From a virus, in IMG/VR virus record IMGVR_UViG_3300044630_001592, positions 1 to 48,001 of that record: a stretch of DNA of 48,001 nt; one strand, written 5' to 3'. The position numbers and the translations under genes were made by a program. Of this stretch, positions 1-48,001 are shown in pieces (the stretch's first letter is position 1; every line of letters begins with the position of its first letter). The notes under the pieces were generated by a model. That model was not told the DNA's origin. It ran no database searches and saw nothing but the letters and a program-made list of their open reading frames with translations.

Positions 1-206
1 ACTTTAATCGCATGAACTATATCTTTTGATTTTGATACAAATAGTGTATAAATTATAGGTGCAGTTGTTTCTGAATAATTTCCTCTATGCCCATCTATAT
101 ATTGATATTCTTTGATTATATAAAAATTACCCCTAACCATCTGATTAGGAGTAACTTTATTTGCATCATCGATGAATCTTCTATATAGTGGATTGAAATT
201 ACTCAT
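1..206 (-). CDS. Partial conserved-looking protein of unknown function (N-terminal 68 residues)
   Basis: An ATG at 204-206 opens a frame with no stop through the left window edge, so only the N-terminus is visible. It begins MSNFNPLYRRFIDD and continues through a beta-rich stretch containing RGNFYIIKEYQYIDG and TAPIIYTLFVSK. I do not recognise the family. The start overlaps the last bases of the upstream glycosyltransferase gene by 8 nt, typical of the translational coupling in this gene string, and supports the frame being real. No signal peptide or membrane segment is visible in the portion present. Confidence 0.7.
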   Translation of the reverse strand, partial: MSNFNPLYRRFIDDANKVTPNQMVRGNFYIIKEYQYIDGHRGNYSETTAPIIYTLFVSKSKDIVHAIK

Positions 207-1470
207 CTTTTTTTAGCATCTTCAATTTAGGTAATTGCAGTTGTTGAAACTTAGGTTGTACTTTACTATAAATACCATATTGATTCAAAATTGTATCAAA
301 TAATTCGGTCATTTTTCCTAAACTAAAGTTCTGTTTATTCTGTTTTCCTAATTTAGATGATTCAACTTTGTATTTATCATAATTTTTATAAACATCTTTA
401 ATTTTAACCAAAGCTTTTGAAATATTTACATTAAACCACTTTGCCTCTTTTAATAAGAATTGGTCTGCTGCCGATTCATGTACTTCTTTTAATTCACCCT
501 CTAACAACACCGCACCATTCTTTAAGAAATCTAAATGACCACTCCAACCACTCACTATAACTGGCTTACCCGTCAAACTGAATTCTAATAATGGTCTACC
601 AAATCCTTCACCTTTTGTAAAGTTTAACATTGCCTTTACTTTTGGATGTTCGTATAATCCATTCATTTCAGTTTCAGTTAAATCACCATGTAATAAATAA
701 ATAGGAACTTGTCCATAATCTTTACCCAATACCTCTCTAATCTTTTTAATAGTTACCTCTCTATCCAATACACTAAATCCTGCTGAACTGGTTTTAAGAA
801 CTAATGCAGGTTTCTTCTTTTCGTTTTTAAATGCCATTGCGAATGTTTTAATCATCATTCCCACATTCTTTCTATCCTCACCCAAATCACCTCTTAACCA
901 ATGTCCTACAAATAAGAATGCAAAATCTTCTTTGATTTCATCTAATTCTGAAACATATTGAAAATCGTTAGTACCAAAGTTTTCATTAAATCCTTCAAAC
1001 AAAATTTCAACTGGTTTTTGGATTTTATGTTGTGCAATCAATTTACCACTTTGTTTATCTTGTTCATTATAAACAGTATCAACTAAACTTTTCTTTGAAT
1101 GCTCCGATGGTGTGATAATTAAATCCATCCTATTACAACCATGTATCCAATCTAATGCACAATGTGTGGTTTCGATTGCTGCCGTAATACCAATATTGTA
1201 AAACCCAACGGGTTGAAATTCATTTGGAACTGTAACTTGAATATAAATATCAGGTTTTTCTTGTACACCTGGAATAATATTATCAACTACCCATTTATGA
1301 AATTCATTATCGTAATTAAGAACATCCATTGGAGTCTGTCCCCAACGAGTGCTAATAACTTTAATATCAAATTTATCTAACTTATATAGAGAATGTAATA
1401 AATCTCTCGCGTGGTCACCATATCCACTCCTTGTTGCTACTGGTGCCTGAAATACTAATGTTGGTTTCAT
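199..1470 (-). CDS. Glycosyltransferase, GT-B fold (GT4-like)
   Basis: The 423-residue product resembles retaining group-1/GT4 glycosyltransferases. The visible signature is the C-terminal-domain E-x7-E motif GEGFGRPLLEF (E288 and E296), followed by KPVIVSGWSGHLDFL, the usual donor-nucleotide region. A glycine-containing N-terminal segment (VATRSGYGDHAR, residues 11-22) fits the first Rossmann domain. It starts one base after the stop of the 460-residue glycosyltransferase upstream, and the two were probably made from one message. The substrate cannot be read from sequence. Phage enzymes of this kind glycosylate DNA bases, virion proteins or host surface glycans. T4 alpha/beta-glucosyltransferases are a precedent for DNA, but no hydroxymethylase is visible here. 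Confidence 0.8.
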   Translation of the reverse strand: MKPTLVFQAPVATRSGYGDHARDLLHSLYKLDKFDIKVISTRWGQTPMDVLNYDNEFHKWVVDNIIPGVQEKPDIYIQVTVPNEFQPVGFYNIGITAAIETTHCALDWIHGCNRMDLIITPSEHSKKSLVDTVYNEQDKQSGKLIAQHKIQKPVEILFEGFNENFGTNDFQYVSELDEIKEDFAFLFVGHWLRGDLGEDRKNVGMMIKTFAMAFKNEKKKPALVLKTSSAGFSVLDREVTIKKIREVLGKDYGQVPIYLLHGDLTETEMNGLYEHPKVKAMLNFTKGEGFGRPLLEFSLTGKPVIVSGWSGHLDFLKNGAVLLEGELKEVHESAADQFLLKEAKWFNVNISKALVKIKDVYKNYDKYKVESSKLGKQNKQNFSLGKMTELFDTILNQYGIYSKVQPKFQQLQLPKLKMLKKDE

Positions 1471-1471
1471 A

Positions 1472-2854
1472 CTATAACTCTATTAACTTAAATTTTTTCT
1501 TTGGTGTCCAATTTTCAAATGCTCCTTCCATGCCATCTACTAATGTTTTACACATTGCTTCTCTGCTTAACAAACCATCTCCCAACATCCACTTTCTACC
1601 TTTGAATGCTGCTGCATCTCTATCCTCTTTTGGCATCCTATACCAATCCATAATTAAAGGTGAAATATCTTCAAAATCAACTCTATCATCAAAGATATAT
1701 GGAGTTGGAACTGAACCTGTTGTTGAACGAACTGGCCAAATTGGTTTAACCCAATCACCCCAAACTACTGTATTCTTTTTATGTCTATCATGCAATGAAC
1801 CAATCTCTACATAATCATCTGCGGTTAATAACTTACCAGTACCTTTATCTCTGAATCCACATTGGTCTTGTAGTCCACCTGTAACTGTTACGATAATAGG
1901 AGTTCCTGCCATTATAGATTCTGCAGTTGCTAATCCAAATCCTTCGTTAGATGCTACATTTATTGTTACATCTCCTAAATTATAAAGATAGTTCAATTGC
2001 TCTTCTGTATATCTGTTTGGTGCAAATACTACATTTGTTTCGGATGAGCAACACTCTGCTACTGTTCTTGGTAAATCTGTACCATGCTCTTCTACTGGTT
2101 GAGTATGCATTAGTAAACAAACTTTATCTCTATGCTCCGGTGCTAATGCCTCCACAAACTTATCAAAAGCTAGAATTACATCAATTGGTTGCTTTCTACG
2201 AATGTTTCTATTGTTCCAATATAAAACAAAATCATACTCTTTATCACCAAAGATTTCCTTTTTAAATTCTTTTGGAACTTCTACTGGTTTGTATAAATCA
2301 GAATTGATACCATGTGGCACATAACTTACTTGCCAATCGGCAGGTTTAACCCAATGTTTTTCTTTATCCCATCCCCATACTCTACGAGTAATACCATAAG
2401 TTTGTTTAGAAATACAACCAATCCAATCACAACTTTCGTAGTAATCTCTGTTGTATTTTGGGTCTGGTAAATCATCCCAAATGTGATAAAAGAAAAGGGG
2501 TACTGATTGACGAATTTCATGCTCAATTTCATACAACCAAATCCAATATCTCGGGTCTGTAAAGTGAAGAATTGCATCAGGTTTTTCAATCATCAACAAC
2601 TGACGGATAATATCTGGATTACCATAACCATCCGATGGATAAATTTTAACCGAAGCATCTGCTACCTTTGTTATCTCTCTAACATTGTCATTTAAATCTA
2701 AAACTTTACCTGCTTCCGGATGTTTGATTGCTGCTCCTAATTGTACCCAATCGTACTTATCAACCGTTCCCATAACTAATTGTTTGGAAACATTGGCGAT
2801 TCCACTCGACATTCGGAGGTCATCCGATAATAATAGTATTTTCTTTTTTGCCAT
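1472..2854 (-). CDS. Glycosyltransferase, GT-B fold (GT4-like)
   Basis: The 460-residue product begins MAKKKILLLSDDLRMSSGIA, a Rossmann strand plus a glycine loop typical of GT-B glycosyltransferases. The C-terminal domain has VASNEGFGLATAESIMAGTP with the E-x7-E pair at E304 and E312, which binds the nucleotide-sugar donor in GT4 enzymes. HGINSDLYKP (residues 181-190) matches the linker after which many GT4 proteins begin the second domain. It is followed directly by a second GT gene of the same fold but low similarity. A short spacer of about 30 nt separates it from the nuclease gene upstream, and I see no clear promoter there. Substrate unknown. Confidence 0.82.
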   Translation of the reverse strand: MAKKKILLLSDDLRMSSGIANVSKQLVMGTVDKYDWVQLGAAIKHPEAGKVLDLNDNVREITKVADASVKIYPSDGYGNPDIIRQLLMIEKPDAILHFTDPRYWIWLYEIEHEIRQSVPLFFYHIWDDLPDPKYNRDYYESCDWIGCISKQTYGITRRVWGWDKEKHWVKPADWQVSYVPHGINSDLYKPVEVPKEFKKEIFGDKEYDFVLYWNNRNIRRKQPIDVILAFDKFVEALAPEHRDKVCLLMHTQPVEEHGTDLPRTVAECCSSETNVVFAPNRYTEEQLNYLYNLGDVTINVASNEGFGLATAESIMAGTPIIVTVTGGLQDQCGFRDKGTGKLLTADDYVEIGSLHDRHKKNTVVWGDWVKPIWPVRSTTGSVPTPYIFDDRVDFEDISPLIMDWYRMPKEDRDAAAFKGRKWMLGDGLLSREAMCKTLVDGMEGAFENWTPKKKFKLIEL

Positions 2855-2886
2855 AACTTTTATTTATAATTATATGTATTGGAAAT

Positions 2887-3759
2887 TTAGATTTTTCCAT
2901 CACAAATTCCTCTTTGAGAGAACTCACACCATTTACAATTCTTCTTATTTTTACCAGGGTTCTTTACAAATTCTACTTGTCTGTATTCACCATTTTCATC
3001 AAATACACTATCTACAAATTCTCTAAAAGAAGTCCATGCTTTGTTTACAGATGGTTTACCACTTGCAGGTATATGCTTTGAAATACGAGGTATTGTATAA
3101 TCTGTAGATTCTGATACTTTACGTTTTAATATGATGAATTCGGCATCAATCATATCTTGAGATATATTCAATAACTCTGCGTAGAATTTCTTATAAAGGA
3201 GAATCTGTGCATTTTTAATATCATCTGCTTTTTGGTATTTATTCCAACCCATAGTAGATGTTTTAAAATCTATAATACGATAGCGACCTGTAACTTTGTT
3301 TCTAACCACCATATCTAAAAATCCTAAAAAACTTACATTTTCAGCAATTTTAGTATTGATAGGTTGTTCGATTGCTACTAACTCATCATTTGTTAATGAA
3401 AAGAAACTGTTGAAGTTTTTAGGTTTTTGGAAATAATCTAATATAAGATTTCCATCTTCTAAAAACTCAACCAATTCTTCTTTTGTACAAATAGGATTAG
3501 TACCATCTAATGATTCTTTTAAATACAACTCACGCATCTTCTCTTTCAAGAATGCTTTTGTATCCATTAGTTTATCTGCTTGTGATTTTGAAATACGCAA
3601 ACACTTATCCAAATATGTTTGGAGTGTTTCGTGCATTGCAGTTCCAAATACTAAATGGATATTTGATGTAGAGATGGATAACCCATCAATATAATTCAAC
3701 TTATACTGATATGGGCATCCGCTCCACATTGAGTATTGACTAAAAGAAACTCTTCCCAC
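2887..3759 (-). CDS. PD-(D/E)XK nuclease, Cas4/AddB-like with Fe-S cysteines
   Basis: The 290-residue protein has the RecB-family nuclease core: GTAMHETL (H43), FLGFLDMVV (D149), RIIDFKTS (D164, K166) and the QxxxY motif QILLY (Q185, Y189). Four cysteines occupy the positions that ligate a 4Fe-4S staple in Cas4 and AddB: C15 in SGCPYQYK, then C275, C278 and C286 in CKWCEFSQRGIC. It is therefore probably an Fe-S single-strand exonuclease acting in recombination or end processing. The start is GTG, overlapping the gp62 stop as TAGTG, so it is translated with the clamp-loader operon. No helicase domain is present. The absence of nearby CRISPR genes argues against a role in spacer acquisition. 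Confidence 0.82.
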   Translation of the reverse strand: MGRVSFSQYSMWSGCPYQYKLNYIDGLSISTSNIHLVFGTAMHETLQTYLDKCLRISKSQADKLMDTKAFLKEKMRELYLKESLDGTNPICTKEELVEFLEDGNLILDYFQKPKNFNSFFSLTNDELVAIEQPINTKIAENVSFLGFLDMVVRNKVTGRYRIIDFKTSTMGWNKYQKADDIKNAQILLYKKFYAELLNISQDMIDAEFIILKRKVSESTDYTIPRISKHIPASGKPSVNKAWTSFREFVDSVFDENGEYRQVEFVKNPGKNKKNCKWCEFSQRGICDGKI

Positions 3760-4211
3760 TATATTTTAAGTTTAAGTTTGGTAATTTGTTTTGAATCAAT
3801 ACCATATTTTTCACAGATGAATTTAATGTTTTCTCTACCCTCTCTCGAAGAATATAGAATTTCTATGTAATCCATAGCTTGATGCTCAGAACAAATATAC
3901 TCATTTTTTATGAGATTAACAAGCCATTCCTCATATTTTTCTCCTGCTTTTCCTTTAATATATTTTAGGTAATACTTTCCTTTAGGGATGATGTTTATGT
4001 ACAACTTATACATTTCCTTCGGTGATAGAGTTTGCGTTAAAGGAAGTATGGTTGCAATGAGTTCTACCCATTCAGGTTTCATCGAAAGGAATCTATTAAT
4101 CATAAAGTTACTCCATGTCTTAACATCCTCCTCTGATAATTTATCAAAGTAGTTTGGGTCTTGTTCCGATGTAATTGCAGCAATGTGGTCAAATAACTTT
4201 TTCCCTGCCAT
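3759..4211 (-). CDS. 62: Clamp loader small subunit, gp62-like
   Basis: The 150-residue protein resembles T4 gp62 and its relatives in other T4-like phages: the segment WSNFMINRFLSMKPEWVELI near residues 34-53 and KEMYKLYINIIPKGKYYLKY near residues 80-99 fit the family pattern. gp62 pairs with four gp44 ATPase subunits to load the gp45 clamp onto DNA. Length is slightly below T4 gp62 (187 residues). It overlaps the zinc-ribbon gene upstream by one base (TAATG) and the nuclease gene downstream (TAGTG), so the three are translationally coupled. Identification rests on remembered family pattern plus synteny with gp44 and is not based on a search. Confidence 0.8.
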   Translation of the reverse strand: MAGKKLFDHIAAITSEQDPNYFDKLSEEDVKTWSNFMINRFLSMKPEWVELIATILPLTQTLSPKEMYKLYINIIPKGKYYLKYIKGKAGEKYEEWLVNLIKNEYICSEHQAMDYIEILYSSREGRENIKFICEKYGIDSKQITKLKLKI

Positions 4212-4450
4212 TATTCTACTATTGATGATGGTTTATCTCTCAATTCCAAAGGTAATAACTCTTGCAATGCTTTACCACATTGAGTACAAAGATACATTTC
4301 AATTGGAATGATTGAATCTTGTGCTTGGCCTGTTACTAATCTTGATAATTTTTTGAATCTAAATCCTGGCATAAATACTTTGTTGCCACATTCACAATCC
4401 ATATCTCTTGCATCACTTATATTGATGCCCATTGGTAATCCTTGTTCCAT
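4211..4450 (-). CDS. Small zinc-ribbon protein inserted between gp44 and gp62
   Basis: The 79-residue product has two cysteine pairs, CECG near residue 19 and CTQCG near residue 56, the spacing of a four-Cys zinc ribbon. The region between them is basic (FRFKKLSRL), compatible with nucleic-acid or protein binding. It overlaps gp44 and gp62 by one base on either side through TAATG junctions, so its dose is tied to the clamp loader. T4 has gp44 and gp62 adjacent. A clamp-loader-associated or late-transcription role can be imagined because gp45 is also a transcription activator in T4, but that is inference only. Confidence 0.7.
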   Translation of the reverse strand: MEQGLPMGINISDARDMDCECGNKVFMPGFRFKKLSRLVTGQAQDSIIPIEMYLCTQCGKALQELLPLELRDKPSSIVE

Positions 4451-5397
4451 TACTTTATAATGTTTAAAATTTGAATAATTGTACTCATAAATACGATTTC
4501 TTTATCTACTACTAATGCATCTTTGGATATACCTTCTGCTATAGTTAAGATTACATTTGCCGTATTACCTGCTGCATATTCATCTACCTTATCGTATAAC
4601 ATAGAATACATTTCAGAATAATCGTTTAATCTATTATCAGCAACCGCTTGTCTGATATTCATAAACATATTACGTTTGTCATCATTTGCTTTTAACAAAT
4701 CTACTAATTTAGTTTGGAAGTTAGATTCCACCATAATTTGATGGTCTACTTTCAACTCTCCTTTTGCAGATTGTAATTGGCAAGTATTTAAGATTCTACG
4801 AATATCTGGATAATATGAACTGATAATATCTGCTACATTTTTTAAATCGTATTTAATCTTTTCTGCATCCAAAATTTTAGTCACCTGAACTGCTACATCT
4901 TTCTTTGTAGGTGGTGTGATTGCAAATGTTTGACATCTACTTTTGATTGGGTCAATAATCTTTTCGTGATAATTACACGTTAAGATAAATCTACAATGTT
5001 TAGAGAATGTTTCCATTAAGTTACGCAAGATTGCCTGTGCGTTTGGAGTCATATAATCAAACTCATCCAAAATGATAATTTTAAATCCTGCAAATCCCAT
5101 TGAGGATGCAAAGTTCTTCACCTTATTACGAACTGTATCTACGTTGTTCTCATCTGATGCGTTGATAATCATACTATCACATTTGATTGTATTTACAATT
5201 AGTTTTGCAAGTGTGGTTTTACCAGTTCCTGCTTTACCATGTAATAACAAATGTGGAATATCATTATTGTCCAAATATTGTTGAATGGTTTCCTTTACGG
5301 TTTCATTACCAACATATTCGGCAAGAGTTTGTGGACGGTATTTCTCTACCCATAAACTATGCTCTCTTTTACTATTTTCGTTTGCGAAAAAACTCAT
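4450..5397 (-). CDS. 44: Clamp loader large subunit, gp44-like AAA+ ATPase
   Basis: The 315-residue protein is an RFC-type AAA+ ATPase. It opens with WVEKYRPQTLAEYVGN, the RFC box, followed by Walker A HGKAGTGKTTLAKL (about residues 53-66), Walker B ILDEFDYM and the arginine-finger SRC motif in KSRCQTF. Length is close to T4 gp44 (319 residues). With gp62 it loads the gp45 clamp at primer-template junctions. It lies just downstream of dUTPase with a spacer of 6 bases and is coupled to the zinc-ribbon gene by a one-base overlap. All key ATPase motifs look intact. Confidence 0.95.
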   Translation of the reverse strand: MSFFANENSKREHSLWVEKYRPQTLAEYVGNETVKETIQQYLDNNDIPHLLLHGKAGTGKTTLAKLIVNTIKCDSMIINASDENNVDTVRNKVKNFASSMGFAGFKIIILDEFDYMTPNAQAILRNLMETFSKHCRFILTCNYHEKIIDPIKSRCQTFAITPPTKKDVAVQVTKILDAEKIKYDLKNVADIISSYYPDIRRILNTCQLQSAKGELKVDHQIMVESNFQTKLVDLLKANDDKRNMFMNIRQAVADNRLNDYSEMYSMLYDKVDEYAAGNTANVILTIAEGISKDALVVDKEIVFMSTIIQILNIIK

Positions 5398-5403
5398 CTT
5401 TTT

Positions 5404-5829
5404 TTATTTACCTGTTGAACCAAATCCACCTATACCTCTACTACTTTCACTTAATTCATCTACTACTTTTAATTGAATAACCGGATGAGGAACTATAATT
5501 ATTTGACAAACCCTGTCACCAACATTATACGCAATAGAATCTAAACCATTCAATTTAATAAATGTTGCTTGTAATTCACCTCTATAACCTGCATCAATTA
5601 CACCAACTGAATTACTCAATATCAATTCTGTGTTTCGTATCGATGAACGAGGAAATACTAATCCAACCATACCATCTGGTATTTCCATAGCAATTCCCAA
5701 ACCATAAGTGATTTGAAATGATGTATTTTCTATGATTTTAGTTGCTACTAAATCCAATCCTGCATCACTCTCTTTTGCGTATGCTGGTTTAACTGAATTT
5801 TCATCCAATAATTTAATCTTTACTTTCAT
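5404..5829 (-). CDS. dut: dUTP diphosphatase (trimeric dUTPase)
   Basis: The 141-residue protein has all five motifs of trimeric dUTPases: SDAGLDL (motif 1), FPRSSI (2), GVIDAGYRGE (3), RVCQIIIVP (4) and the glycine-rich C-terminal RGIGGFGSTGK (5). The enzyme hydrolyses dUTP to dUMP and pyrophosphate, keeping uracil out of phage DNA and feeding dTMP synthesis. The start overlaps the small upstream gene by 17 bases. T4 uses the unrelated Dda-type gp56 dCTPase/dUTPase, so this phage follows the host-like route. No thymidylate synthase is visible in the window. Confidence 0.97.
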   Translation of the reverse strand: MKVKIKLLDENSVKPAYAKESDAGLDLVATKIIENTSFQITYGLGIAMEIPDGMVGLVFPRSSIRNTELILSNSVGVIDAGYRGELQATFIKLNGLDSIAYNVGDRVCQIIIVPHPVIQLKVVDELSESSRGIGGFGSTGK

Positions 5830-6130
5830 TTTTTTCTGTTTGCTCTTTTCTTACCGCTTTAGTTTCTTCTGAAATTTCTCTTGGGAAAATTCTAAAAGTC
5901 ATTCCATTTTGTTGGAAATTCAATCCTTCACCTGTTTCTGGTTGGATTTGTAAAATCATCGGTGCTGATTCTTCTCCTTCATTTGACCATGCAAAAACTA
6001 TTGGTTCATTGTTAAAAAATTGAAAACACCATTCTGCATCTACGATTGGTTTTGATTCAGGTGTGTTGATACTACCTGCTTTTTGTTGTTGTAATTCCTC
6101 TTGTGGAAATAATTCTAATTGTTCTGCCAT
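5813..6130 (-). CDS. Small early protein of unknown function
   Basis: The 105-residue acidic protein begins MAEQLELFPQEELQQQ and has one compact segment, WCFQFFNNEPIVFAW to NGMTFRIFPREI, before a charged tail rich in E and K. I do not recognise a family. A QLELFPQ-type peptide resembles clamp-binding PIP-like motifs (Q-L-x-L-F); since the gene sits between DNA polymerase and the clamp-loader genes, an interaction with gp45 is a testable idea, not a conclusion. It follows a well-formed Bacteroidetes-type promoter at 6153-6183 and is the first gene of the unit running into dut, 44, zinc ribbon, 62 and nuclease. Confidence 0.75.
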   Translation of the reverse strand: MAEQLELFPQEELQQQKAGSINTPESKPIVDAEWCFQFFNNEPIVFAWSNEGEESAPMILQIQPETGEGLNFQQNGMTFRIFPREISEETKAVRKEQTEKNESKD

Positions 6131-6152
6131 TTTATTTTTATTTAATTGTTTA

Positions 6153-6183
6153 CAAATATACGAAAAATATTTTAGAAATCAAA
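6153..6183 (-). promoter_or_regulatory. Early promoter for the dut-44-62 unit
   Basis: Sense strand reads TTTG, 19 bases, TATATTTG. This matches the Bacteroidetes sigma-A pattern TTTG-N17-23-TAnnTTTG. It overlaps the gp43 stop region and precedes the 105-residue gene by about 22 bases. Confidence 0.75.
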
Positions 6184-8730
6184 GAATTTTTTTGCAGTTT
6201 GAACTTCGTTAGATGCTTTGTTCCATTTCAATGCGTTGTAAAAATCATCTAATTTGTTTTCCAACTCTGCTTTATAAATCATATCTCTATCAATATACTG
6301 TTCTATAAAATCCATAATTTCTTTTGGGTCGTTGTAATCTTTGAATGCAACTGTATCTAACCCTAATGGATTTTGTCTTAAATACACCCACTTAACTTTA
6401 TCACCATCTCTAATTGGTTCGTGCTTAAACGGTGAATTAAAGAATTTCAATAATCGGTTGTATGCAATTCCTGCTTTAACGTGTGCGGGTGTTCCTTTTT
6501 CAAACACTGCAATCTGTAACCCACTATCCTTTCTCCATTTACCATTATCATATTTACTCAACTCTTTAATTGCTCCACCTTTTGCAATGGTTTTAACTGG
6601 AAGTGTTGGTAAACTATTTTTAAATTCAATTAGGGTTTTATCTATATAATCATTATCTTTACCCATAAGAATATCTTTCAACATTGTTGACATAAATCCT
6701 TGAAATGCTTTAGGGAATGATGAACGAACTACATCTAAACCTTTTACGTCCAACTTATCACATTTGATACCATTCTTTAATACCATCCATTGTGCGTATC
6801 GTTTCTTTGCTACCCAAAAACCTGCTTTAGAGATATACTCTTTTTTGATTTCAAATCTATGTTTATCTTTTGGTATTCCAAAGAATCTTTCTGATAATAA
6901 ATCGTAAAAGTTGTTTAAAAATGTTTGGGTTTCTTCTGCAATAGTATTAACCTCATCCGCCATTCTTTGTTCATCGAATGTTTTGTATTCTGGAAAACGA
7001 TGTTTAACCAAAGGTTCTGCCATCATATAAATAGAATCAGTATCGATGTAGACGTTGTAATCTTCTTTTGTACCTAACTCTTTCCAATATTTGATGTTTG
7101 CCATCTCTGCCGTTTTCTTAATAACAGTTTGCCCCGTAATCGTAACTGCCTCTGCATTATCAATATCGTAAAACCGAAAGGCAGGAAGACCAAGAACACC
7201 ATACATAGAATTAAGCAAAATCTTTTGAACAAGCTGCCTTTTCGCATAAAACTCATATTTTTCCGTATCACCCGCTTCACCATATTGACTTTCTAATTTT
7301 CTGAATTCAACTCTTTGTTTAAACCAAGTATCCAGAATATCAGCAATAAGACCGGGTTTGTCCTGATTGTACAAAACTCCGTTTGCCGCAACTCCTAAAT
7401 TGCTATCTTTTATAACGTCTTGGAGTTCTGAACTACTATATTCATAAGTATCGTCTTTCCCAACAATTGTATAATTCCTATCTACACCTCTTACCCATTC
7501 TTCAGGATTCCAATTGGAAATCTTACCAATCTTTGTTTCTGGTGAAATATTAAGAGTCATAATGATTGATGGATATAGAGATGTTAAGTCCAAGTCATAA
7601 ATCCAATCATACTTACCAACAATAGGTTCTTTTACATAAGCTCCGATAAACTTCTCTTCGTTATTATCACGAAGTGCCTGCATCTTCTCCTTTCTATCCT
7701 TTGGTTTGTTTGGTGCTACTAAACCTTTCTTTTTCAAATACGCTAAACACGCACCCTCTAAATATTTCGATGAGAACATATAATCTTCATACGGAACAAA
7801 TCCCGCGTGGCAGATTGCCCTACATAACTCAATGAATTGTAGTTTTTCATCCATTGATACTACCAATTCCACATCGACAATGTTATATTCAATAAACTTT
7901 TCTAAATCGTTTTCGAATAAATCATCCAAACTTCCTTCGTATTCAATCTTACCTCTACCCAACTCTTTCTTTGCTATGTGGTCTAATGTATATGAACTCT
8001 CTAAACCATAGTTATAGTTTTTGTAAAGGTTGATGTAATCTAAAATAGATACACCACCAAAACTCCATCTTTGTCTGTAAGGAGAATAGAATGTTTCTGA
8101 TATAGGTGATAATCTTTTTGCGTGTCCTTCACCACATACCCTTTTAATACGATTGTATAAATAAGGAATATCAAAGAAGTCAATATTCCAACCTGTTAGA
8201 ATAGTAGGATTCACACCTTGATAATAAGTTAAAAATGCTAATAGCAAATTCTTCTCATTATCAAAGATGTGTACACTAACACTACGACCATCTTTATTGA
8301 ATTGTTGAGCAGTGTTCTTTACCTTTCTTGCCTTATCCAACACAAACACATCATACAATTTGGTTACACTATCGTGTGAAGCAATTGCAGTGATTTCATT
8401 TTTTGCATCAAAGGTGTTTGGTAAACCACTAATCATTTCAACCTCAATATCAAAGGTCATTGTTCTGTTTCCTGCTGATGGAATATCAGAATCGTATATA
8501 TCAACTAATACTCTGGTTGTTTCTGGAACATCGGATTCAAATAAATCAGGTGATTCATCTTTTTCCCATTTAGAAATCTTCCGTAATTTATCACCATACA
8601 TAGAACGATGTTCACCTTGCTGGTCTTTAACATATGCATACTTTCTGTACGGAAATGTTTGATACCCATTAGCATCATCCCATAAGTGAATTAAATTCTT
8701 TTGTCTTTCGTAATAAATATTTTGATACAT
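6172..8730 (-). CDS. 43: DNA polymerase, family B (gp43-like), with 3'-5' exonuclease
   Basis: The 852-residue protein is the replicative polymerase. The exonuclease domain shows MTFDIEVEMI (D94, E96) and TGWNIDFFDIPYL. The polymerase domain shows motif A DLDLTSLYPSIIM, motif B RQLVQKILLNSMYGVLG and motif C VYIDTDSIYM, all intact. Length is near T4 gp43 (898 residues). It should synthesise both strands with gp45, gp44/62, gp41 and gp32, all encoded nearby. The gene starts 9 bases after the upstream methyltransferase stop and has no clear promoter of its own. No intein or homing-endonuclease insertion is seen, although T4-like polymerases often host them. Confidence 0.97.
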   Translation of the reverse strand: MYQNIYYERQKNLIHLWDDANGYQTFPYRKYAYVKDQQGEHRSMYGDKLRKISKWEKDESPDLFESDVPETTRVLVDIYDSDIPSAGNRTMTFDIEVEMISGLPNTFDAKNEITAIASHDSVTKLYDVFVLDKARKVKNTAQQFNKDGRSVSVHIFDNEKNLLLAFLTYYQGVNPTILTGWNIDFFDIPYLYNRIKRVCGEGHAKRLSPISETFYSPYRQRWSFGGVSILDYINLYKNYNYGLESSYTLDHIAKKELGRGKIEYEGSLDDLFENDLEKFIEYNIVDVELVVSMDEKLQFIELCRAICHAGFVPYEDYMFSSKYLEGACLAYLKKKGLVAPNKPKDRKEKMQALRDNNEEKFIGAYVKEPIVGKYDWIYDLDLTSLYPSIIMTLNISPETKIGKISNWNPEEWVRGVDRNYTIVGKDDTYEYSSSELQDVIKDSNLGVAANGVLYNQDKPGLIADILDTWFKQRVEFRKLESQYGEAGDTEKYEFYAKRQLVQKILLNSMYGVLGLPAFRFYDIDNAEAVTITGQTVIKKTAEMANIKYWKELGTKEDYNVYIDTDSIYMMAEPLVKHRFPEYKTFDEQRMADEVNTIAEETQTFLNNFYDLLSERFFGIPKDKHRFEIKKEYISKAGFWVAKKRYAQWMVLKNGIKCDKLDVKGLDVVRSSFPKAFQGFMSTMLKDILMGKDNDYIDKTLIEFKNSLPTLPVKTIAKGGAIKELSKYDNGKWRKDSGLQIAVFEKGTPAHVKAGIAYNRLLKFFNSPFKHEPIRDGDKVKWVYLRQNPLGLDTVAFKDYNDPKEIMDFIEQYIDRDMIYKAELENKLDDFYNALKWNKASNEVQTAKKFFDF

Positions 8731-8739
8731 ACTTTAATT

Positions 8740-10311
8740 TTAAGGTTTGTAGAAAATGAAGATTGGTTCGTATTTGTAAACCATATCACCTATTTTCATA
8801 CTATTTTTAACTCCACTCAAATCAACACCGGTCATTGGACTCATTGTCATCTTAATCTTACCCTTATACTCACAACCCAACTCTGTAAGAATATCAATTG
8901 AATCCTGCTCTAATGGAAAAAACTTATCTTTACCCATTTTAATATCTGCAATATTCCAAAGGATGTATCTATCATTACGAAGATATTCAAATGCAGTTGT
9001 TAAAGTAGGTTTTAAAAACCCATCTCTCCAACTATCGTAATTATTGAACTTCTTAAATGATTGCGATTCATCGTTTGAGTATCTTTCTCTATCAAAGTAT
9101 GGTGGTGATGTAAATACAAAATCTAATTCACCTTTATATTTTTCAAAGTTGGAATCTAAATGAATTATTTCAGAACCAGTTGTAAAGATTTCATAGGTAT
9201 TTTGATGTCCCCAAAACGGATTACATGCACCAGGTATTTTATTATTAAAGAACTCTGCCAAATACTCATATCTTGTTTTACCAATTTCAGGTATTTGGTT
9301 TTCAGTATTAGGGTCATTACCTATGTAGTGAATATTTCTATCATCTACTGATAATGCTCCTAAAATTCTACCACCCCATCCTGCCGATGGGTCATAGATG
9401 TTAATCTTCTTTTGTTCCTTAATGTGCTCTGTAAATCTTTGATAAAGATACTTTGCAGTTAAAGGTGGAAAATTAACTACTGCCTGTGTTCCCATACCAA
9501 TACGGAATGCCGCAGTTGCTTCTGGAAAGATAGTTTGTCCAAAAGGATATGTTTTAATCTGTATAGGTTGTTTTGGAATATCAATTAGATTATCAATATT
9601 CTCACCCCAATCAGCAGTTTTAAGTGATGAAATATTTTCATACTTCAATATACCTGCGTTATACAAATCTCTTACCTCTTGTGCAGTAATTGGTGGAGAT
9701 GGAACTTTACTATCTGCCTGAGATAAACAAAAACCAAATCCTTTTTGAGTATCACCCTCTGCCCATTTCTCAATCCACTCTTTACCAGTTTGGATATGTG
9801 AGTTATGAAAATCAGGATGGTTTAAGTGTAAAGTTTTAGAAAAACGATACATACCATCTTGACGAGTTAGACGATTCATCTGTTTGATGAAATTTGGTAA
9901 ATACTCATCTTCTACAAAAATATCATAGATAGATGGTTTTGGATTATCGTATGCAGAACCACCGATGCCTGTTTTGTACATTGCAGGAAAGAATTGATTT
10001 ACACAAGTGGCAAATTTGTTAAAGTTAAAAATAACTTCATCACCATCTTTGTCTACTTTACTAAACTGATTAACTTTATATGTTTGTAGTTTAGAAAAGT
10101 TTTCAATAATTTCAGCTTCGTCCATACCAATTCTCGGTGGTGCATCCGTTCTGTTCCACTGCTCAATGGCAGTCTTACGAAAGAAATCAACCCATTTACC
10201 AAACTCAGGAAAAGGCATCTTCAATACATCTTCGTATTTAAGATTTATTTCAGGAGAGTAAATCCAATCGTTTCTTTCGTAAAAATACTTCTTTTCGTAA
10301 TTGAATGCCAT
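8740..10311 (-). CDS. SPPY-motif DNA methyltransferase-like protein with N-terminal extension
   Basis: The 523-residue protein has a Rossmann SAM-binding motif YDPSAGWGGRILGAL and IGNDPNTEN, then catalytic FTSPPYFDRERYSNDESQSF, the (S/T)SPPY form found in amino-methyltransferases that act on cytosine N4 or adenine N6. Roughly 230 residues before motif I have no family I recognise and may be a target-recognition domain. The C-terminal half is clearly paralogous to the 409-residue protein at 11099-12328: same AGWG motif, same PPYFxxERYS signature, same PxxxxxKP ending. It lies between gp45 and gp43. No restriction endonuclease partner is seen, so it is probably protective or epigenetic modification of phage DNA. 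A non-DNA substrate is possible. Confidence 0.8.
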   Translation of the reverse strand: MAFNYEKKYFYERNDWIYSPEINLKYEDVLKMPFPEFGKWVDFFRKTAIEQWNRTDAPPRIGMDEAEIIENFSKLQTYKVNQFSKVDKDGDEVIFNFNKFATCVNQFFPAMYKTGIGGSAYDNPKPSIYDIFVEDEYLPNFIKQMNRLTRQDGMYRFSKTLHLNHPDFHNSHIQTGKEWIEKWAEGDTQKGFGFCLSQADSKVPSPPITAQEVRDLYNAGILKYENISSLKTADWGENIDNLIDIPKQPIQIKTYPFGQTIFPEATAAFRIGMGTQAVVNFPPLTAKYLYQRFTEHIKEQKKINIYDPSAGWGGRILGALSVDDRNIHYIGNDPNTENQIPEIGKTRYEYLAEFFNNKIPGACNPFWGHQNTYEIFTTGSEIIHLDSNFEKYKGELDFVFTSPPYFDRERYSNDESQSFKKFNNYDSWRDGFLKPTLTTAFEYLRNDRYILWNIADIKMGKDKFFPLEQDSIDILTELGCEYKGKIKMTMSPMTGVDLSGVKNSMKIGDMVYKYEPIFIFYKP

Positions 10312-10312
10312 T

Positions 10313-11032
10313 CTAAGTGGTTAATTGAACTTCTACTAAATAATAGATTGCAGTAAAGTCATCAATCTTAAACTCAACGTGAGCAAGACCCGATGTTGAT
10401 ACATTTAATGTAACGGCGGTTGCCTCTTTATTTGCTGAGAAAATTTCTTTAAGATACTTTGCAGAGAATGAAATAGGTTTAACAGTTTCTGTATAATCTT
10501 TTTTAGCAGATAATGCGATTCGGTTTGAATTAACATTTGAATAACCTAATACAATTTTTAATTCCCCACCTTCAGTTACTACAGTAAATGTATCTACATC
10601 AGATAATGCATTTTTACTTTTGATAAATTTGTCAATAAATCTACCATCAAAACCAATATTAATATCAAAATCAGGTAAAGATTTTAAATCAGGTACAGTT
10701 GGAATAACTGCCAAATCTGCTAATTGGAATTGTATTTTATCATCATCACTTTTAATGAATAGATTAATTGCGTTTCCATTTTGCTCTTGGACTTCTAATT
10801 CAACATCTTCTCCTGCTACTGATAATAATTTATTCAATGCGGATGTTGTATATACTCCCAACTCCGGTGCATTAAATGTAAAATTATCCAAATGGATTTC
10901 TCCTAACACTGTCTTATCATCTGAGATAAAACGGGTAACCAATTTACCATCCGCTGCTTTCCATGCAACCGATTCTACTAATCCTGCCAAATTATACTTT
11001 TGGATGAATCGTGTAATTCTTGTTTTGTTCAT
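10313..11032 (-). CDS. 45: Sliding clamp, gp45-like
   Basis: The 239-residue protein has the length and the beta-alpha pattern of T4 gp45 (228 residues): KTRITRFIQKYNLAGLVESV at the start, a central FDINIGFDGRFIDKFIKSKN, and a C-terminal strand pair ending YYLVEVQL. gp45 forms a trimeric ring that tethers gp43 and, in T4, activates late transcription. It follows a strong early-type promoter and lies directly upstream of a methyltransferase and gp43. Identification is by pattern, length and synteny with gp43, gp44 and gp62. Confidence 0.88.
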   Translation of the reverse strand: MNKTRITRFIQKYNLAGLVESVAWKAADGKLVTRFISDDKTVLGEIHLDNFTFNAPELGVYTTSALNKLLSVAGEDVELEVQEQNGNAINLFIKSDDDKIQFQLADLAVIPTVPDLKSLPDFDINIGFDGRFIDKFIKSKNALSDVDTFTVVTEGGELKIVLGYSNVNSNRIALSAKKDYTETVKPISFSAKYLKEIFSANKEATAVTLNVSTSGLAHVEFKIDDFTAIYYLVEVQLTT

Positions 11033-11063
11033 ACTTACTTTATTTTTAAATTTAATTGTTTTA

Positions 11064-11095
11064 CAAAGATACTATAATTTTTTGATATTTCCAAA
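11064..11095 (-). promoter_or_regulatory. Early promoter for gp45
   Basis: Sense strand reads TTTG, 20 bases, TATCTTTG, then an AT-rich leader of about 30 bases to the gp45 ATG. The element matches the other early promoters of the window in both boxes and spacing. Confidence 0.75.
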
Positions 11096-11098
11096 TTT

Positions 11099-12328
11099 TT
11101 ATGGTTTTTTCCATACCCAAACTGGTTCACAGAATGTTTTATTTTTAACTTCTTCTGCTTTTCTTAAAGATTCTTCGGTATATCTACCTTCATCCCCATC
11201 TATGATTGCACCTGCTCCCGCTGAACCCGGTCTCTTGGCCATTTCCATGCCCAAGCAACCCTCATATTCTCCTCCTATTGATTTAATATAATCGTTCATA
11301 GGGTTTGTTATCTCTTGGTATCCTTTACCATCCCCTTTGGAAGCTGCGTACACATCTGCAATATTGATTGCTAAGTATCCTCCCTTCCGAATAGTTGGCC
11401 AAACCTTTTCAATTGTCTTATGTAGGAATAACTTATTCCACGCATCGATATTATTGTATCTGACCCAACTCTGGGTATCATCATAAGAGTATCGCTCAAC
11501 GTTGAAGTAAGGTGGTGAGCTGAAAACAATATCAAAATAATCGGTGTAATCGCTATAATCCATGTCCTCGGCTGGACTGCAATGGAATGTAGTTTTTTTA
11601 TCTGTTTCGAAAAAACCGTTGTGTTTTTTGTAGAATTCTGCTTGTTGTTCATAAATTGGATGATTTTCTTTTCTCGGGTCAATTCCCACATAATGCTCTC
11701 CTTTTTCGGATGCCATAAAACCACATAATCTATCTCCCCATCCTGCCGAAATGTCTAACACATTCTTTGCAGCTACCATATCGTAAAGTGCTTTTGCAAC
11801 ATTAGGTTTGAATTGAGAGCAGATATACTTTCTCAGACTTAAACAAACTCGTAGTTCGTTTCTACCTACTGAATCAAATTTAAGAGTGTATAACCCACCC
11901 ATTAACGATGTCATAAAATCCTTACTATTCCAAGTTCTTTTCGGGCCTGGCGAAACGGTGCCGTCAACAGACCAACGATTGGCTTGTTGAAAGAAATTAG
12001 ATGAAGAGTTGCCAGTATTTAGTCTTCTTACGAATTGTTGCTTGCCCCGAAATGTTAGTGCATATTTACTTTCGGATGCTTTGCGCGGAAACCATTCACC
12101 ATCTTTAAGTAATTCGTTGTAACGAGTTCCCTTTAAGGCAAGATATTCCTTGCGTGCTTCTGATTCCGTAATTTCAGCATAGGGAAGTTCGTAGTCCATG
12201 CAGACTTGTGCAAGAGAGTCTTTTACATCATCTCTATCAAATGTTGTTTTAATATAACTCCATTCCTCACTATTAATGTGCAGATACGGAGTCATACCTT
12301 TAAACTTGTCAAAGTAATTTATATACAT
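11099..12328 (-). CDS. SPPY-motif DNA methyltransferase-like protein
   Basis: The 409-residue protein has SAM motif I LDISAGWGDRLCGF (about residue 190), motif II-like YVGIDPRKEN, and catalytic motif IV FSSPPYFNVERYSYDDTQSW. It is a paralogue of the 523-residue protein at 8740-10311, differing mainly in the N-terminal region, so the two may recognise different targets. KGGYLAINIADVYAASKG is consistent with motif V-VI. Its end is followed by the gp45 promoter, so the two methyltransferases bracket the clamp gene. I cannot tell N4-cytosine from N6-adenine specificity from the motif alone, and no cognate nuclease is encoded here. Confidence 0.8.
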   Translation of the reverse strand: MYINYFDKFKGMTPYLHINSEEWSYIKTTFDRDDVKDSLAQVCMDYELPYAEITESEARKEYLALKGTRYNELLKDGEWFPRKASESKYALTFRGKQQFVRRLNTGNSSSNFFQQANRWSVDGTVSPGPKRTWNSKDFMTSLMGGLYTLKFDSVGRNELRVCLSLRKYICSQFKPNVAKALYDMVAAKNVLDISAGWGDRLCGFMASEKGEHYVGIDPRKENHPIYEQQAEFYKKHNGFFETDKKTTFHCSPAEDMDYSDYTDYFDIVFSSPPYFNVERYSYDDTQSWVRYNNIDAWNKLFLHKTIEKVWPTIRKGGYLAINIADVYAASKGDGKGYQEITNPMNDYIKSIGGEYEGCLGMEMAKRPGSAGAGAIIDGDEGRYTEESLRKAEEVKNKTFCEPVWVWKKP

Positions 12329-12900
12329 ACTGTTTCTATATTTTTGTCTGCAACCAATCGTAATCTATATACTATACCTTTAATAATACCATCTTTTTTA
12401 CTTGTCCAAAATATTTCAGAATCTTTTACAAATCCGTAACGATTATAAAATCTAACGGCTTCATCATTATGTTCTCTAACGGTTAGAAATAAATTTTCAG
12501 CATGTTGAGCTTTACAATGTTCTACAAACATATCCAGTACTCCTTTAGCTGCACCTTTGACAGTATCGTTTGTTGCAATTTGATGTAAAATAAAATCACC
12601 ATTTTTTTTGTATGTTGTAGCATTTCTACTCAACCTACCATTACTTTTGTATCTACCAAATGTTAATACCACCCCATCTTGCAATATAACTGCACCCTTT
12701 TCAAAATATTTTCTTAATTTAAAACCTTGTTTATACAAGTGAGGAAATATCATTGGATACATATTAATAATACCGATTGCTTCATCGGTTGCTAGTTCCA
12801 ATTCTTTTGTTGGAAATGAATTTCCATGTTTATCGGTTATAATACCTGCTTTTACGAAATTTAACATATTAAAAAAATTTATAAATTTATGCATACTCAA
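12319..12900 (-). CDS. GNAT-family acetyltransferase
   Basis: The protein (193 residues from the first ATG; 182 from an internal ATG at 12867) shows the GNAT ending LTVREHNDEAVRFYNRYGF, the acetyl-CoA-binding and product-release segment of the fold, followed by a last strand IVYRLRL. DFILHQIATNDTVKGAAKGV contains the likely pyrophosphate-binding loop. The first ATG overlaps the end of the AsnB-like gene by 14 bases. The internal ATG follows an AT-only stretch and gives a more usual N-terminus, MLNFVKAGII. An early-type promoter lies inside the upstream gene at 12932-12962. Substrate is unknown; host protein, amine or modified base are all possible. Confidence 0.78.
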   Translation of the reverse strand: MSMHKFINFFNMLNFVKAGIITDKHGNSFPTKELELATDEAIGIINMYPMIFPHLYKQGFKLRKYFEKGAVILQDGVVLTFGRYKSNGRLSRNATTYKKNGDFILHQIATNDTVKGAAKGVLDMFVEHCKAQHAENLFLTVREHNDEAVRFYNRYGFVKDSEIFWTSKKDGIIKGIVYRLRLVADKNIETVCI

Positions 12901-14344
12901 AAAACTTGTTTAAATTTAAAGTATCTTTATACAAATATACGGAATTTAATTGAGATTTCAAAGTCTCTTTTCTAGCTTCTATCAAATCACCTGTTCTGCA
13001 TCCTTTTGCAAAGAATACTTTAGGTCTGAATAGTAACTCATCAGATATTTCACCTTTAAATGCGGCTCTCAATAATGGTTTCATATGACCATTTTCCTTT
13101 TGATATAATGGTGGTATGTTTAAACCGTATTCTACAAATGGTCTCCAACTATATGGTGTTCTAACTTCAACTGTCCCACCCCACATAATGGATTGATTAG
13201 TAGTTAAGAAATTTGTTTTATGTACATCTTGTACTAATTTTCTTCTAGCTTTATCATAATCTTCGGGTTTGTAATGAAATGCCTGAATATGACCATAACT
13301 ACCCCAAATTTCATCTGATAAATCACCACTAAATACAACTTTAAATCCTAATTCATCTATCTTTTTACCCAATGCAATTTGTGCAATAGCAGAACCTAAA
13401 TTTTGCCATCTTGCTTGTTCGATTACATACAAAGTTTCGGGAATTGATTTTATAACATCATCTTCTGTTAGAATAATTTCATGCAACTTTACACCAAATT
13501 CTTTTGCAGCAATTCTGGCATATTTTATATCATCATTCTTTGTATCACCATCTCCCATTGAAACCACAAATGCTTCAATATTAGGATTTATCTTTGAAAG
13601 TATATAAGTTGTTATTACAGAATCAATTCCACCACTTAAAATAGTACAAATTGGAACATCTGATACCATTTTAACCTCAACTGCTTTTTGTAGCATTTCT
13701 CTGATGTTTTTAACAATGGTATCTCTATCATCATTAATAATTTCAGTTGGTAATGTATAATAAGTTTTGATTGAATTTTCTAACGTTTTGTAATTATATT
13801 CCAAATACGTTCCTGGATAAACAGCTTTGACCTGCTTTTGATATAATTCGGAAATGGGTAATCCTTTCTTTTCGGAACAAAATACTAATTTACCTTCATT
13901 GTTAATCGCATACCACAATGGTAACTCACCAACATAATCCCTAACAACGAAAGCGGTGTTTAACCTAGTATCTACTATGCAAAAAGAAAACATCCCATCT
14001 AACTCTTTGAATGAGTTAATTCCAAAATCCAAATACGCATTAAGAATTATTTCAGTATCTGATTTTGTTTTAAAAGGTGTTGTTATACTTTCTTTTAATT
14101 TTTTAGTATAATCACTACCCCATAATTCACCATTATATACTATACAAACAGTTTTATCTTCATTCCACATTGGTTGATTTGCAGATGAAGATAAATCTTG
14201 TATTGAAAGACGATTGTGTCCGATATAAAAATCTTCAACAATATCTATTTGCGATGCATCTCTACCTCTATGTAATATTTTTTTAAGAGATAATTCTACT
14301 TCTTTTTTACTACTAAATGCGTTCCCGCCTATAATTCCACACAT
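12887..14344 (-). CDS. Asparagine synthase (glutamine-hydrolysing)-type amidotransferase
   Basis: The 485-residue protein is a class II glutamine amidotransferase fused to an ATP-pyrophosphatase synthetase domain. The N-terminal nucleophile is Cys2 in MCGIIGG, with HNRLSIQDL and VYNGELW of the glutaminase site. The synthetase PP-loop is LSGGIDSV (residues 236-243), and FSGDLSDEIWGSYG matches the AsnB region that binds ATP and substrate. It is shorter than E. coli AsnB (554). Both half-reactions look possible: ammonia from glutamine passed to an adenylated acid. It may make asparagine, or amidate another acid group such as a sugar or base substituent. Its promoter lies only four bases upstream of the ATG. 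Confidence 0.88.
   Translation of the reverse strand: MCGIIGGNAFSSKKEVELSLKKILHRGRDASQIDIVEDFYIGHNRLSIQDLSSSANQPMWNEDKTVCIVYNGELWGSDYTKKLKESITTPFKTKSDTEIILNAYLDFGINSFKELDGMFSFCIVDTRLNTAFVVRDYVGELPLWYAINNEGKLVFCSEKKGLPISELYQKQVKAVYPGTYLEYNYKTLENSIKTYYTLPTEIINDDRDTIVKNIREMLQKAVEVKMVSDVPICTILSGGIDSVITTYILSKINPNIEAFVVSMGDGDTKNDDIKYARIAAKEFGVKLHEIILTEDDVIKSIPETLYVIEQARWQNLGSAIAQIALGKKIDELGFKVVFSGDLSDEIWGSYGHIQAFHYKPEDYDKARRKLVQDVHKTNFLTTNQSIMWGGTVEVRTPYSWRPFVEYGLNIPPLYQKENGHMKPLLRAAFKGEISDELLFRPKVFFAKGCRTGDLIEARKETLKSQLNSVYLYKDTLNLNKFFEYA
12932..12962 (-). promoter_or_regulatory. Early-type promoter inside the AsnB-like gene, driving the GNAT gene
   Basis: Sense strand reads TTTG, 19 bases, TATATTTG, within the last codons of the amidotransferase gene. 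It points toward the GNAT gene and leaves a leader of about 25 to 60 bases depending on which ATG is used. Confidence 0.6.
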
Positions 14345-14348
14345 ATAA

Positions 14349-14380
14349 CAAATTTACGAAAAAAAATTGAATAAAACAAG
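14349..14380 (-). promoter_or_regulatory. Early promoter for the AsnB-like gene, nearly leaderless
   Basis: Sense strand reads CTTG, 20 bases, TAAATTTG, then only TTAT before the ATG at 14344. Transcription would start at or within a few bases of the start codon, implying a leaderless or very short leader message. Confidence 0.65.
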
Positions 14381-14381
14381 C

Positions 14382-14654
14382 TTATCTCAATATTTGTTCG
14401 TTGATTGAATTAACATAAGCAAGTTTGGATTGAACACCTGCAAACCTACCTACTTCTTTACCATTCTTTTCAATAATAACAGTTGGTACTGAACGAATAT
14501 TATATTGAGATGCAACATCAGATGATTCATCTACATCGTATTCTTCGAATTTAACAATGTTACTACCATAACCACTTCTTACATCTTCAAAGATTGGTTT
14601 TAAAGTTTTACAAGGACCACACCAAGATGCGGAAAATTTCTTTACAGTTATCAT
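14382..14654 (-). CDS. Thioredoxin
   Basis: The 90-residue protein is a compact thioredoxin with the active site ASWCGPCKTL near residue 10-19 and the cis-proline segment RSVPTVIIEKNGK. Both redox cysteines are present. Together with NrdA, whose C-terminus carries a CxxC pair, it probably supplies reducing equivalents for ribonucleotide reduction. The position two genes downstream of nrdA supports this. The start overlaps the PhoH gene by four bases (ATGA type). It is shorter than E. coli thioredoxin (109 residues), as is common for phage thioredoxins and glutaredoxins. Confidence 0.95.
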   Translation of the reverse strand: MITVKKFSASWCGPCKTLKPIFEDVRSGYGSNIVKFEEYDVDESSDVASQYNIRSVPTVIIEKNGKEVGRFAGVQSKLAYVNSINEQILR

Positions 14655-15373
14655 ATCTTATTTTGTTTTTCTTTAAATTCATCATATGCATCCAACAATG
14701 CATCTACTACTGGATGTCTGTGGTTTGTTAATAAAGTTTGCGAATCCATATCCTTAATCTTCTTTGCAGCAGTTACTAAAAACTTAAATCCACTTTCTCC
14801 TTTATACTTTAAATCTACTTGTTGTGAATCACCACATACAACCATTTTACTTCTTAATCCTAAACGAGATGTAATCATTTCCATCTGGTCATTAGTACAA
14901 TTCTGTGCTTCATCTACTATAATGAATGCATCTAAAAATGTTCTACCTCTCATAAATGCCAAAGGAACAATTTCCACTTGTCCGTTTTGTAAAATCTTAT
15001 CAATCTTTTCTTTGTTATATAATTGATAAAAGTTTGAATAAACAGGTTGCATCCAGGGTTCCATCTTCTCTCTCAAATCACCTGGTAAAAATCCAATCTC
15101 TTCTTTACTTACAGTTGGACGGGTGATGATGATTTTGGTTACGGTTTTCTTAAACAACATATCCAATGCTACTTGGCAGGCAAGTAGTGTTTTACCACTA
15201 CCTGCTTTACCACTTAATATTGTAATTGCGTTGTTTAGGATTTTTTCCTTTGCTTCTTTTTGTTCATCGTTAAGTTGAACCTGAAATTTAATTGGTCCTT
15301 TCGGTTTATCAATTAATTCTTCTTTTATTTTTTCTGTCAACTCTTTGTTTTTATTAGATAAGTTCTCACCCAT
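14651..15373 (-). CDS. phoH: PhoH-like P-loop ATPase
   Basis: The 240-residue protein has the PhoH layout: Walker A SGKAGSGKTLLACQVA (about residues 53-68), TRPTVSKEEIGFLPGDLREK, and Walker B IIVDEAQNCT, followed by a sensor region KMVVCGDSQQVDL. PhoH proteins are P-loop ATPases related to superfamily 1 helicases and are common in marine phages. Their role is not settled, with RNA metabolism or phosphate-stress response proposed. It is preceded by about 14 bases after nrdA and coupled to thioredoxin. Confidence 0.93.
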   Translation of the reverse strand: MGENLSNKNKELTEKIKEELIDKPKGPIKFQVQLNDEQKEAKEKILNNAITILSGKAGSGKTLLACQVALDMLFKKTVTKIIITRPTVSKEEIGFLPGDLREKMEPWMQPVYSNFYQLYNKEKIDKILQNGQVEIVPLAFMRGRTFLDAFIIVDEAQNCTNDQMEMITSRLGLRSKMVVCGDSQQVDLKYKGESGFKFLVTAAKKIKDMDSQTLLTNHRHPVVDALLDAYDEFKEKQNKI

Positions 15374-15387
15374 AAATTATTTGTTTA

Positions 15388-17169
15388 TTAACCTTCACAA
15401 CTAACACAATTCTCATCCATTGCTCTTGCAGCAATATCTCCTCTTAATACGGATTCACTTCTTAAATAGTAAAGTGTTTTAACCCCTTGCTTCCATGCTT
15501 CTAAAGTTACTTGGTTAATCCATTTTGGTTCTGCACTCTTAGGGAATGCCAAGTTCAATGAAACAGACTGGTCTATATATTGTTGTCTTACACCCGCTTG
15601 TCTAACTAAATCCAATTGGTTAATTTCTTTGAAAGTTTTAAATACATCTTTAACTGAACTAGCTCTATGCGCTCTTTCATCTATTGATATTTCTTTACAT
15701 TCAACTAATTTACCATCTGAAAAACACCAATCATCTAAAAAGTCTAAATCTTGTACAGAACCTTCATCTGCTAAAATTTTATCCCAAACTTCTTTATTGT
15801 TTTTACCAATCTTTTTTAAGGTTTTTTCTAATTCATGATTCTTACGAATGAATGTTCCCTTTGCAGTTTGTTCTGTAAATACATTTGCTTTCCAAGGTTC
15901 AATACCACTACTTACATTACCACTCAACTTAGAGTTCGATTGTGTAGGTGCTACTGCTCTTAGGTGTGTGTTTCTGAAACCCGTATCTCTACACCATAGT
16001 GGTTCTCCATATTCGGATGCCATATCTCTACTTGCTCTTTCAGATTCAATCTTTAATTGAGAGAAAATCTTACGAGTTTCAAATTGTGCTGGCAATCCTT
16101 CAAACGGAATACCTTTTTGTTGTAGGTATGTGTGCCATCCTAAAACTCCTAATCCCAATGCTCTTCCTTTTGATGCTGAACGAACCGAATTCTCAAATCC
16201 AGTCAATCCCTTAGCTCTCTGTATGAACTCCTCTAATACACCATCTAAAAACTGTGTAGAAGTATAAATTAAATCAGTGTCTTTCCACTCATCATATTTA
16301 GCTAAATTCAAAGATGATAAACAACATACAAACGAATGTGATTCATCTGTGTGTAAAACGATTTCAGAACAAATGTTTGTCATATGAACTTTCAATCCGT
16401 TTCTTTTATACATTTCAGGATTTGCTTTGTTCACATTCCCTTTGAATAGAATATACGGTTCACCAGTTGCTTTTCTTTTTTGTAAAAGTTTTGCCCACTT
16501 TCTTCTTGCTTCTGGATTTCCTTCGTTTAAGTTTCTCATAAACTTATCACCCACAACAGCACATTGATGTAAGTTAAGAGATTGACGATTTACATCACCT
16601 TTCGGTTCTCTAATCTCTAACCAATCTTCAAAGTCTTTGTGTTCGATATTCATATTTACAGATGCTGCACCTCTACGAACTGAACCTTGATTTGTGGCAA
16701 GGATAGTTGAATCGTAAATCTTACAGAATGGAACTACACCATCGGATGTTCCGTTGCCAGTAATCTTTGTACCTGCTGGTCTGATTTGATTTATACCAAT
16801 ACCAACACCACCACCATGCTTTGCCAACAACATTAGTTCTAAATTCTTTGAACCAATCTCATAGATGCTATCTCCAACATCAATACCGAAGCATGAAATT
16901 GGTAATCCTCTATCAGTTCCTGTATTTGAAATAACAGGTGTTGCTAAACACAACCACCCTTTCCAAATATAATCAAAGAACTTTGTTGCCATTTCTGGCT
17001 TTCCTAATCTTTTTGCAATCGTTGTTGCAACTCTCCAATACGCATCCTTTGGTTTTTCACCTGATTGCAAGTAGTCTTTGGATATAGTTTTTACATATAT
17101 CTCATTATTCCCCCATTGAGGAAAGTCTACATCGACCTCCCATCCTAATTCTTCTCCGTAATTTTTCAT
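15388..17169 (-). CDS. nrdA: Ribonucleotide reductase alpha subunit, class I, without ATP cone
   Basis: The 593-residue protein has the complete class I catalytic set: C93 in LPISCFGID, N265/C267/E269 in TNICSEI, C282 or C283 in FVCCLSSLNL, the radical-transfer tyrosine pair Y567-Y568 in LYYLRSES, and the C-terminal redox pair in ENCVSCEG. It reduces ribonucleoside diphosphates to deoxy forms. The N-terminus starts near the barrel and no ATP-cone domain is present, so inhibition by dATP through that domain should be absent. The protein is well below E. coli NrdA (761 residues). It is three bases from nrdB, and thioredoxin follows nearby. Confidence 0.96.
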   Translation of the reverse strand: MKNYGEELGWEVDVDFPQWGNNEIYVKTISKDYLQSGEKPKDAYWRVATTIAKRLGKPEMATKFFDYIWKGWLCLATPVISNTGTDRGLPISCFGIDVGDSIYEIGSKNLELMLLAKHGGGVGIGINQIRPAGTKITGNGTSDGVVPFCKIYDSTILATNQGSVRRGAASVNMNIEHKDFEDWLEIREPKGDVNRQSLNLHQCAVVGDKFMRNLNEGNPEARRKWAKLLQKRKATGEPYILFKGNVNKANPEMYKRNGLKVHMTNICSEIVLHTDESHSFVCCLSSLNLAKYDEWKDTDLIYTSTQFLDGVLEEFIQRAKGLTGFENSVRSASKGRALGLGVLGWHTYLQQKGIPFEGLPAQFETRKIFSQLKIESERASRDMASEYGEPLWCRDTGFRNTHLRAVAPTQSNSKLSGNVSSGIEPWKANVFTEQTAKGTFIRKNHELEKTLKKIGKNNKEVWDKILADEGSVQDLDFLDDWCFSDGKLVECKEISIDERAHRASSVKDVFKTFKEINQLDLVRQAGVRQQYIDQSVSLNLAFPKSAEPKWINQVTLEAWKQGVKTLYYLRSESVLRGDIAARAMDENCVSCEG

Positions 17170-17172
17170 AAT

Positions 17173-18186
17173 TTAAAATATATCAGACCAATCTTCGTCT
17201 TCGCCTGGTTTTGAGTAATCGGTAGGTCTCATTGCAAAGAAGTCTGTGTGTGTTACTCCTCCTGTTAAATGATAGAACCACTCTAATTGATTTGCCGATT
17301 CTGTATCGTAAGTGAAATACTCATCTCCACCTGGAAAAGGATTATAACCTAATTCTGCTAACTTCTCATTGATTCTTTGTGAAATAAAGTTTTTAAGGTC
17401 TTCTTTTTTAAGGTTTTCCAAATCACCCATTTCAAATATCTTATCAATATAGTTAAACTCCAACCCTTGCATTATGTGTGCTGCTTGATAAACTGCAGAT
17501 TTTGCTTCTTCTAATAGTTCTGGAAACTCTTCACACATATGTCTGAATAATTGGCAACCCATCTTTGAGTGTAATGATTCATCTCTAACACTCCACTTCA
17601 TTTGTTGTCCAATTCCTTTTAATTTGTTTCTCATTTGGAAACTATAAAGAACTGCAAATGAAGAGTACAATGCTACACCCTCTGTGAATGCAGAAAAGAT
17701 TGCTAAACTCTTTGCTACTTCAATTCTTGCCTTTACATTTGTTTGTAAATCTTCGGGTGTCCAATCTGCCGTAGTTTGAGTTAAGTTTTCAAATCTAGCT
17801 TTCATTGAATCATCGTGTAAGAATCCTGCGAAGTCATCTAATCCTAGTGTTTCATTTAAGTAAGAGTATGCAACTGAATGGATTGTTTCTTGTGAACCAA
17901 ATAACATTGCCATCTGTTTGATTTCGTGCTTTGGAAACCATTTAGTAACCATACCCGTCCAATAATCGGAAACTGCACATTCTGTTTGAGCAAAACCCAA
18001 AAGAATGTTTCCAACTAAATTCTTTTCTTCAACTGTAAGATTTTCGTTCCAATCTTTAACATCTCCTTGCATTGGAATTTCCGTATGCAACCAAAATGCC
18101 TGAGCTTGTTGTAACCAACCTTCCGTATAATAAACTGGATATTCAAATGGTTTGTATGGTATCCTTTCTGTAAATAATTTGCTCAT
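17173..18186 (-). CDS. nrdB: Ribonucleotide reductase beta subunit, class I
   Basis: The 337-residue protein has the ferritin-like diiron pattern of NrdB: an early carboxylate helix (DWNENLTVEEKNLVGNILLG), QETIHSVAYSYL with an ExxH pair, a mid-chain EGVALYSSF and the second ExxH in RDESLHSKMG. It generates the radical for NrdA. The C-terminus (EDEDWSDIF) has the acidic, aromatic tail that docks to the alpha subunit. It is separated by 88 bases from gp41 and immediately precedes nrdA. A tyrosine three residues after the first ExxH histidine is a candidate radical site, but I did not verify alignment. Confidence 0.95.
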   Translation of the reverse strand: MSKLFTERIPYKPFEYPVYYTEGWLQQAQAFWLHTEIPMQGDVKDWNENLTVEEKNLVGNILLGFAQTECAVSDYWTGMVTKWFPKHEIKQMAMLFGSQETIHSVAYSYLNETLGLDDFAGFLHDDSMKARFENLTQTTADWTPEDLQTNVKARIEVAKSLAIFSAFTEGVALYSSFAVLYSFQMRNKLKGIGQQMKWSVRDESLHSKMGCQLFRHMCEEFPELLEEAKSAVYQAAHIMQGLEFNYIDKIFEMGDLENLKKEDLKNFISQRINEKLAELGYNPFPGGDEYFTYDTESANQLEWFYHLTGGVTHTDFFAMRPTDYSKPGEDEDWSDIF

Positions 18187-18274
18187 ATTTTTTTAAAATT
18201 TATTGTTCAAAGTGTAGATATAACTATGTAACGATTGGATAAATTTTCTGTTTTCTTTAGAAAATTTTATACAA
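18187..18274 (-). promoter_or_regulatory. nrdB upstream spacer with a possible degenerate promoter
   Basis: This 88-base AT-rich gap between gp41 and nrdB contains the sense-strand string CTACACTTTGAACAATAAAT, similar to the early promoter downstream box and leader but with two mismatches from TAnnTTTG. A small perfect inverted repeat TTTTCT-AA-AGAAAA lies upstream of it. Function is uncertain. Confidence 0.3.
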
Positions 18275-19633
18275 TTATCCCATATTATCAACATACTTTT
18301 TATGGAGCAATTTCTTCTCTAATCCCTCCCCATCTTTACTATCTCTAGTAGATGCCATACCATCTGCCGATGAAGCTGCAAACACATCCATAACACCTGT
18401 GAATGTATCAATCTTCGCAGGAAACGTTAATCCATCAGGTCCAAATCGATTCTTAACGATGTGAATACGACCTGTGTTTGATAACTTATCCTTTGTTTTT
18501 CTACTAACACTCATAATGAAGTCAGCCGTTTGAACTTTCTTATACGAATCTCCAACCGAATCGGCTTGGATAACCTCGTGGTCAATAGCTGCTCTGTTAG
18601 TTTGTGTTGCAGTCCATATTGGTATTTTAGTAATACCACTCAATCCTCGCAACTCCTCATAGATTCCACCCAACTCTGCATACAACCCATCTCTATTACC
18701 ATTACTTGATTTTAATAAATCAGCATAATCAATAATAATAAGTTGTGGATTAAACCCGATTTGTCTCATCTTCTCAATGTGAGCAGATAAGGTTTTGGAT
18801 GATGCAAATTGTGGTGGATAATATTTAATACGAACTCTACCAGGAACTGCTTTAATTTTTCTGATTACCTCATCTTTTCTATCCTTATGTTCGGATGTTT
18901 GGATGTTTGTAAGGATAGTAGTATATCGTTGTCCTACATAACTTTCAGATAGTTCTAATGTATAGTGTAATACATCAATTCCTCTTTGTAATGCCGAACA
19001 AGCTATTTTGGATAAGAACCAACTCTTTCCGATACCAGACGGAGCCATTACAACTCCTAATTCTCCTGGTCCTAAACCACCATCCATTAGTTCATCAATA
19101 ACATCCCAACCTGTAGGAACTGAATCTCTCTTTACATCTTCCATAATAGATTCAAATTCTTCAATATAATCTAAACCTAAATCGGATTCTACACCCACTT
19201 TGGATGCAGCTGTCATAGTGTCAATAATTCTATCGTATTGACCTAACTTTAATAACTCTACGGATTTTAAAAGAGCTTCTTTTACTTTTTGATTTTTAGC
19301 AAATGTAAGGTATTCGTTTTTAACATAGGGCAAATCATTTGCCTCCATTTGTTGATATACACTTTTAAGTTGTTCAACAATGGTTTGTTTTAATCCTTTA
19401 TCCTCAACTGTACCAACTTTGATTTTGAAAACCTCCATTGTTGGTACTGCACGATATTCACCAAAGTAATCAATTACTTCGTTTATAATCCATTTATTTG
19501 CTTCGGATTCAAAGAATGCAGCTTTGGTGATTTCACTTACCTGCTCTAAAAACTTTACATCTGATATAAGAGAAGCAACTACTTTAGATTGATACGATTG
19601 TCCATACTTTACCAATGTATCTACTGCTTCCAT
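18275..19633 (-). CDS. 41: Replicative DNA helicase, gp41-like (DnaB family)
   Basis: The 452-residue protein is a RecA-fold hexameric helicase. Walker A is VMAPSGIGKSWFLSKIA (about residues 196-212) and Walker B is LIIIDYADLLKSS. The segment GRIHIVKNRFGPDG resembles the C-terminal arginine-finger and DNA-binding region of DnaB/gp41 proteins. The N-terminal 170 residues are helical, as in the DnaB N-terminal domain. It unwinds the fork ahead of gp43. The gene overlaps or abuts the 72-residue gene upstream (junction at 19633). No gp61-type primase is seen within the window. Confidence 0.92.
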   Translation of the reverse strand: MEAVDTLVKYGQSYQSKVVASLISDVKFLEQVSEITKAAFFESEANKWIINEVIDYFGEYRAVPTMEVFKIKVGTVEDKGLKQTIVEQLKSVYQQMEANDLPYVKNEYLTFAKNQKVKEALLKSVELLKLGQYDRIIDTMTAASKVGVESDLGLDYIEEFESIMEDVKRDSVPTGWDVIDELMDGGLGPGELGVVMAPSGIGKSWFLSKIACSALQRGIDVLHYTLELSESYVGQRYTTILTNIQTSEHKDRKDEVIRKIKAVPGRVRIKYYPPQFASSKTLSAHIEKMRQIGFNPQLIIIDYADLLKSSNGNRDGLYAELGGIYEELRGLSGITKIPIWTATQTNRAAIDHEVIQADSVGDSYKKVQTADFIMSVSRKTKDKLSNTGRIHIVKNRFGPDGLTFPAKIDTFTGVMDVFAASSADGMASTRDSKDGEGLEKKLLHKKYVDNMG

Positions 19634-19851
19634 TATTTAGTTTTTTTCTTTCTTGCTAATCTCTTTTCCTCAATTGATAACTCAGCCACATCATTAGCTT
19701 GGTTGTTAGCCACATCGGGCTTTGTCGGTTTACGAAGTGCTTTCCATTCTGATTTAGGAACGAACACCCAACCGTATTGTAATACTTTTAAATCTGCTTC
19801 TTCTTCTTTTACTCTGCGGATTTCTCCTTCTTTATTTTTAATGCACTTCAT
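19633..19851 (-). CDS. Small basic protein of unknown function, upstream of gp41
   Basis: The 72-residue protein starts MKCIKNKEGEIRRVKEEE, has a middle segment VLQYGWVFVPKSEWKAL, and ends in a lysine/arginine-rich tail. I do not recognise a family. The WVFVPKSEWK core is typical of short phage proteins that adopt a small beta fold, but this is only an impression. Its stop is fused to the start of the gp41 gene at 19633, so it is likely co-translated with the helicase. A helicase accessory role would be inference from position only. Confidence 0.65.
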   Translation of the reverse strand: MKCIKNKEGEIRRVKEEEADLKVLQYGWVFVPKSEWKALRKPTKPDVANNQANDVAELSIEEKRLARKKKTK

Positions 19852-19872
19852 CTATTCCGTGTTTTGTTTAAA

Positions 19873-20181
19873 TTATTTAACTACCATTAAAATTTCTGAT
19901 TCTCTTAATAGAATATATTTGTTACCTCCTACTTTAATCTCTAATCCTTGATGGTATGGTGGAATGATTACTTCATCACCTACTTCTAAATTCATTGGAA
20001 TCAATGTTCCAGATTGTGTGTAAATACCAGGTCCTACTGATTCTACTCTTGCTCTTTTAATATCTTCGTTTTTAACTGAATCGGGTATAATTATACCACC
20101 TGCTGTCTGTGAAACCTCTGATTCTAATTCTGTTAAAAGAACTCTATCTCCTAACGGTTTTGCTAATCTTTCTTCTGCCAT
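19873..20181 (-). CDS. groES: GroES-type co-chaperonin
   Basis: From the ATG at 20181 the product is 102 residues and begins MAEERLAKPLGDRVLL, a normal GroES start; an upstream ATG at 20226 would add 15 residues within the preceding gene and is less likely. The mobile loop is intact: SQTAGGIIIPDSVK, with the GGIIIP triplet that docks to GroEL. VGDEVIIPPYHQGLEIKVGG and the last strand complete the barrel. T4 encodes the diverged analogue gp31 for folding its capsid protein. This phage instead has a recognisable GroES homologue, probably acquired from a bacterium. It would act with host GroEL. Confidence 0.93.
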   Translation of the reverse strand: MAEERLAKPLGDRVLLTELESEVSQTAGGIIIPDSVKNEDIKRARVESVGPGIYTQSGTLIPMNLEVGDEVIIPPYHQGLEIKVGGNKYILLRESEILMVVK

Positions 20182-20186
20182 TTGTT

Positions 20187-21254
20187 TTAAAATTTTGAAA
20201 TGTGTAAAAATGTACTTTGTAACCAATCTGTTATACTAGGGAATGCATCTAATACTTTATGCTTTAATCCTAATTTTAAGAAACCTTGCTTATCAAACTT
20301 AACAGTATCTTCGTTGTATCTATCTATAATCTTCATACGGATAGTACCACTAAATTCTGGTTCTGATAATTGCATCAATTTACGATTTCTTTTTAATATT
20401 TCCAAGTTATTTTCAAATAAATCGTAAGCTTTTGTTTTCTTTGGTTGCTCTTTGATAAATTCTAATAAAGATTCAGTAGTTTGAACTACCTCTTCAGTTA
20501 ATATTGGAAAGTTTTTTATAATTGTTTTTAATCCTAATCCGGGTAAACCATTTAAATTATCAGATTTATCACCGTCAATCATTCTGAAATTGACAAAGTT
20601 ATGTGGGTGGATTCCGAACTCTTCTACCACTTCTGGTATATTATAGATTTTCTTTTTAGATGGTGAATAAACACTTACATCTTTATTTACCAATTGTAAG
20701 AAATCTTTATCGGAACTCATTATCACAACCTTCTCATCTTCCTTCTTTAATTGAGTAGTGATGTAAGCAATAACATCATCGGCTTCGATTCCATCATAAA
20801 TCATAATGGATACTGGTAAAGAAGAAAGTAATTCACCTAATCCGACCATTTGCCGTCTCATAGATTGACTTTCTTCTTCTGGATTCATTTCAACAGATGC
20901 AGCACGATTCAATCTCATTTTGATTTTGTTGTTGCCTCTATCTGCTTTATAACCAGAGTATATATCTTGTCTGCTTTTGTTACCACCTTTACCATCAAAT
21001 ACAATGATACATCGGGTAGGATTGATTGTACGGATTGCGTAGCCGATACTTTTTAAAGTACCGACTATGCCTCCAATGTGGTCTCCATTATCGTTAAGAT
21101 TTGGAGCAGTTGACCAAGAACGAATGAAGGTATTAAGACCATCAATAATTAATGTTTTGGAGTTACGATGTAAATCACCAAATTCATTATGTTCTTTATC
21201 TATTTGTTTTAGTATATCTAAATACCTTTTGTTAATCTGACTCATTGCCTTCAT
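20187..21254 (-). CDS. rnh: 5'-3' exonuclease / RNase H, FEN-1 family
   Basis: The protein (355 residues from the first ATG, 352 from the ATG at 21245) has the acidic active site of FEN-like 5' nucleases: LIIDGLNTFIRS, CIIVFDGKGGNKSRQDIYSGYK, YDGIEADDVIAYI and VIMSSDKDFLQLV, then the helix-hairpin-helix MIDGDKSDNLNGLPGLGLKT. It resembles T4 RNase H, which removes Okazaki RNA primers and flaps. The start overlaps the end of uvsX by 14 to 23 bases. The catalytic aspartates all appear present. Confidence 0.92.
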   Translation of the reverse strand: MKAMSQINKRYLDILKQIDKEHNEFGDLHRNSKTLIIDGLNTFIRSWSTAPNLNDNGDHIGGIVGTLKSIGYAIRTINPTRCIIVFDGKGGNKSRQDIYSGYKADRGNNKIKMRLNRAASVEMNPEEESQSMRRQMVGLGELLSSLPVSIMIYDGIEADDVIAYITTQLKKEDEKVVIMSSDKDFLQLVNKDVSVYSPSKKKIYNIPEVVEEFGIHPHNFVNFRMIDGDKSDNLNGLPGLGLKTIIKNFPILTEEVVQTTESLLEFIKEQPKKTKAYDLFENNLEILKRNRKLMQLSEPEFSGTIRMKIIDRYNEDTVKFDKQGFLKLGLKHKVLDAFPSITDWLQSTFLHISKF

Positions 21255-22335
21255 CCGTTGTTATTTCAACTTCCTCTGATGCTGATGTTTTATATTGTAA
21301 AATAGTTGCTTCGCAGATTCTACGATAGATTTGGTCTTTTAAAGACTCATCCTGTAAAATAGATACAAAGTCTTTTGATTGGAATTTGATTTCCTCTCCT
21401 GATTCAATATCAGTATATGTGTACCAAGCACCGGCTTGTTTTACTAATTTTTGGTCTTTCATAACTGAAATCCACCCACCATAGTTATCAATACCTCTAT
21501 CAAAGAAAATATCAAAATCTGCGTGTCTCAAAGGAGGTCCCATTCTGTTTTTGATAACCTGACAACGAACCTTAATACCTACGATTCTATCTCCTGCTTT
21601 CAATTGTCCCATATTCTTCAATCTCAATCTAACAGATGCGTGGAATGCAAGTGCTTTTCCACCCGATGTTGTCCACGGGTCTCCAAACATTGCGTTCATT
21701 TTCTGTCTTAATTGGTTTGTGAATACTAATGCAATAGATTGTCTACCAATCATATTGGTAATCTTTCTCATTGCTTTTGAAATGATGATTGCCTTATCAG
21801 TTGCGTAACCGTCTTTATCATAATCAGCTTCCATCTCTTTCTTTGAAGATGCTGCTGCTACTGAATCTACTACGATTGTAACTAATCTATCCTTATCACC
21901 CTTACGAACTTGCTCAATAATTGTTTCACAAGCTTCAAAAATACCCTCAACGGTATCTACTGAAACATAAAGGAGTTTGGAAATATCCACTCCAATTGCT
22001 TCTAAAAATTCTCTACTAACTGCGGTTTCGGTATCAATCAGAACTGCAACACCACCTTTACGTTGTGCTTCAGCTAATAAATGGGCAGAGAGCAGAGATT
22101 TTCCACTCTGCTCTAAACCCGTTATTTCTGTTATTCTACCAACTGGCAATCCACCATAAGGTCTGTTTGAGATTGCAACATCTAACATTGCATTTCCCGT
22201 TGATAACCAATCTTTGACGTTTGTCGGTGCATCCGAACTATCATCGTCTAAGAAATAGGCAATCTTCCCATCCTTATTTTGTTTGTTTAGAGAATCGGCA
22301 AGTAAACTTGCTAAATCATCTTCTCTTTTTGCCAT
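21232..22335 (-). CDS. uvsX: UvsX RecA-like recombinase
   Basis: The 367-residue protein is a RecA/UvsX ATPase. Walker A is TGLEQSGKSLLSAHL (about residues 70-84), Walker B is VTIVVDSVAAASSKKEME, and the DNA-binding loop region contains NQLRQKMNAMFGDPWTTSGG. It forms presynaptic filaments on ssDNA with gp32 and drives strand exchange and recombination-dependent replication. It follows gp32 by 12 bases, a functional pairing. Length is close to T4 UvsX (391 residues). UvsY, the mediator, is not recognised in this window. Confidence 0.95.
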   Translation of the reverse strand: MAKREDDLASLLADSLNKQNKDGKIAYFLDDDSSDAPTNVKDWLSTGNAMLDVAISNRPYGGLPVGRITEITGLEQSGKSLLSAHLLAEAQRKGGVAVLIDTETAVSREFLEAIGVDISKLLYVSVDTVEGIFEACETIIEQVRKGDKDRLVTIVVDSVAAASSKKEMEADYDKDGYATDKAIIISKAMRKITNMIGRQSIALVFTNQLRQKMNAMFGDPWTTSGGKALAFHASVRLRLKNMGQLKAGDRIVGIKVRCQVIKNRMGPPLRHADFDIFFDRGIDNYGGWISVMKDQKLVKQAGAWYTYTDIESGEEIKFQSKDFVSILQDESLKDQIYRRICEATILQYKTSASEEVEITTDEGNESD

Positions 22336-22347
22336 TTGTAACTAATT

Positions 22348-23214
22348 TTAGTTGTTAAATAAATCGTCAAATGCCGAAGTAACATCATCTTTTGTTGTTA
22401 CCGATGCTTTTGGTGCAGGTGTGATAGGAAGTTCATCATCCCAAGGTAGTGTATCTACTACTGGTTTTGATTCTACTCCACCACCCAAATCATGTGATAC
22501 CGATGGTTTTGGCTTTGGTGCTTCTAATTCAGCAACAACCTCATCACTATCACCGTTAGCTCCTGCAGTTGGGTTTAACCAATTTTCTAATACTGATTTT
22601 AATTCTGCGTAAGATAATTCAGAATACAATTCCGTAATATCTTTTTGTGCGTTCAATAATTCAGTTACTGCTTCTGCTTCTGGTAAGATTTTAGATACCG
22701 CAGGTTTAACTCTGATTGTAGTTGTTGGGTATGCTGCATTTGATTCCTCAGCAGATACTACTTCTAATACAATATCACGTCCTGTGTGTGGGTCTGTAAT
22801 ATCACCGTAATCAGGGTCTGCAATGTATCCTAAGATGTCCTGATAAACAGTTTTACCAAATCCCCAAAACTTAACTCCTTCACTTTCCTTACCTCTTACG
22901 ATTACAGGTGCGAATGTTCTTAATTTTGGCTCCATCTTCTTACCTGCTTTCCAATCGTCTGTATCACCTGTACGTTTAAGTTTTTCTGCAAACTCTACGA
23001 TTGGGTCAGGTCTACCAAATGAAATTGGAGATAGATAAGTTTTGTTGTTAATATTGTAGTGAAAATACAATTCAATAAAAGGATTGTCCTTATTAAATTT
23101 GTAAGGTACTAAACGGATTTGAGATTTTCCGTTTGCCGGTTTCCAAATTGAATCCGACTTCTTTGTGTTTGTTTGAAGAGAGCTAAATCTCTTTAATGCT
23201 AATGAAATGTCCAT
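22348..23214 (-). CDS. 32: Single-stranded DNA-binding protein, gp32-like
   Basis: The 288-residue protein has the three-part layout of gp32: a basic N-terminal segment for cooperativity (SLALKRFSSLQTNTKKSDS region), a central OB-like core with FRLVPYK-like QIRLVPYKFN and aromatic FWGFGKTVYQDIL, and an acidic, proline-rich C-terminal tail ending FDDLFNN that in T4 binds replication partners. No zinc ligands (Cys) are visible in the core, so it differs from T4 gp32, which binds zinc. It binds ssDNA at forks. It has its own promoter and a structured leader (23258-23296), in line with autogenous control in T4. Confidence 0.88.
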   Translation of the reverse strand: MDISLALKRFSSLQTNTKKSDSIWKPANGKSQIRLVPYKFNKDNPFIELYFHYNINNKTYLSPISFGRPDPIVEFAEKLKRTGDTDDWKAGKKMEPKLRTFAPVIVRGKESEGVKFWGFGKTVYQDILGYIADPDYGDITDPHTGRDIVLEVVSAEESNAAYPTTTIRVKPAVSKILPEAEAVTELLNAQKDITELYSELSYAELKSVLENWLNPTAGANGDSDEVVAELEAPKPKPSVSHDLGGGVESKPVVDTLPWDDELPITPAPKASVTTKDDVTSAFDDLFNN

Positions 23215-23257
23215 TGCTTTTTTAAATTTTAAGTGTTAATAAATTGTTTTAAATTTT

Positions 23258-23296
23258 AAGGTTATATCGCGATTACCTATATCTAAATATAACCTT
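23258..23296 (-). promoter_or_regulatory. gp32 leader hairpin, possible autogenous operator
   Basis: In the leader between the gp32 promoter and ATG, AAGGTTATAT and ATATAACCTT form a perfect 10-bp stem around a 19-base loop, followed by about 40 bases of almost pure A+T up to the start. In T4, gp32 represses its own mRNA by nucleating at a leader pseudoknot and coating unstructured AU-rich RNA. This arrangement is similar in layout, but the sequence is unrelated. Confidence 0.5.
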
Positions 23297-23312
23297 TTTA
23301 CATTTTGTTGTA

Positions 23313-23344
23313 TAAAGATACAACATTTTTTTTACTTTTCCAAG
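23313..23344 (-). promoter_or_regulatory. Promoter for gp32, with a palindromic downstream box
   Basis: Sense strand reads CTTG, 20 bases, TATCTTTA. The -7 box departs from TAnnTTTG in its last base. The box sits in the palindrome TGTTGTAT-CTTT-ATACAACA, which could be an operator. The leader to the gp32 ATG is about 90 bases. The sequence TTGGAAAAGTAAAA in its spacer is shared with the 24165-24196 promoter. Confidence 0.55.
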
Positions 23345-23369
23345 CTTTATTTTGCCCAATAAAAAACCT

Positions 23370-23726
23370 TTATTTTGCCCATTTTCCTCTACTCACTAAT
23401 TGAGCAATTACGGAATATATAGATAGGTCTTGGTAAGTATCTTCAACTGATTCTCCAACTTCATCTGGTTGACCCATAACTACCAATTGTTTTAATCTGT
23501 TGATTTTATCATTTTGTCTGAACCACAATCCAGTCAAAGATAGTTTAATATCTTCTTTGGTTTGTAATGGTGTTCCTACTGAAATGTTACCAGGTCCGTA
23601 GTTTCTTTGTTTTTTACAAAATGTATCATACATCTCGTTTAAAATAACTTTGAATTCCTCACAAGTTTGTGGATACACTTCTTCGCAATATTCAATTGCC
23701 GATTGTTCTAGTTTGGTTTCTGTCAT
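23370..23726 (-). CDS. Nmad1/DUF1599-like nucleotide-modification-associated protein
   Basis: The 118-residue helical protein fits the DUF1599 (Nmad1) pattern: FCKKQRNYGPGNIS near residues 36-49, then LSLTGLWFRQNDKINRL with the R-x-x-DK-x-x-RL helix, and ESVEDTYQDLSIYSVI with the acidic helix. The family is associated with phage nucleotide and base modification. Its fold resembles all-alpha NTP pyrophosphatases, so hydrolysis of a nucleotide to bias the pool is plausible. It precedes gp32 by about 150 bases and follows a 41-residue gene by three bases. Confidence 0.72.
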   Translation of the reverse strand: MTETKLEQSAIEYCEEVYPQTCEEFKVILNEMYDTFCKKQRNYGPGNISVGTPLQTKEDIKLSLTGLWFRQNDKINRLKQLVVMGQPDEVGESVEDTYQDLSIYSVIAQLVSRGKWAK

Positions 23727-23729
23727 AAC

Positions 23730-23855
23730 TTATTTTTTAATACCCCATTTTTTTTCTAACATAGTATAATACCTCTGTGTTTTGTTTCCGTTATACAGAA
23801 AATACACAATGTGGATGTCTAACCACAATTCAATCTTTTTTAGTAACTGTTTCAT
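23730..23855 (-). CDS. 41-residue small protein
   Basis: An ATG at 23855 opens a 41-codon frame ending TAA at 23730. The product begins MKQLLKKIELWLDIHIVYFL and ends KWGIKK, a short amphipathic, possibly membrane-associating peptide with a basic tail. It fills the gap between two neighbouring genes neatly: it overlaps the upstream stop by 26 bases and ends three bases before the next ATG, with an A-rich ribosome-binding region (AATAAAAAAG) just before its ATG. Function unknown. The fit is suggestive but a frame this short could be fortuitous. Confidence 0.5.
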   Translation of the reverse strand: MKQLLKKIELWLDIHIVYFLYNGNKTQRYYTMLEKKWGIKK

Positions 23856-24159
23856 CTTTTTTATTTATTTTGTTTTTAAGTTTTATTGCTAATGCGCACA
23901 ATTCGTATTCTTCGTTTTCTTCCAAAATTTTTATATTATCATCCAACAAACCATCAAATTCATTACTTCTAATTGATAATGCTATAACAAGAATTCCTTT
24001 TACAATTATTTCTGCAAAATCTATCTTTTTTCTTTTGTTTATTACGGCATAATTTATTGCATGAATTATTGCTTTGGCAATTTCAATTTGATGTTTTTCA
24101 AATAGTTCGTTTGGATTATCTTCCGAAATCTGTAATGGGACGAATTTTTCTGCTTTCAT
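23830..24159 (-). CDS. Small early protein of unknown function
   Basis: The 109-residue, mostly helical protein contains EKHQIEIAKAIIHAINYAVI, a hydrophobic stretch IIVKGILVIALSIR, and a charged C-terminal tail ending in KKD. I do not recognise a family. A matching promoter (24165-24196) abuts it with only five bases between the box and the ATG, so its message is leaderless or nearly so. The helical character and position as the first gene of the early unit are compatible with a host-takeover protein, but nothing in the sequence proves that. Confidence 0.7.
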   Translation of the reverse strand: MKAEKFVPLQISEDNPNELFEKHQIEIAKAIIHAINYAVINKRKKIDFAEIIVKGILVIALSIRSNEFDGLLDDNIKILEENEEYELCALAIKLKNKINKKDETVTKKD

Positions 24160-24164
24160 TAATA

Positions 24165-24196
24165 CAAATATACGGAAAATATTTTACTTTTCCAAA
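24165..24196 (-). promoter_or_regulatory. Early promoter, leaderless type
   Basis: Sense strand reads TTTG, 20 bases, TATATTTG, TATTA, ATG. Both boxes match the Bacteroidetes sigma-A pattern. It lies across the end of the 135-residue gene. Confidence 0.75.
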
Positions 24197-24591
24197 TTAT
24201 CTATATTAATTGCTTTAAAAACTTTTGTAGGAATTTTTTTGTATCCGTTTGGAGATGTTGTGATAATACAGTTTTTGTATTCATCCCACTCTAACTGATA
24301 AGTATTATCTAACATACCACCTGTTTTCGATTTAACCACTTCGTTAAGTGCGTTGATAGTGTAGATTGTATTGGATTGTTTTTTTCTATGAACTAAAATT
24401 GTTTTCCACACAGATGGAATAGCCAAAGAACCCTTTTCTACATTAAATGTAATATAAAGTTCTCCCAAATTTGTTTTACTCTCTAATACAAAAACGTTTG
24501 GATTTGTAAGTATATATTGGTTTAGAACGAATTCTAATGATTTATCTAGTTCTTCTTTTGTGGTAAAAAGACATAATAACTGTGTATTCAT
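24184..24591 (-). CDS. Protein of unknown function
   Basis: The 135-residue protein starts MNTQLLCLFTTKEELDKSLE and has a beta-rich middle, TNLGELYITFNVEKGS and KTILVHRKKQSNTIYTINAL, ending EWDEYKNCIITTSP plus a basic tail. I recognise no family. It is preceded by a late-type box (24617-24625), so it probably belongs to the virion-gene expression class even though it is the last gene before the early region. A virion-associated or assembly role is inference from that only. Confidence 0.7.
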   Translation of the reverse strand: MNTQLLCLFTTKEELDKSLEFVLNQYILTNPNVFVLESKTNLGELYITFNVEKGSLAIPSVWKTILVHRKKQSNTIYTINALNEVVKSKTGGMLDNTYQLEWDEYKNCIITTSPNGYKKIPTKVFKAINIDNLEK

Positions 24592-24616
24592 CTATTATTA
24601 GTTTATTAACTTTAAG

Positions 24617-24625
24617 GATAAATAT
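24617..24625 (-). promoter_or_regulatory. Late-type promoter box
   Basis: Sense strand ATATTTATC, about 25 bases before the ATG of the 135-residue gene. It is one mismatch from the ATATTTATA box found before other late genes. Confidence 0.4.
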
Positions 24626-24648
24626 AAAATTACAAACTAAAAACGATT

Positions 24649-26814
24649 TTATTTACTACTTTTTCTACTATCTACTTTTGAAGCAACGCATTCTCTTAAA
24701 CCTTTACCCAATTTTTTTTCAACTTTTTTACTTTCACCAGATGTTCTCCAACTATCTTCTGCCAATGAAACCGTTCCGTTTGGACTCGTAATTTCAATAA
24801 ATCCAGTAGTTGCGTTGATTTTACATTGCTTTAATAAGTGTTTATTTAATTGAGCTCTTCCTTCTTCCGATTCAATATCTCCTTTAAATCCACTTAATTC
24901 TGCTAAACACCCTCTAAAATCACCAGGAACACTATCTCTAATACCAGTTACTGCTGCTAAATTACCATCATAATTTTCAACCATTAAATCAAAGTGCATT
25001 GAATGAACTACGGTTGCAATATATGCTTCGGTGTGAGGACCATTATTTCCATCTTTATCTGGGAATCCTCTTTCTTTATCTGCTTGGCCAATTTGATTTA
25101 CCATATCACTATGAACCGCTGCAACTAAATCTTTTTCATCGTTTTTGTTCTTAACTGCCAATGATACCGATTCTGAATTTAAGTCTATATCAGGATATTT
25201 TTGTTTCATTTTTGTAACCTGAGCAAACTCACCAACTTTTGTAAGAACTTTACCAAATGGTTTATAACCAACAGTTTTACCTTTTGCTTCTTCCGATTTC
25301 ATATATTGTTGAGTTGCCGAAAGAAGTTCTGCGGTTGATACTTTTTGTAAATCTATACCGTTTTCTTGTGCAAATTTATTAAACCCTACATGTTGTCTTA
25401 AAGCATCCGTATATGGTTTCATTTCTTCAGTTTCACTGAGTTTAACAAAATTTTCATCAATCTTCATAGATGCAAATGCTCTGTTGGTTGCCTGTTTACC
25501 ATCTTTACATCTTTCAATTCCATCTTTTGCAAAAGTTACTACTGCTTCGGATACTTCTGGACCAAACTGTTTTATGATACTACCCAACATATATTCAGGA
25601 GTAGTGTTTGCCCACATATCATTTAATTCATTTGCCTTTTTATTTGTAATATGTAATATGGTAGTTCTATCATTTTTATCTTTACCAATTACCATAGTAT
25701 CGTGAAATCCTAATTTATCAAATGCTTTGATTTCTTTTTCGTAATGTTTAATATCATCTGCATTCCCAGATTTTTTTGCTTCTTCGTATTTATCTTGTAA
25801 ATGTGCACGGATTGCCTCATCATGTCCACCTATTGCCGGATTTGATTGAATTACATGAAATGGTTTTGATTCATCTATATTACTATTGTTTCTAATTGCA
25901 TGCAAAGTGGCGTGTGCTCCATCAAAACTAGCATCTGCCCAATCTCTAAATGTTTTTGGGTCTTTTCTAAGTCCTTTATTACCACCTTTAAACCACAAAG
26001 ATTCAGGGTTAGCTTCTAATCTTTTTAATTGTAAATCACCCCATACTTTTCTTTGTGCAAGATAATCAACTGCTTCTTCCGGAGAAACTCCTAATTGTTT
26101 AGAAACTTCACCAATTTTTCTTTTATTATCTTTTGCTTTTGCAAGAATATTTTGTTTTTCAACTTCAATTGCTTCTGCATTTTCTTCTTTAAAATTGGAA
26201 AATCCATTTTCTTTAAATTTATTTGCACCACGTGTCAATGTTGATTCCCCCCAAGATGCAACTGCACCACCTGGACCCGCTATTCCGTTATCTCTTAAAT
26301 CATTTGTTTCATCCGATGATTTAATAATTTCAGAATCATCACCATTATTTAACGATTGTCTAGTTGTTTCTTGGTCTTGGTTTAATTTTTTTTGTTTAGG
26401 TGTTTCTGGTTGAGATGCTACAGGTTCAGGTGTTGGTTCTGTACCTTTTTCAGCTGATGATTGGAAATCACTACCACTTAACTTTTGAGATTGTTTAGGT
26501 TCTGATTGTTTTGCAGGTTGAGCCGGGTCTGTGTGAGTTCCTGCTTTTAATGCATCTGCTTTTGCTTCTTTACTTCCAAAGTAAATCAACTTCCCACTCT
26601 CCTTAGACCTTGCCGCAAGTGCTCTATCTGGTTTGGTTGCTTCTTTAATATACTCAAACACAACAGATGCTCTATCTGTAAGTTGTTGTGCAGAATCTAT
26701 ACCTCTTTCTCTTAAAAGTTTTACCAATATTTGTTTGTGGGATTCGTTTGTTAAATCAACAATCCCTACCTTATAACTTAACTCCTCTAATATCTCGTCA
26801 AAATTTGGATACAT
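24649..26814 (-). CDS. Large hydrophilic protein of unknown function, possibly virion-associated
   Basis: The 721-residue protein starts MYPNFDEILEELSYKVGIVD. Residues 69-95 (SKESGKLIYFGSKEAK followed by ADALKAGTH) form a small module, followed by a low-complexity Q/P/E/S linker (about 95-160), and then a long alpha-helical region rich in D, E, K and N. I see no enzymatic motif, signal peptide or membrane segment. It is too hydrophilic for a membrane protein and resembles internal or scaffold-associated virion proteins in composition. It follows the 149-residue protein gene by 8 bases. Role unknown; a virion or ejected protein is a guess from position. Confidence 0.72.
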   Translation of the reverse strand: MYPNFDEILEELSYKVGIVDLTNESHKQILVKLLRERGIDSAQQLTDRASVVFEYIKEATKPDRALAARSKESGKLIYFGSKEAKADALKAGTHTDPAQPAKQSEPKQSQKLSGSDFQSSAEKGTEPTPEPVASQPETPKQKKLNQDQETTRQSLNNGDDSEIIKSSDETNDLRDNGIAGPGGAVASWGESTLTRGANKFKENGFSNFKEENAEAIEVEKQNILAKAKDNKRKIGEVSKQLGVSPEEAVDYLAQRKVWGDLQLKRLEANPESLWFKGGNKGLRKDPKTFRDWADASFDGAHATLHAIRNNSNIDESKPFHVIQSNPAIGGHDEAIRAHLQDKYEEAKKSGNADDIKHYEKEIKAFDKLGFHDTMVIGKDKNDRTTILHITNKKANELNDMWANTTPEYMLGSIIKQFGPEVSEAVVTFAKDGIERCKDGKQATNRAFASMKIDENFVKLSETEEMKPYTDALRQHVGFNKFAQENGIDLQKVSTAELLSATQQYMKSEEAKGKTVGYKPFGKVLTKVGEFAQVTKMKQKYPDIDLNSESVSLAVKNKNDEKDLVAAVHSDMVNQIGQADKERGFPDKDGNNGPHTEAYIATVVHSMHFDLMVENYDGNLAAVTGIRDSVPGDFRGCLAELSGFKGDIESEEGRAQLNKHLLKQCKINATTGFIEITSPNGTVSLAEDSWRTSGESKKVEKKLGKGLRECVASKVDSRKSSK

Positions 26815-26822
26815 AATTTAAT

Positions 26823-27272
26823 TTATCTAAATGGATTCCATAAACCTCTCTTATCCACTTCTTTTTGTGTAGATGGTGCAACTTTTGCATTCTTTTGATG
26901 TGAATACTTCATTGGGTTATACGGTTCTAATTCGGATGTATTTACATTACCATCAGCATCAGTTTTAGTTTCACCTCTTTCATCTCCCATTCTTACGATA
27001 CCAACTGTTTTTGTTCTCTTGTTATACACAACTGAATCTACACCCATATCGGATTTATCAGTTTTTGTTTTTTTTGAACTACTATTTCCACCAAATACCG
27101 ATGTTCCTTTTACAGGTTCAGAACTTTGAGCAGCTTGACCAGCAGTTGTAGTTTTACCTGCAATTGTTATCTTTGTATCAGGTCTTAACGTATGTTGTTT
27201 TTGATATGAATCAAATGCTGCCTGATTTCTAAAATCCATTTCCCTTAAAGGAATTAAGTTTACTAATTTCAT
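26823..27272 (-). CDS. Small protein with N-terminal LIPLREMDF motif, unknown function
   Basis: From the ATG at 27272 the product is 149 residues and starts MKLVNLIPLREMDFRNQAAF; a longer frame from 27371 would overlap the polymerase-like gene and gives an unlikely hydrophobic start, so I reject it. After YQKQHTLRPDTKITIAGK comes a disordered Gly/Ser/Lys/Thr region and then a short C-terminal segment. The late box at 27295-27303 precedes the chosen start. The hydrophilic, disordered middle would suit a virion or scaffold-associated protein. No family recognised. Confidence 0.68.
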   Translation of the reverse strand: MKLVNLIPLREMDFRNQAAFDSYQKQHTLRPDTKITIAGKTTTAGQAAQSSEPVKGTSVFGGNSSSKKTKTDKSDMGVDSVVYNKRTKTVGIVRMGDERGETKTDADGNVNTSELEPYNPMKYSHQKNAKVAPSTQKEVDKRGLWNPFR

Positions 27273-27294
27273 ATGTTTGTGTTTGTGTATATTG

Positions 27295-27303
27295 TATAAA
27301 TAT
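27295..27303 (-). promoter_or_regulatory. Late-type promoter box
   Basis: Sense strand ATATTTATA, 22 bases before the ATG at 27272. Its position favours that start over the longer frame. Confidence 0.5.
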
Positions 27304-27309
27304 AAAACT

Positions 27310-28569
27310 TTATTGTAAATGAACCAAATTATCATAATTCGTTCCTTCATCTGCTTTGACAGGGAATCCACCTTTTTCCATAATGGTCGGTAGGAGGTTC
27401 AAAATTTGTTCCCTTTCGGATGGGTGGGTGTCGATTAAGAACGCATCATATGTGTATAAGATTATTTTTGATTTCATCCCATCCATAAACTCCAACATCT
27501 CTACCATCTTCATATAGTTTATTTCAGTTTCTAATGCTTGTAGAAGATAGTTAAATATTTTTTGTTGATTCGGTAATTCGATTCGATTATGATTAATTTC
27601 CCTTTTAAATAAAGGTGTCGTTAATTTACCCGAAATTACATACCGTTGATACAAACTTTCAATGTATGAATCTACTTTTTGAAAGAACGGTATCCCTCTT
27701 GCAAAGTCGTCTAAACCTCCATACAAATACTTAAAGGTTAATCCTTTTGCAGTATCGTAATCACACCCATAATGGTTTGCAAGGTATTGGTGAGCAGATA
27801 TACCCGTAGGAAACTTATACCCTATCAACCCCGCGATTAAACGGATGTGATACGATTCATAATCAAATCCAATTAAAGTTCCTTCCTCAAATCTACTTAT
27901 GATAGTTCCCCTACTCCCATCGCCTTTAGGAAGAGCAGAGTAATTTACGTTTAAGTGTCTATTGGATGGTCTACCCGTAATGGTATATGGATTGTATTGT
28001 GTGTGTACCCTACCCTCATTGATGTATCTATAATCGAAGCTAAATCTATCAATAAAATTTTCCACTTCGACTTGAACCCCCGCCCCTTCCACTTTTCCTA
28101 ATAGAGAGATTGAATCCGAATACTTACGATACCAATCCTTTATCTCAAAACCTTCAGGTATTGATTTTAAGAGTTCGTACCACTTCATAAGAGGAATACA
28201 GTCGTTGTTGAAAAGATAATCATTTCTATACCCCTTAAAAAGAGTTTCTACAAAATCATTAAATACAAAAGGTTTACCTACTGATTCAAAATATACCCAC
28301 TCATAATCAAGTCCGTTTGATTGGATATATCGGTTTCCTAATACTAATGTGTTTGGATTGCAGAGTTTAGATATTGGGAATGGTGTAACGGAATCTGCAT
28401 CGATGTGTTGGAAATTTAAAATAAAATCCGTATCTTTGGTTTTTATATATACAAATGAAATTGGAAACATTGATTGATGTCCCCTTTGAGAACTCCATAC
28501 AGGAACTATCAGTAAAATCTCCTCTGGATTTAGTAAGTGTAAATCTTTATCTGTTTCAATTATATTCAT
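27310..28569 (-). CDS. Family A DNA polymerase-like protein with altered active site
   Basis: The 419-residue protein has the palm/fingers signature of PolA: TITGRPSNRHLN (T197-G-R200), motif A LIGFDYESYHIRLIAGL with D236, motif B TAKGLTFKYLYGG with K275, the N/Q segment FNYLLQALETE, and motif C LYTYDAFLID with D375. Compared with E. coli Pol I: D705 and D882 are kept (D236, D375) and K758 is kept (K275). The steric-gate Glu710 is replaced by His241, Arg754 is not in place (Tyr271), and the HDE of motif C reads YDA. No recognisable 3'-5' exonuclease precedes it. It sits in the late block but has an early-type promoter. It may be an atypical repair or translesion polymerase, or inactive. Confidence 0.8.
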   Translation of the reverse strand: MNIIETDKDLHLLNPEEILLIVPVWSSQRGHQSMFPISFVYIKTKDTDFILNFQHIDADSVTPFPISKLCNPNTLVLGNRYIQSNGLDYEWVYFESVGKPFVFNDFVETLFKGYRNDYLFNNDCIPLMKWYELLKSIPEGFEIKDWYRKYSDSISLLGKVEGAGVQVEVENFIDRFSFDYRYINEGRVHTQYNPYTITGRPSNRHLNVNYSALPKGDGSRGTIISRFEEGTLIGFDYESYHIRLIAGLIGYKFPTGISAHQYLANHYGCDYDTAKGLTFKYLYGGLDDFARGIPFFQKVDSYIESLYQRYVISGKLTTPLFKREINHNRIELPNQQKIFNYLLQALETEINYMKMVEMLEFMDGMKSKIILYTYDAFLIDTHPSEREQILNLLPTIMEKGGFPVKADEGTNYDNLVHLQ

Positions 28570-28574
28570 ATCTA

Positions 28575-28605
28575 CAAAGATACAAAAAATAATTCACATT
28601 TCAAA
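28575..28605 (-). promoter_or_regulatory. Early-type promoter for the family A polymerase-like gene
   Basis: Sense strand reads TTTG, 19 bases, TATCTTTG, TAGAT, ATG. Only five bases separate box and ATG, so the transcript is nearly leaderless. It is the only early-type promoter I found inside the late block. Confidence 0.75.
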
Positions 28606-28607
28606 AT

Positions 28608-28982
28608 TTATTTATGAAATTGTAAAATATTAGGTAAATATAATCCTAAATTTTTTATCTTTTCTGCACCCAATCGTATAGATGCAGTATTTGCATTAAA
28701 TATACCTTTATCCATAACCATACCATTATCATTATATACCATATCTAATGGTCCTGCTATTCTCCAATAAATACTTTCAGATAACCAATATGGGTTTTTT
28801 AATAATTGTATATAAGTTTTTTCATCTATCTCATATACGAATCCATTTATATCGTTTGCTTTTTGAGTAAAAAATCTTTCTACAAAACCTTTAGCATAAT
28901 CGGTTTCCGTTGGCGATGGTACAATCGTCTGTGGTATAAACAATGATGGTAGTTCTCTATCTTTAATTAAATCTGTGTACAT
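28608..28982 (-). CDS. Small protein of unknown function, baseplate region
   Basis: The likely start is the ATG at 28982, giving 124 residues that begin MYTDLIKDRELPSLFIPQTI; a longer frame from 29030 would overlap the upstream hub gene. The gene starts two bases after that gene's stop. It contains YAKGFVERFFTQKANDINGF, then a segment with ExxIYWRIAGPLD, and ends in a short helix. I do not recognise the family. Its position between a hub-like protein and a polymerase-like gene, at the end of the baseplate set, suggests a small baseplate or tail component. Confidence 0.7.
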   Translation of the reverse strand: MYTDLIKDRELPSLFIPQTIVPSPTETDYAKGFVERFFTQKANDINGFVYEIDEKTYIQLLKNPYWLSESIYWRIAGPLDMVYNDNGMVMDKGIFNANTASIRLGAEKIKNLGLYLPNILQFHK

Positions 28983-28984
28983 TA

Positions 28985-31243
28985 TTATATTTGTTTTCTT
29001 AACCAATCGGCAGTAATTGTAGTTAGCCAACCTTCTGCGTTAATTCCTTGTTGTATTGATGTAATTTGAAAACATCCGTTTTGATTATATACTTCTGGAA
29101 CCCCATCTATAAGAAAATAGTCCGCAGTAGCAAGTCCTGATATACCATCAATTGCAATAGTAACAGTTATACCAGAAACTAAAACTGTATCTGGTGCCGG
29201 TGTTTTTACCAAATAATATTTTAATAAAGATTCATCTGTATAGATTAAATTATGTTTGTCATTACCAATTTTAAATCTAACAAAGGTTTTATCTAAAGAT
29301 TCATTAGCTTGTTTTACTTTTTCCGTTTTTGCTTTTTCTTTTGCTACTTTAGCTTCATTCAATTCTTTATCCGATGGTTTTTTGGCATCTTTTGCATCTT
29401 TTGCAGCATCTTCCTGTTTTTTCCTATAAAGTTCTTTTTGTATTTTAACTTCAATCGGATTTATAGAATGAAAACCATCTGCATTTTTAAGAGTTTTCAT
29501 ATCTGCATTTTCAGCTAAATTTTGCTTATATCTTAAATTTTCAGATTGTTGAGTACCACTATCCTCCGTTGCTTCTGAAATTTCTAATTGAGATGCATAC
29601 AAAGTTTGTCCTGCCATCATATCACTCATTTGAAAATCAAATGAAAATGTTTGTACAATTGAATTTGTTGGTCCAATTTTAAATCTATATGTAGGAGAGT
29701 TTGGTGTTGGAGTAAATACTCTTGGTAATTTTCTATCAATAATTGTTAATCCTTGATTTGAATTTGAACTACTATCTGGAGTTGATAATTCAAGATAGGA
29801 ATACCCATACATACTCATTTGAATTAAAGTTAAAAGTTCGTATAATAAATCTGAATTTTTAATTGAATTCTTTTTTAAATCTGCAAATCTTTCATAATTT
29901 ATAAATACATTTAATAAATTACCAGTATAAGCAGGTAATTCTATGTTAGTTGGGTCTGTTGGTAATTTAAAATTAGTAATTTTCGCACCACTATCATCCA
30001 AAATAAATGAATAACCGTTTATTAAAGATTTTTTTCCATCGGAAACTTTGAATGTTTGTTTTTTTGTTTTAGGGTCAGTAACTTTTATATGCCCAACTTT
30101 AATGTTTCCATCAATATCTACATTTATATCAGGTAATGTTCCGGGAAAAATAACATTTTCGTTAGATGACATCATAAATTTTGTGGCAGATACTGGTAAC
30201 ACTTTATTATCACCAACCGTACCACATACTATATTAGGTGAAAGATGTAACGAATTTATAATTTCTAATATTAATCTAAACGAAATGTAAGGAGTTTTTG
30301 ATATTGTGTTATCTTCTGCTTTTTTCTCTTCTATACCCCAATTAAAAAATTCCTTTTCCCATTTTTTTGTATCTTTAAAAGTTGTCAATAAGTTGGTATC
30401 TATATCTTCTGCAATTTTTGTAATATATGATTTTACATCACCTTTTACTACTTTTGCACTTTTTTTACCTTCTGATTTTGAAGATTGACTAAGTAATTGA
30501 GATGCTAATTCGTTTCCTGCTGATATTTCTAAACTTACATTATATGTTCCATCTGCATCAACCGAAAATGAATAAGTTAAAACTTTACCCGTCCAAACGT
30601 CATAATTACCCTTTGTATCTTCTAATTTTTTTAAATATGTTTTTTTATTAGCTGCCCATTTTTCCTCCAATGGAGAATACACATTTGTAAATTCTTCTAC
30701 AAAAGATTTCCATTTATTTTTTGGAAATAAATTATTTTGAATTTCATTAGTATTGGTAGTTAAATCTGAATTATTTCCATATTCTAATAACAATTGCATA
30801 CCTGGTCTTAAAAAAAACATTTCAAACATTTCCAATTGTTTTAGTGAAAATACTTTTATGTTTAATTTTGCCGTTTTTAATACTGCGTTTTCACCACCAT
30901 CTTCAATTTGCAAATCAATAATTAAAGGTACTGATAATTTTCTGTTTGATTCACCGATTACTTCAATTGCTTTTCCATCTAAATCATATCCTACAATGGT
31001 ATTACCGGTTTGATATAATTTACCAATATCCGTTGTATTTGATAAAACACACCCATGATATTTTGCATTATATTTTTCATCTACAATCATATCTACACTA
31101 TGTTCGGTAGTTGTTACAACGGCGGGGGATGTTAATATAACAAATGGTTGTGTTTTAATTAATCTACCAGGGTTACTAGCTCTTAATTCTAATTCGTTTG
31201 TAATCCACTTTTTTATGGGTTGGATATATGGAATTGCGGGCAT
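28985..31243 (-). CDS. Baseplate hub-like protein (gp27/gpD-type)
   Basis: The 752-residue protein has a long beta-rich body with WTGKVLTYSFSVDADGTYN, typical of hub-domain beta barrels, a low-complexity Lys/Ala/Asp region (about residues 610-650), and a C-terminus with GCFQITSIQQGINAEGWLT, the pattern seen at the end of tail hub domains. It lies directly after a LysM gene, the order seen in PBSX/Mu-type and T4-type tails (tape measure, tube cap, LysM, hub). It would form the central hub that connects the tail tube to the spike. No lysozyme domain is present. Family identity is by pattern and synteny. Confidence 0.6.
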   Translation of the reverse strand: MPAIPYIQPIKKWITNELELRASNPGRLIKTQPFVILTSPAVVTTTEHSVDMIVDEKYNAKYHGCVLSNTTDIGKLYQTGNTIVGYDLDGKAIEVIGESNRKLSVPLIIDLQIEDGGENAVLKTAKLNIKVFSLKQLEMFEMFFLRPGMQLLLEYGNNSDLTTNTNEIQNNLFPKNKWKSFVEEFTNVYSPLEEKWAANKKTYLKKLEDTKGNYDVWTGKVLTYSFSVDADGTYNVSLEISAGNELASQLLSQSSKSEGKKSAKVVKGDVKSYITKIAEDIDTNLLTTFKDTKKWEKEFFNWGIEEKKAEDNTISKTPYISFRLILEIINSLHLSPNIVCGTVGDNKVLPVSATKFMMSSNENVIFPGTLPDINVDIDGNIKVGHIKVTDPKTKKQTFKVSDGKKSLINGYSFILDDSGAKITNFKLPTDPTNIELPAYTGNLLNVFINYERFADLKKNSIKNSDLLYELLTLIQMSMYGYSYLELSTPDSSSNSNQGLTIIDRKLPRVFTPTPNSPTYRFKIGPTNSIVQTFSFDFQMSDMMAGQTLYASQLEISEATEDSGTQQSENLRYKQNLAENADMKTLKNADGFHSINPIEVKIQKELYRKKQEDAAKDAKDAKKPSDKELNEAKVAKEKAKTEKVKQANESLDKTFVRFKIGNDKHNLIYTDESLLKYYLVKTPAPDTVLVSGITVTIAIDGISGLATADYFLIDGVPEVYNQNGCFQITSIQQGINAEGWLTTITADWLRKQI

Positions 31244-31246
31244 AAC

Positions 31247-31549
31247 TTATTTATTTATCTTGTCAAAATCTCTTAAAATAGTTGGTAAATCTGATGGTAT
31301 TCTTAATTGAAGACCTGGTTCTATATGAAACGAAGCATCGTTTAAATTATTTGCAATTGAAATAACCCACCAATATGACTTATCTCCATAGTATTTACTT
31401 GCCAATATATCCAATCTATCACTTGCTTCCGATATTACATACATATCGTTATCAGTTGCTTTTATTTTTGGATATATAACAGAACTTAAATACTTTCTTT
31501 TAGTATTATCAGTTGTTAATTCGGTTGTATATTGGTATCTACTAGCCAT
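31247..31549 (-). CDS. LysM-domain baseplate protein, gp53/XkdP-like
   Basis: The 100-residue protein has a single LysM-like domain: SEASDRLDILASKYYGDKSY, then WWVISIANNLNDASFHIEPG and LQLRIPSDL. This matches the LysM fold in T4 gp53 and in short PBSX/P2-type tail proteins that bind the hub or wedge. The N-terminal region (RKYLSSVIYPKIK) is typical of such proteins, which usually have a PKI-type strand. It is three bases upstream of the hub gene and co-translated. It should bind at the tube/hub interface in the baseplate, not peptidoglycan. Confidence 0.75.
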   Translation of the reverse strand: MASRYQYTTELTTDNTKRKYLSSVIYPKIKATDNDMYVISEASDRLDILASKYYGDKSYWWVISIANNLNDASFHIEPGLQLRIPSDLPTILRDFDKINK

Positions 31550-31569
31550 TTTTATCTATTTACTTAATT

Positions 31570-32928
31570 TCATAGTATCCCATGTCCATAATAAGCTGCT
31601 ATTTCCTCTGAACTCATTTGGGTTTCATCTATTGGTTCAACGCCTATTTGTATTTGTTTATATGTTATTTCTCCCGTATCTGATAATGCTTGTAATTCCT
31701 CAGGAGATGATGTATCTGGTGCTTTAATTGATTTTTTATCAAATACTCTAGTACCATTAAAATTATATTTAAATTCGTTATCTTCTATTTTATGATTTTC
31801 TATTATTTTTATTCCAATAGAAACATCCATTACAGATGGGTATAAAGAATTATCACCATCTGATTCATTTTTTGGATTAAAATTAGACCAAACAACGTTA
31901 TCATCTATAGCAAATGATAAACTTTCCATATATCCAAACATATCTTTATATAAATCACCAATTGAAAATGTTATTAAATTTGGTGAAAACGCATATTGTG
32001 ATGTTTGAGAACCGGCATATGTCATTACTGAAATTTTACTATCAGGAAATGTTAATGATTTTAAATATTCTATTTTTTTAATCATTGATTGTTTTGAAGA
32101 AATATCCATATAGTATAATTTTAAATTGAACTTTACAGAACGTTCAACTCCTTGATACCTATACGTTTTAAATGGATTTCCAACATATCTAAAATTACTC
32201 CATTCTGGTTGTATATCTTCATTTATTCCGGATATTGCTCCTACAAATGGAACTATTGTATTACTACCATATTTTTGAAATGTTATTGGAACTTGATTTT
32301 GAAAACGATTTTCTTTTATCCAGTCTTGTAGTGCTAAATCTTTTTCAAAATATTGAATATCATTCAAATCTTCATTTGACATACTCCAAGTTCTATTTTC
32401 AACGGATGTTCTCTGTGTTCCTCTTAAATGTGTTGAAAATGGTTTTTTATTTGTGTAAGCATTTTCATTAGATTTATTTTTTAAAGAATCACTCAATTTT
32501 GTTAAACCATCTTTACTTCCAAATTTATTTAATCCTTGAATTGCCAAATTAGTTGCAAGACCTATTGGAGATGAGCCACCTTGTGATAGTGAATTAAGAA
32601 CTGAATTGGGTGTAGGACTTTGTTTTATAGTATAATCAGTACCCTTTTCTACTACATCTTTTAAACCTGCTTCTGTGAATGCAGTTAATGTAATTGGTTT
32701 ACTTAATGGGGTATCTCCTTTAAATATAGTATCCGATGGTCTGTTTGCAACTCCACCAATAGCTCCCGCTATTTGCCCACCTACTAAATCTGCAACAGTA
32801 TTGGGAGAAGATGCTAGTAATGCTGCTGCTCTTGGTGGATTAACTAACCCTCTACTATCTATACGAATAAGTTCTTTATTGTATAGTTCTTTTTTTCCAG
32901 AATCAAAAAGTTCTAATATTGTTGGCAT
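31570..32928 (-). CDS. Baseplate/tail-tube junction protein, gp48/gp54-like
   Basis: The 452-residue protein starts with a disordered Ala/Gly-rich region, then has a tail-tube-initiator-like segment: FQNQVPITFQKYGSNTIVPF, KTYRYQGVERSVKFNLKLYY, and an ending region YPSVMDVSIGIKIIENHKI that resembles the C-terminal strand of gp48/gp54 (V-S-I-x-x-K-I-I-x-N). Those proteins cap the baseplate hub and start tube polymerisation. Position between tape measure and the LysM protein supports this. Identification is moderate: pattern, length and location, without a search. A late box lies upstream at 32948-32956. Confidence 0.55.
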   Translation of the reverse strand: MPTILELFDSGKKELYNKELIRIDSRGLVNPPRAAALLASSPNTVADLVGGQIAGAIGGVANRPSDTIFKGDTPLSKPITLTAFTEAGLKDVVEKGTDYTIKQSPTPNSVLNSLSQGGSSPIGLATNLAIQGLNKFGSKDGLTKLSDSLKNKSNENAYTNKKPFSTHLRGTQRTSVENRTWSMSNEDLNDIQYFEKDLALQDWIKENRFQNQVPITFQKYGSNTIVPFVGAISGINEDIQPEWSNFRYVGNPFKTYRYQGVERSVKFNLKLYYMDISSKQSMIKKIEYLKSLTFPDSKISVMTYAGSQTSQYAFSPNLITFSIGDLYKDMFGYMESLSFAIDDNVVWSNFNPKNESDGDNSLYPSVMDVSIGIKIIENHKIEDNEFKYNFNGTRVFDKKSIKAPDTSSPEELQALSDTGEITYKQIQIGVEPIDETQMSSEEIAAYYGHGIL

Positions 32929-32947
32929 TTATAGTGTATTGATTTAC

Positions 32948-32956
32948 TATAAATAT
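32948..32956 (-). promoter_or_regulatory. Late-type promoter box
   Basis: Sense strand ATATTTATA, about 19 bases before the ATG at 32928, in the 44-base gap after the tape-measure gene. Confidence 0.45.
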
Positions 32957-32972
32957 GAGTTATTTAAATTTA

Positions 32973-35900
32973 TTACATTCTCGGAGTTCCACCATCTCTT
33001 CTATTAACTGCCATTGTTTTTAAACTCGATGCCATTAATTGTTGGTTTAATTTAATTCCATTAACACTAAGAACAGGTTTAGAATCAGTTTCCAATAAGA
33101 TAGCTTCTAATAATGCAGCACTTACACCCATTAGTTGAACCATTTTTATTTGTAATTTTACTTGATATTCTGCCGCAGATAACATCCCTGCCGGTACTGA
33201 TACTCCACCACCCTGTGCTCCAGGTGCTCCAACAACAGTAGTTGTTCCTGCTTTGGCAGGTGTTTTAGCCGTAGATGGTGCTTTAGCTGCGGGGGCAGAT
33301 GGGGCAGTCATTGTACCCCAGTTTTGATATAACCCATATGCACCACCTAATACACCACCAACTGCACCACCAACAACATTACCAACACCTGGAATAATTG
33401 AACCTATCATTGCACCATAACCTGCACCAGATAATGCAGAACTTGCAATATCAGCACCTGCTGCCGTTTTTTTGTTTCCTTTTGCGGCTTGGTCTTCTCC
33501 AAAAGCATTCAACGCCAAACCACCAATAATACCAGGTAATCCACCTTTAAGTAATTTCGCGCCACCTTTTAATAAATTGGCAGGTTTTAAAGAATTAGTA
33601 ATCTTTGGTAATAAACTTTTAGCGGAATTAAATATTTTTGACATTTTGCTTCCTCCAGGTCTAGGTCCACGAGGTCCTTTTGGTCCTCTTGTTTTTCTTG
33701 GTTTTTTATTTTTAGAATCAGGTCCATCACTATCCAACATATCTGTAACACTACTATCACCATCCTGATTTACTACAAATACTTTCTGAACTCCACCCAT
33801 TAATTTTTCAATACCCTTTCCTACAATATTACCCCCAATTCCACCGGCAATAGCTGCTAATCCAGTTCTCCAATTTTCATCAAACATTCGTTCAATACCC
33901 AATTTAGCTGCATCCGCTGCATTTTTAATTGCACCTGAACTTGTAATAAATGTATTTTCTTCTAACGTATTTAATTTTGATTCTGCCATTTGTTGGCCGA
34001 GTAAAAACGATTGGTATTTTTGATACGCAGGGGATTTTAAATATGAATTTGTTATTTCATTTTCTAATAATGCTTGGTCTTTTTGTTGTTGTAATAAATT
34101 CTTTTGATATTGTTTATATCCATCAGATTCCAAATATGCTTTTGTTATTTGACCTGATAATTTAGCATCTACAATTGCAGTCTGTGCTTGTATAGATGCC
34201 GTTTGTGATGCTAATGTAGATTGTGCAGATTGTGTTGTTTTTAAAAATTCTTTATTACCACCTTTTACATTTCCAGTTTGTGCACTTACATCTTTAGCAC
34301 TACCAGTTGCAATTTTTTGTATTGAATCCAAATCCATTCCACCCAAAGCTTGTGATAATGCTTCTTGTTGAAACATATTCATCTTTGTTGGGTCTAACCC
34401 TTGTGCTTTTATGGATTTTAATGCATCATCGGTTTTACCTTGTGCAAATAGTGCTCTTGCTTCTGAAAGGTTTACATTTTTACCTAACATTGCAGATAAC
34501 TCCATTTCTTTTTTGATACTATCTTTGTAGTTCAAAACCATACTCTTACCTGCTTTCGCTATATCGCCAAATGAAACTCCTAATTGTTGTGCATATGCAA
34601 CTTGCTTTTGTAATGCAGGACCTGATTTGATTTGGTATCCTAATGCTTCTTTGGATGCTTGTGCAACCTCTTCCATATATCCACCCAAATCTATACCCGC
34701 AGAATCTGCCATTGCTCGCATACCCTCCGTCATATTTAATGCACTTTCATTTGTAAGTTTGCCCATTCTTTTAAAGAACGACATCATACCTGATATATTT
34801 TCAGAAGATTGTCCCGTTCTTTTTTCTAATACCGCCATATCAGCTGCTACATCGGAAGTTACTTTAGTACCCAATGCTTTTGTTGCAGTTGTTAAAGAAG
34901 CGGCTACATTTTCTGCACCAACACCTGCTAATTGCATTTGTGCTGCACCATACCCAATTGAACCTATACCTTTACCATAAAGTGCAGTTTTAGCAGCTGC
35001 TTTGAATTCGGCTGCACCCGTTTGTAATTGTGCTGAAAATTGTATTGCTGCTCTTTGAGATGAATGTGCAGCTTCAATAGTTAATCGATTTACCTCATTG
35101 GCAGTATCTATACTATTTTGATTTACTTCTAAACCTATTTGTTTACCTATGAATCCCTTTTTCTGTTCAAGTTTATTAAGTTCACCATAAGTATTTATAT
35201 TATTTTGCTTTGTTTCTAAATCTGCTCTTTGGGTTATAAACCCACGTTTATTAGCAAGTTTTAAAACTTCTCTTTGACCATCGATTAGATTTTGTTTTGC
35301 ATCGTTTAATGCTTTAGTACCTGCTTCCGTTTCCGCACCAAAATATTTCATTGATAATGCGCCCGCAGCTGCTCCTAAAGCAGTCATTGCTAATCTTGCA
35401 CCTTCGGCATTTTTTTCAACTACATTTTTAAGAACACCTCCAAATTCTTGCATTAATGGAACACCCGATGAACCTACATGGTCTATTGCTGCATTTAATA
35501 ATCCTGCTTTTTTAGCAGTTTTATCATATGCCTTTTCAACGGATTTCATTTCTGAACCCATATCTTTAAATACTTGCAATAAATCTTCGGTTTCTTTAGT
35601 GTTGAGTTGAGATGATTTTAACATCCTATCAAATCCAACACGCATTTCTTTTAGTTTTTTATTAGCTTGCTCTTGGGTCATTACACCATCTTTAACATCT
35701 TGATGGTATTGTGCAGCTAAACTTTGAAAATCTCCCCACATTTTGGAAAGTTTTCCAGTAGCAGTTACTTGTTCTTCTGTTAAACCTTTTGCTTCTTTTA
35801 AACCATTATTTATAAGTTCTTGTATAGCTAATTGACCTTTTAATTTTTTTTGAGCTTGCTCATATAATCTATCATTTTCTTCTAATCCTACAGTTGTTTT

Positions 35901-35993
35901 GGCAAAAGCACTTTCTAAACCAGCGGTTGCCTGGTCTTTTTGTGCTTTAACTGAATTTTTAGTTGCTAATTTGGGTTTTTTTGGAGCAGCCAT
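32973..35993 (-). CDS. 29: Tape measure protein (gp29-type)
   Basis: The 1006-residue protein is the longest in the window and has the composition of a tape measure: a lysine-rich N-terminus, long helical and coiled-coil stretches with many Q, K and A residues, then a hydrophobic glycine-rich segment IIPGVGNVVGGAVGGVLGGA in the C-terminal quarter (about residues 870-890), and a final basic RDGGTPRM end. Such proteins fill the tail tube and set its length; at about 0.15 nm per helical residue this would span about 150 nm, which is inference. It sits between the tail chaperone region and the baseplate proteins. Pro/Lys/Gly-rich linker near residues 760-790. Confidence 0.9.
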   Translation of the reverse strand: MAAPKKPKLATKNSVKAQKDQATAGLESAFAKTTVGLEENDRLYEQAQKKLKGQLAIQELINNGLKEAKGLTEEQVTATGKLSKMWGDFQSLAAQYHQDVKDGVMTQEQANKKLKEMRVGFDRMLKSSQLNTKETEDLLQVFKDMGSEMKSVEKAYDKTAKKAGLLNAAIDHVGSSGVPLMQEFGGVLKNVVEKNAEGARLAMTALGAAAGALSMKYFGAETEAGTKALNDAKQNLIDGQREVLKLANKRGFITQRADLETKQNNINTYGELNKLEQKKGFIGKQIGLEVNQNSIDTANEVNRLTIEAAHSSQRAAIQFSAQLQTGAAEFKAAAKTALYGKGIGSIGYGAAQMQLAGVGAENVAASLTTATKALGTKVTSDVAADMAVLEKRTGQSSENISGMMSFFKRMGKLTNESALNMTEGMRAMADSAGIDLGGYMEEVAQASKEALGYQIKSGPALQKQVAYAQQLGVSFGDIAKAGKSMVLNYKDSIKKEMELSAMLGKNVNLSEARALFAQGKTDDALKSIKAQGLDPTKMNMFQQEALSQALGGMDLDSIQKIATGSAKDVSAQTGNVKGGNKEFLKTTQSAQSTLASQTASIQAQTAIVDAKLSGQITKAYLESDGYKQYQKNLLQQQKDQALLENEITNSYLKSPAYQKYQSFLLGQQMAESKLNTLEENTFITSSGAIKNAADAAKLGIERMFDENWRTGLAAIAGGIGGNIVGKGIEKLMGGVQKVFVVNQDGDSSVTDMLDSDGPDSKNKKPRKTRGPKGPRGPRPGGSKMSKIFNSAKSLLPKITNSLKPANLLKGGAKLLKGGLPGIIGGLALNAFGEDQAAKGNKKTAAGADIASSALSGAGYGAMIGSIIPGVGNVVGGAVGGVLGGAYGLYQNWGTMTAPSAPAAKAPSTAKTPAKAGTTTVVGAPGAQGGGVSVPAGMLSAAEYQVKLQIKMVQLMGVSAALLEAILLETDSKPVLSVNGIKLNQQLMASSLKTMAVNRRDGGTPRM

Positions 35994-36003
35994 TTATTAT
36001 ATA

Positions 36004-36249
36004 TTAACTATATTTTTTAATTACCGCATCAATCTCTGTTGTATCAAGATTTCTGTTTTTTGCCATAGCTTTAGCTGAAGCTAAAACTTTATTCATATCG
36101 TTATCCCATCCAGACCATATATCTGCCAGTTCCGGGTCTTTATCTCTTAAACGAGATAACCATCCAGATTCTTTATTTTGTGATTTTGCTTTTAAAAATA
36201 AATTGAAAAATTTATCTAAAACTCCTTCTGATAATACTCTTTTGGACAT
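36004..36249 (-). CDS. Small protein upstream of the tape measure, unknown function
   Basis: The 81-residue protein starts MSKRVLSEGVLDKFFNLFLK, has GWLSRLRDKDPELADIWSGW, and ends in a helix with ALAKNR-type basic residues. It is helical and basic. Its position between the tail chaperone reading frames and the tape measure gene is one where tail phages often have a small tail-assembly gene. A late box precedes it at 36277-36285, and it is separated from the tape measure by 10 bases. I do not recognise a family. Confidence 0.7.
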   Translation of the reverse strand: MSKRVLSEGVLDKFFNLFLKAKSQNKESGWLSRLRDKDPELADIWSGWDNDMNKVLASAKAMAKNRNLDTTEIDAVIKKYS

Positions 36250-36276
36250 AATCGTATTTTTAATTTATATTACTCA

Positions 36277-36285
36277 TATAAATAT
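36277..36285 (-). promoter_or_regulatory. Late-type promoter box
   Basis: Sense strand ATATTTATA, 27 bases before the ATG at 36249, immediately after the stop of the preceding frame. Confidence 0.5.
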
Positions 36286-36515
36286 CATCTTCTTTTAGTT
36301 TTAGATGAATTATTTGTATTAGATGGTTTAGATTTTTCAATATTCTCTCTTTCTTCCTCTTTTACTTTTAATAATTCTTTCCAATAGAACTGACGGAGTT
36401 TAGTTGACATGAAATATAAATCATGCCAATTAAACCCACCATTTGCATAATAAACCATTTGAAAAATAGTTTCATGCAATAATACGGAATAGTTACTCGG
36501 AAGGGTAAAAAAAGT
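36285..36515 (-). CDS. Downstream frame of the tail chaperone, probably made by +1 (or -2) frameshift
   Basis: This frame opens at 36515, just after a TAG, and stops at 36285. It lacks an ATG until residue 8 of its obvious domain and has no ribosome-binding site; the nearest start-like codon is TTG at 36479. The encoded segment, HETIFQMVYYANGGFNWHDL then YFMSTKLRQFYWKELLKV, is a plausible compact helical domain followed by a Lys/Ser/Asn tail. The window in which both this frame and the 270-residue frame are open contains seven consecutive T residues (36507-36513), an ideal slip site. A +1 shift there would yield a fusion of about 339 residues. Confidence 0.6.
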   Translation of the reverse strand, partial: TFFTLPSNYSVLLHETIFQMVYYANGGFNWHDLYFMSTKLRQFYWKELLKVKEEERENIEKSKPSNTNNSSKTKRR

Positions 36516-37305
36516 CTATCCCAAACGGGATACGGAGAGCCTCCGTCTCACCTGCTGAATTTTCGTATTCGGTAACTAAATCTAAATCGGGAGTGAATGA
36601 TAAAATATGTTTTCTCAATGCTTTAGAGTCCATTGCTAATAATCGATTCGAAACAAAGTTACTAATATATCCTAAATCTCTATTACCATCTACTTCCGTA
36701 ATGATTCTTCTGAATCTCGTAGTGATTTCGTTTCCTTGTTTTAAAACTTTTTCACTTGCTTCAACATCTTTTTGAATTGCAAGTTCATCACCATGAGTAA
36801 GTAATTTAAATTTAATTGGAGTTTTTGATTTTGGTAAAGTAAATTCGTATTCGTTATTTCTATTTAATAAAGTATAATCGATTTCTTTTGTTTTTAATTT
36901 AGATAAATCTATTTTTACAGTTACATCTTCCTCTGATACCGAATCATTTACCGTAACATCGTATTCAGGACCAAACGCTAACATTCTTGTAATAATCAAA
37001 ATTGCGTTTTTATCACCAATTAAAAGGTCATTGATATTAACACCAGGTTCTACTACAATTGATTCTAATAATCTATCCAAATGTATTCCTTTACGGATTA
37101 AATTGGTAGAAGTTAAAATATCTTCTTCTTTTGCAGTCATCAATTTAAGAGTAATCTCTCCTTTTGCTAAAGGTGAACTCTCTGGGTATGTTAAACCTTT
37201 TGATGGTAATGAAATAACTTCCGTTGCAAATGGGAAGTTTTTTTGAGTTGGAGCTTGGGGTGTCCCTAAACCTCTCGTAACTTGTTGTTCTAATTGTTCT
37301 TCCAT
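36493..37305 (-). CDS. gp26-like baseplate/tail-assembly protein (short product of a frameshift pair)
   Basis: The 270-residue protein resembles the T4 baseplate protein family of gp26 (T4_baseplate): residues 28-62 include FATEVISLPSKGLTY and SPLAKGEITLKLMTAKEEDI, and later FKLLTHGDELAIQKDVEA and LRIPFGIDFFYPSE. The family is often placed between tail tube and tape measure, where tail-assembly chaperones (G/GT type) lie in other phages. Its last codons contain a run of seven T, where ribosomes may slip into the frame ending at 36285. It follows the hairpin terminator at 37346-37376 and so probably has its own promoter near GATATATATTAATAA (37324-37339), a variant of the late box. Confidence 0.75.
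   Translation of the reverse strand: MEEQLEQQVTRGLGTPQAPTQKNFPFATEVISLPSKGLTYPESSPLAKGEITLKLMTAKEEDILTSTNLIRKGIHLDRLLESIVVEPGVNINDLLIGDKNAILIITRMLAFGPEYDVTVNDSVSEEDVTVKIDLSKLKTKEIDYTLLNRNNEYEFTLPKSKTPIKFKLLTHGDELAIQKDVEASEKVLKQGNEITTRFRRIITEVDGNRDLGYISNFVSNRLLAMDSKALRKHILSFTPDLDLVTEYENSAGETEALRIPFGIDFFYPSE
36507..36513 (-). other. Homopolymeric slippery site for programmed frameshift
   Basis: Seven T residues in the sense strand, in codons GAC TTT TTT TAC, within a short overlap bounded by a TAG (36516-36518) in the downstream frame and the zero-frame TAA at 36493-36495. A +1 or -2 shift joins the two frames. Confidence 0.55.
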
Positions 37306-37345
37306 AATATAACTTAATGTGTTTATTAATATATATCACATTTTT

Positions 37346-37376
37346 AAAAAAATAAAGGGGAACATTTCTGCTCCCC
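37346..37376 (-). terminator. Intrinsic terminator after tail tube gene
   Basis: In the sense strand GGGGAGCA-GAAA-TGTTCCCC forms an 8-bp stem (one G-T pair) closed by a GAAA tetraloop, followed by TTTATTTTTTT. It lies between the tail tube stop (37403) and the 270-residue gene start (37305). The G-C content is striking in this AT-rich region, so it is a strong candidate for rho-independent termination of the sheath/tube message. Confidence 0.85.
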
Positions 37377-37402
37377 TCATATTTCAATTACTTTATTTAA
37401 TT

Positions 37403-37891
37403 TTAGTACTCTAATACTGCGTAATCAAATGTTAAAGTTAATTCAATTGATACAGGGTCGTTTGAAGCCCAATCCAATTCACCAAAGTTTGCTGATGTAA
37501 TGAATGCTCCTTTGATTGTCCATTGCTCAACCTTATCACCAACTGGTCCTAACAAATAGAAAGTAATATCCTTCTTATAGAATGCTGCGTATCCATCTCT
37601 ACCCGTTAATGATTCGTGTGATGTTCTAATCCACTCCATAACTTGTTGTGCTCCTGATGGAACGATTGGGTCATAAAGTGTGATATTCATATCATCCCAG
37701 TTAGATTTTCCCTTTATCTTACGCTTTACGTTGATATGGTCTAATTCAACTATTTCTGAAGTAAATGTTGGTCTACTTGCAGTTTTGATGATGTATGATT
37801 CTATACCATTGATTTCCATAATGAATCTGTTACCAAGCTTTGGTTCAAAATTCTTATAAAATATCTTGTCAAATTCTAATATTTCTGGCAT
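37403..37891 (-). CDS. 19: Tail tube protein, gp19-like
   Basis: The 162-residue protein is the size of T4 gp19 (163 residues) and has its beta-barrel pattern: GNRFIMEINGIESYIIKTAS, KSNWDDMNITLYDPIVPSGA then QQVMEWIR, and a final strand DPVSIELTLTFDYAVLEY. The P-I-VPS and (I/L)SFDYA-type ending are characteristic of gp19 and related tubes. It forms the inner tube inside the sheath. A late box (37919-37927) lies about 28 bases before its ATG, and a terminator follows, consistent with high-level expression of sheath and tube. Confidence 0.92.
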   Translation of the reverse strand: MPEILEFDKIFYKNFEPKLGNRFIMEINGIESYIIKTASRPTFTSEIVELDHINVKRKIKGKSNWDDMNITLYDPIVPSGAQQVMEWIRTSHESLTGRDGYAAFYKKDITFYLLGPVGDKVEQWTIKGAFITSANFGELDWASNDPVSIELTLTFDYAVLEY

Positions 37892-37918
37892 TTTCTTTTT
37901 ATTTAAATGTTATTCTCT

Positions 37919-37927
37919 AATAAATAT
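37919..37927 (-). promoter_or_regulatory. Late-type promoter box
   Basis: Sense strand ATATTTATT, one base from the common box, about 27 bases before the tail tube ATG. Confidence 0.4.
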
Positions 37928-37939
37928 GGTTTTTTAAAA

Positions 37940-40171
37940 TTATCCGTTAAACGCCGCTCCAGTTGGTAAGATGTTGAAATCAATTTGAATGAATTCAGCT
38001 GTCTTAGTTGGTTGTAAGTAGATAGCTCCTTTCATAATGTTTCTATCAATTACATCTGGTGTGTTGTTTGAATCATCCATCACAACTCTAAATGCATAAA
38101 GTCCTTGTCTTTGTTGAATTGCTTCTAAGTAAGGGTTTACGATGTTTAAGAATCTGTTTCTAGTTTCAGAAGTATTTTGTTCGAATACTAAATATCTTGA
38201 AGTAGATGCGATGTATTTTCTAACAGTTAATAATAATCTTCTTACATTGATTCTATCCAATGCAGATGGTTTATCTTGTAATGTTTTTTGTCCGAATACT
38301 ACGATACCTTGTCCTGGGAACTGAACGATTGGATTTACCTTTCCTTCATATAATGTATCTTTTTCCGATTGAGTTAAACGATTTTGAACTGCTACTGCTC
38401 CAATCAATCCACCTCTATTTAAACCCGCTGGTGCGAACCATTCTGCTGCTACTCTATCGTTAGATGCAAATACACCAGGTAATAATACTGATGGTGGTAC
38501 TGCAATTAACTTATTAGTATTAACATCAATAGTTTTAATCCAAGGGTAGTAAGATGCTGCGTAGTTAGAATCAACATCATTTGCTTGTCCTACTGCGTTT
38601 GTTATTGAATCCGAATATGTTGTTGTGTCCATTATGTAGAAACAATCACTTCTTTCTTCAACCATATCTAAAATATCAGTTGTTACCGCGGTGTGCAATC
38701 TTCTAATAACACCAGGAGTTACAATCATATTAACATCGTATTCATCTTGGTTAGATAATGCCGATACGTGCTTTCCGTAAGCAATAGAGCCAGATGATAA
38801 TGATGTAGAAAGATTAAATCCTTGTGAGTTTCCTGCTATAATACTATCTCCTTTGTAGATAGGTGTTGCGGGGCTCATACCATCAAAACCTTCTTGGAAT
38901 GCTACTAAGAATTGTGCTGCTGAATTACCAACAGATAATGCTCCTCCGTTTGCCGCATCTACTCCAAATGCTACGTTAGCACCTACACCTGCTCCGTTAG
39001 GAATTGGCTTTAAGTAAATTGAGTTATCAGTATTACCATCTAAATCAATACCACCATATACAGTTGCCGAAGAACTAACATAAGTTACTGAAGGAATTAA
39101 TGAACCAATTCCTGCTGATGCTGAGATTGGTAATGTATAAGCTCCATGTCCAAAAGGAACTGCTTGAACTGGTGAGTTTTCGTTTAATTCAGAAATTCTA
39201 ATATATTTTGAGTTATTAACCCAATCACCATTTTCAGTTATTTTACCATCTGATGCAATTGTTCTTTTTCTATCACCAATTACTCTTGCGATGTAGTTAG
39301 GAGAGTTAGGGTCTAAGTTTACATTAGAATAAGTTTCCAATACTACTTTCTTTTTGTTTGTATCAGAACCATCTCTAACAACAACTGTGAATGTACCGTA
39401 ATCAGTACCATTTACAGAACCTGCTGCTTTAATGTTTGTAATACCGATTTTAACTTTAGTATTTGCTGCATTTCCCGCACCAATTGTTTCAAAACGGAAA
39501 AGATTTGTTCTTTCTCCAGAAATCAATTGTGATTGGATAAATGGTGTCAATGCTTCTTGTGCATCAAATGTATATGCTTGGTCTGCTAATACCGTTACAC
39601 TTGCACTTGTAGCTGATACAAATGGAACATTATGATTTTTAAAAAATCCATAAACATAAGGTTTTTTTGCTCCAAATGCAGATAATCCAAATACAGATTC
39701 AATATCATCCGTATCAGATGCTTCCAAAGATGCGGATAATAATCCTGCGTTTGAACCCGAAATTAAAAATTGACCAGATGAACCGACTGTTACAGTTGTT
39801 CCTGCAAAACCTGCGTTTGAACCACTTGCCGTATTAAATAAAATACCAACAGATGCCGATATTGAACCCGAAGTTACTGTTAATAATAAAGGAGCAGTTT
39901 CAGTATATCCGCCGATACCCGCAACTCTACAAATTGTAGCAGTTCCTGCTTCTCTTAAATATGATTGTACTGCTAAAGGTGTGTAGTATGTATCATCAAC
40001 TGTTCCGAACAAAGTTTCGAATTCTGTTTGAGAATTAACGATTGTTGGAACTAATGGTCCTTCTTTAAAAGGTCCGATGAATGCTGCACCAATATCAGCT
40101 ACACCTTGTTGTAAAAATGAAAGGTCGTTTTCTTTTGTAAAAACACCTGGTGATACTATTTTGTCTGCCAT
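37940..40171 (-). CDS. 18: Tail sheath protein, gp18-like
   Basis: The 743-residue protein is a contractile tail sheath. The N-terminus MADKIVSPGVFTKENDLSFL and FIGPFKEGPLVPTIVNS match the gp18 N-terminal handshake segment. The C-terminal third has PIVQFPGQGIVVFGQKTLQD, DRINVRRLLLTVRKYI and a final IQIDFNILPTGA, all typical of sheath proteins. It is longer than T4 gp18 (659), with the additional length in the variable middle domain (Ser/Gly/Ala-rich). It surrounds the gp19 tube and contracts on infection. A late box at 40206-40214 lies upstream. Confidence 0.96.
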   Translation of the reverse strand: MADKIVSPGVFTKENDLSFLQQGVADIGAAFIGPFKEGPLVPTIVNSQTEFETLFGTVDDTYYTPLAVQSYLREAGTATICRVAGIGGYTETAPLLLTVTSGSISASVGILFNTASGSNAGFAGTTVTVGSSGQFLISGSNAGLLSASLEASDTDDIESVFGLSAFGAKKPYVYGFFKNHNVPFVSATSASVTVLADQAYTFDAQEALTPFIQSQLISGERTNLFRFETIGAGNAANTKVKIGITNIKAAGSVNGTDYGTFTVVVRDGSDTNKKKVVLETYSNVNLDPNSPNYIARVIGDRKRTIASDGKITENGDWVNNSKYIRISELNENSPVQAVPFGHGAYTLPISASAGIGSLIPSVTYVSSSATVYGGIDLDGNTDNSIYLKPIPNGAGVGANVAFGVDAANGGALSVGNSAAQFLVAFQEGFDGMSPATPIYKGDSIIAGNSQGFNLSTSLSSGSIAYGKHVSALSNQDEYDVNMIVTPGVIRRLHTAVTTDILDMVEERSDCFYIMDTTTYSDSITNAVGQANDVDSNYAASYYPWIKTIDVNTNKLIAVPPSVLLPGVFASNDRVAAEWFAPAGLNRGGLIGAVAVQNRLTQSEKDTLYEGKVNPIVQFPGQGIVVFGQKTLQDKPSALDRINVRRLLLTVRKYIASTSRYLVFEQNTSETRNRFLNIVNPYLEAIQQRQGLYAFRVVMDDSNNTPDVIDRNIMKGAIYLQPTKTAEFIQIDFNILPTGAAFNG

Positions 40172-40205
40172 TTTGTATTCTAATTTAAAAATTTTATTAT
40201 CTTAA

Positions 40206-40214
40206 TATAAATAT
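40206..40214 (-). promoter_or_regulatory. Late-type promoter box
   Basis: Sense strand ATATTTATA, about 34 bases before the sheath ATG, in the only 70-base gap between the adhesin and sheath genes. Confidence 0.5.
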
Positions 40215-40241
40215 AAAAATTATTTTCAAAACAACAATTTA

Positions 40242-41990
40242 TTATTTGTAGTTTGGAGAGAAATAATCATATACCTGGTCTACTAAGGCTAAAGTTTGTA
40301 ATGTGTTATAAAACAATACTGGTCCGATTTGTCCATTCCAAAATGATGTTCTTGCACTATTTGAACCTATCGTTACATAGTTTGTAGATGATGGTGCAGT
40401 AAATGCTGCTGAGGTAAGTATTCCTACTGATACACCATCTACATATATTGTACAAGTACCACTTGGTTGGAATGCCGCTGAAATCATATACCAAACATTT
40501 GATGATAATGATGTTGCTAATTGTGCACTATTTCCTAATGTACTACCATAGAATTTAACTCTATTTAAAGTAGAACTATCGGTTGATTCAATTGCTAAAC
40601 CATAAAAACCTGCATAGTCAAAAATGTGTCTTGTAGTTGTACCCAATGTTGTTGTAGGTCTTACCCAAACGTGAATAGTACCTGTATTAGTATTAAATTG
40701 AGAAATACCACCATTAACATTTGATGCGGTATCTTTATAGAACAAATCACCACCATCAAAAGAATAATATCTTTCTTTTCTACTTGCACCACTATTGTAT
40801 GCTGGGTTTGAACTTGCTCTTGATAGAGGGCCCTGTGCTCCAGGTCTAACACCCGTACCATACCCACTCATATCCAATAAATCCACCGTTGGTGTACCGG
40901 TTGCAGGTAGAGAACCTGCTGCAAATGATGCAGTTTTAGCAGGCTCTAAATACATTCTTAATCCAGATGCAGGAATAGATGGTTGTGTGGTTGTTCCTTT
41001 GTTGTGTGATATTGTACCATTTGCCAAATAAACGTCAGCATTCTCCACATTAAGTGTTACAATTTCAACATCTTCTATTATTTTAGCAACATCATATACC
41101 AAAACTTCAACTAAACCACCATTTTCATCATAAGTTAATACTGAATCTCCTGGTAATATAGTTTCTACTATTTTAAAGTGATATTTTTGTGTTTCAAAAT
41201 CAAACACATATAATGGGTGAGTTCCAGTTGCTTTTATTAAACCATTGTTAATATTATAATATCCACTTGCAAAATTAAATGTAATATCAGATACAGTTAC
41301 ATCTTGATATTCACCTGCTGCGGTCTCCGAATTAAACATTCTCCATTCTGTTGATTCTGTATCTGTACCATCTAATGATTCATCTGGCAATCCTGCTGGC
41401 ACCCATGCTTTAATTACATCACCAACTGCCAAATCTTCTACATTTACAACAGTATTATCTGCTTTTGTTACCGGAGTATCAAATAATAAACAGAAATCAG
41501 TTTGGTTAATTGTGTTATAAACATCAACTGCGTATAATGTTTTTGTAACAGTAGAGTTATAATTGGTTGCCGCAGTATTAAAACCATCGTTATAAGTCAT
41601 TGATAAAACGGATTGTGCTTCCGAATATGTTGATACTGCTATTGATGCAGGTGTTACTGGAAAAGATGGAGTTGCTCCTAATGTTGCACTACCAACCGTA
41701 AAGTTTGCATTATTAAATGATACTGTATAGTTTGCAGCTACACTACCAACTCTTGTACCATGAGCAGCTCCTGCACTTCCAAATGTAAATGTGGCGTTTT
41801 CTGCAGTACTTTCTACAATATATGTAAAAGTTGGTGGAGTTACTGTTACTGAATCAATTGCAAATGAACCAAATGAAACTTGCGTTCCAGCTGCAGCATT
41901 TCTTGCATTTAATGATGATTCTTGTGAAGTTCTTGCTGAACCTACAGTTGCTCTGTATAAATTTCCTAAAGATAAATTAGTTTTTGGCAT
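40242..41990 (-). CDS. Tail adhesin-like protein with intein-type Hint domain and C-terminal LamG-like domain
   Basis: The 582-residue protein has three parts. Residues 1-166 are Thr/Ser/Ala-rich beta repeats with no recognised family. Residues 167-330 form a Hint domain: Cys167 in DFCLLFDTPVTKADNTVVN (block A), GTHP with H258 (block B), and the last blocks with NVENADVYLANGTISHN, ending at His329-Asn330. Residue 331 is Lys, not Cys/Ser/Thr, so protein splicing is unlikely while N-terminal and Asn-mediated cleavage remain possible, as in BIL domains. Residues 340-582 resemble a concanavalin/LamG fold: GTIHVWVRPTTT, YMISAAFQPSGTCTIYVDG, GQIGPVLFYN. It is probably a host-binding tail protein. 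Confidence 0.82.
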   Translation of the reverse strand: MPKTNLSLGNLYRATVGSARTSQESSLNARNAAAGTQVSFGSFAIDSVTVTPPTFTYIVESTAENATFTFGSAGAAHGTRVGSVAANYTVSFNNANFTVGSATLGATPSFPVTPASIAVSTYSEAQSVLSMTYNDGFNTAATNYNSTVTKTLYAVDVYNTINQTDFCLLFDTPVTKADNTVVNVEDLAVGDVIKAWVPAGLPDESLDGTDTESTEWRMFNSETAAGEYQDVTVSDITFNFASGYYNINNGLIKATGTHPLYVFDFETQKYHFKIVETILPGDSVLTYDENGGLVEVLVYDVAKIIEDVEIVTLNVENADVYLANGTISHNKGTTTQPSIPASGLRMYLEPAKTASFAAGSLPATGTPTVDLLDMSGYGTGVRPGAQGPLSRASSNPAYNSGASRKERYYSFDGGDLFYKDTASNVNGGISQFNTNTGTIHVWVRPTTTLGTTTRHIFDYAGFYGLAIESTDSSTLNRVKFYGSTLGNSAQLATSLSSNVWYMISAAFQPSGTCTIYVDGVSVGILTSAAFTAPSSTNYVTIGSNSARTSFWNGQIGPVLFYNTLQTLALVDQVYDYFSPNYK

Positions 41991-42001
41991 ATTAGTATGT
42001 G

Positions 42002-43000
42002 TTATTCTCCGTTATAAATATCTAAAAGTTTTTCTTTCCATACATCTTTATTTCCAAAATGTGTTTTCATCCAATCTTTTAGTTTGTGATGTTCTGTTTT
42101 TCTTTCTTCATAACTATCTTTACAGATTTGCTCATAGGTTTCCTTAAAAGTTTCTGCATCTTTTGCTTTATATTTGTAGTCAAGGGGAATACACCAGTTT
42201 TCATGTAATATTGGTATCTTACCCCAATCAACTGCTTCAAATATTCCATATCCGAAGGGTTCATTTTCAAAACACGAGTGAGATACACCCCAATCAAGTC
42301 CGTAGAACCTTTCTTTAAATTTATAATCAAACTTATAAATTTTACTTTTTTCGAATTTATGTCCATACTTCTTTCGGTAATATTTATTAAATGTTTCTGA
42401 ATTTGTTGAAATGTAATTTTCAAATGGCTCTATGAACTCTAAATTCTTTCTACCTTCCGCTCTTGCGGCAAATCCAATTTTTAATGACTCCGAAACTTCT
42501 TTATTTGCTGTAAATTCGTAACAATTTGGTATATGATATAAATTTTCTGTTTTATATGGAAAATGATATAATCCTACCCAAACTTTATTTTTAATCTTAT
42601 CAATCATTTCTGATTCATATTCCCAATTACCATACCAATGTAAGTATTCATCTTTTTCCATTTGTGCCATTAAAGACACTTTTGTTAAATTATGAAAAAC
42701 GATTGAATCAATCTTTTCCAAATTTTGATGAATAGCTCTGGTTGGAGTGTAATGACCATGTAGAATATGTATCCGTCTTGCACCTTCTAAATGTTTTATA
42801 ATTTCATCTTCAGATGTTTCCCAAATATGGTCAATATTGATTTCAAAATCCTCATAATTTTGAGGTTTATGTCTATGGAAAAGAAGAAGTGGCTTTACCT
42901 CTAAATCAGGAGCCACTTCTTTTATCCATTGTGTTACCCACATATCTGCACCACTATTGAACCAGGGTCCTCCTGCGGTGGTATAGTAAACGTCGTACAT
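42002..43000 (-). CDS. Glycosyltransferase-like protein (GT-B)
   Basis: The 332-residue protein has the E-x7-E motif HSCFENEPFGYGIFEAVDWG (E247 and E255) and downstream PILHENWCIPLDY, the donor-binding region of GT4-type enzymes. The N-terminal segment has SGADMWVTQWIKEVAPDLEV and ILHGHYTPTRAIHQNLEKI, consistent with an acceptor-binding Rossmann domain. It lies between two structural genes and probably glycosylates a virion protein or host surface sugar. It starts three bases after the 454-residue fibre gene, so it is expressed with late genes. Not similar enough to the two GTs at the left to be a recent duplicate. Confidence 0.75.
   Translation of the reverse strand: MYDVYYTTAGGPWFNSGADMWVTQWIKEVAPDLEVKPLLLFHRHKPQNYEDFEINIDHIWETSEDEIIKHLEGARRIHILHGHYTPTRAIHQNLEKIDSIVFHNLTKVSLMAQMEKDEYLHWYGNWEYESEMIDKIKNKVWVGLYHFPYKTENLYHIPNCYEFTANKEVSESLKIGFAARAEGRKNLEFIEPFENYISTNSETFNKYYRKKYGHKFEKSKIYKFDYKFKERFYGLDWGVSHSCFENEPFGYGIFEAVDWGKIPILHENWCIPLDYKYKAKDAETFKETYEQICKDSYEERKTEHHKLKDWMKTHFGNKDVWKEKLLDIYNGE
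42013..42021 (-). promoter_or_regulatory. Late-type promoter box
   Basis: Sense strand ATATTTATA, within the last codons of the glycosyltransferase gene, 22 bases before the adhesin ATG at 41990. Confidence 0.45.
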
Positions 43001-43003
43001 TTA

Positions 43004-44368
43004 TTAAGAACCTATTTGTGCTTTTAACTCTTCTATTTGCTTTTGTTGTTCTTTAATCGCTTCTACCAATAAACCCATCATTTTAGAATAATCTAACGCT
43101 AAGAAACCATCTTCTCTAGTTTTAATTACTTCTGGTAAAACTTCTTGAACTTCTTGTGCTATCAAACCCGTCTTTGGAGTTGATTTTGTTACTTCATTTA
43201 CATCATCATTCCATTCCCAAGTTACACCATTTAATTTAGATACTTTATCTAATGCGTTTGGAATAATTTGAATGTTATTCTTATGTCTCTTATCTGAAGT
43301 AAAGAATGCCGTAATATCACCTGTTGCAGTAATAGTTCCGTTAATGGTTAAGTTACCATGTGTTACTGCCGAAGTTGTTAATAATGCTTGGTTAATTATT
43401 GTTCCATATCCAGTTGTAGAAGATATAGTTACTTGCGAAGAACCTGATACAGTTCCGGTTGGTAATAATGGAGTTACTTGTGTAGAACCTGAAACTACAC
43501 CCGTTGGTAAGTTTGCAATCGTTTGTAGTGAACTCGAAACTATACCACCTGGAATACCAGTTATTGATGTGTAATTTACTTGTGATGAACCCGAAAATAG
43601 TGTTCCAAGTGCACTTCTAATTTGGTCAGAGGTAACTGAACTACCCAATGCGGTGGATGTACCTGCTATTGTTATTGAACTATTTGTTAATTGTGCGTTT
43701 CCAATTCCTGTTACTTGTGATGAACCACTTACTATTCCTGCTGGTATAGAAGATATATTTGCGTATGTAATTTGTGATGAACCAGTTACTATTCCACTTC
43801 CACCTAATATTTGTGAAGAACCCGATATTACACCATCCGTATTAATTTTAGTTTTAATCGTTGTATCGATTGAACTTGTAAATGAATTTAAATTTGTTAT
43901 AGATGTATTTGATGAGCCCGTTGCAGCTTCTAATGCGGTTAATGTTGCTGCACTTAATGATTTTACAACACTTGTACCTTCTACAAATTTAATTGAACCG
44001 GTTGATATATAAAGGTCTCTCCAAATTTTATCAGCAGAACCTAAATCAAATGCGTTTGTTGTTTGTGGAATAAGAGATGAACTCAAAGATGCTACAACAT
44101 TTACAGTATCAGCAGTTGCATCACCAATTGTGATAGCTCCACCTAATGTTAAATTACCATCAATTTTCGCATTTCCCGTAATATCCAATGATGAACCCGA
44201 AATTCCAGCGAATGAACCCTGACTTCCTGTTCCGGAAGCTCCTAGTGTAATATCACCGGTTGCTCCTCCAATTTGTAATGTTCCTAAGTCTGTATTTACA
44301 TACGGCTCTCCGAATGCTAACGAACCAGATTTTTGTGCGTTCGTCCCACGTCTAAATTTAAGTCCCAT
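43004..44368 (-). CDS. Tail fibre-like protein with C-terminal S74 chaperone domain
   Basis: The 454-residue protein has an N-terminal segment MGLKFRRGTNAQKSGSLAFG, then a beta-helical, Ser/Gly-rich shaft with repeated (V/I)SGSSQ(V/I) units, and a C-terminal peptidase S74 intramolecular chaperone from about residue 355: AFFTSDKRHKNNIQIIPNAL with Ser358 and Lys363 in the SDxRxK arrangement, ending in coiled-coil AIKEQQKQIEELKAQIGS. In endosialidase-type proteins this domain drives trimerisation and then cleaves itself off at the Ser. It is probably a trimeric tail fibre. It shares repeat modules with the next upstream gene. Confidence 0.85.
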   Translation of the reverse strand: MGLKFRRGTNAQKSGSLAFGEPYVNTDLGTLQIGGATGDITLGASGTGSQGSFAGISGSSLDITGNAKIDGNLTLGGAITIGDATADTVNVVASLSSSLIPQTTNAFDLGSADKIWRDLYISTGSIKFVEGTSVVKSLSAATLTALEAATGSSNTSITNLNSFTSSIDTTIKTKINTDGVISGSSQILGGSGIVTGSSQITYANISSIPAGIVSGSSQVTGIGNAQLTNSSITIAGTSTALGSSVTSDQIRSALGTLFSGSSQVNYTSITGIPGGIVSSSLQTIANLPTGVVSGSTQVTPLLPTGTVSGSSQVTISSTTGYGTIINQALLTTSAVTHGNLTINGTITATGDITAFFTSDKRHKNNIQIIPNALDKVSKLNGVTWEWNDDVNEVTKSTPKTGLIAQEVQEVLPEVIKTREDGFLALDYSKMMGLLVEAIKEQQKQIEELKAQIGS

Positions 44369-45700
44369 TTTAGTTTACTCTTTTTTTTAGTTTAAAGTAT
44401 AGGAAAACCCCATACCCATATAAATATCTATTTATTTTCTAATCGTTTAATTTTTGCTGATAATTCTTTGATTGCTTCAATTAATAATGGAACTATTTTT
44501 TCATATTGAACTGCTTTGTATCCGTTATCTCTATTTGTTACGATTTGTGGAAGTATTGATTCAATTTCTTGTGCAATTACTCCAATATCATTTCCTTTGT
44601 GAGAGTGTATTTCATCATATCCTTCTTTCCAATCATATGTATTACCACTAATCGATTCAACTTTTTCTAATGCGTTTTGAATTGGTTGGATATTTTCTTT
44701 TAATCTAATATCCGATGAGTAAAATGCAGTAATATCATTAGTTGCTCTAATTTCACCTGCTAACGCTGATGCGGCAGTTCCAATACCCAATGAATTAAAT
44801 TGATAATCACCAGATGAACCACTATGAATTGCAGTTCCGCCTAATACTTGCGATGAACCCGAAACTATACCACCTGGAATAGATGAAATACTTGTATATG
44901 TTATTTGTGATGAACCACTAACTGTACCGTTAGGTAAATGTGCTATTGTTTGTGTCGAACTACTAACTATTCCCGCTGGTATTGAACTAATACTTGCGTA
45001 TGTAATTTGAGATGAACCACTAACTAATGTAGGTAATGAACTAATACCACTAAAAGTAATTTGAGATGAACCACTAACAATATTAGCAGGTATAGAACTA
45101 ATATCTGCGTATGTAATTTGAGATGAAGATGATACAACATTATCTCCACCTGCTCTTAGCAATTTGGATTCAGCATCCAATGGTCCTGCTTTCCAATAAT
45201 CGTTTGTTGTATCCCATAGTAATGAACCAGAAGTAAGTGTTCCAGTTGCATCTCTAACTACTAAACCTGCATTTGCTGAACCTGCTCCATTTAATTGGAT
45301 AATGTTATCTTTAATATTAAGAGTTGTACTATCTATAATAGTTGTAGTTCCTAATACTGTTAAATTTCCCGCTAATGAAACATCTGTTCCAGATACAGTT
45401 ATTGCCCCTCTTAAAGATGAAGTATATGAGTTTAAAGATGTAATATCATTTGCTATAGAACTACTAAATGTTGAATAGTTAGTTGTTGCCGTAATATCAA
45501 CTTGTGATGAACCCGAAACTATACCACCTGGAATAGATGAGATACTTGTGTATGTAATTTGAGATGAACCAGATACTACTCCTGTTGGTAATATTAATGT
45601 AATTTGAGATGAACCACTAATCACACCCGTTGGTAATAATGGAGTTATTTGAGAACTACCACTTACTATACCTCTACCGTTTGTTTCGTATGATGAAGTT
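43430..45700 (-). repeat. Repeated (V/I)SGSSQ(V/I) coding modules in two adjacent fibre genes
   Basis: Both fibre genes carry many diverged copies of a roughly 45-60 base module coding IPxGIVSGSSQITYxSISS. On the plus strand the string actataccacctggaat appears in both genes (near 43540, 44870 and 45520). The shared module is evidence of duplication or exchange between the two. Confidence 0.75.
44419..44427 (-). promoter_or_regulatory. Late-type promoter box
   Basis: Sense strand ATATTTATA, about 50 bases before the ATG at 44368, just past the stop of the 990-residue gene. Confidence 0.45.
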
Positions 45701-47400
45701 GCTGCTTCTATACTATTTAATCTACTATTTGCAGATGCAGTAAATAATTCAATATTAGTAAATTTTGAATTTAAATCTAATCCACCAAATGCAATTGAGT
45801 TTATATAAGCTACACTAGCACTAAGAGTTAATACTCTTGAATCTACCGAAGTTGAGTATCCATTAAAAAATCCAGAACCTGTCCACGAATTTAATGATGC
45901 CGTTACTGAATTTATTTGATTAATAGATGCACTATGTGATGCAGATATAGCTTCTAATGCTATTAATTTATTGTCTATTCCACCACTCCATGCATTTGCA
46001 GATGATGTGTATGATAATAAAGATGCACTTACTGAATTTAATTGTCCAATTGAAGAACTAACCGATGCAGATGTGTTTTCTAAATTATCTAATCTAATTT
46101 TAGTAGATGCAGTAAATTCGTTTGTTCCGAATATACTTGCAGTAAATGCATTTAATGAAGAAGTAGTTTGATGAATACTTGCTAAATCACTATCTACGGA
46201 TGAAGTATAAGTAGATAGTGTATTATTTTTGTTATCTTGTGATTGAGTAAATTGTCCTAATAATGAAATAGAATTATCTACACTTGCAGATTTACTTTGT
46301 AAGTTGCTTAATCTACTATCTACCGATGTTGAATATACAGTTACACTATCACCATTCAAACCAACAACTGTAGATGAACTAATTGAACCAACTACACTTA
46401 AATTTGTATTAATTGCAAATCTTGTATTAGTATGTTCCCAACTCATTGAAACATTTGCTCCTGCTATTTCGAATCCAGAACCATCTGATAATAACGATGT
46501 TGTAGAACCACTTGATAGAGTTAATAATTTATCCTCTATGTAAGTATTTGTTGTATTTAATGATGTTTGTGTACCATCTACAATTAAGTTTCCTATTATT
46601 CTTGTATTTCCACCAGTTACATCGATTGCAGTTTTTAATGAGTGAGTATATTCGTTAATAGAAGATGTGTGCTCATATATAGATTGAGTAAAAGTATTCA
46701 TTGAACCAGTATATGATGCAATTACTATATCTTTAAATTCTTGAGAAGATGTAAAGGTATTTATTGAACCAGTATATGATGCAATTGCTAAATCTTTTGC
46801 TTCTTGAGATGATGTAAATGATTGTAAAGATGCCGATGCTAATTGCAATTGGTCTAATCTACTATCCACACTACCAGTATAAATTGCTAATGTTGAATTT
46901 TTAGTTTCTTCCGAAGAACTAAATGAGTTTAAACTTGCAGTTGAATCTTGTAATCTATCTAATCTACTATCTACCGATTCAGAAAATGTGGTTATATTAA
47001 TACCATTTACGCTACCCGTAAGAGAACCCGATAAACTATTTGCATAAACTACACTCCATTTTGCAGAGTTATTACCTACATCATATAGATTATTAGTACC
47101 AGGAATTAAATTTGTAGTAAATACACCTAATGCAGAAATATTATCCGATTGGTTGTTTCCTAAAAATAAATTACCAGAAATGGCAACATCTCCACTAAAA
47201 TATGCGTTTGATGCAGTAAGGTTTCCTGTTAAATTGATATTACCAACTGAGGATGTATTTAATGCAAGTAATGTGATAGGATTTCCATCACCAATTGATA
47301 CTTGTAAAGAGTTTTTTCCTTTGTGTAAATATAATTCACCATCTAATATTGAAGATGATATATCAGATGTTCCTCTTCTAATTTGAAATATAGCTGCCAT
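44428..47400 (-). CDS. Long tail fibre-like protein with C-terminal S74 chaperone domain
   Basis: The 990-residue protein begins MAAIFQIRRGTSDISSSILD, the N-terminal adaptor-type segment also seen in the smaller fibre. The shaft has tandem coiled segments such as SVDSRLDRLQDSTASLNSF and SVDSRLDQLQLASASLQSF (about residues 150-300), then many GIVSGSSQI/PTGVVSGSSQI units (about 570-870). The S74 domain starts near residue 892: AFYSSDIRLKENIQPIQNAL with Ser896 and Lys901. It should autoproteolyse after trimer folding. The same chaperone type ends the adjacent fibre gene, suggesting duplication. It probably forms the longer receptor-binding fibre. Confidence 0.85.
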   Translation of the reverse strand: MAAIFQIRRGTSDISSSILDGELYLHKGKNSLQVSIGDGNPITLLALNTSSVGNINLTGNLTASNAYFSGDVAISGNLFLGNNQSDNISALGVFTTNLIPGTNNLYDVGNNSAKWSVVYANSLSGSLTGSVNGINITTFSESVDSRLDRLQDSTASLNSFSSSEETKNSTLAIYTGSVDSRLDQLQLASASLQSFTSSQEAKDLAIASYTGSINTFTSSQEFKDIVIASYTGSMNTFTQSIYEHTSSINEYTHSLKTAIDVTGGNTRIIGNLIVDGTQTSLNTTNTYIEDKLLTLSSGSTTSLLSDGSGFEIAGANVSMSWEHTNTRFAINTNLSVVGSISSSTVVGLNGDSVTVYSTSVDSRLSNLQSKSASVDNSISLLGQFTQSQDNKNNTLSTYTSSVDSDLASIHQTTSSLNAFTASIFGTNEFTASTKIRLDNLENTSASVSSSIGQLNSVSASLLSYTSSANAWSGGIDNKLIALEAISASHSASINQINSVTASLNSWTGSGFFNGYSTSVDSRVLTLSASVAYINSIAFGGLDLNSKFTNIELFTASANSRLNSIEAATSSYETNGRGIVSGSSQITPLLPTGVISGSSQITLILPTGVVSGSSQITYTSISSIPGGIVSGSSQVDITATTNYSTFSSSIANDITSLNSYTSSLRGAITVSGTDVSLAGNLTVLGTTTIIDSTTLNIKDNIIQLNGAGSANAGLVVRDATGTLTSGSLLWDTTNDYWKAGPLDAESKLLRAGGDNVVSSSSQITYADISSIPANIVSGSSQITFSGISSLPTLVSGSSQITYASISSIPAGIVSSSTQTIAHLPNGTVSGSSQITYTSISSIPGGIVSGSSQVLGGTAIHSGSSGDYQFNSLGIGTAASALAGEIRATNDITAFYSSDIRLKENIQPIQNALEKVESISGNTYDWKEGYDEIHSHKGNDIGVIAQEIESILPQIVTNRDNGYKAVQYEKIVPLLIEAIKELSAKIKRLENK

Positions 47401-47419
47401 TTAATCCGTTTGAGTTTTA

Positions 47420-47428
47420 TATAAATAT
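47420..47428 (-). promoter_or_regulatory. Late-type promoter box
   Basis: Sense strand ATATTTATA, 19 bases before the ATG of the 990-residue fibre gene. The 51-base intergenic gap holds little else. Confidence 0.5.
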
Positions 47429-47451
47429 AAATAAATACTATTTTGTTGAAT

Positions 47452-48001
47452 TTATTTGTAACTATCTCCCCCTACCCATAAAACTAAACTTTTTCGTATT
47501 CCTTTTGTTATTGGAGTTACTCTATGAAGTAAAAATGATGGAAAAAGAATTGAAGTTCCTTTTAATTTTTCAACTTTTTTAAAATCACCACCTGACCAAA
47601 TTTCTAAATCACCTCCTTCATAATCATTTGGGTCTGAAAGTTGTATTGTTATACTAATTTTTCTGTGATTGATTAAACCTGGTCCAATATCTAAATGCCA
47701 ATCATAATGCCCGCCACCTTCGTAATATTCGGTATATTGTATTGAATCTACAATTGAATGTAAATTGAATTGCCAAATTTGTGAATTTGCATCAATTACT
47801 AAATCTTTTAATTTATCATATAACCAATCAGAATATTCATCATAATGAATCCATTTTATTTTAGATTTTCTAATAGCATTTTCTGGTGTTTCTTCATTTG
47901 AAATAACTTTTGCATCTTGATATGGATATAGATTTTTTAAATTATCAATCCACATTAATTCTTCTTCGGAAAATGTATCTGTATATCCAAAATAATTTGT
48001 T
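47452..48001 (-). CDS. 2-oxoglutarate/Fe(II)-dependent oxygenase, N-terminally truncated by window edge
   Basis: From the internal ATG at 47955 the product is 167 residues, but the frame stays open upstream to the window edge and encodes NYFGYTDTFSEEEL before that ATG; the FSxEEL peptide is a usual N-terminal helix in this family, so the gene probably starts beyond 48001. The catalytic set in the visible part is HYDWHLDIGPG (H87, D89; numbering from the internal ATG), distal H144 in LLHRVTP and 2-oxoglutarate-binding R154 in KGIRKSLVLW. It is a prolyl-hydroxylase-like oxygenase. Such enzymes are common in T4-like marine phages. Substrate unknown, perhaps a virion protein or a base. Confidence 0.85.
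   Translation of the reverse strand, partial: TNYFGYTDTFSEEELMWIDNLKNLYPYQDAKVISNEETPENAIRKSKIKWIHYDEYSDWLYDKLKDLVIDANSQIWQFNLHSIVDSIQYTEYYEGGGHYDWHLDIGPGLINHRKISITIQLSDPNDYEGGDLEIWSGGDFKKVEKLKGTSILFPSFLLHRVTPITKGIRKSLVLWVGGDSYK

Follow-up and report, generated by a model that had tools for sequence, protein, structure and literature searches.

Predicted SPPY methyltransferases in two abutting gene modules of a phage replication locus, one of them linked to the sliding clamp

Phage anti-restriction methyltransferases are usually regarded as scattered accessory genes, and DNMT1 is an example of maintenance methylation by an enzyme bound to the sliding clamp PCNA. The two proteins described here, M523 and M409, share with the family PF01555 (N6_N4_Mtase) an invariant SPPY motif and an AdoMet-binding Rossmann domain, but they score under its curated cut-off, carry a long N-terminal part and have no restriction partner in the window (the whole stretch of DNA analysed, that is 48,001 nt, positions 1 to 48,001 of IMG/VR record IMGVR_UViG_3300044630_001592). 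PMC8885841 describes SPPY as common to most bacterial N4-cytosine methyltransferases, unlike the DPPY of N6-adenine enzymes, and a permuted SPPY enzyme in which SPPY lies N-terminal to the AdoMet motif, whereas motif I comes first in M523 and M409. In Synechococcus phage S-B43, the CmoA-CmoX-CmoY system for carboxymethylcytosine likewise has a homologue of DNA methyltransferases next to an enzyme that resembles asparagine synthetase; PMC12783734 states that this ligase acts after the carboxymethyltransferase and that a glutaminase domain is present in a second cluster of such ligases. CmoX, a C5 enzyme, has SPPC, in contrast to the SPPY of our proteins. In PMC7824862, ABC-ATPase-GNAT is predicted to be a DNA acyl-modification system.

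Layout of the locus and common features of the two proteins

The host of the virus is probably an aquatic member of the Bacteroidota. The features of the locus are given below.

6172..8730, minus strand: family B DNA polymerase (gp43-like; PF00136, phrog_262), starting 9 nt after M523
8740..10311, minus strand: M523, predicted to be an amino-methyltransferase; its catalytic domain, containing AGWG and FTSPPYFDRERYS, follows a long N-terminal part
10313..11032, minus strand: sliding clamp (gp45/PCNA-like), 239 aa; PF02747 PCNA_C, phrog_12062
11064..11095, minus strand: Bacteroidota-type promoter TTTG-20-TATCTTTG, ahead of clamp-M523-polymerase
11099..12328, minus strand: M409, a member of the M409a subfamily that is predicted to be an amino-methyltransferase and contains AGWG and FSSPPYFNVERYS
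12319..12900, minus strand: GNAT acetyltransferase; PF00583 at 28.1 bits, over the cut-off
12932..12962, minus strand: second promoter-like site, 31 nt ahead of the GNAT start, within the asnB 3' end
12887..14344, minus strand: AsnB-like amidotransferase, the upstream member of the M409 module; glutaminase and synthetase domains (PF00733 E 1.4e-44, PF13537 E 2.2e-28)

A sequence-only reading of this locus had described a clamp gene with its own promoter, enclosed by two methyltransferase genes that share motifs and endings and differ at the N-terminus, and our analysis bears out each of these points. The 523-aa and 409-aa ORFs flank the 239-aa clamp ORF, all on the minus strand, and a single base separates the clamp and M523 genes; the clamp protein scored 21.9 bits against PF02747 PCNA_C, slightly below the 23-bit cut-off. 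The promoter TTTG-20-TATCTTTG sits 31 nt ahead of the clamp start. Its pattern, which follows the Bacteroidota promoter consensus, occurred 10 times in the window compared with 4.07 +/- 2.20 in shuffles, and 2 of 100 shuffles reached 10. In the 15 distinct intergenic sequences ahead of the clamp in relatives, TANNTTTG was exact in 7 and present as a one-base variant in 8. We also performed a sigma-70 promoter scan, which was set aside; it returned 11 sites, below the 18.5 of the shuffles, and the Bacteroidota pattern performed better.

BLASTP paired residues 281-523 of M523 with 173-409 of M409 (260 columns, 29% identical, E 2e-26). The aligned region includes AGWG and SPPYFxxERYS and ends with EPIFIFYKP in M523 and EPVWVWKKP in M409. 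The difference in N-terminal length can be seen from AGWG, which starts at position 310 of M523 and at position 195 of M409; SPPY follows at 402 and 271, respectively, giving the order motif I then IV. In the 22-row alignment of M523 and C350 proteins, SPPYF is the same in 22/22 rows, and neither EP at the C-terminus nor three residues of ERYS (E, Y and S) vary. SPPYF, the E and Y of ERYS and EP are likewise invariant in the 39-row M409 alignment, with the S nearly so, and the AdoMet-binding motif I, GWG[GD]R, is invariant in both.

Predicted substrate of the two enzymes

We consider it most likely, and hold with fair confidence, that M523 and M409 are orphan AdoMet methyltransferases which act on an exocyclic amino group of DNA and protect the phage DNA, and which belong to two abutting modules. 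We infer DNA as the substrate and protection as the role, with N4 of cytosine a more likely target than N6 of adenine. Sequence recognition would probably reside in the unlike N-terminal parts, and the methylation would shield phage DNA from host restriction. DNA modification had also been the earlier proposal, and it is the best reading of the invariant SPPY, the PF01555 matches to 35 of the 39 M409-type proteins (E <= 0.01, best 1.9e-7) and the N4-cytosine annotations among the fold matches. The window proteins themselves missed the PF01555 gathering score, M523 with 24.2 vs 26.7 bits and M409 with no match. The catalytic part of both matched phrog_12517 (E 1.2e-12 for M523 and 3.2e-16 for M409) and phrog_498, which is named DNA methyltransferase (E 5.5e-10 and 7.7e-6).

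The AlphaFold2 models (pLDDT 83.9 for M523 and 90.8 for M409) have a class I AdoMet (Rossmann) fold with motif I ahead of SPPY. Among the viral fold matches of M523 in BFVD, ranks 1, 2 and 5 are pithovirus proteins annotated as 'site-specific DNA-methyltransferase (cytosine-N(4)-specific)' (E 2.7e-13, 1.1e-12 and 2.2e-11). These alignments, of 473-517 columns including gaps, are longer than the catalytic domain, but identity is 14-17%, the structures superpose loosely (TMq 0.37-0.45, rmsd 9-16 A) and the pithovirus function is an annotation. The closest solved folds by VIA-align, in rows which rest mainly on the catalytic domain, are the tRNA methyltransferases Trm11/TrmN/Trm14, with a rank-1 Z of 15.6 for M523 and 15.8 for M409. 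This would be expected if the two enzymes modified tRNA or rRNA, by N-methylation of guanine or adenine, and thereby aided phage translation or resisted an RNA-targeting defence. However, for M409 O-methyltransferases reach the same Z as the tRNA enzymes, and for M523 a precorrin methyltransferase comes within 1 Z of them, so that the fold does not decide between DNA and RNA. Trm11 is marked by the motif DPPY. Such a Trm11/TrmN-type motif is absent, with SPPY throughout both alignments, and SPPY instead of DPPY or NPPY argues against an RNA substrate (PMC8885841). Of the top five viral fold matches of M523, three are also named N4-cytosine DNA methyltransferases, and both genes are located among replication genes; we regard RNA modification as improbable.

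Two modules and the apparent joint descent of clamp and M523

The sequence-only reading had also judged it likely that the two genes arose by a duplication followed by specialisation of the N-terminal domain. The analysis does not show this for M523 and M409, and it fits a different pair. AsnB-GNAT-M409 and clamp-M523 are two separable modules that abut here, with no visible local duplication. The common catalytic domain and endings would agree with one local duplication around the clamp, and a single group of M523 and all M409 proteins, as sister relation, was not rejected (p-AU 0.194 and 0.078). In the catalytic-domain trees, however, long branches part M523 from M409, and the C350 paralogue, like outside phage enzymes, falls between the two or next to them; when the two longest rows were left out, M523, C350 and the outside enzymes split from M409 at 100/100. 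The two genes are, moreover, 18 kb apart in a 237-kb record (G003), and we consider such a local duplication unlikely. Within the family, it is M409a and M409b of relatives that clearly stem from a tandem duplication, and these fit specialisation because their N-terminal part diverges more from the window M409 (36-39% identity) than their catalytic part (57-60%).

GNAT came directly after AsnB in 41/41 AsnB-fetched loci, and M409 was next in 38/41. A unit conserved in this way could mean that M409 is not a plain methyltransferase and performs one step of a larger base hypermodification in which GNAT and the AsnB-like amidotransferase also take part; a modified AdoMet might, for example, donate a larger group that is then amidated or acylated. 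In relatives, the genes ahead of M409 give way to others, some PLP-enzyme-like and some thymidylate-synthase-like, and in three loci (L133, L134, L142) M409 is followed by an ATPase-GNAT gene; both observations favour this reading, as do the S-B43 ligase (PMC12783734) and the predicted ABC-ATPase-GNAT acyl-modification system (PMC7824862). Against it, in many marine contigs M409 lies directly between clamp and clamp loader with neither AsnB nor GNAT beside it, and the carboxy-SAM synthase CmoA (TIGR00740) was found in 0/17 records, all possibly fragments. AsnB and GNAT are also common in sugar and amino-acid metabolism, and we find hypermodification by M409 decidedly doubtful. A carboxy-SAM route for M409-AsnB was rejected on the CmoA count, with the reservation that the host might supply CmoA. 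The thymidylate synthase family was present in 6/16 records, and no association with the M genes emerged.

The clamp gene is directly ahead of M523 in 50 of the 59 distinct loci with a visible neighbour; another gene takes its place in 8 and M409b in 1. Since these loci were fetched through the M genes, the neighbour counts are biased. The polymerase-fetched set, which is the best 80 of 472 loci, is free of this bias. M523 was present in 29 of these 80, and the clamp, visible in 19 of the 29, was 67-91% identical to the window clamp. In 49 of the best 80 of 472, polymerase and clamp occurred without an M gene, and the clamps were 54-58% identical though the polymerases were 82-85% identical; the other 2 were placed in neither class. 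M genes were found in 0/9 records of M-negative relatives, while the same profiles matched 16/16 other records.

In two loci (L043 and L205), clamp and M523 group with window-like phages but polymerase and clamp loader do not. A 26-row clamp clade that includes these two and the window has a support of 100/100. The polymerase tree rejected it with a p-AU of 1.7e-51 (8.5e-50 when M-negative rows were omitted) and the loader tree with 6.5e-5 (5.8e-8), but the M523 tree did not reject it (p-AU 0.345). The polymerase-like grouping was rejected by M523 (p-AU 0.0099) and by the clamp (0.0002). The branch that would set the 36 nearer M523-positive clamps as a whole apart from the M-negative clamps lacks support (36/33). 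Clamp and M523 appear to have been exchanged jointly between phage lineages at least once, a conclusion that rests on few events. Adjacent genes are often swapped as a single segment, and it is rather probable that the two co-move as neighbours only, in one recombination tract with no functional tie, which is compatible with our best explanation. In agreement with this, L045 and L058 combine M523 (77-78%) with a clamp from a different lineage (51%), and M523 lies away from the replication genes in L063-L068 and L207-L211. On the other hand, polymerase and loader, the partners of the clamp, were not exchanged along with it, and the clamp-M523 pair is intact despite a different gene order (polymerase-clamp-M523 in L043 and L205 vs clamp-M523-polymerase in the window). 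Gene order, and partly descent, tie M523 to a replication protein that is essential, and it was the clamp gene, not loader or polymerase, that was exchanged together with it. Even if linkage is the whole explanation, a gene of the core replisome can pass from one lineage to another along with one that probably serves defence evasion.

Placed behind the clamp, M523 apparently shares a transcript with clamp and polymerase, and so would be made when phage DNA is made. The polymerase ends with KKFFDF, which we take to resemble a clamp-binding tail; most relatives' polymerases end with FFxF and others with ERFF or EKFF. No tail of this FFxF type was found in M523, which ends EPIF[IV]FYK[PK] in 14/14 rows, or in M409-type proteins, which end EPxWx[WF]xK followed by 0-4 residues. 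Judged by these termini, both enzymes lack a polymerase-like clamp-binding tail, though they may have an internal clamp-binding motif. Coupling of modification to the fork, which had been suggested from gene placement, is possible and is made likelier by the co-inheritance of clamp and M523; it stays unproven because the joint-transfer events are few, L045 and L058 break the pairing, M523 has no such tail and linkage may suffice. In a stronger form, which we think quite unlikely, clamp and M523 would be co-adapted: one clamp lineage would have a docking surface for M523, which would ride the clamp and modify nascent daughter strands. Gain or loss of M523 would then track a swap of the clamp, and not of loader or polymerase, because an M-negative clamp would be without the surface. 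A clamp-riding M523 would be the phage counterpart of PCNA-bound maintenance methylation by DNMT1, and a true functional tie would mean that a virus couples DNA modification to replication. Phages that have closely similar polymerases but differ in the presence of M523 provide natural matched pairs for testing it.

Distribution of the family and neighbouring nucleases

Similar genes occur in named phages, namely Vibrio phage 2.058.O and Bacteroides DAC phages, and M523-like genes also in Staphylococcus and Mammaliicoccus phages, but these homologues are 26-31% identical over 31-54% of the query. A clamp was annotated beside the homologue in 0/4 named-phage regions, of which the DAC16 region is wholly annotated as 'hypothetical protein'. 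We also considered a bacterial origin of the family and rejected it; profile A2 confirmed 1 relative among 58 candidate stretches of genome contigs. The profile of the 39-row M409 alignment (A4) matched in 2 of the 395 genomes of one order. The first is the source of the A2-confirmed contig, which carries polymerase-clamp-M409-cl44 and looks viral, and the match in the second is weak and partial (26.5 bits). The methyltransferase family looks phage-specific, in a genome-contig scan by exact peptide patterns that may miss relatives.

The family profiles found no restriction endonuclease in the neighbouring window genes scanned, for which the absence of a restriction partner asserted earlier holds. 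A regular expression for HNH/ParB-like nucleases, run over the M-gene-fetched loci and subject to the same fetch bias, matched 2 proteins (in L171 and L193), one of them adjoining M409. A steady nuclease partner was rejected because the family scans were empty and these were the only two matches, one beside M409; restriction candidates in relatives are sporadic, for example the HNH protein of L193. By eye, proteins of L174, L155 and L141 are candidate nucleases, those of L155 and L141 with no convincing Pfam match. Two genes of L172, of 358 aa and 191 aa, appear by eye to encode a candidate adenine methyltransferase and a candidate nuclease, respectively.

Predicted activity and origin of the methyltransferase pair

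Genes for a family B polymerase, clamp, clamp loader, RNR, DnaB-like helicase, UvsX-like recombinase, tail sheath and baseplate hub, all on the minus strand, mark the 48-kb window as part of a T4-like phage with a contractile tail. Three adjoining genes form a row, namely the predicted methyltransferase M523, the clamp and the predicted methyltransferase M409:

8740-10311, minus strand, M523 (523 aa)
10313-11032, minus strand, clamp
11064-11095, minus strand, promoter-like site, TTTG/TANNTTTG pattern upstream of clamp
11099-12328, minus strand, M409 (409 aa)
12319-12900, minus strand, acetyltransferase (GNAT)
12887-14344, minus strand, AsnB-like amidotransferase (AsnB)
12932-12962, minus strand, promoter-like site, TTTG/TANNTTTG pattern upstream of GNAT gene

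The sequence-only reading had described the pair correctly in coordinates, motifs and endings: residues 281-523 of M523 align with residues 173-409 of M409 (29% identity, E 2e-26), and the N-terminal parts gave no significant BLAST match to each other. GWG[GD]R and SPPYF are invariant in 22 aligned relatives of M523 and of C350, a third paralogue, and in 39 relatives of M409. The Pfam family PF01555 matches 35 of 39 M409-type proteins (E <= 0.01), scores 24.2 bits against M523, which is below cut-off, and does not match M409 of the window. The AlphaFold2 models are confident (pLDDT 83.9 for M523 and 90.8 for M409), and comparison with solved structures assigns both, by predicted fold, to the class I methyltransferases. 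Trm11 and TrmN are the top matches of both models (Z 15-16); O-methyltransferases tie with them for M409, and a precorrin methyltransferase is within 1 of the top Z for M523. Compared with viral models, M523 has pithovirus proteins with an N4-cytosine DNA methyltransferase annotation at ranks 1, 2 and 5 (E 2.7e-13, 1.1e-12 and 2.2e-11), on which it superposes loosely (TMq 0.37-0.45); ranks 4 and 6 carry the name type I methyltransferase and rank 7 that of glutathione synthase, and rank 3 is nameless. A passage of PMC8885841 gives SPPY as common to most bacterial N4C-MTases. Together with this statement, the invariant SPPYF, the PF01555 matches and the pithovirus fold matches make DNA amino-methylation, N4-cytosine first, the best inference for the predicted activity of both proteins; the substrate may instead be RNA.

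Motif I comes ahead of SPPY, and SPPY is not followed by a long domain; any sequence-specific target recognition would therefore be expected in the N-terminal part. The greater divergence there of subfamily M409b agrees with this: seven of its proteins share 36-39% identity with M409 of the window over the first 165 residues and 57-60% over the rest.

By profile scan, at least 585 viral stretches encode relatives of M409, some of these perhaps being other family members, and 166 encode relatives of M523. M409-type genes occur in 15 of 16 long IMG/VR records, M523 in 15 and C350 in 5, and all 7 of the 16 that exceed 200 kb have both M523 and an M409-type gene. Of the catalytic-domain trees, the first shows M409b as one group and the second M409a, to which M409 of the window belongs (100/99 each), a pattern consistent with a split inside the M409 line. 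M409 is set apart from M523, C350 and outside phage enzymes, which suggests that the two genes of the pair diverged long ago or were acquired separately; the duplication that the sequence-only reading had proposed is not visible as a local event, and the trees do not reject M523 and M409 as direct sisters (p-AU 0.194 and 0.078). A further, very divergent methyltransferase-like protein (L089:6543-7466, 307 aa, CPPYFNIEKY) is encoded three genes upstream of another AsnB-GNAT pair.

Probable inheritance of M523 with the clamp

Among the 59 distinct loci in which the gene upstream of M523 can be seen, that gene is the clamp in 50, the gene ends mostly touching or nearly so. In order to avoid selection by methyltransferase genes, we also fetched 80 loci by polymerase alone (the best 80 of 472). 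M523 was present in 29 of these (26 by a match longer than 150 aa; the recount includes L288, L290 and L291, where a contig end cuts the gene), 49 had polymerase and clamp and no methyltransferase gene of the family in the locus (M-negative), and two (L317, L352) showed too little. The clamp, visible in 19 of the 29, is 67-91% identical to that of the window (67 once, the others 75-91). In the 49 M-negative loci (L311-L364) the clamp gene stands behind the polymerase, with identities of 54-58% for the clamp and 82-85% for the polymerase, and none of nine longer records of such relatives carried a methyltransferase gene of the family. Six M523-positive loci with polymerases at 83-86% have clamps at 75-81%. 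In L043 and L205 the polymerase is merely 67-68% identical, yet the clamp is 80-82% and M523 81% identical to those of the window. L045 and L058 are exceptions, their M523 (77-78%) being joined to a clamp from a different lineage (51%).

The clamp tree, built from 63 loci, places L043 and L205 with window-like clamps in a group of 26 rows (100/100) and unites the M-negative clamps as a single group with a long branch (100/99). Both the polymerase tree (p-AU 1.7e-51, or 8.5e-50 without M-negative rows) and the loader tree (6.5e-5, or 5.8e-8) reject the 26-row group, further rows contributing to the rejection by the loader tree. The M523 tree neither shows it as one group nor rejects it (p-AU 0.345); the polymerase-like grouping is rejected with M523 (0.0099) as well as with the clamp (0.0002). 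From these results, clamp and M523 probably passed jointly between L043/L205 and a window-like phage, in either direction, with polymerase and loader left out of the exchange. Linked exchange of neighbouring genes accounts for such co-inheritance with no contact needed, but loader and polymerase were not exchanged along with the clamp. The polymerase has an FFxF-like C-terminus, which would fit clamp binding; in a comparison of the C-termini of relatives, none was found in M523 or M409. Most likely, M523 is made together with clamp and polymerase and modifies phage DNA early, and M409, in the next unit upstream, adds a second specificity. Searches of open-licence papers other than bioRxiv preprints, read as listings, brought up no phage methyltransferase described as inherited with its clamp.

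Three points are weaker. One event may account for the whole M-negative state (p 0.685 on the polymerase tree and 0.090 on the loader tree). A clamp grouping that keeps the M-negative rows beside their polymerase neighbours is rejected at p 0.042 only, and the branch between the M-negative clamps and the 36 nearer M523-positive ones has support 36/33. Copies of M523 (76-78% identity) also occur in a very different neighbourhood without replication genes (L063-L068, L207-L211), near a gene judged by eye to be sulfotransferase-like, with a 2OG-oxygenase-like gene as well in several of them.

Genes neighbouring M409

In all 41 loci fetched by AsnB of the window, GNAT follows AsnB, and M409 is next in 38; in the other three the contig ends first (L220), no M409 lies within 2.2 kb (L250) or M409 is elsewhere (L245). 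The AsnB-GNAT-M409 unit is found in two arrangements, either behind thioredoxin or behind clamp and loader, and in many marine contigs M409 stands directly between clamp and loader without AsnB. Within two genes of 101 distinct M409a genes, in loci mostly fetched through methyltransferase genes, we counted clamp 46, GNAT 28 and AsnB 28 times. In other relatives M409 is preceded by PLP-enzyme-like and thymidylate-synthase-like genes (both slightly below the Pfam cut-off), a 2-hydroxyacid dehydrogenase, uncharacterised large proteins or an HNH protein with a weak GmrSD_N match. Exchange of the genes directly preceding M409 is seen among close relatives (window 12319-14344, L086, L083, L006, L106, L114, L127), the variants being AsnB-GNAT, PLP-enzyme-like, thymidylate-synthase-like with AsnB, and dehydrogenase with a 756-aa uncharacterised protein. 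This position resembles a swap site for modification or metabolic genes.

A gene combining P-loop ATPase and GNAT parts directly follows M409a in L133, L134 and L142 (390 aa in L142), and lies upstream of the clamp in L048, L054 and L059. Its protein resembles the ABC-ATPase-GNAT that PMC7824862 presents as a predicted DNA acyl-modification system acting on bases.

Promoters and host

The polymerase has Microcystis phage Mel-JY01 as its nearest named phage (49% identity), a record absent among those found by the M523 and M409 searches. The Bacteroidota promoter consensus is TTTG-N17..22-TANNTTTG. It occurs 10 times in the window compared to 4.07 +/- 2.20 expected (10 or more in 2 of 100 shuffles); seven of the 10 lie on the coding strand, five of them ending 5-31 nt upstream of a listed ORF start, including those at 11064-11095 (clamp) and 12932-12962 (GNAT). 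The claim that the clamp has its own promoter is supported by the site at 11064-11095 and by relatives, where the 15 distinct sequences between M409-type gene and clamp have TANNTTTG exactly (7) or with one base changed (8); in a sixteenth row, L200, kept outside the 15, the two genes overlap as called. The sole confirmed match in genome_contigs, L212, is a contig in a Flavobacteriales MAG and is itself viral-looking. This contig and the promoter pattern make a Bacteroidota host likely.

Two promoter-like sites, 24165-24196 and 28575-28605 (both minus strand), end just 5 nt upstream of listed ORF starts; their transcripts would be nearly leaderless, or the true starts would lie further in. Two glycosyltransferase genes (phrog_2170; window 199-2854) adjoin exonuclease and clamp-loader genes, in many relatives too, and may target a DNA base or the cell surface.
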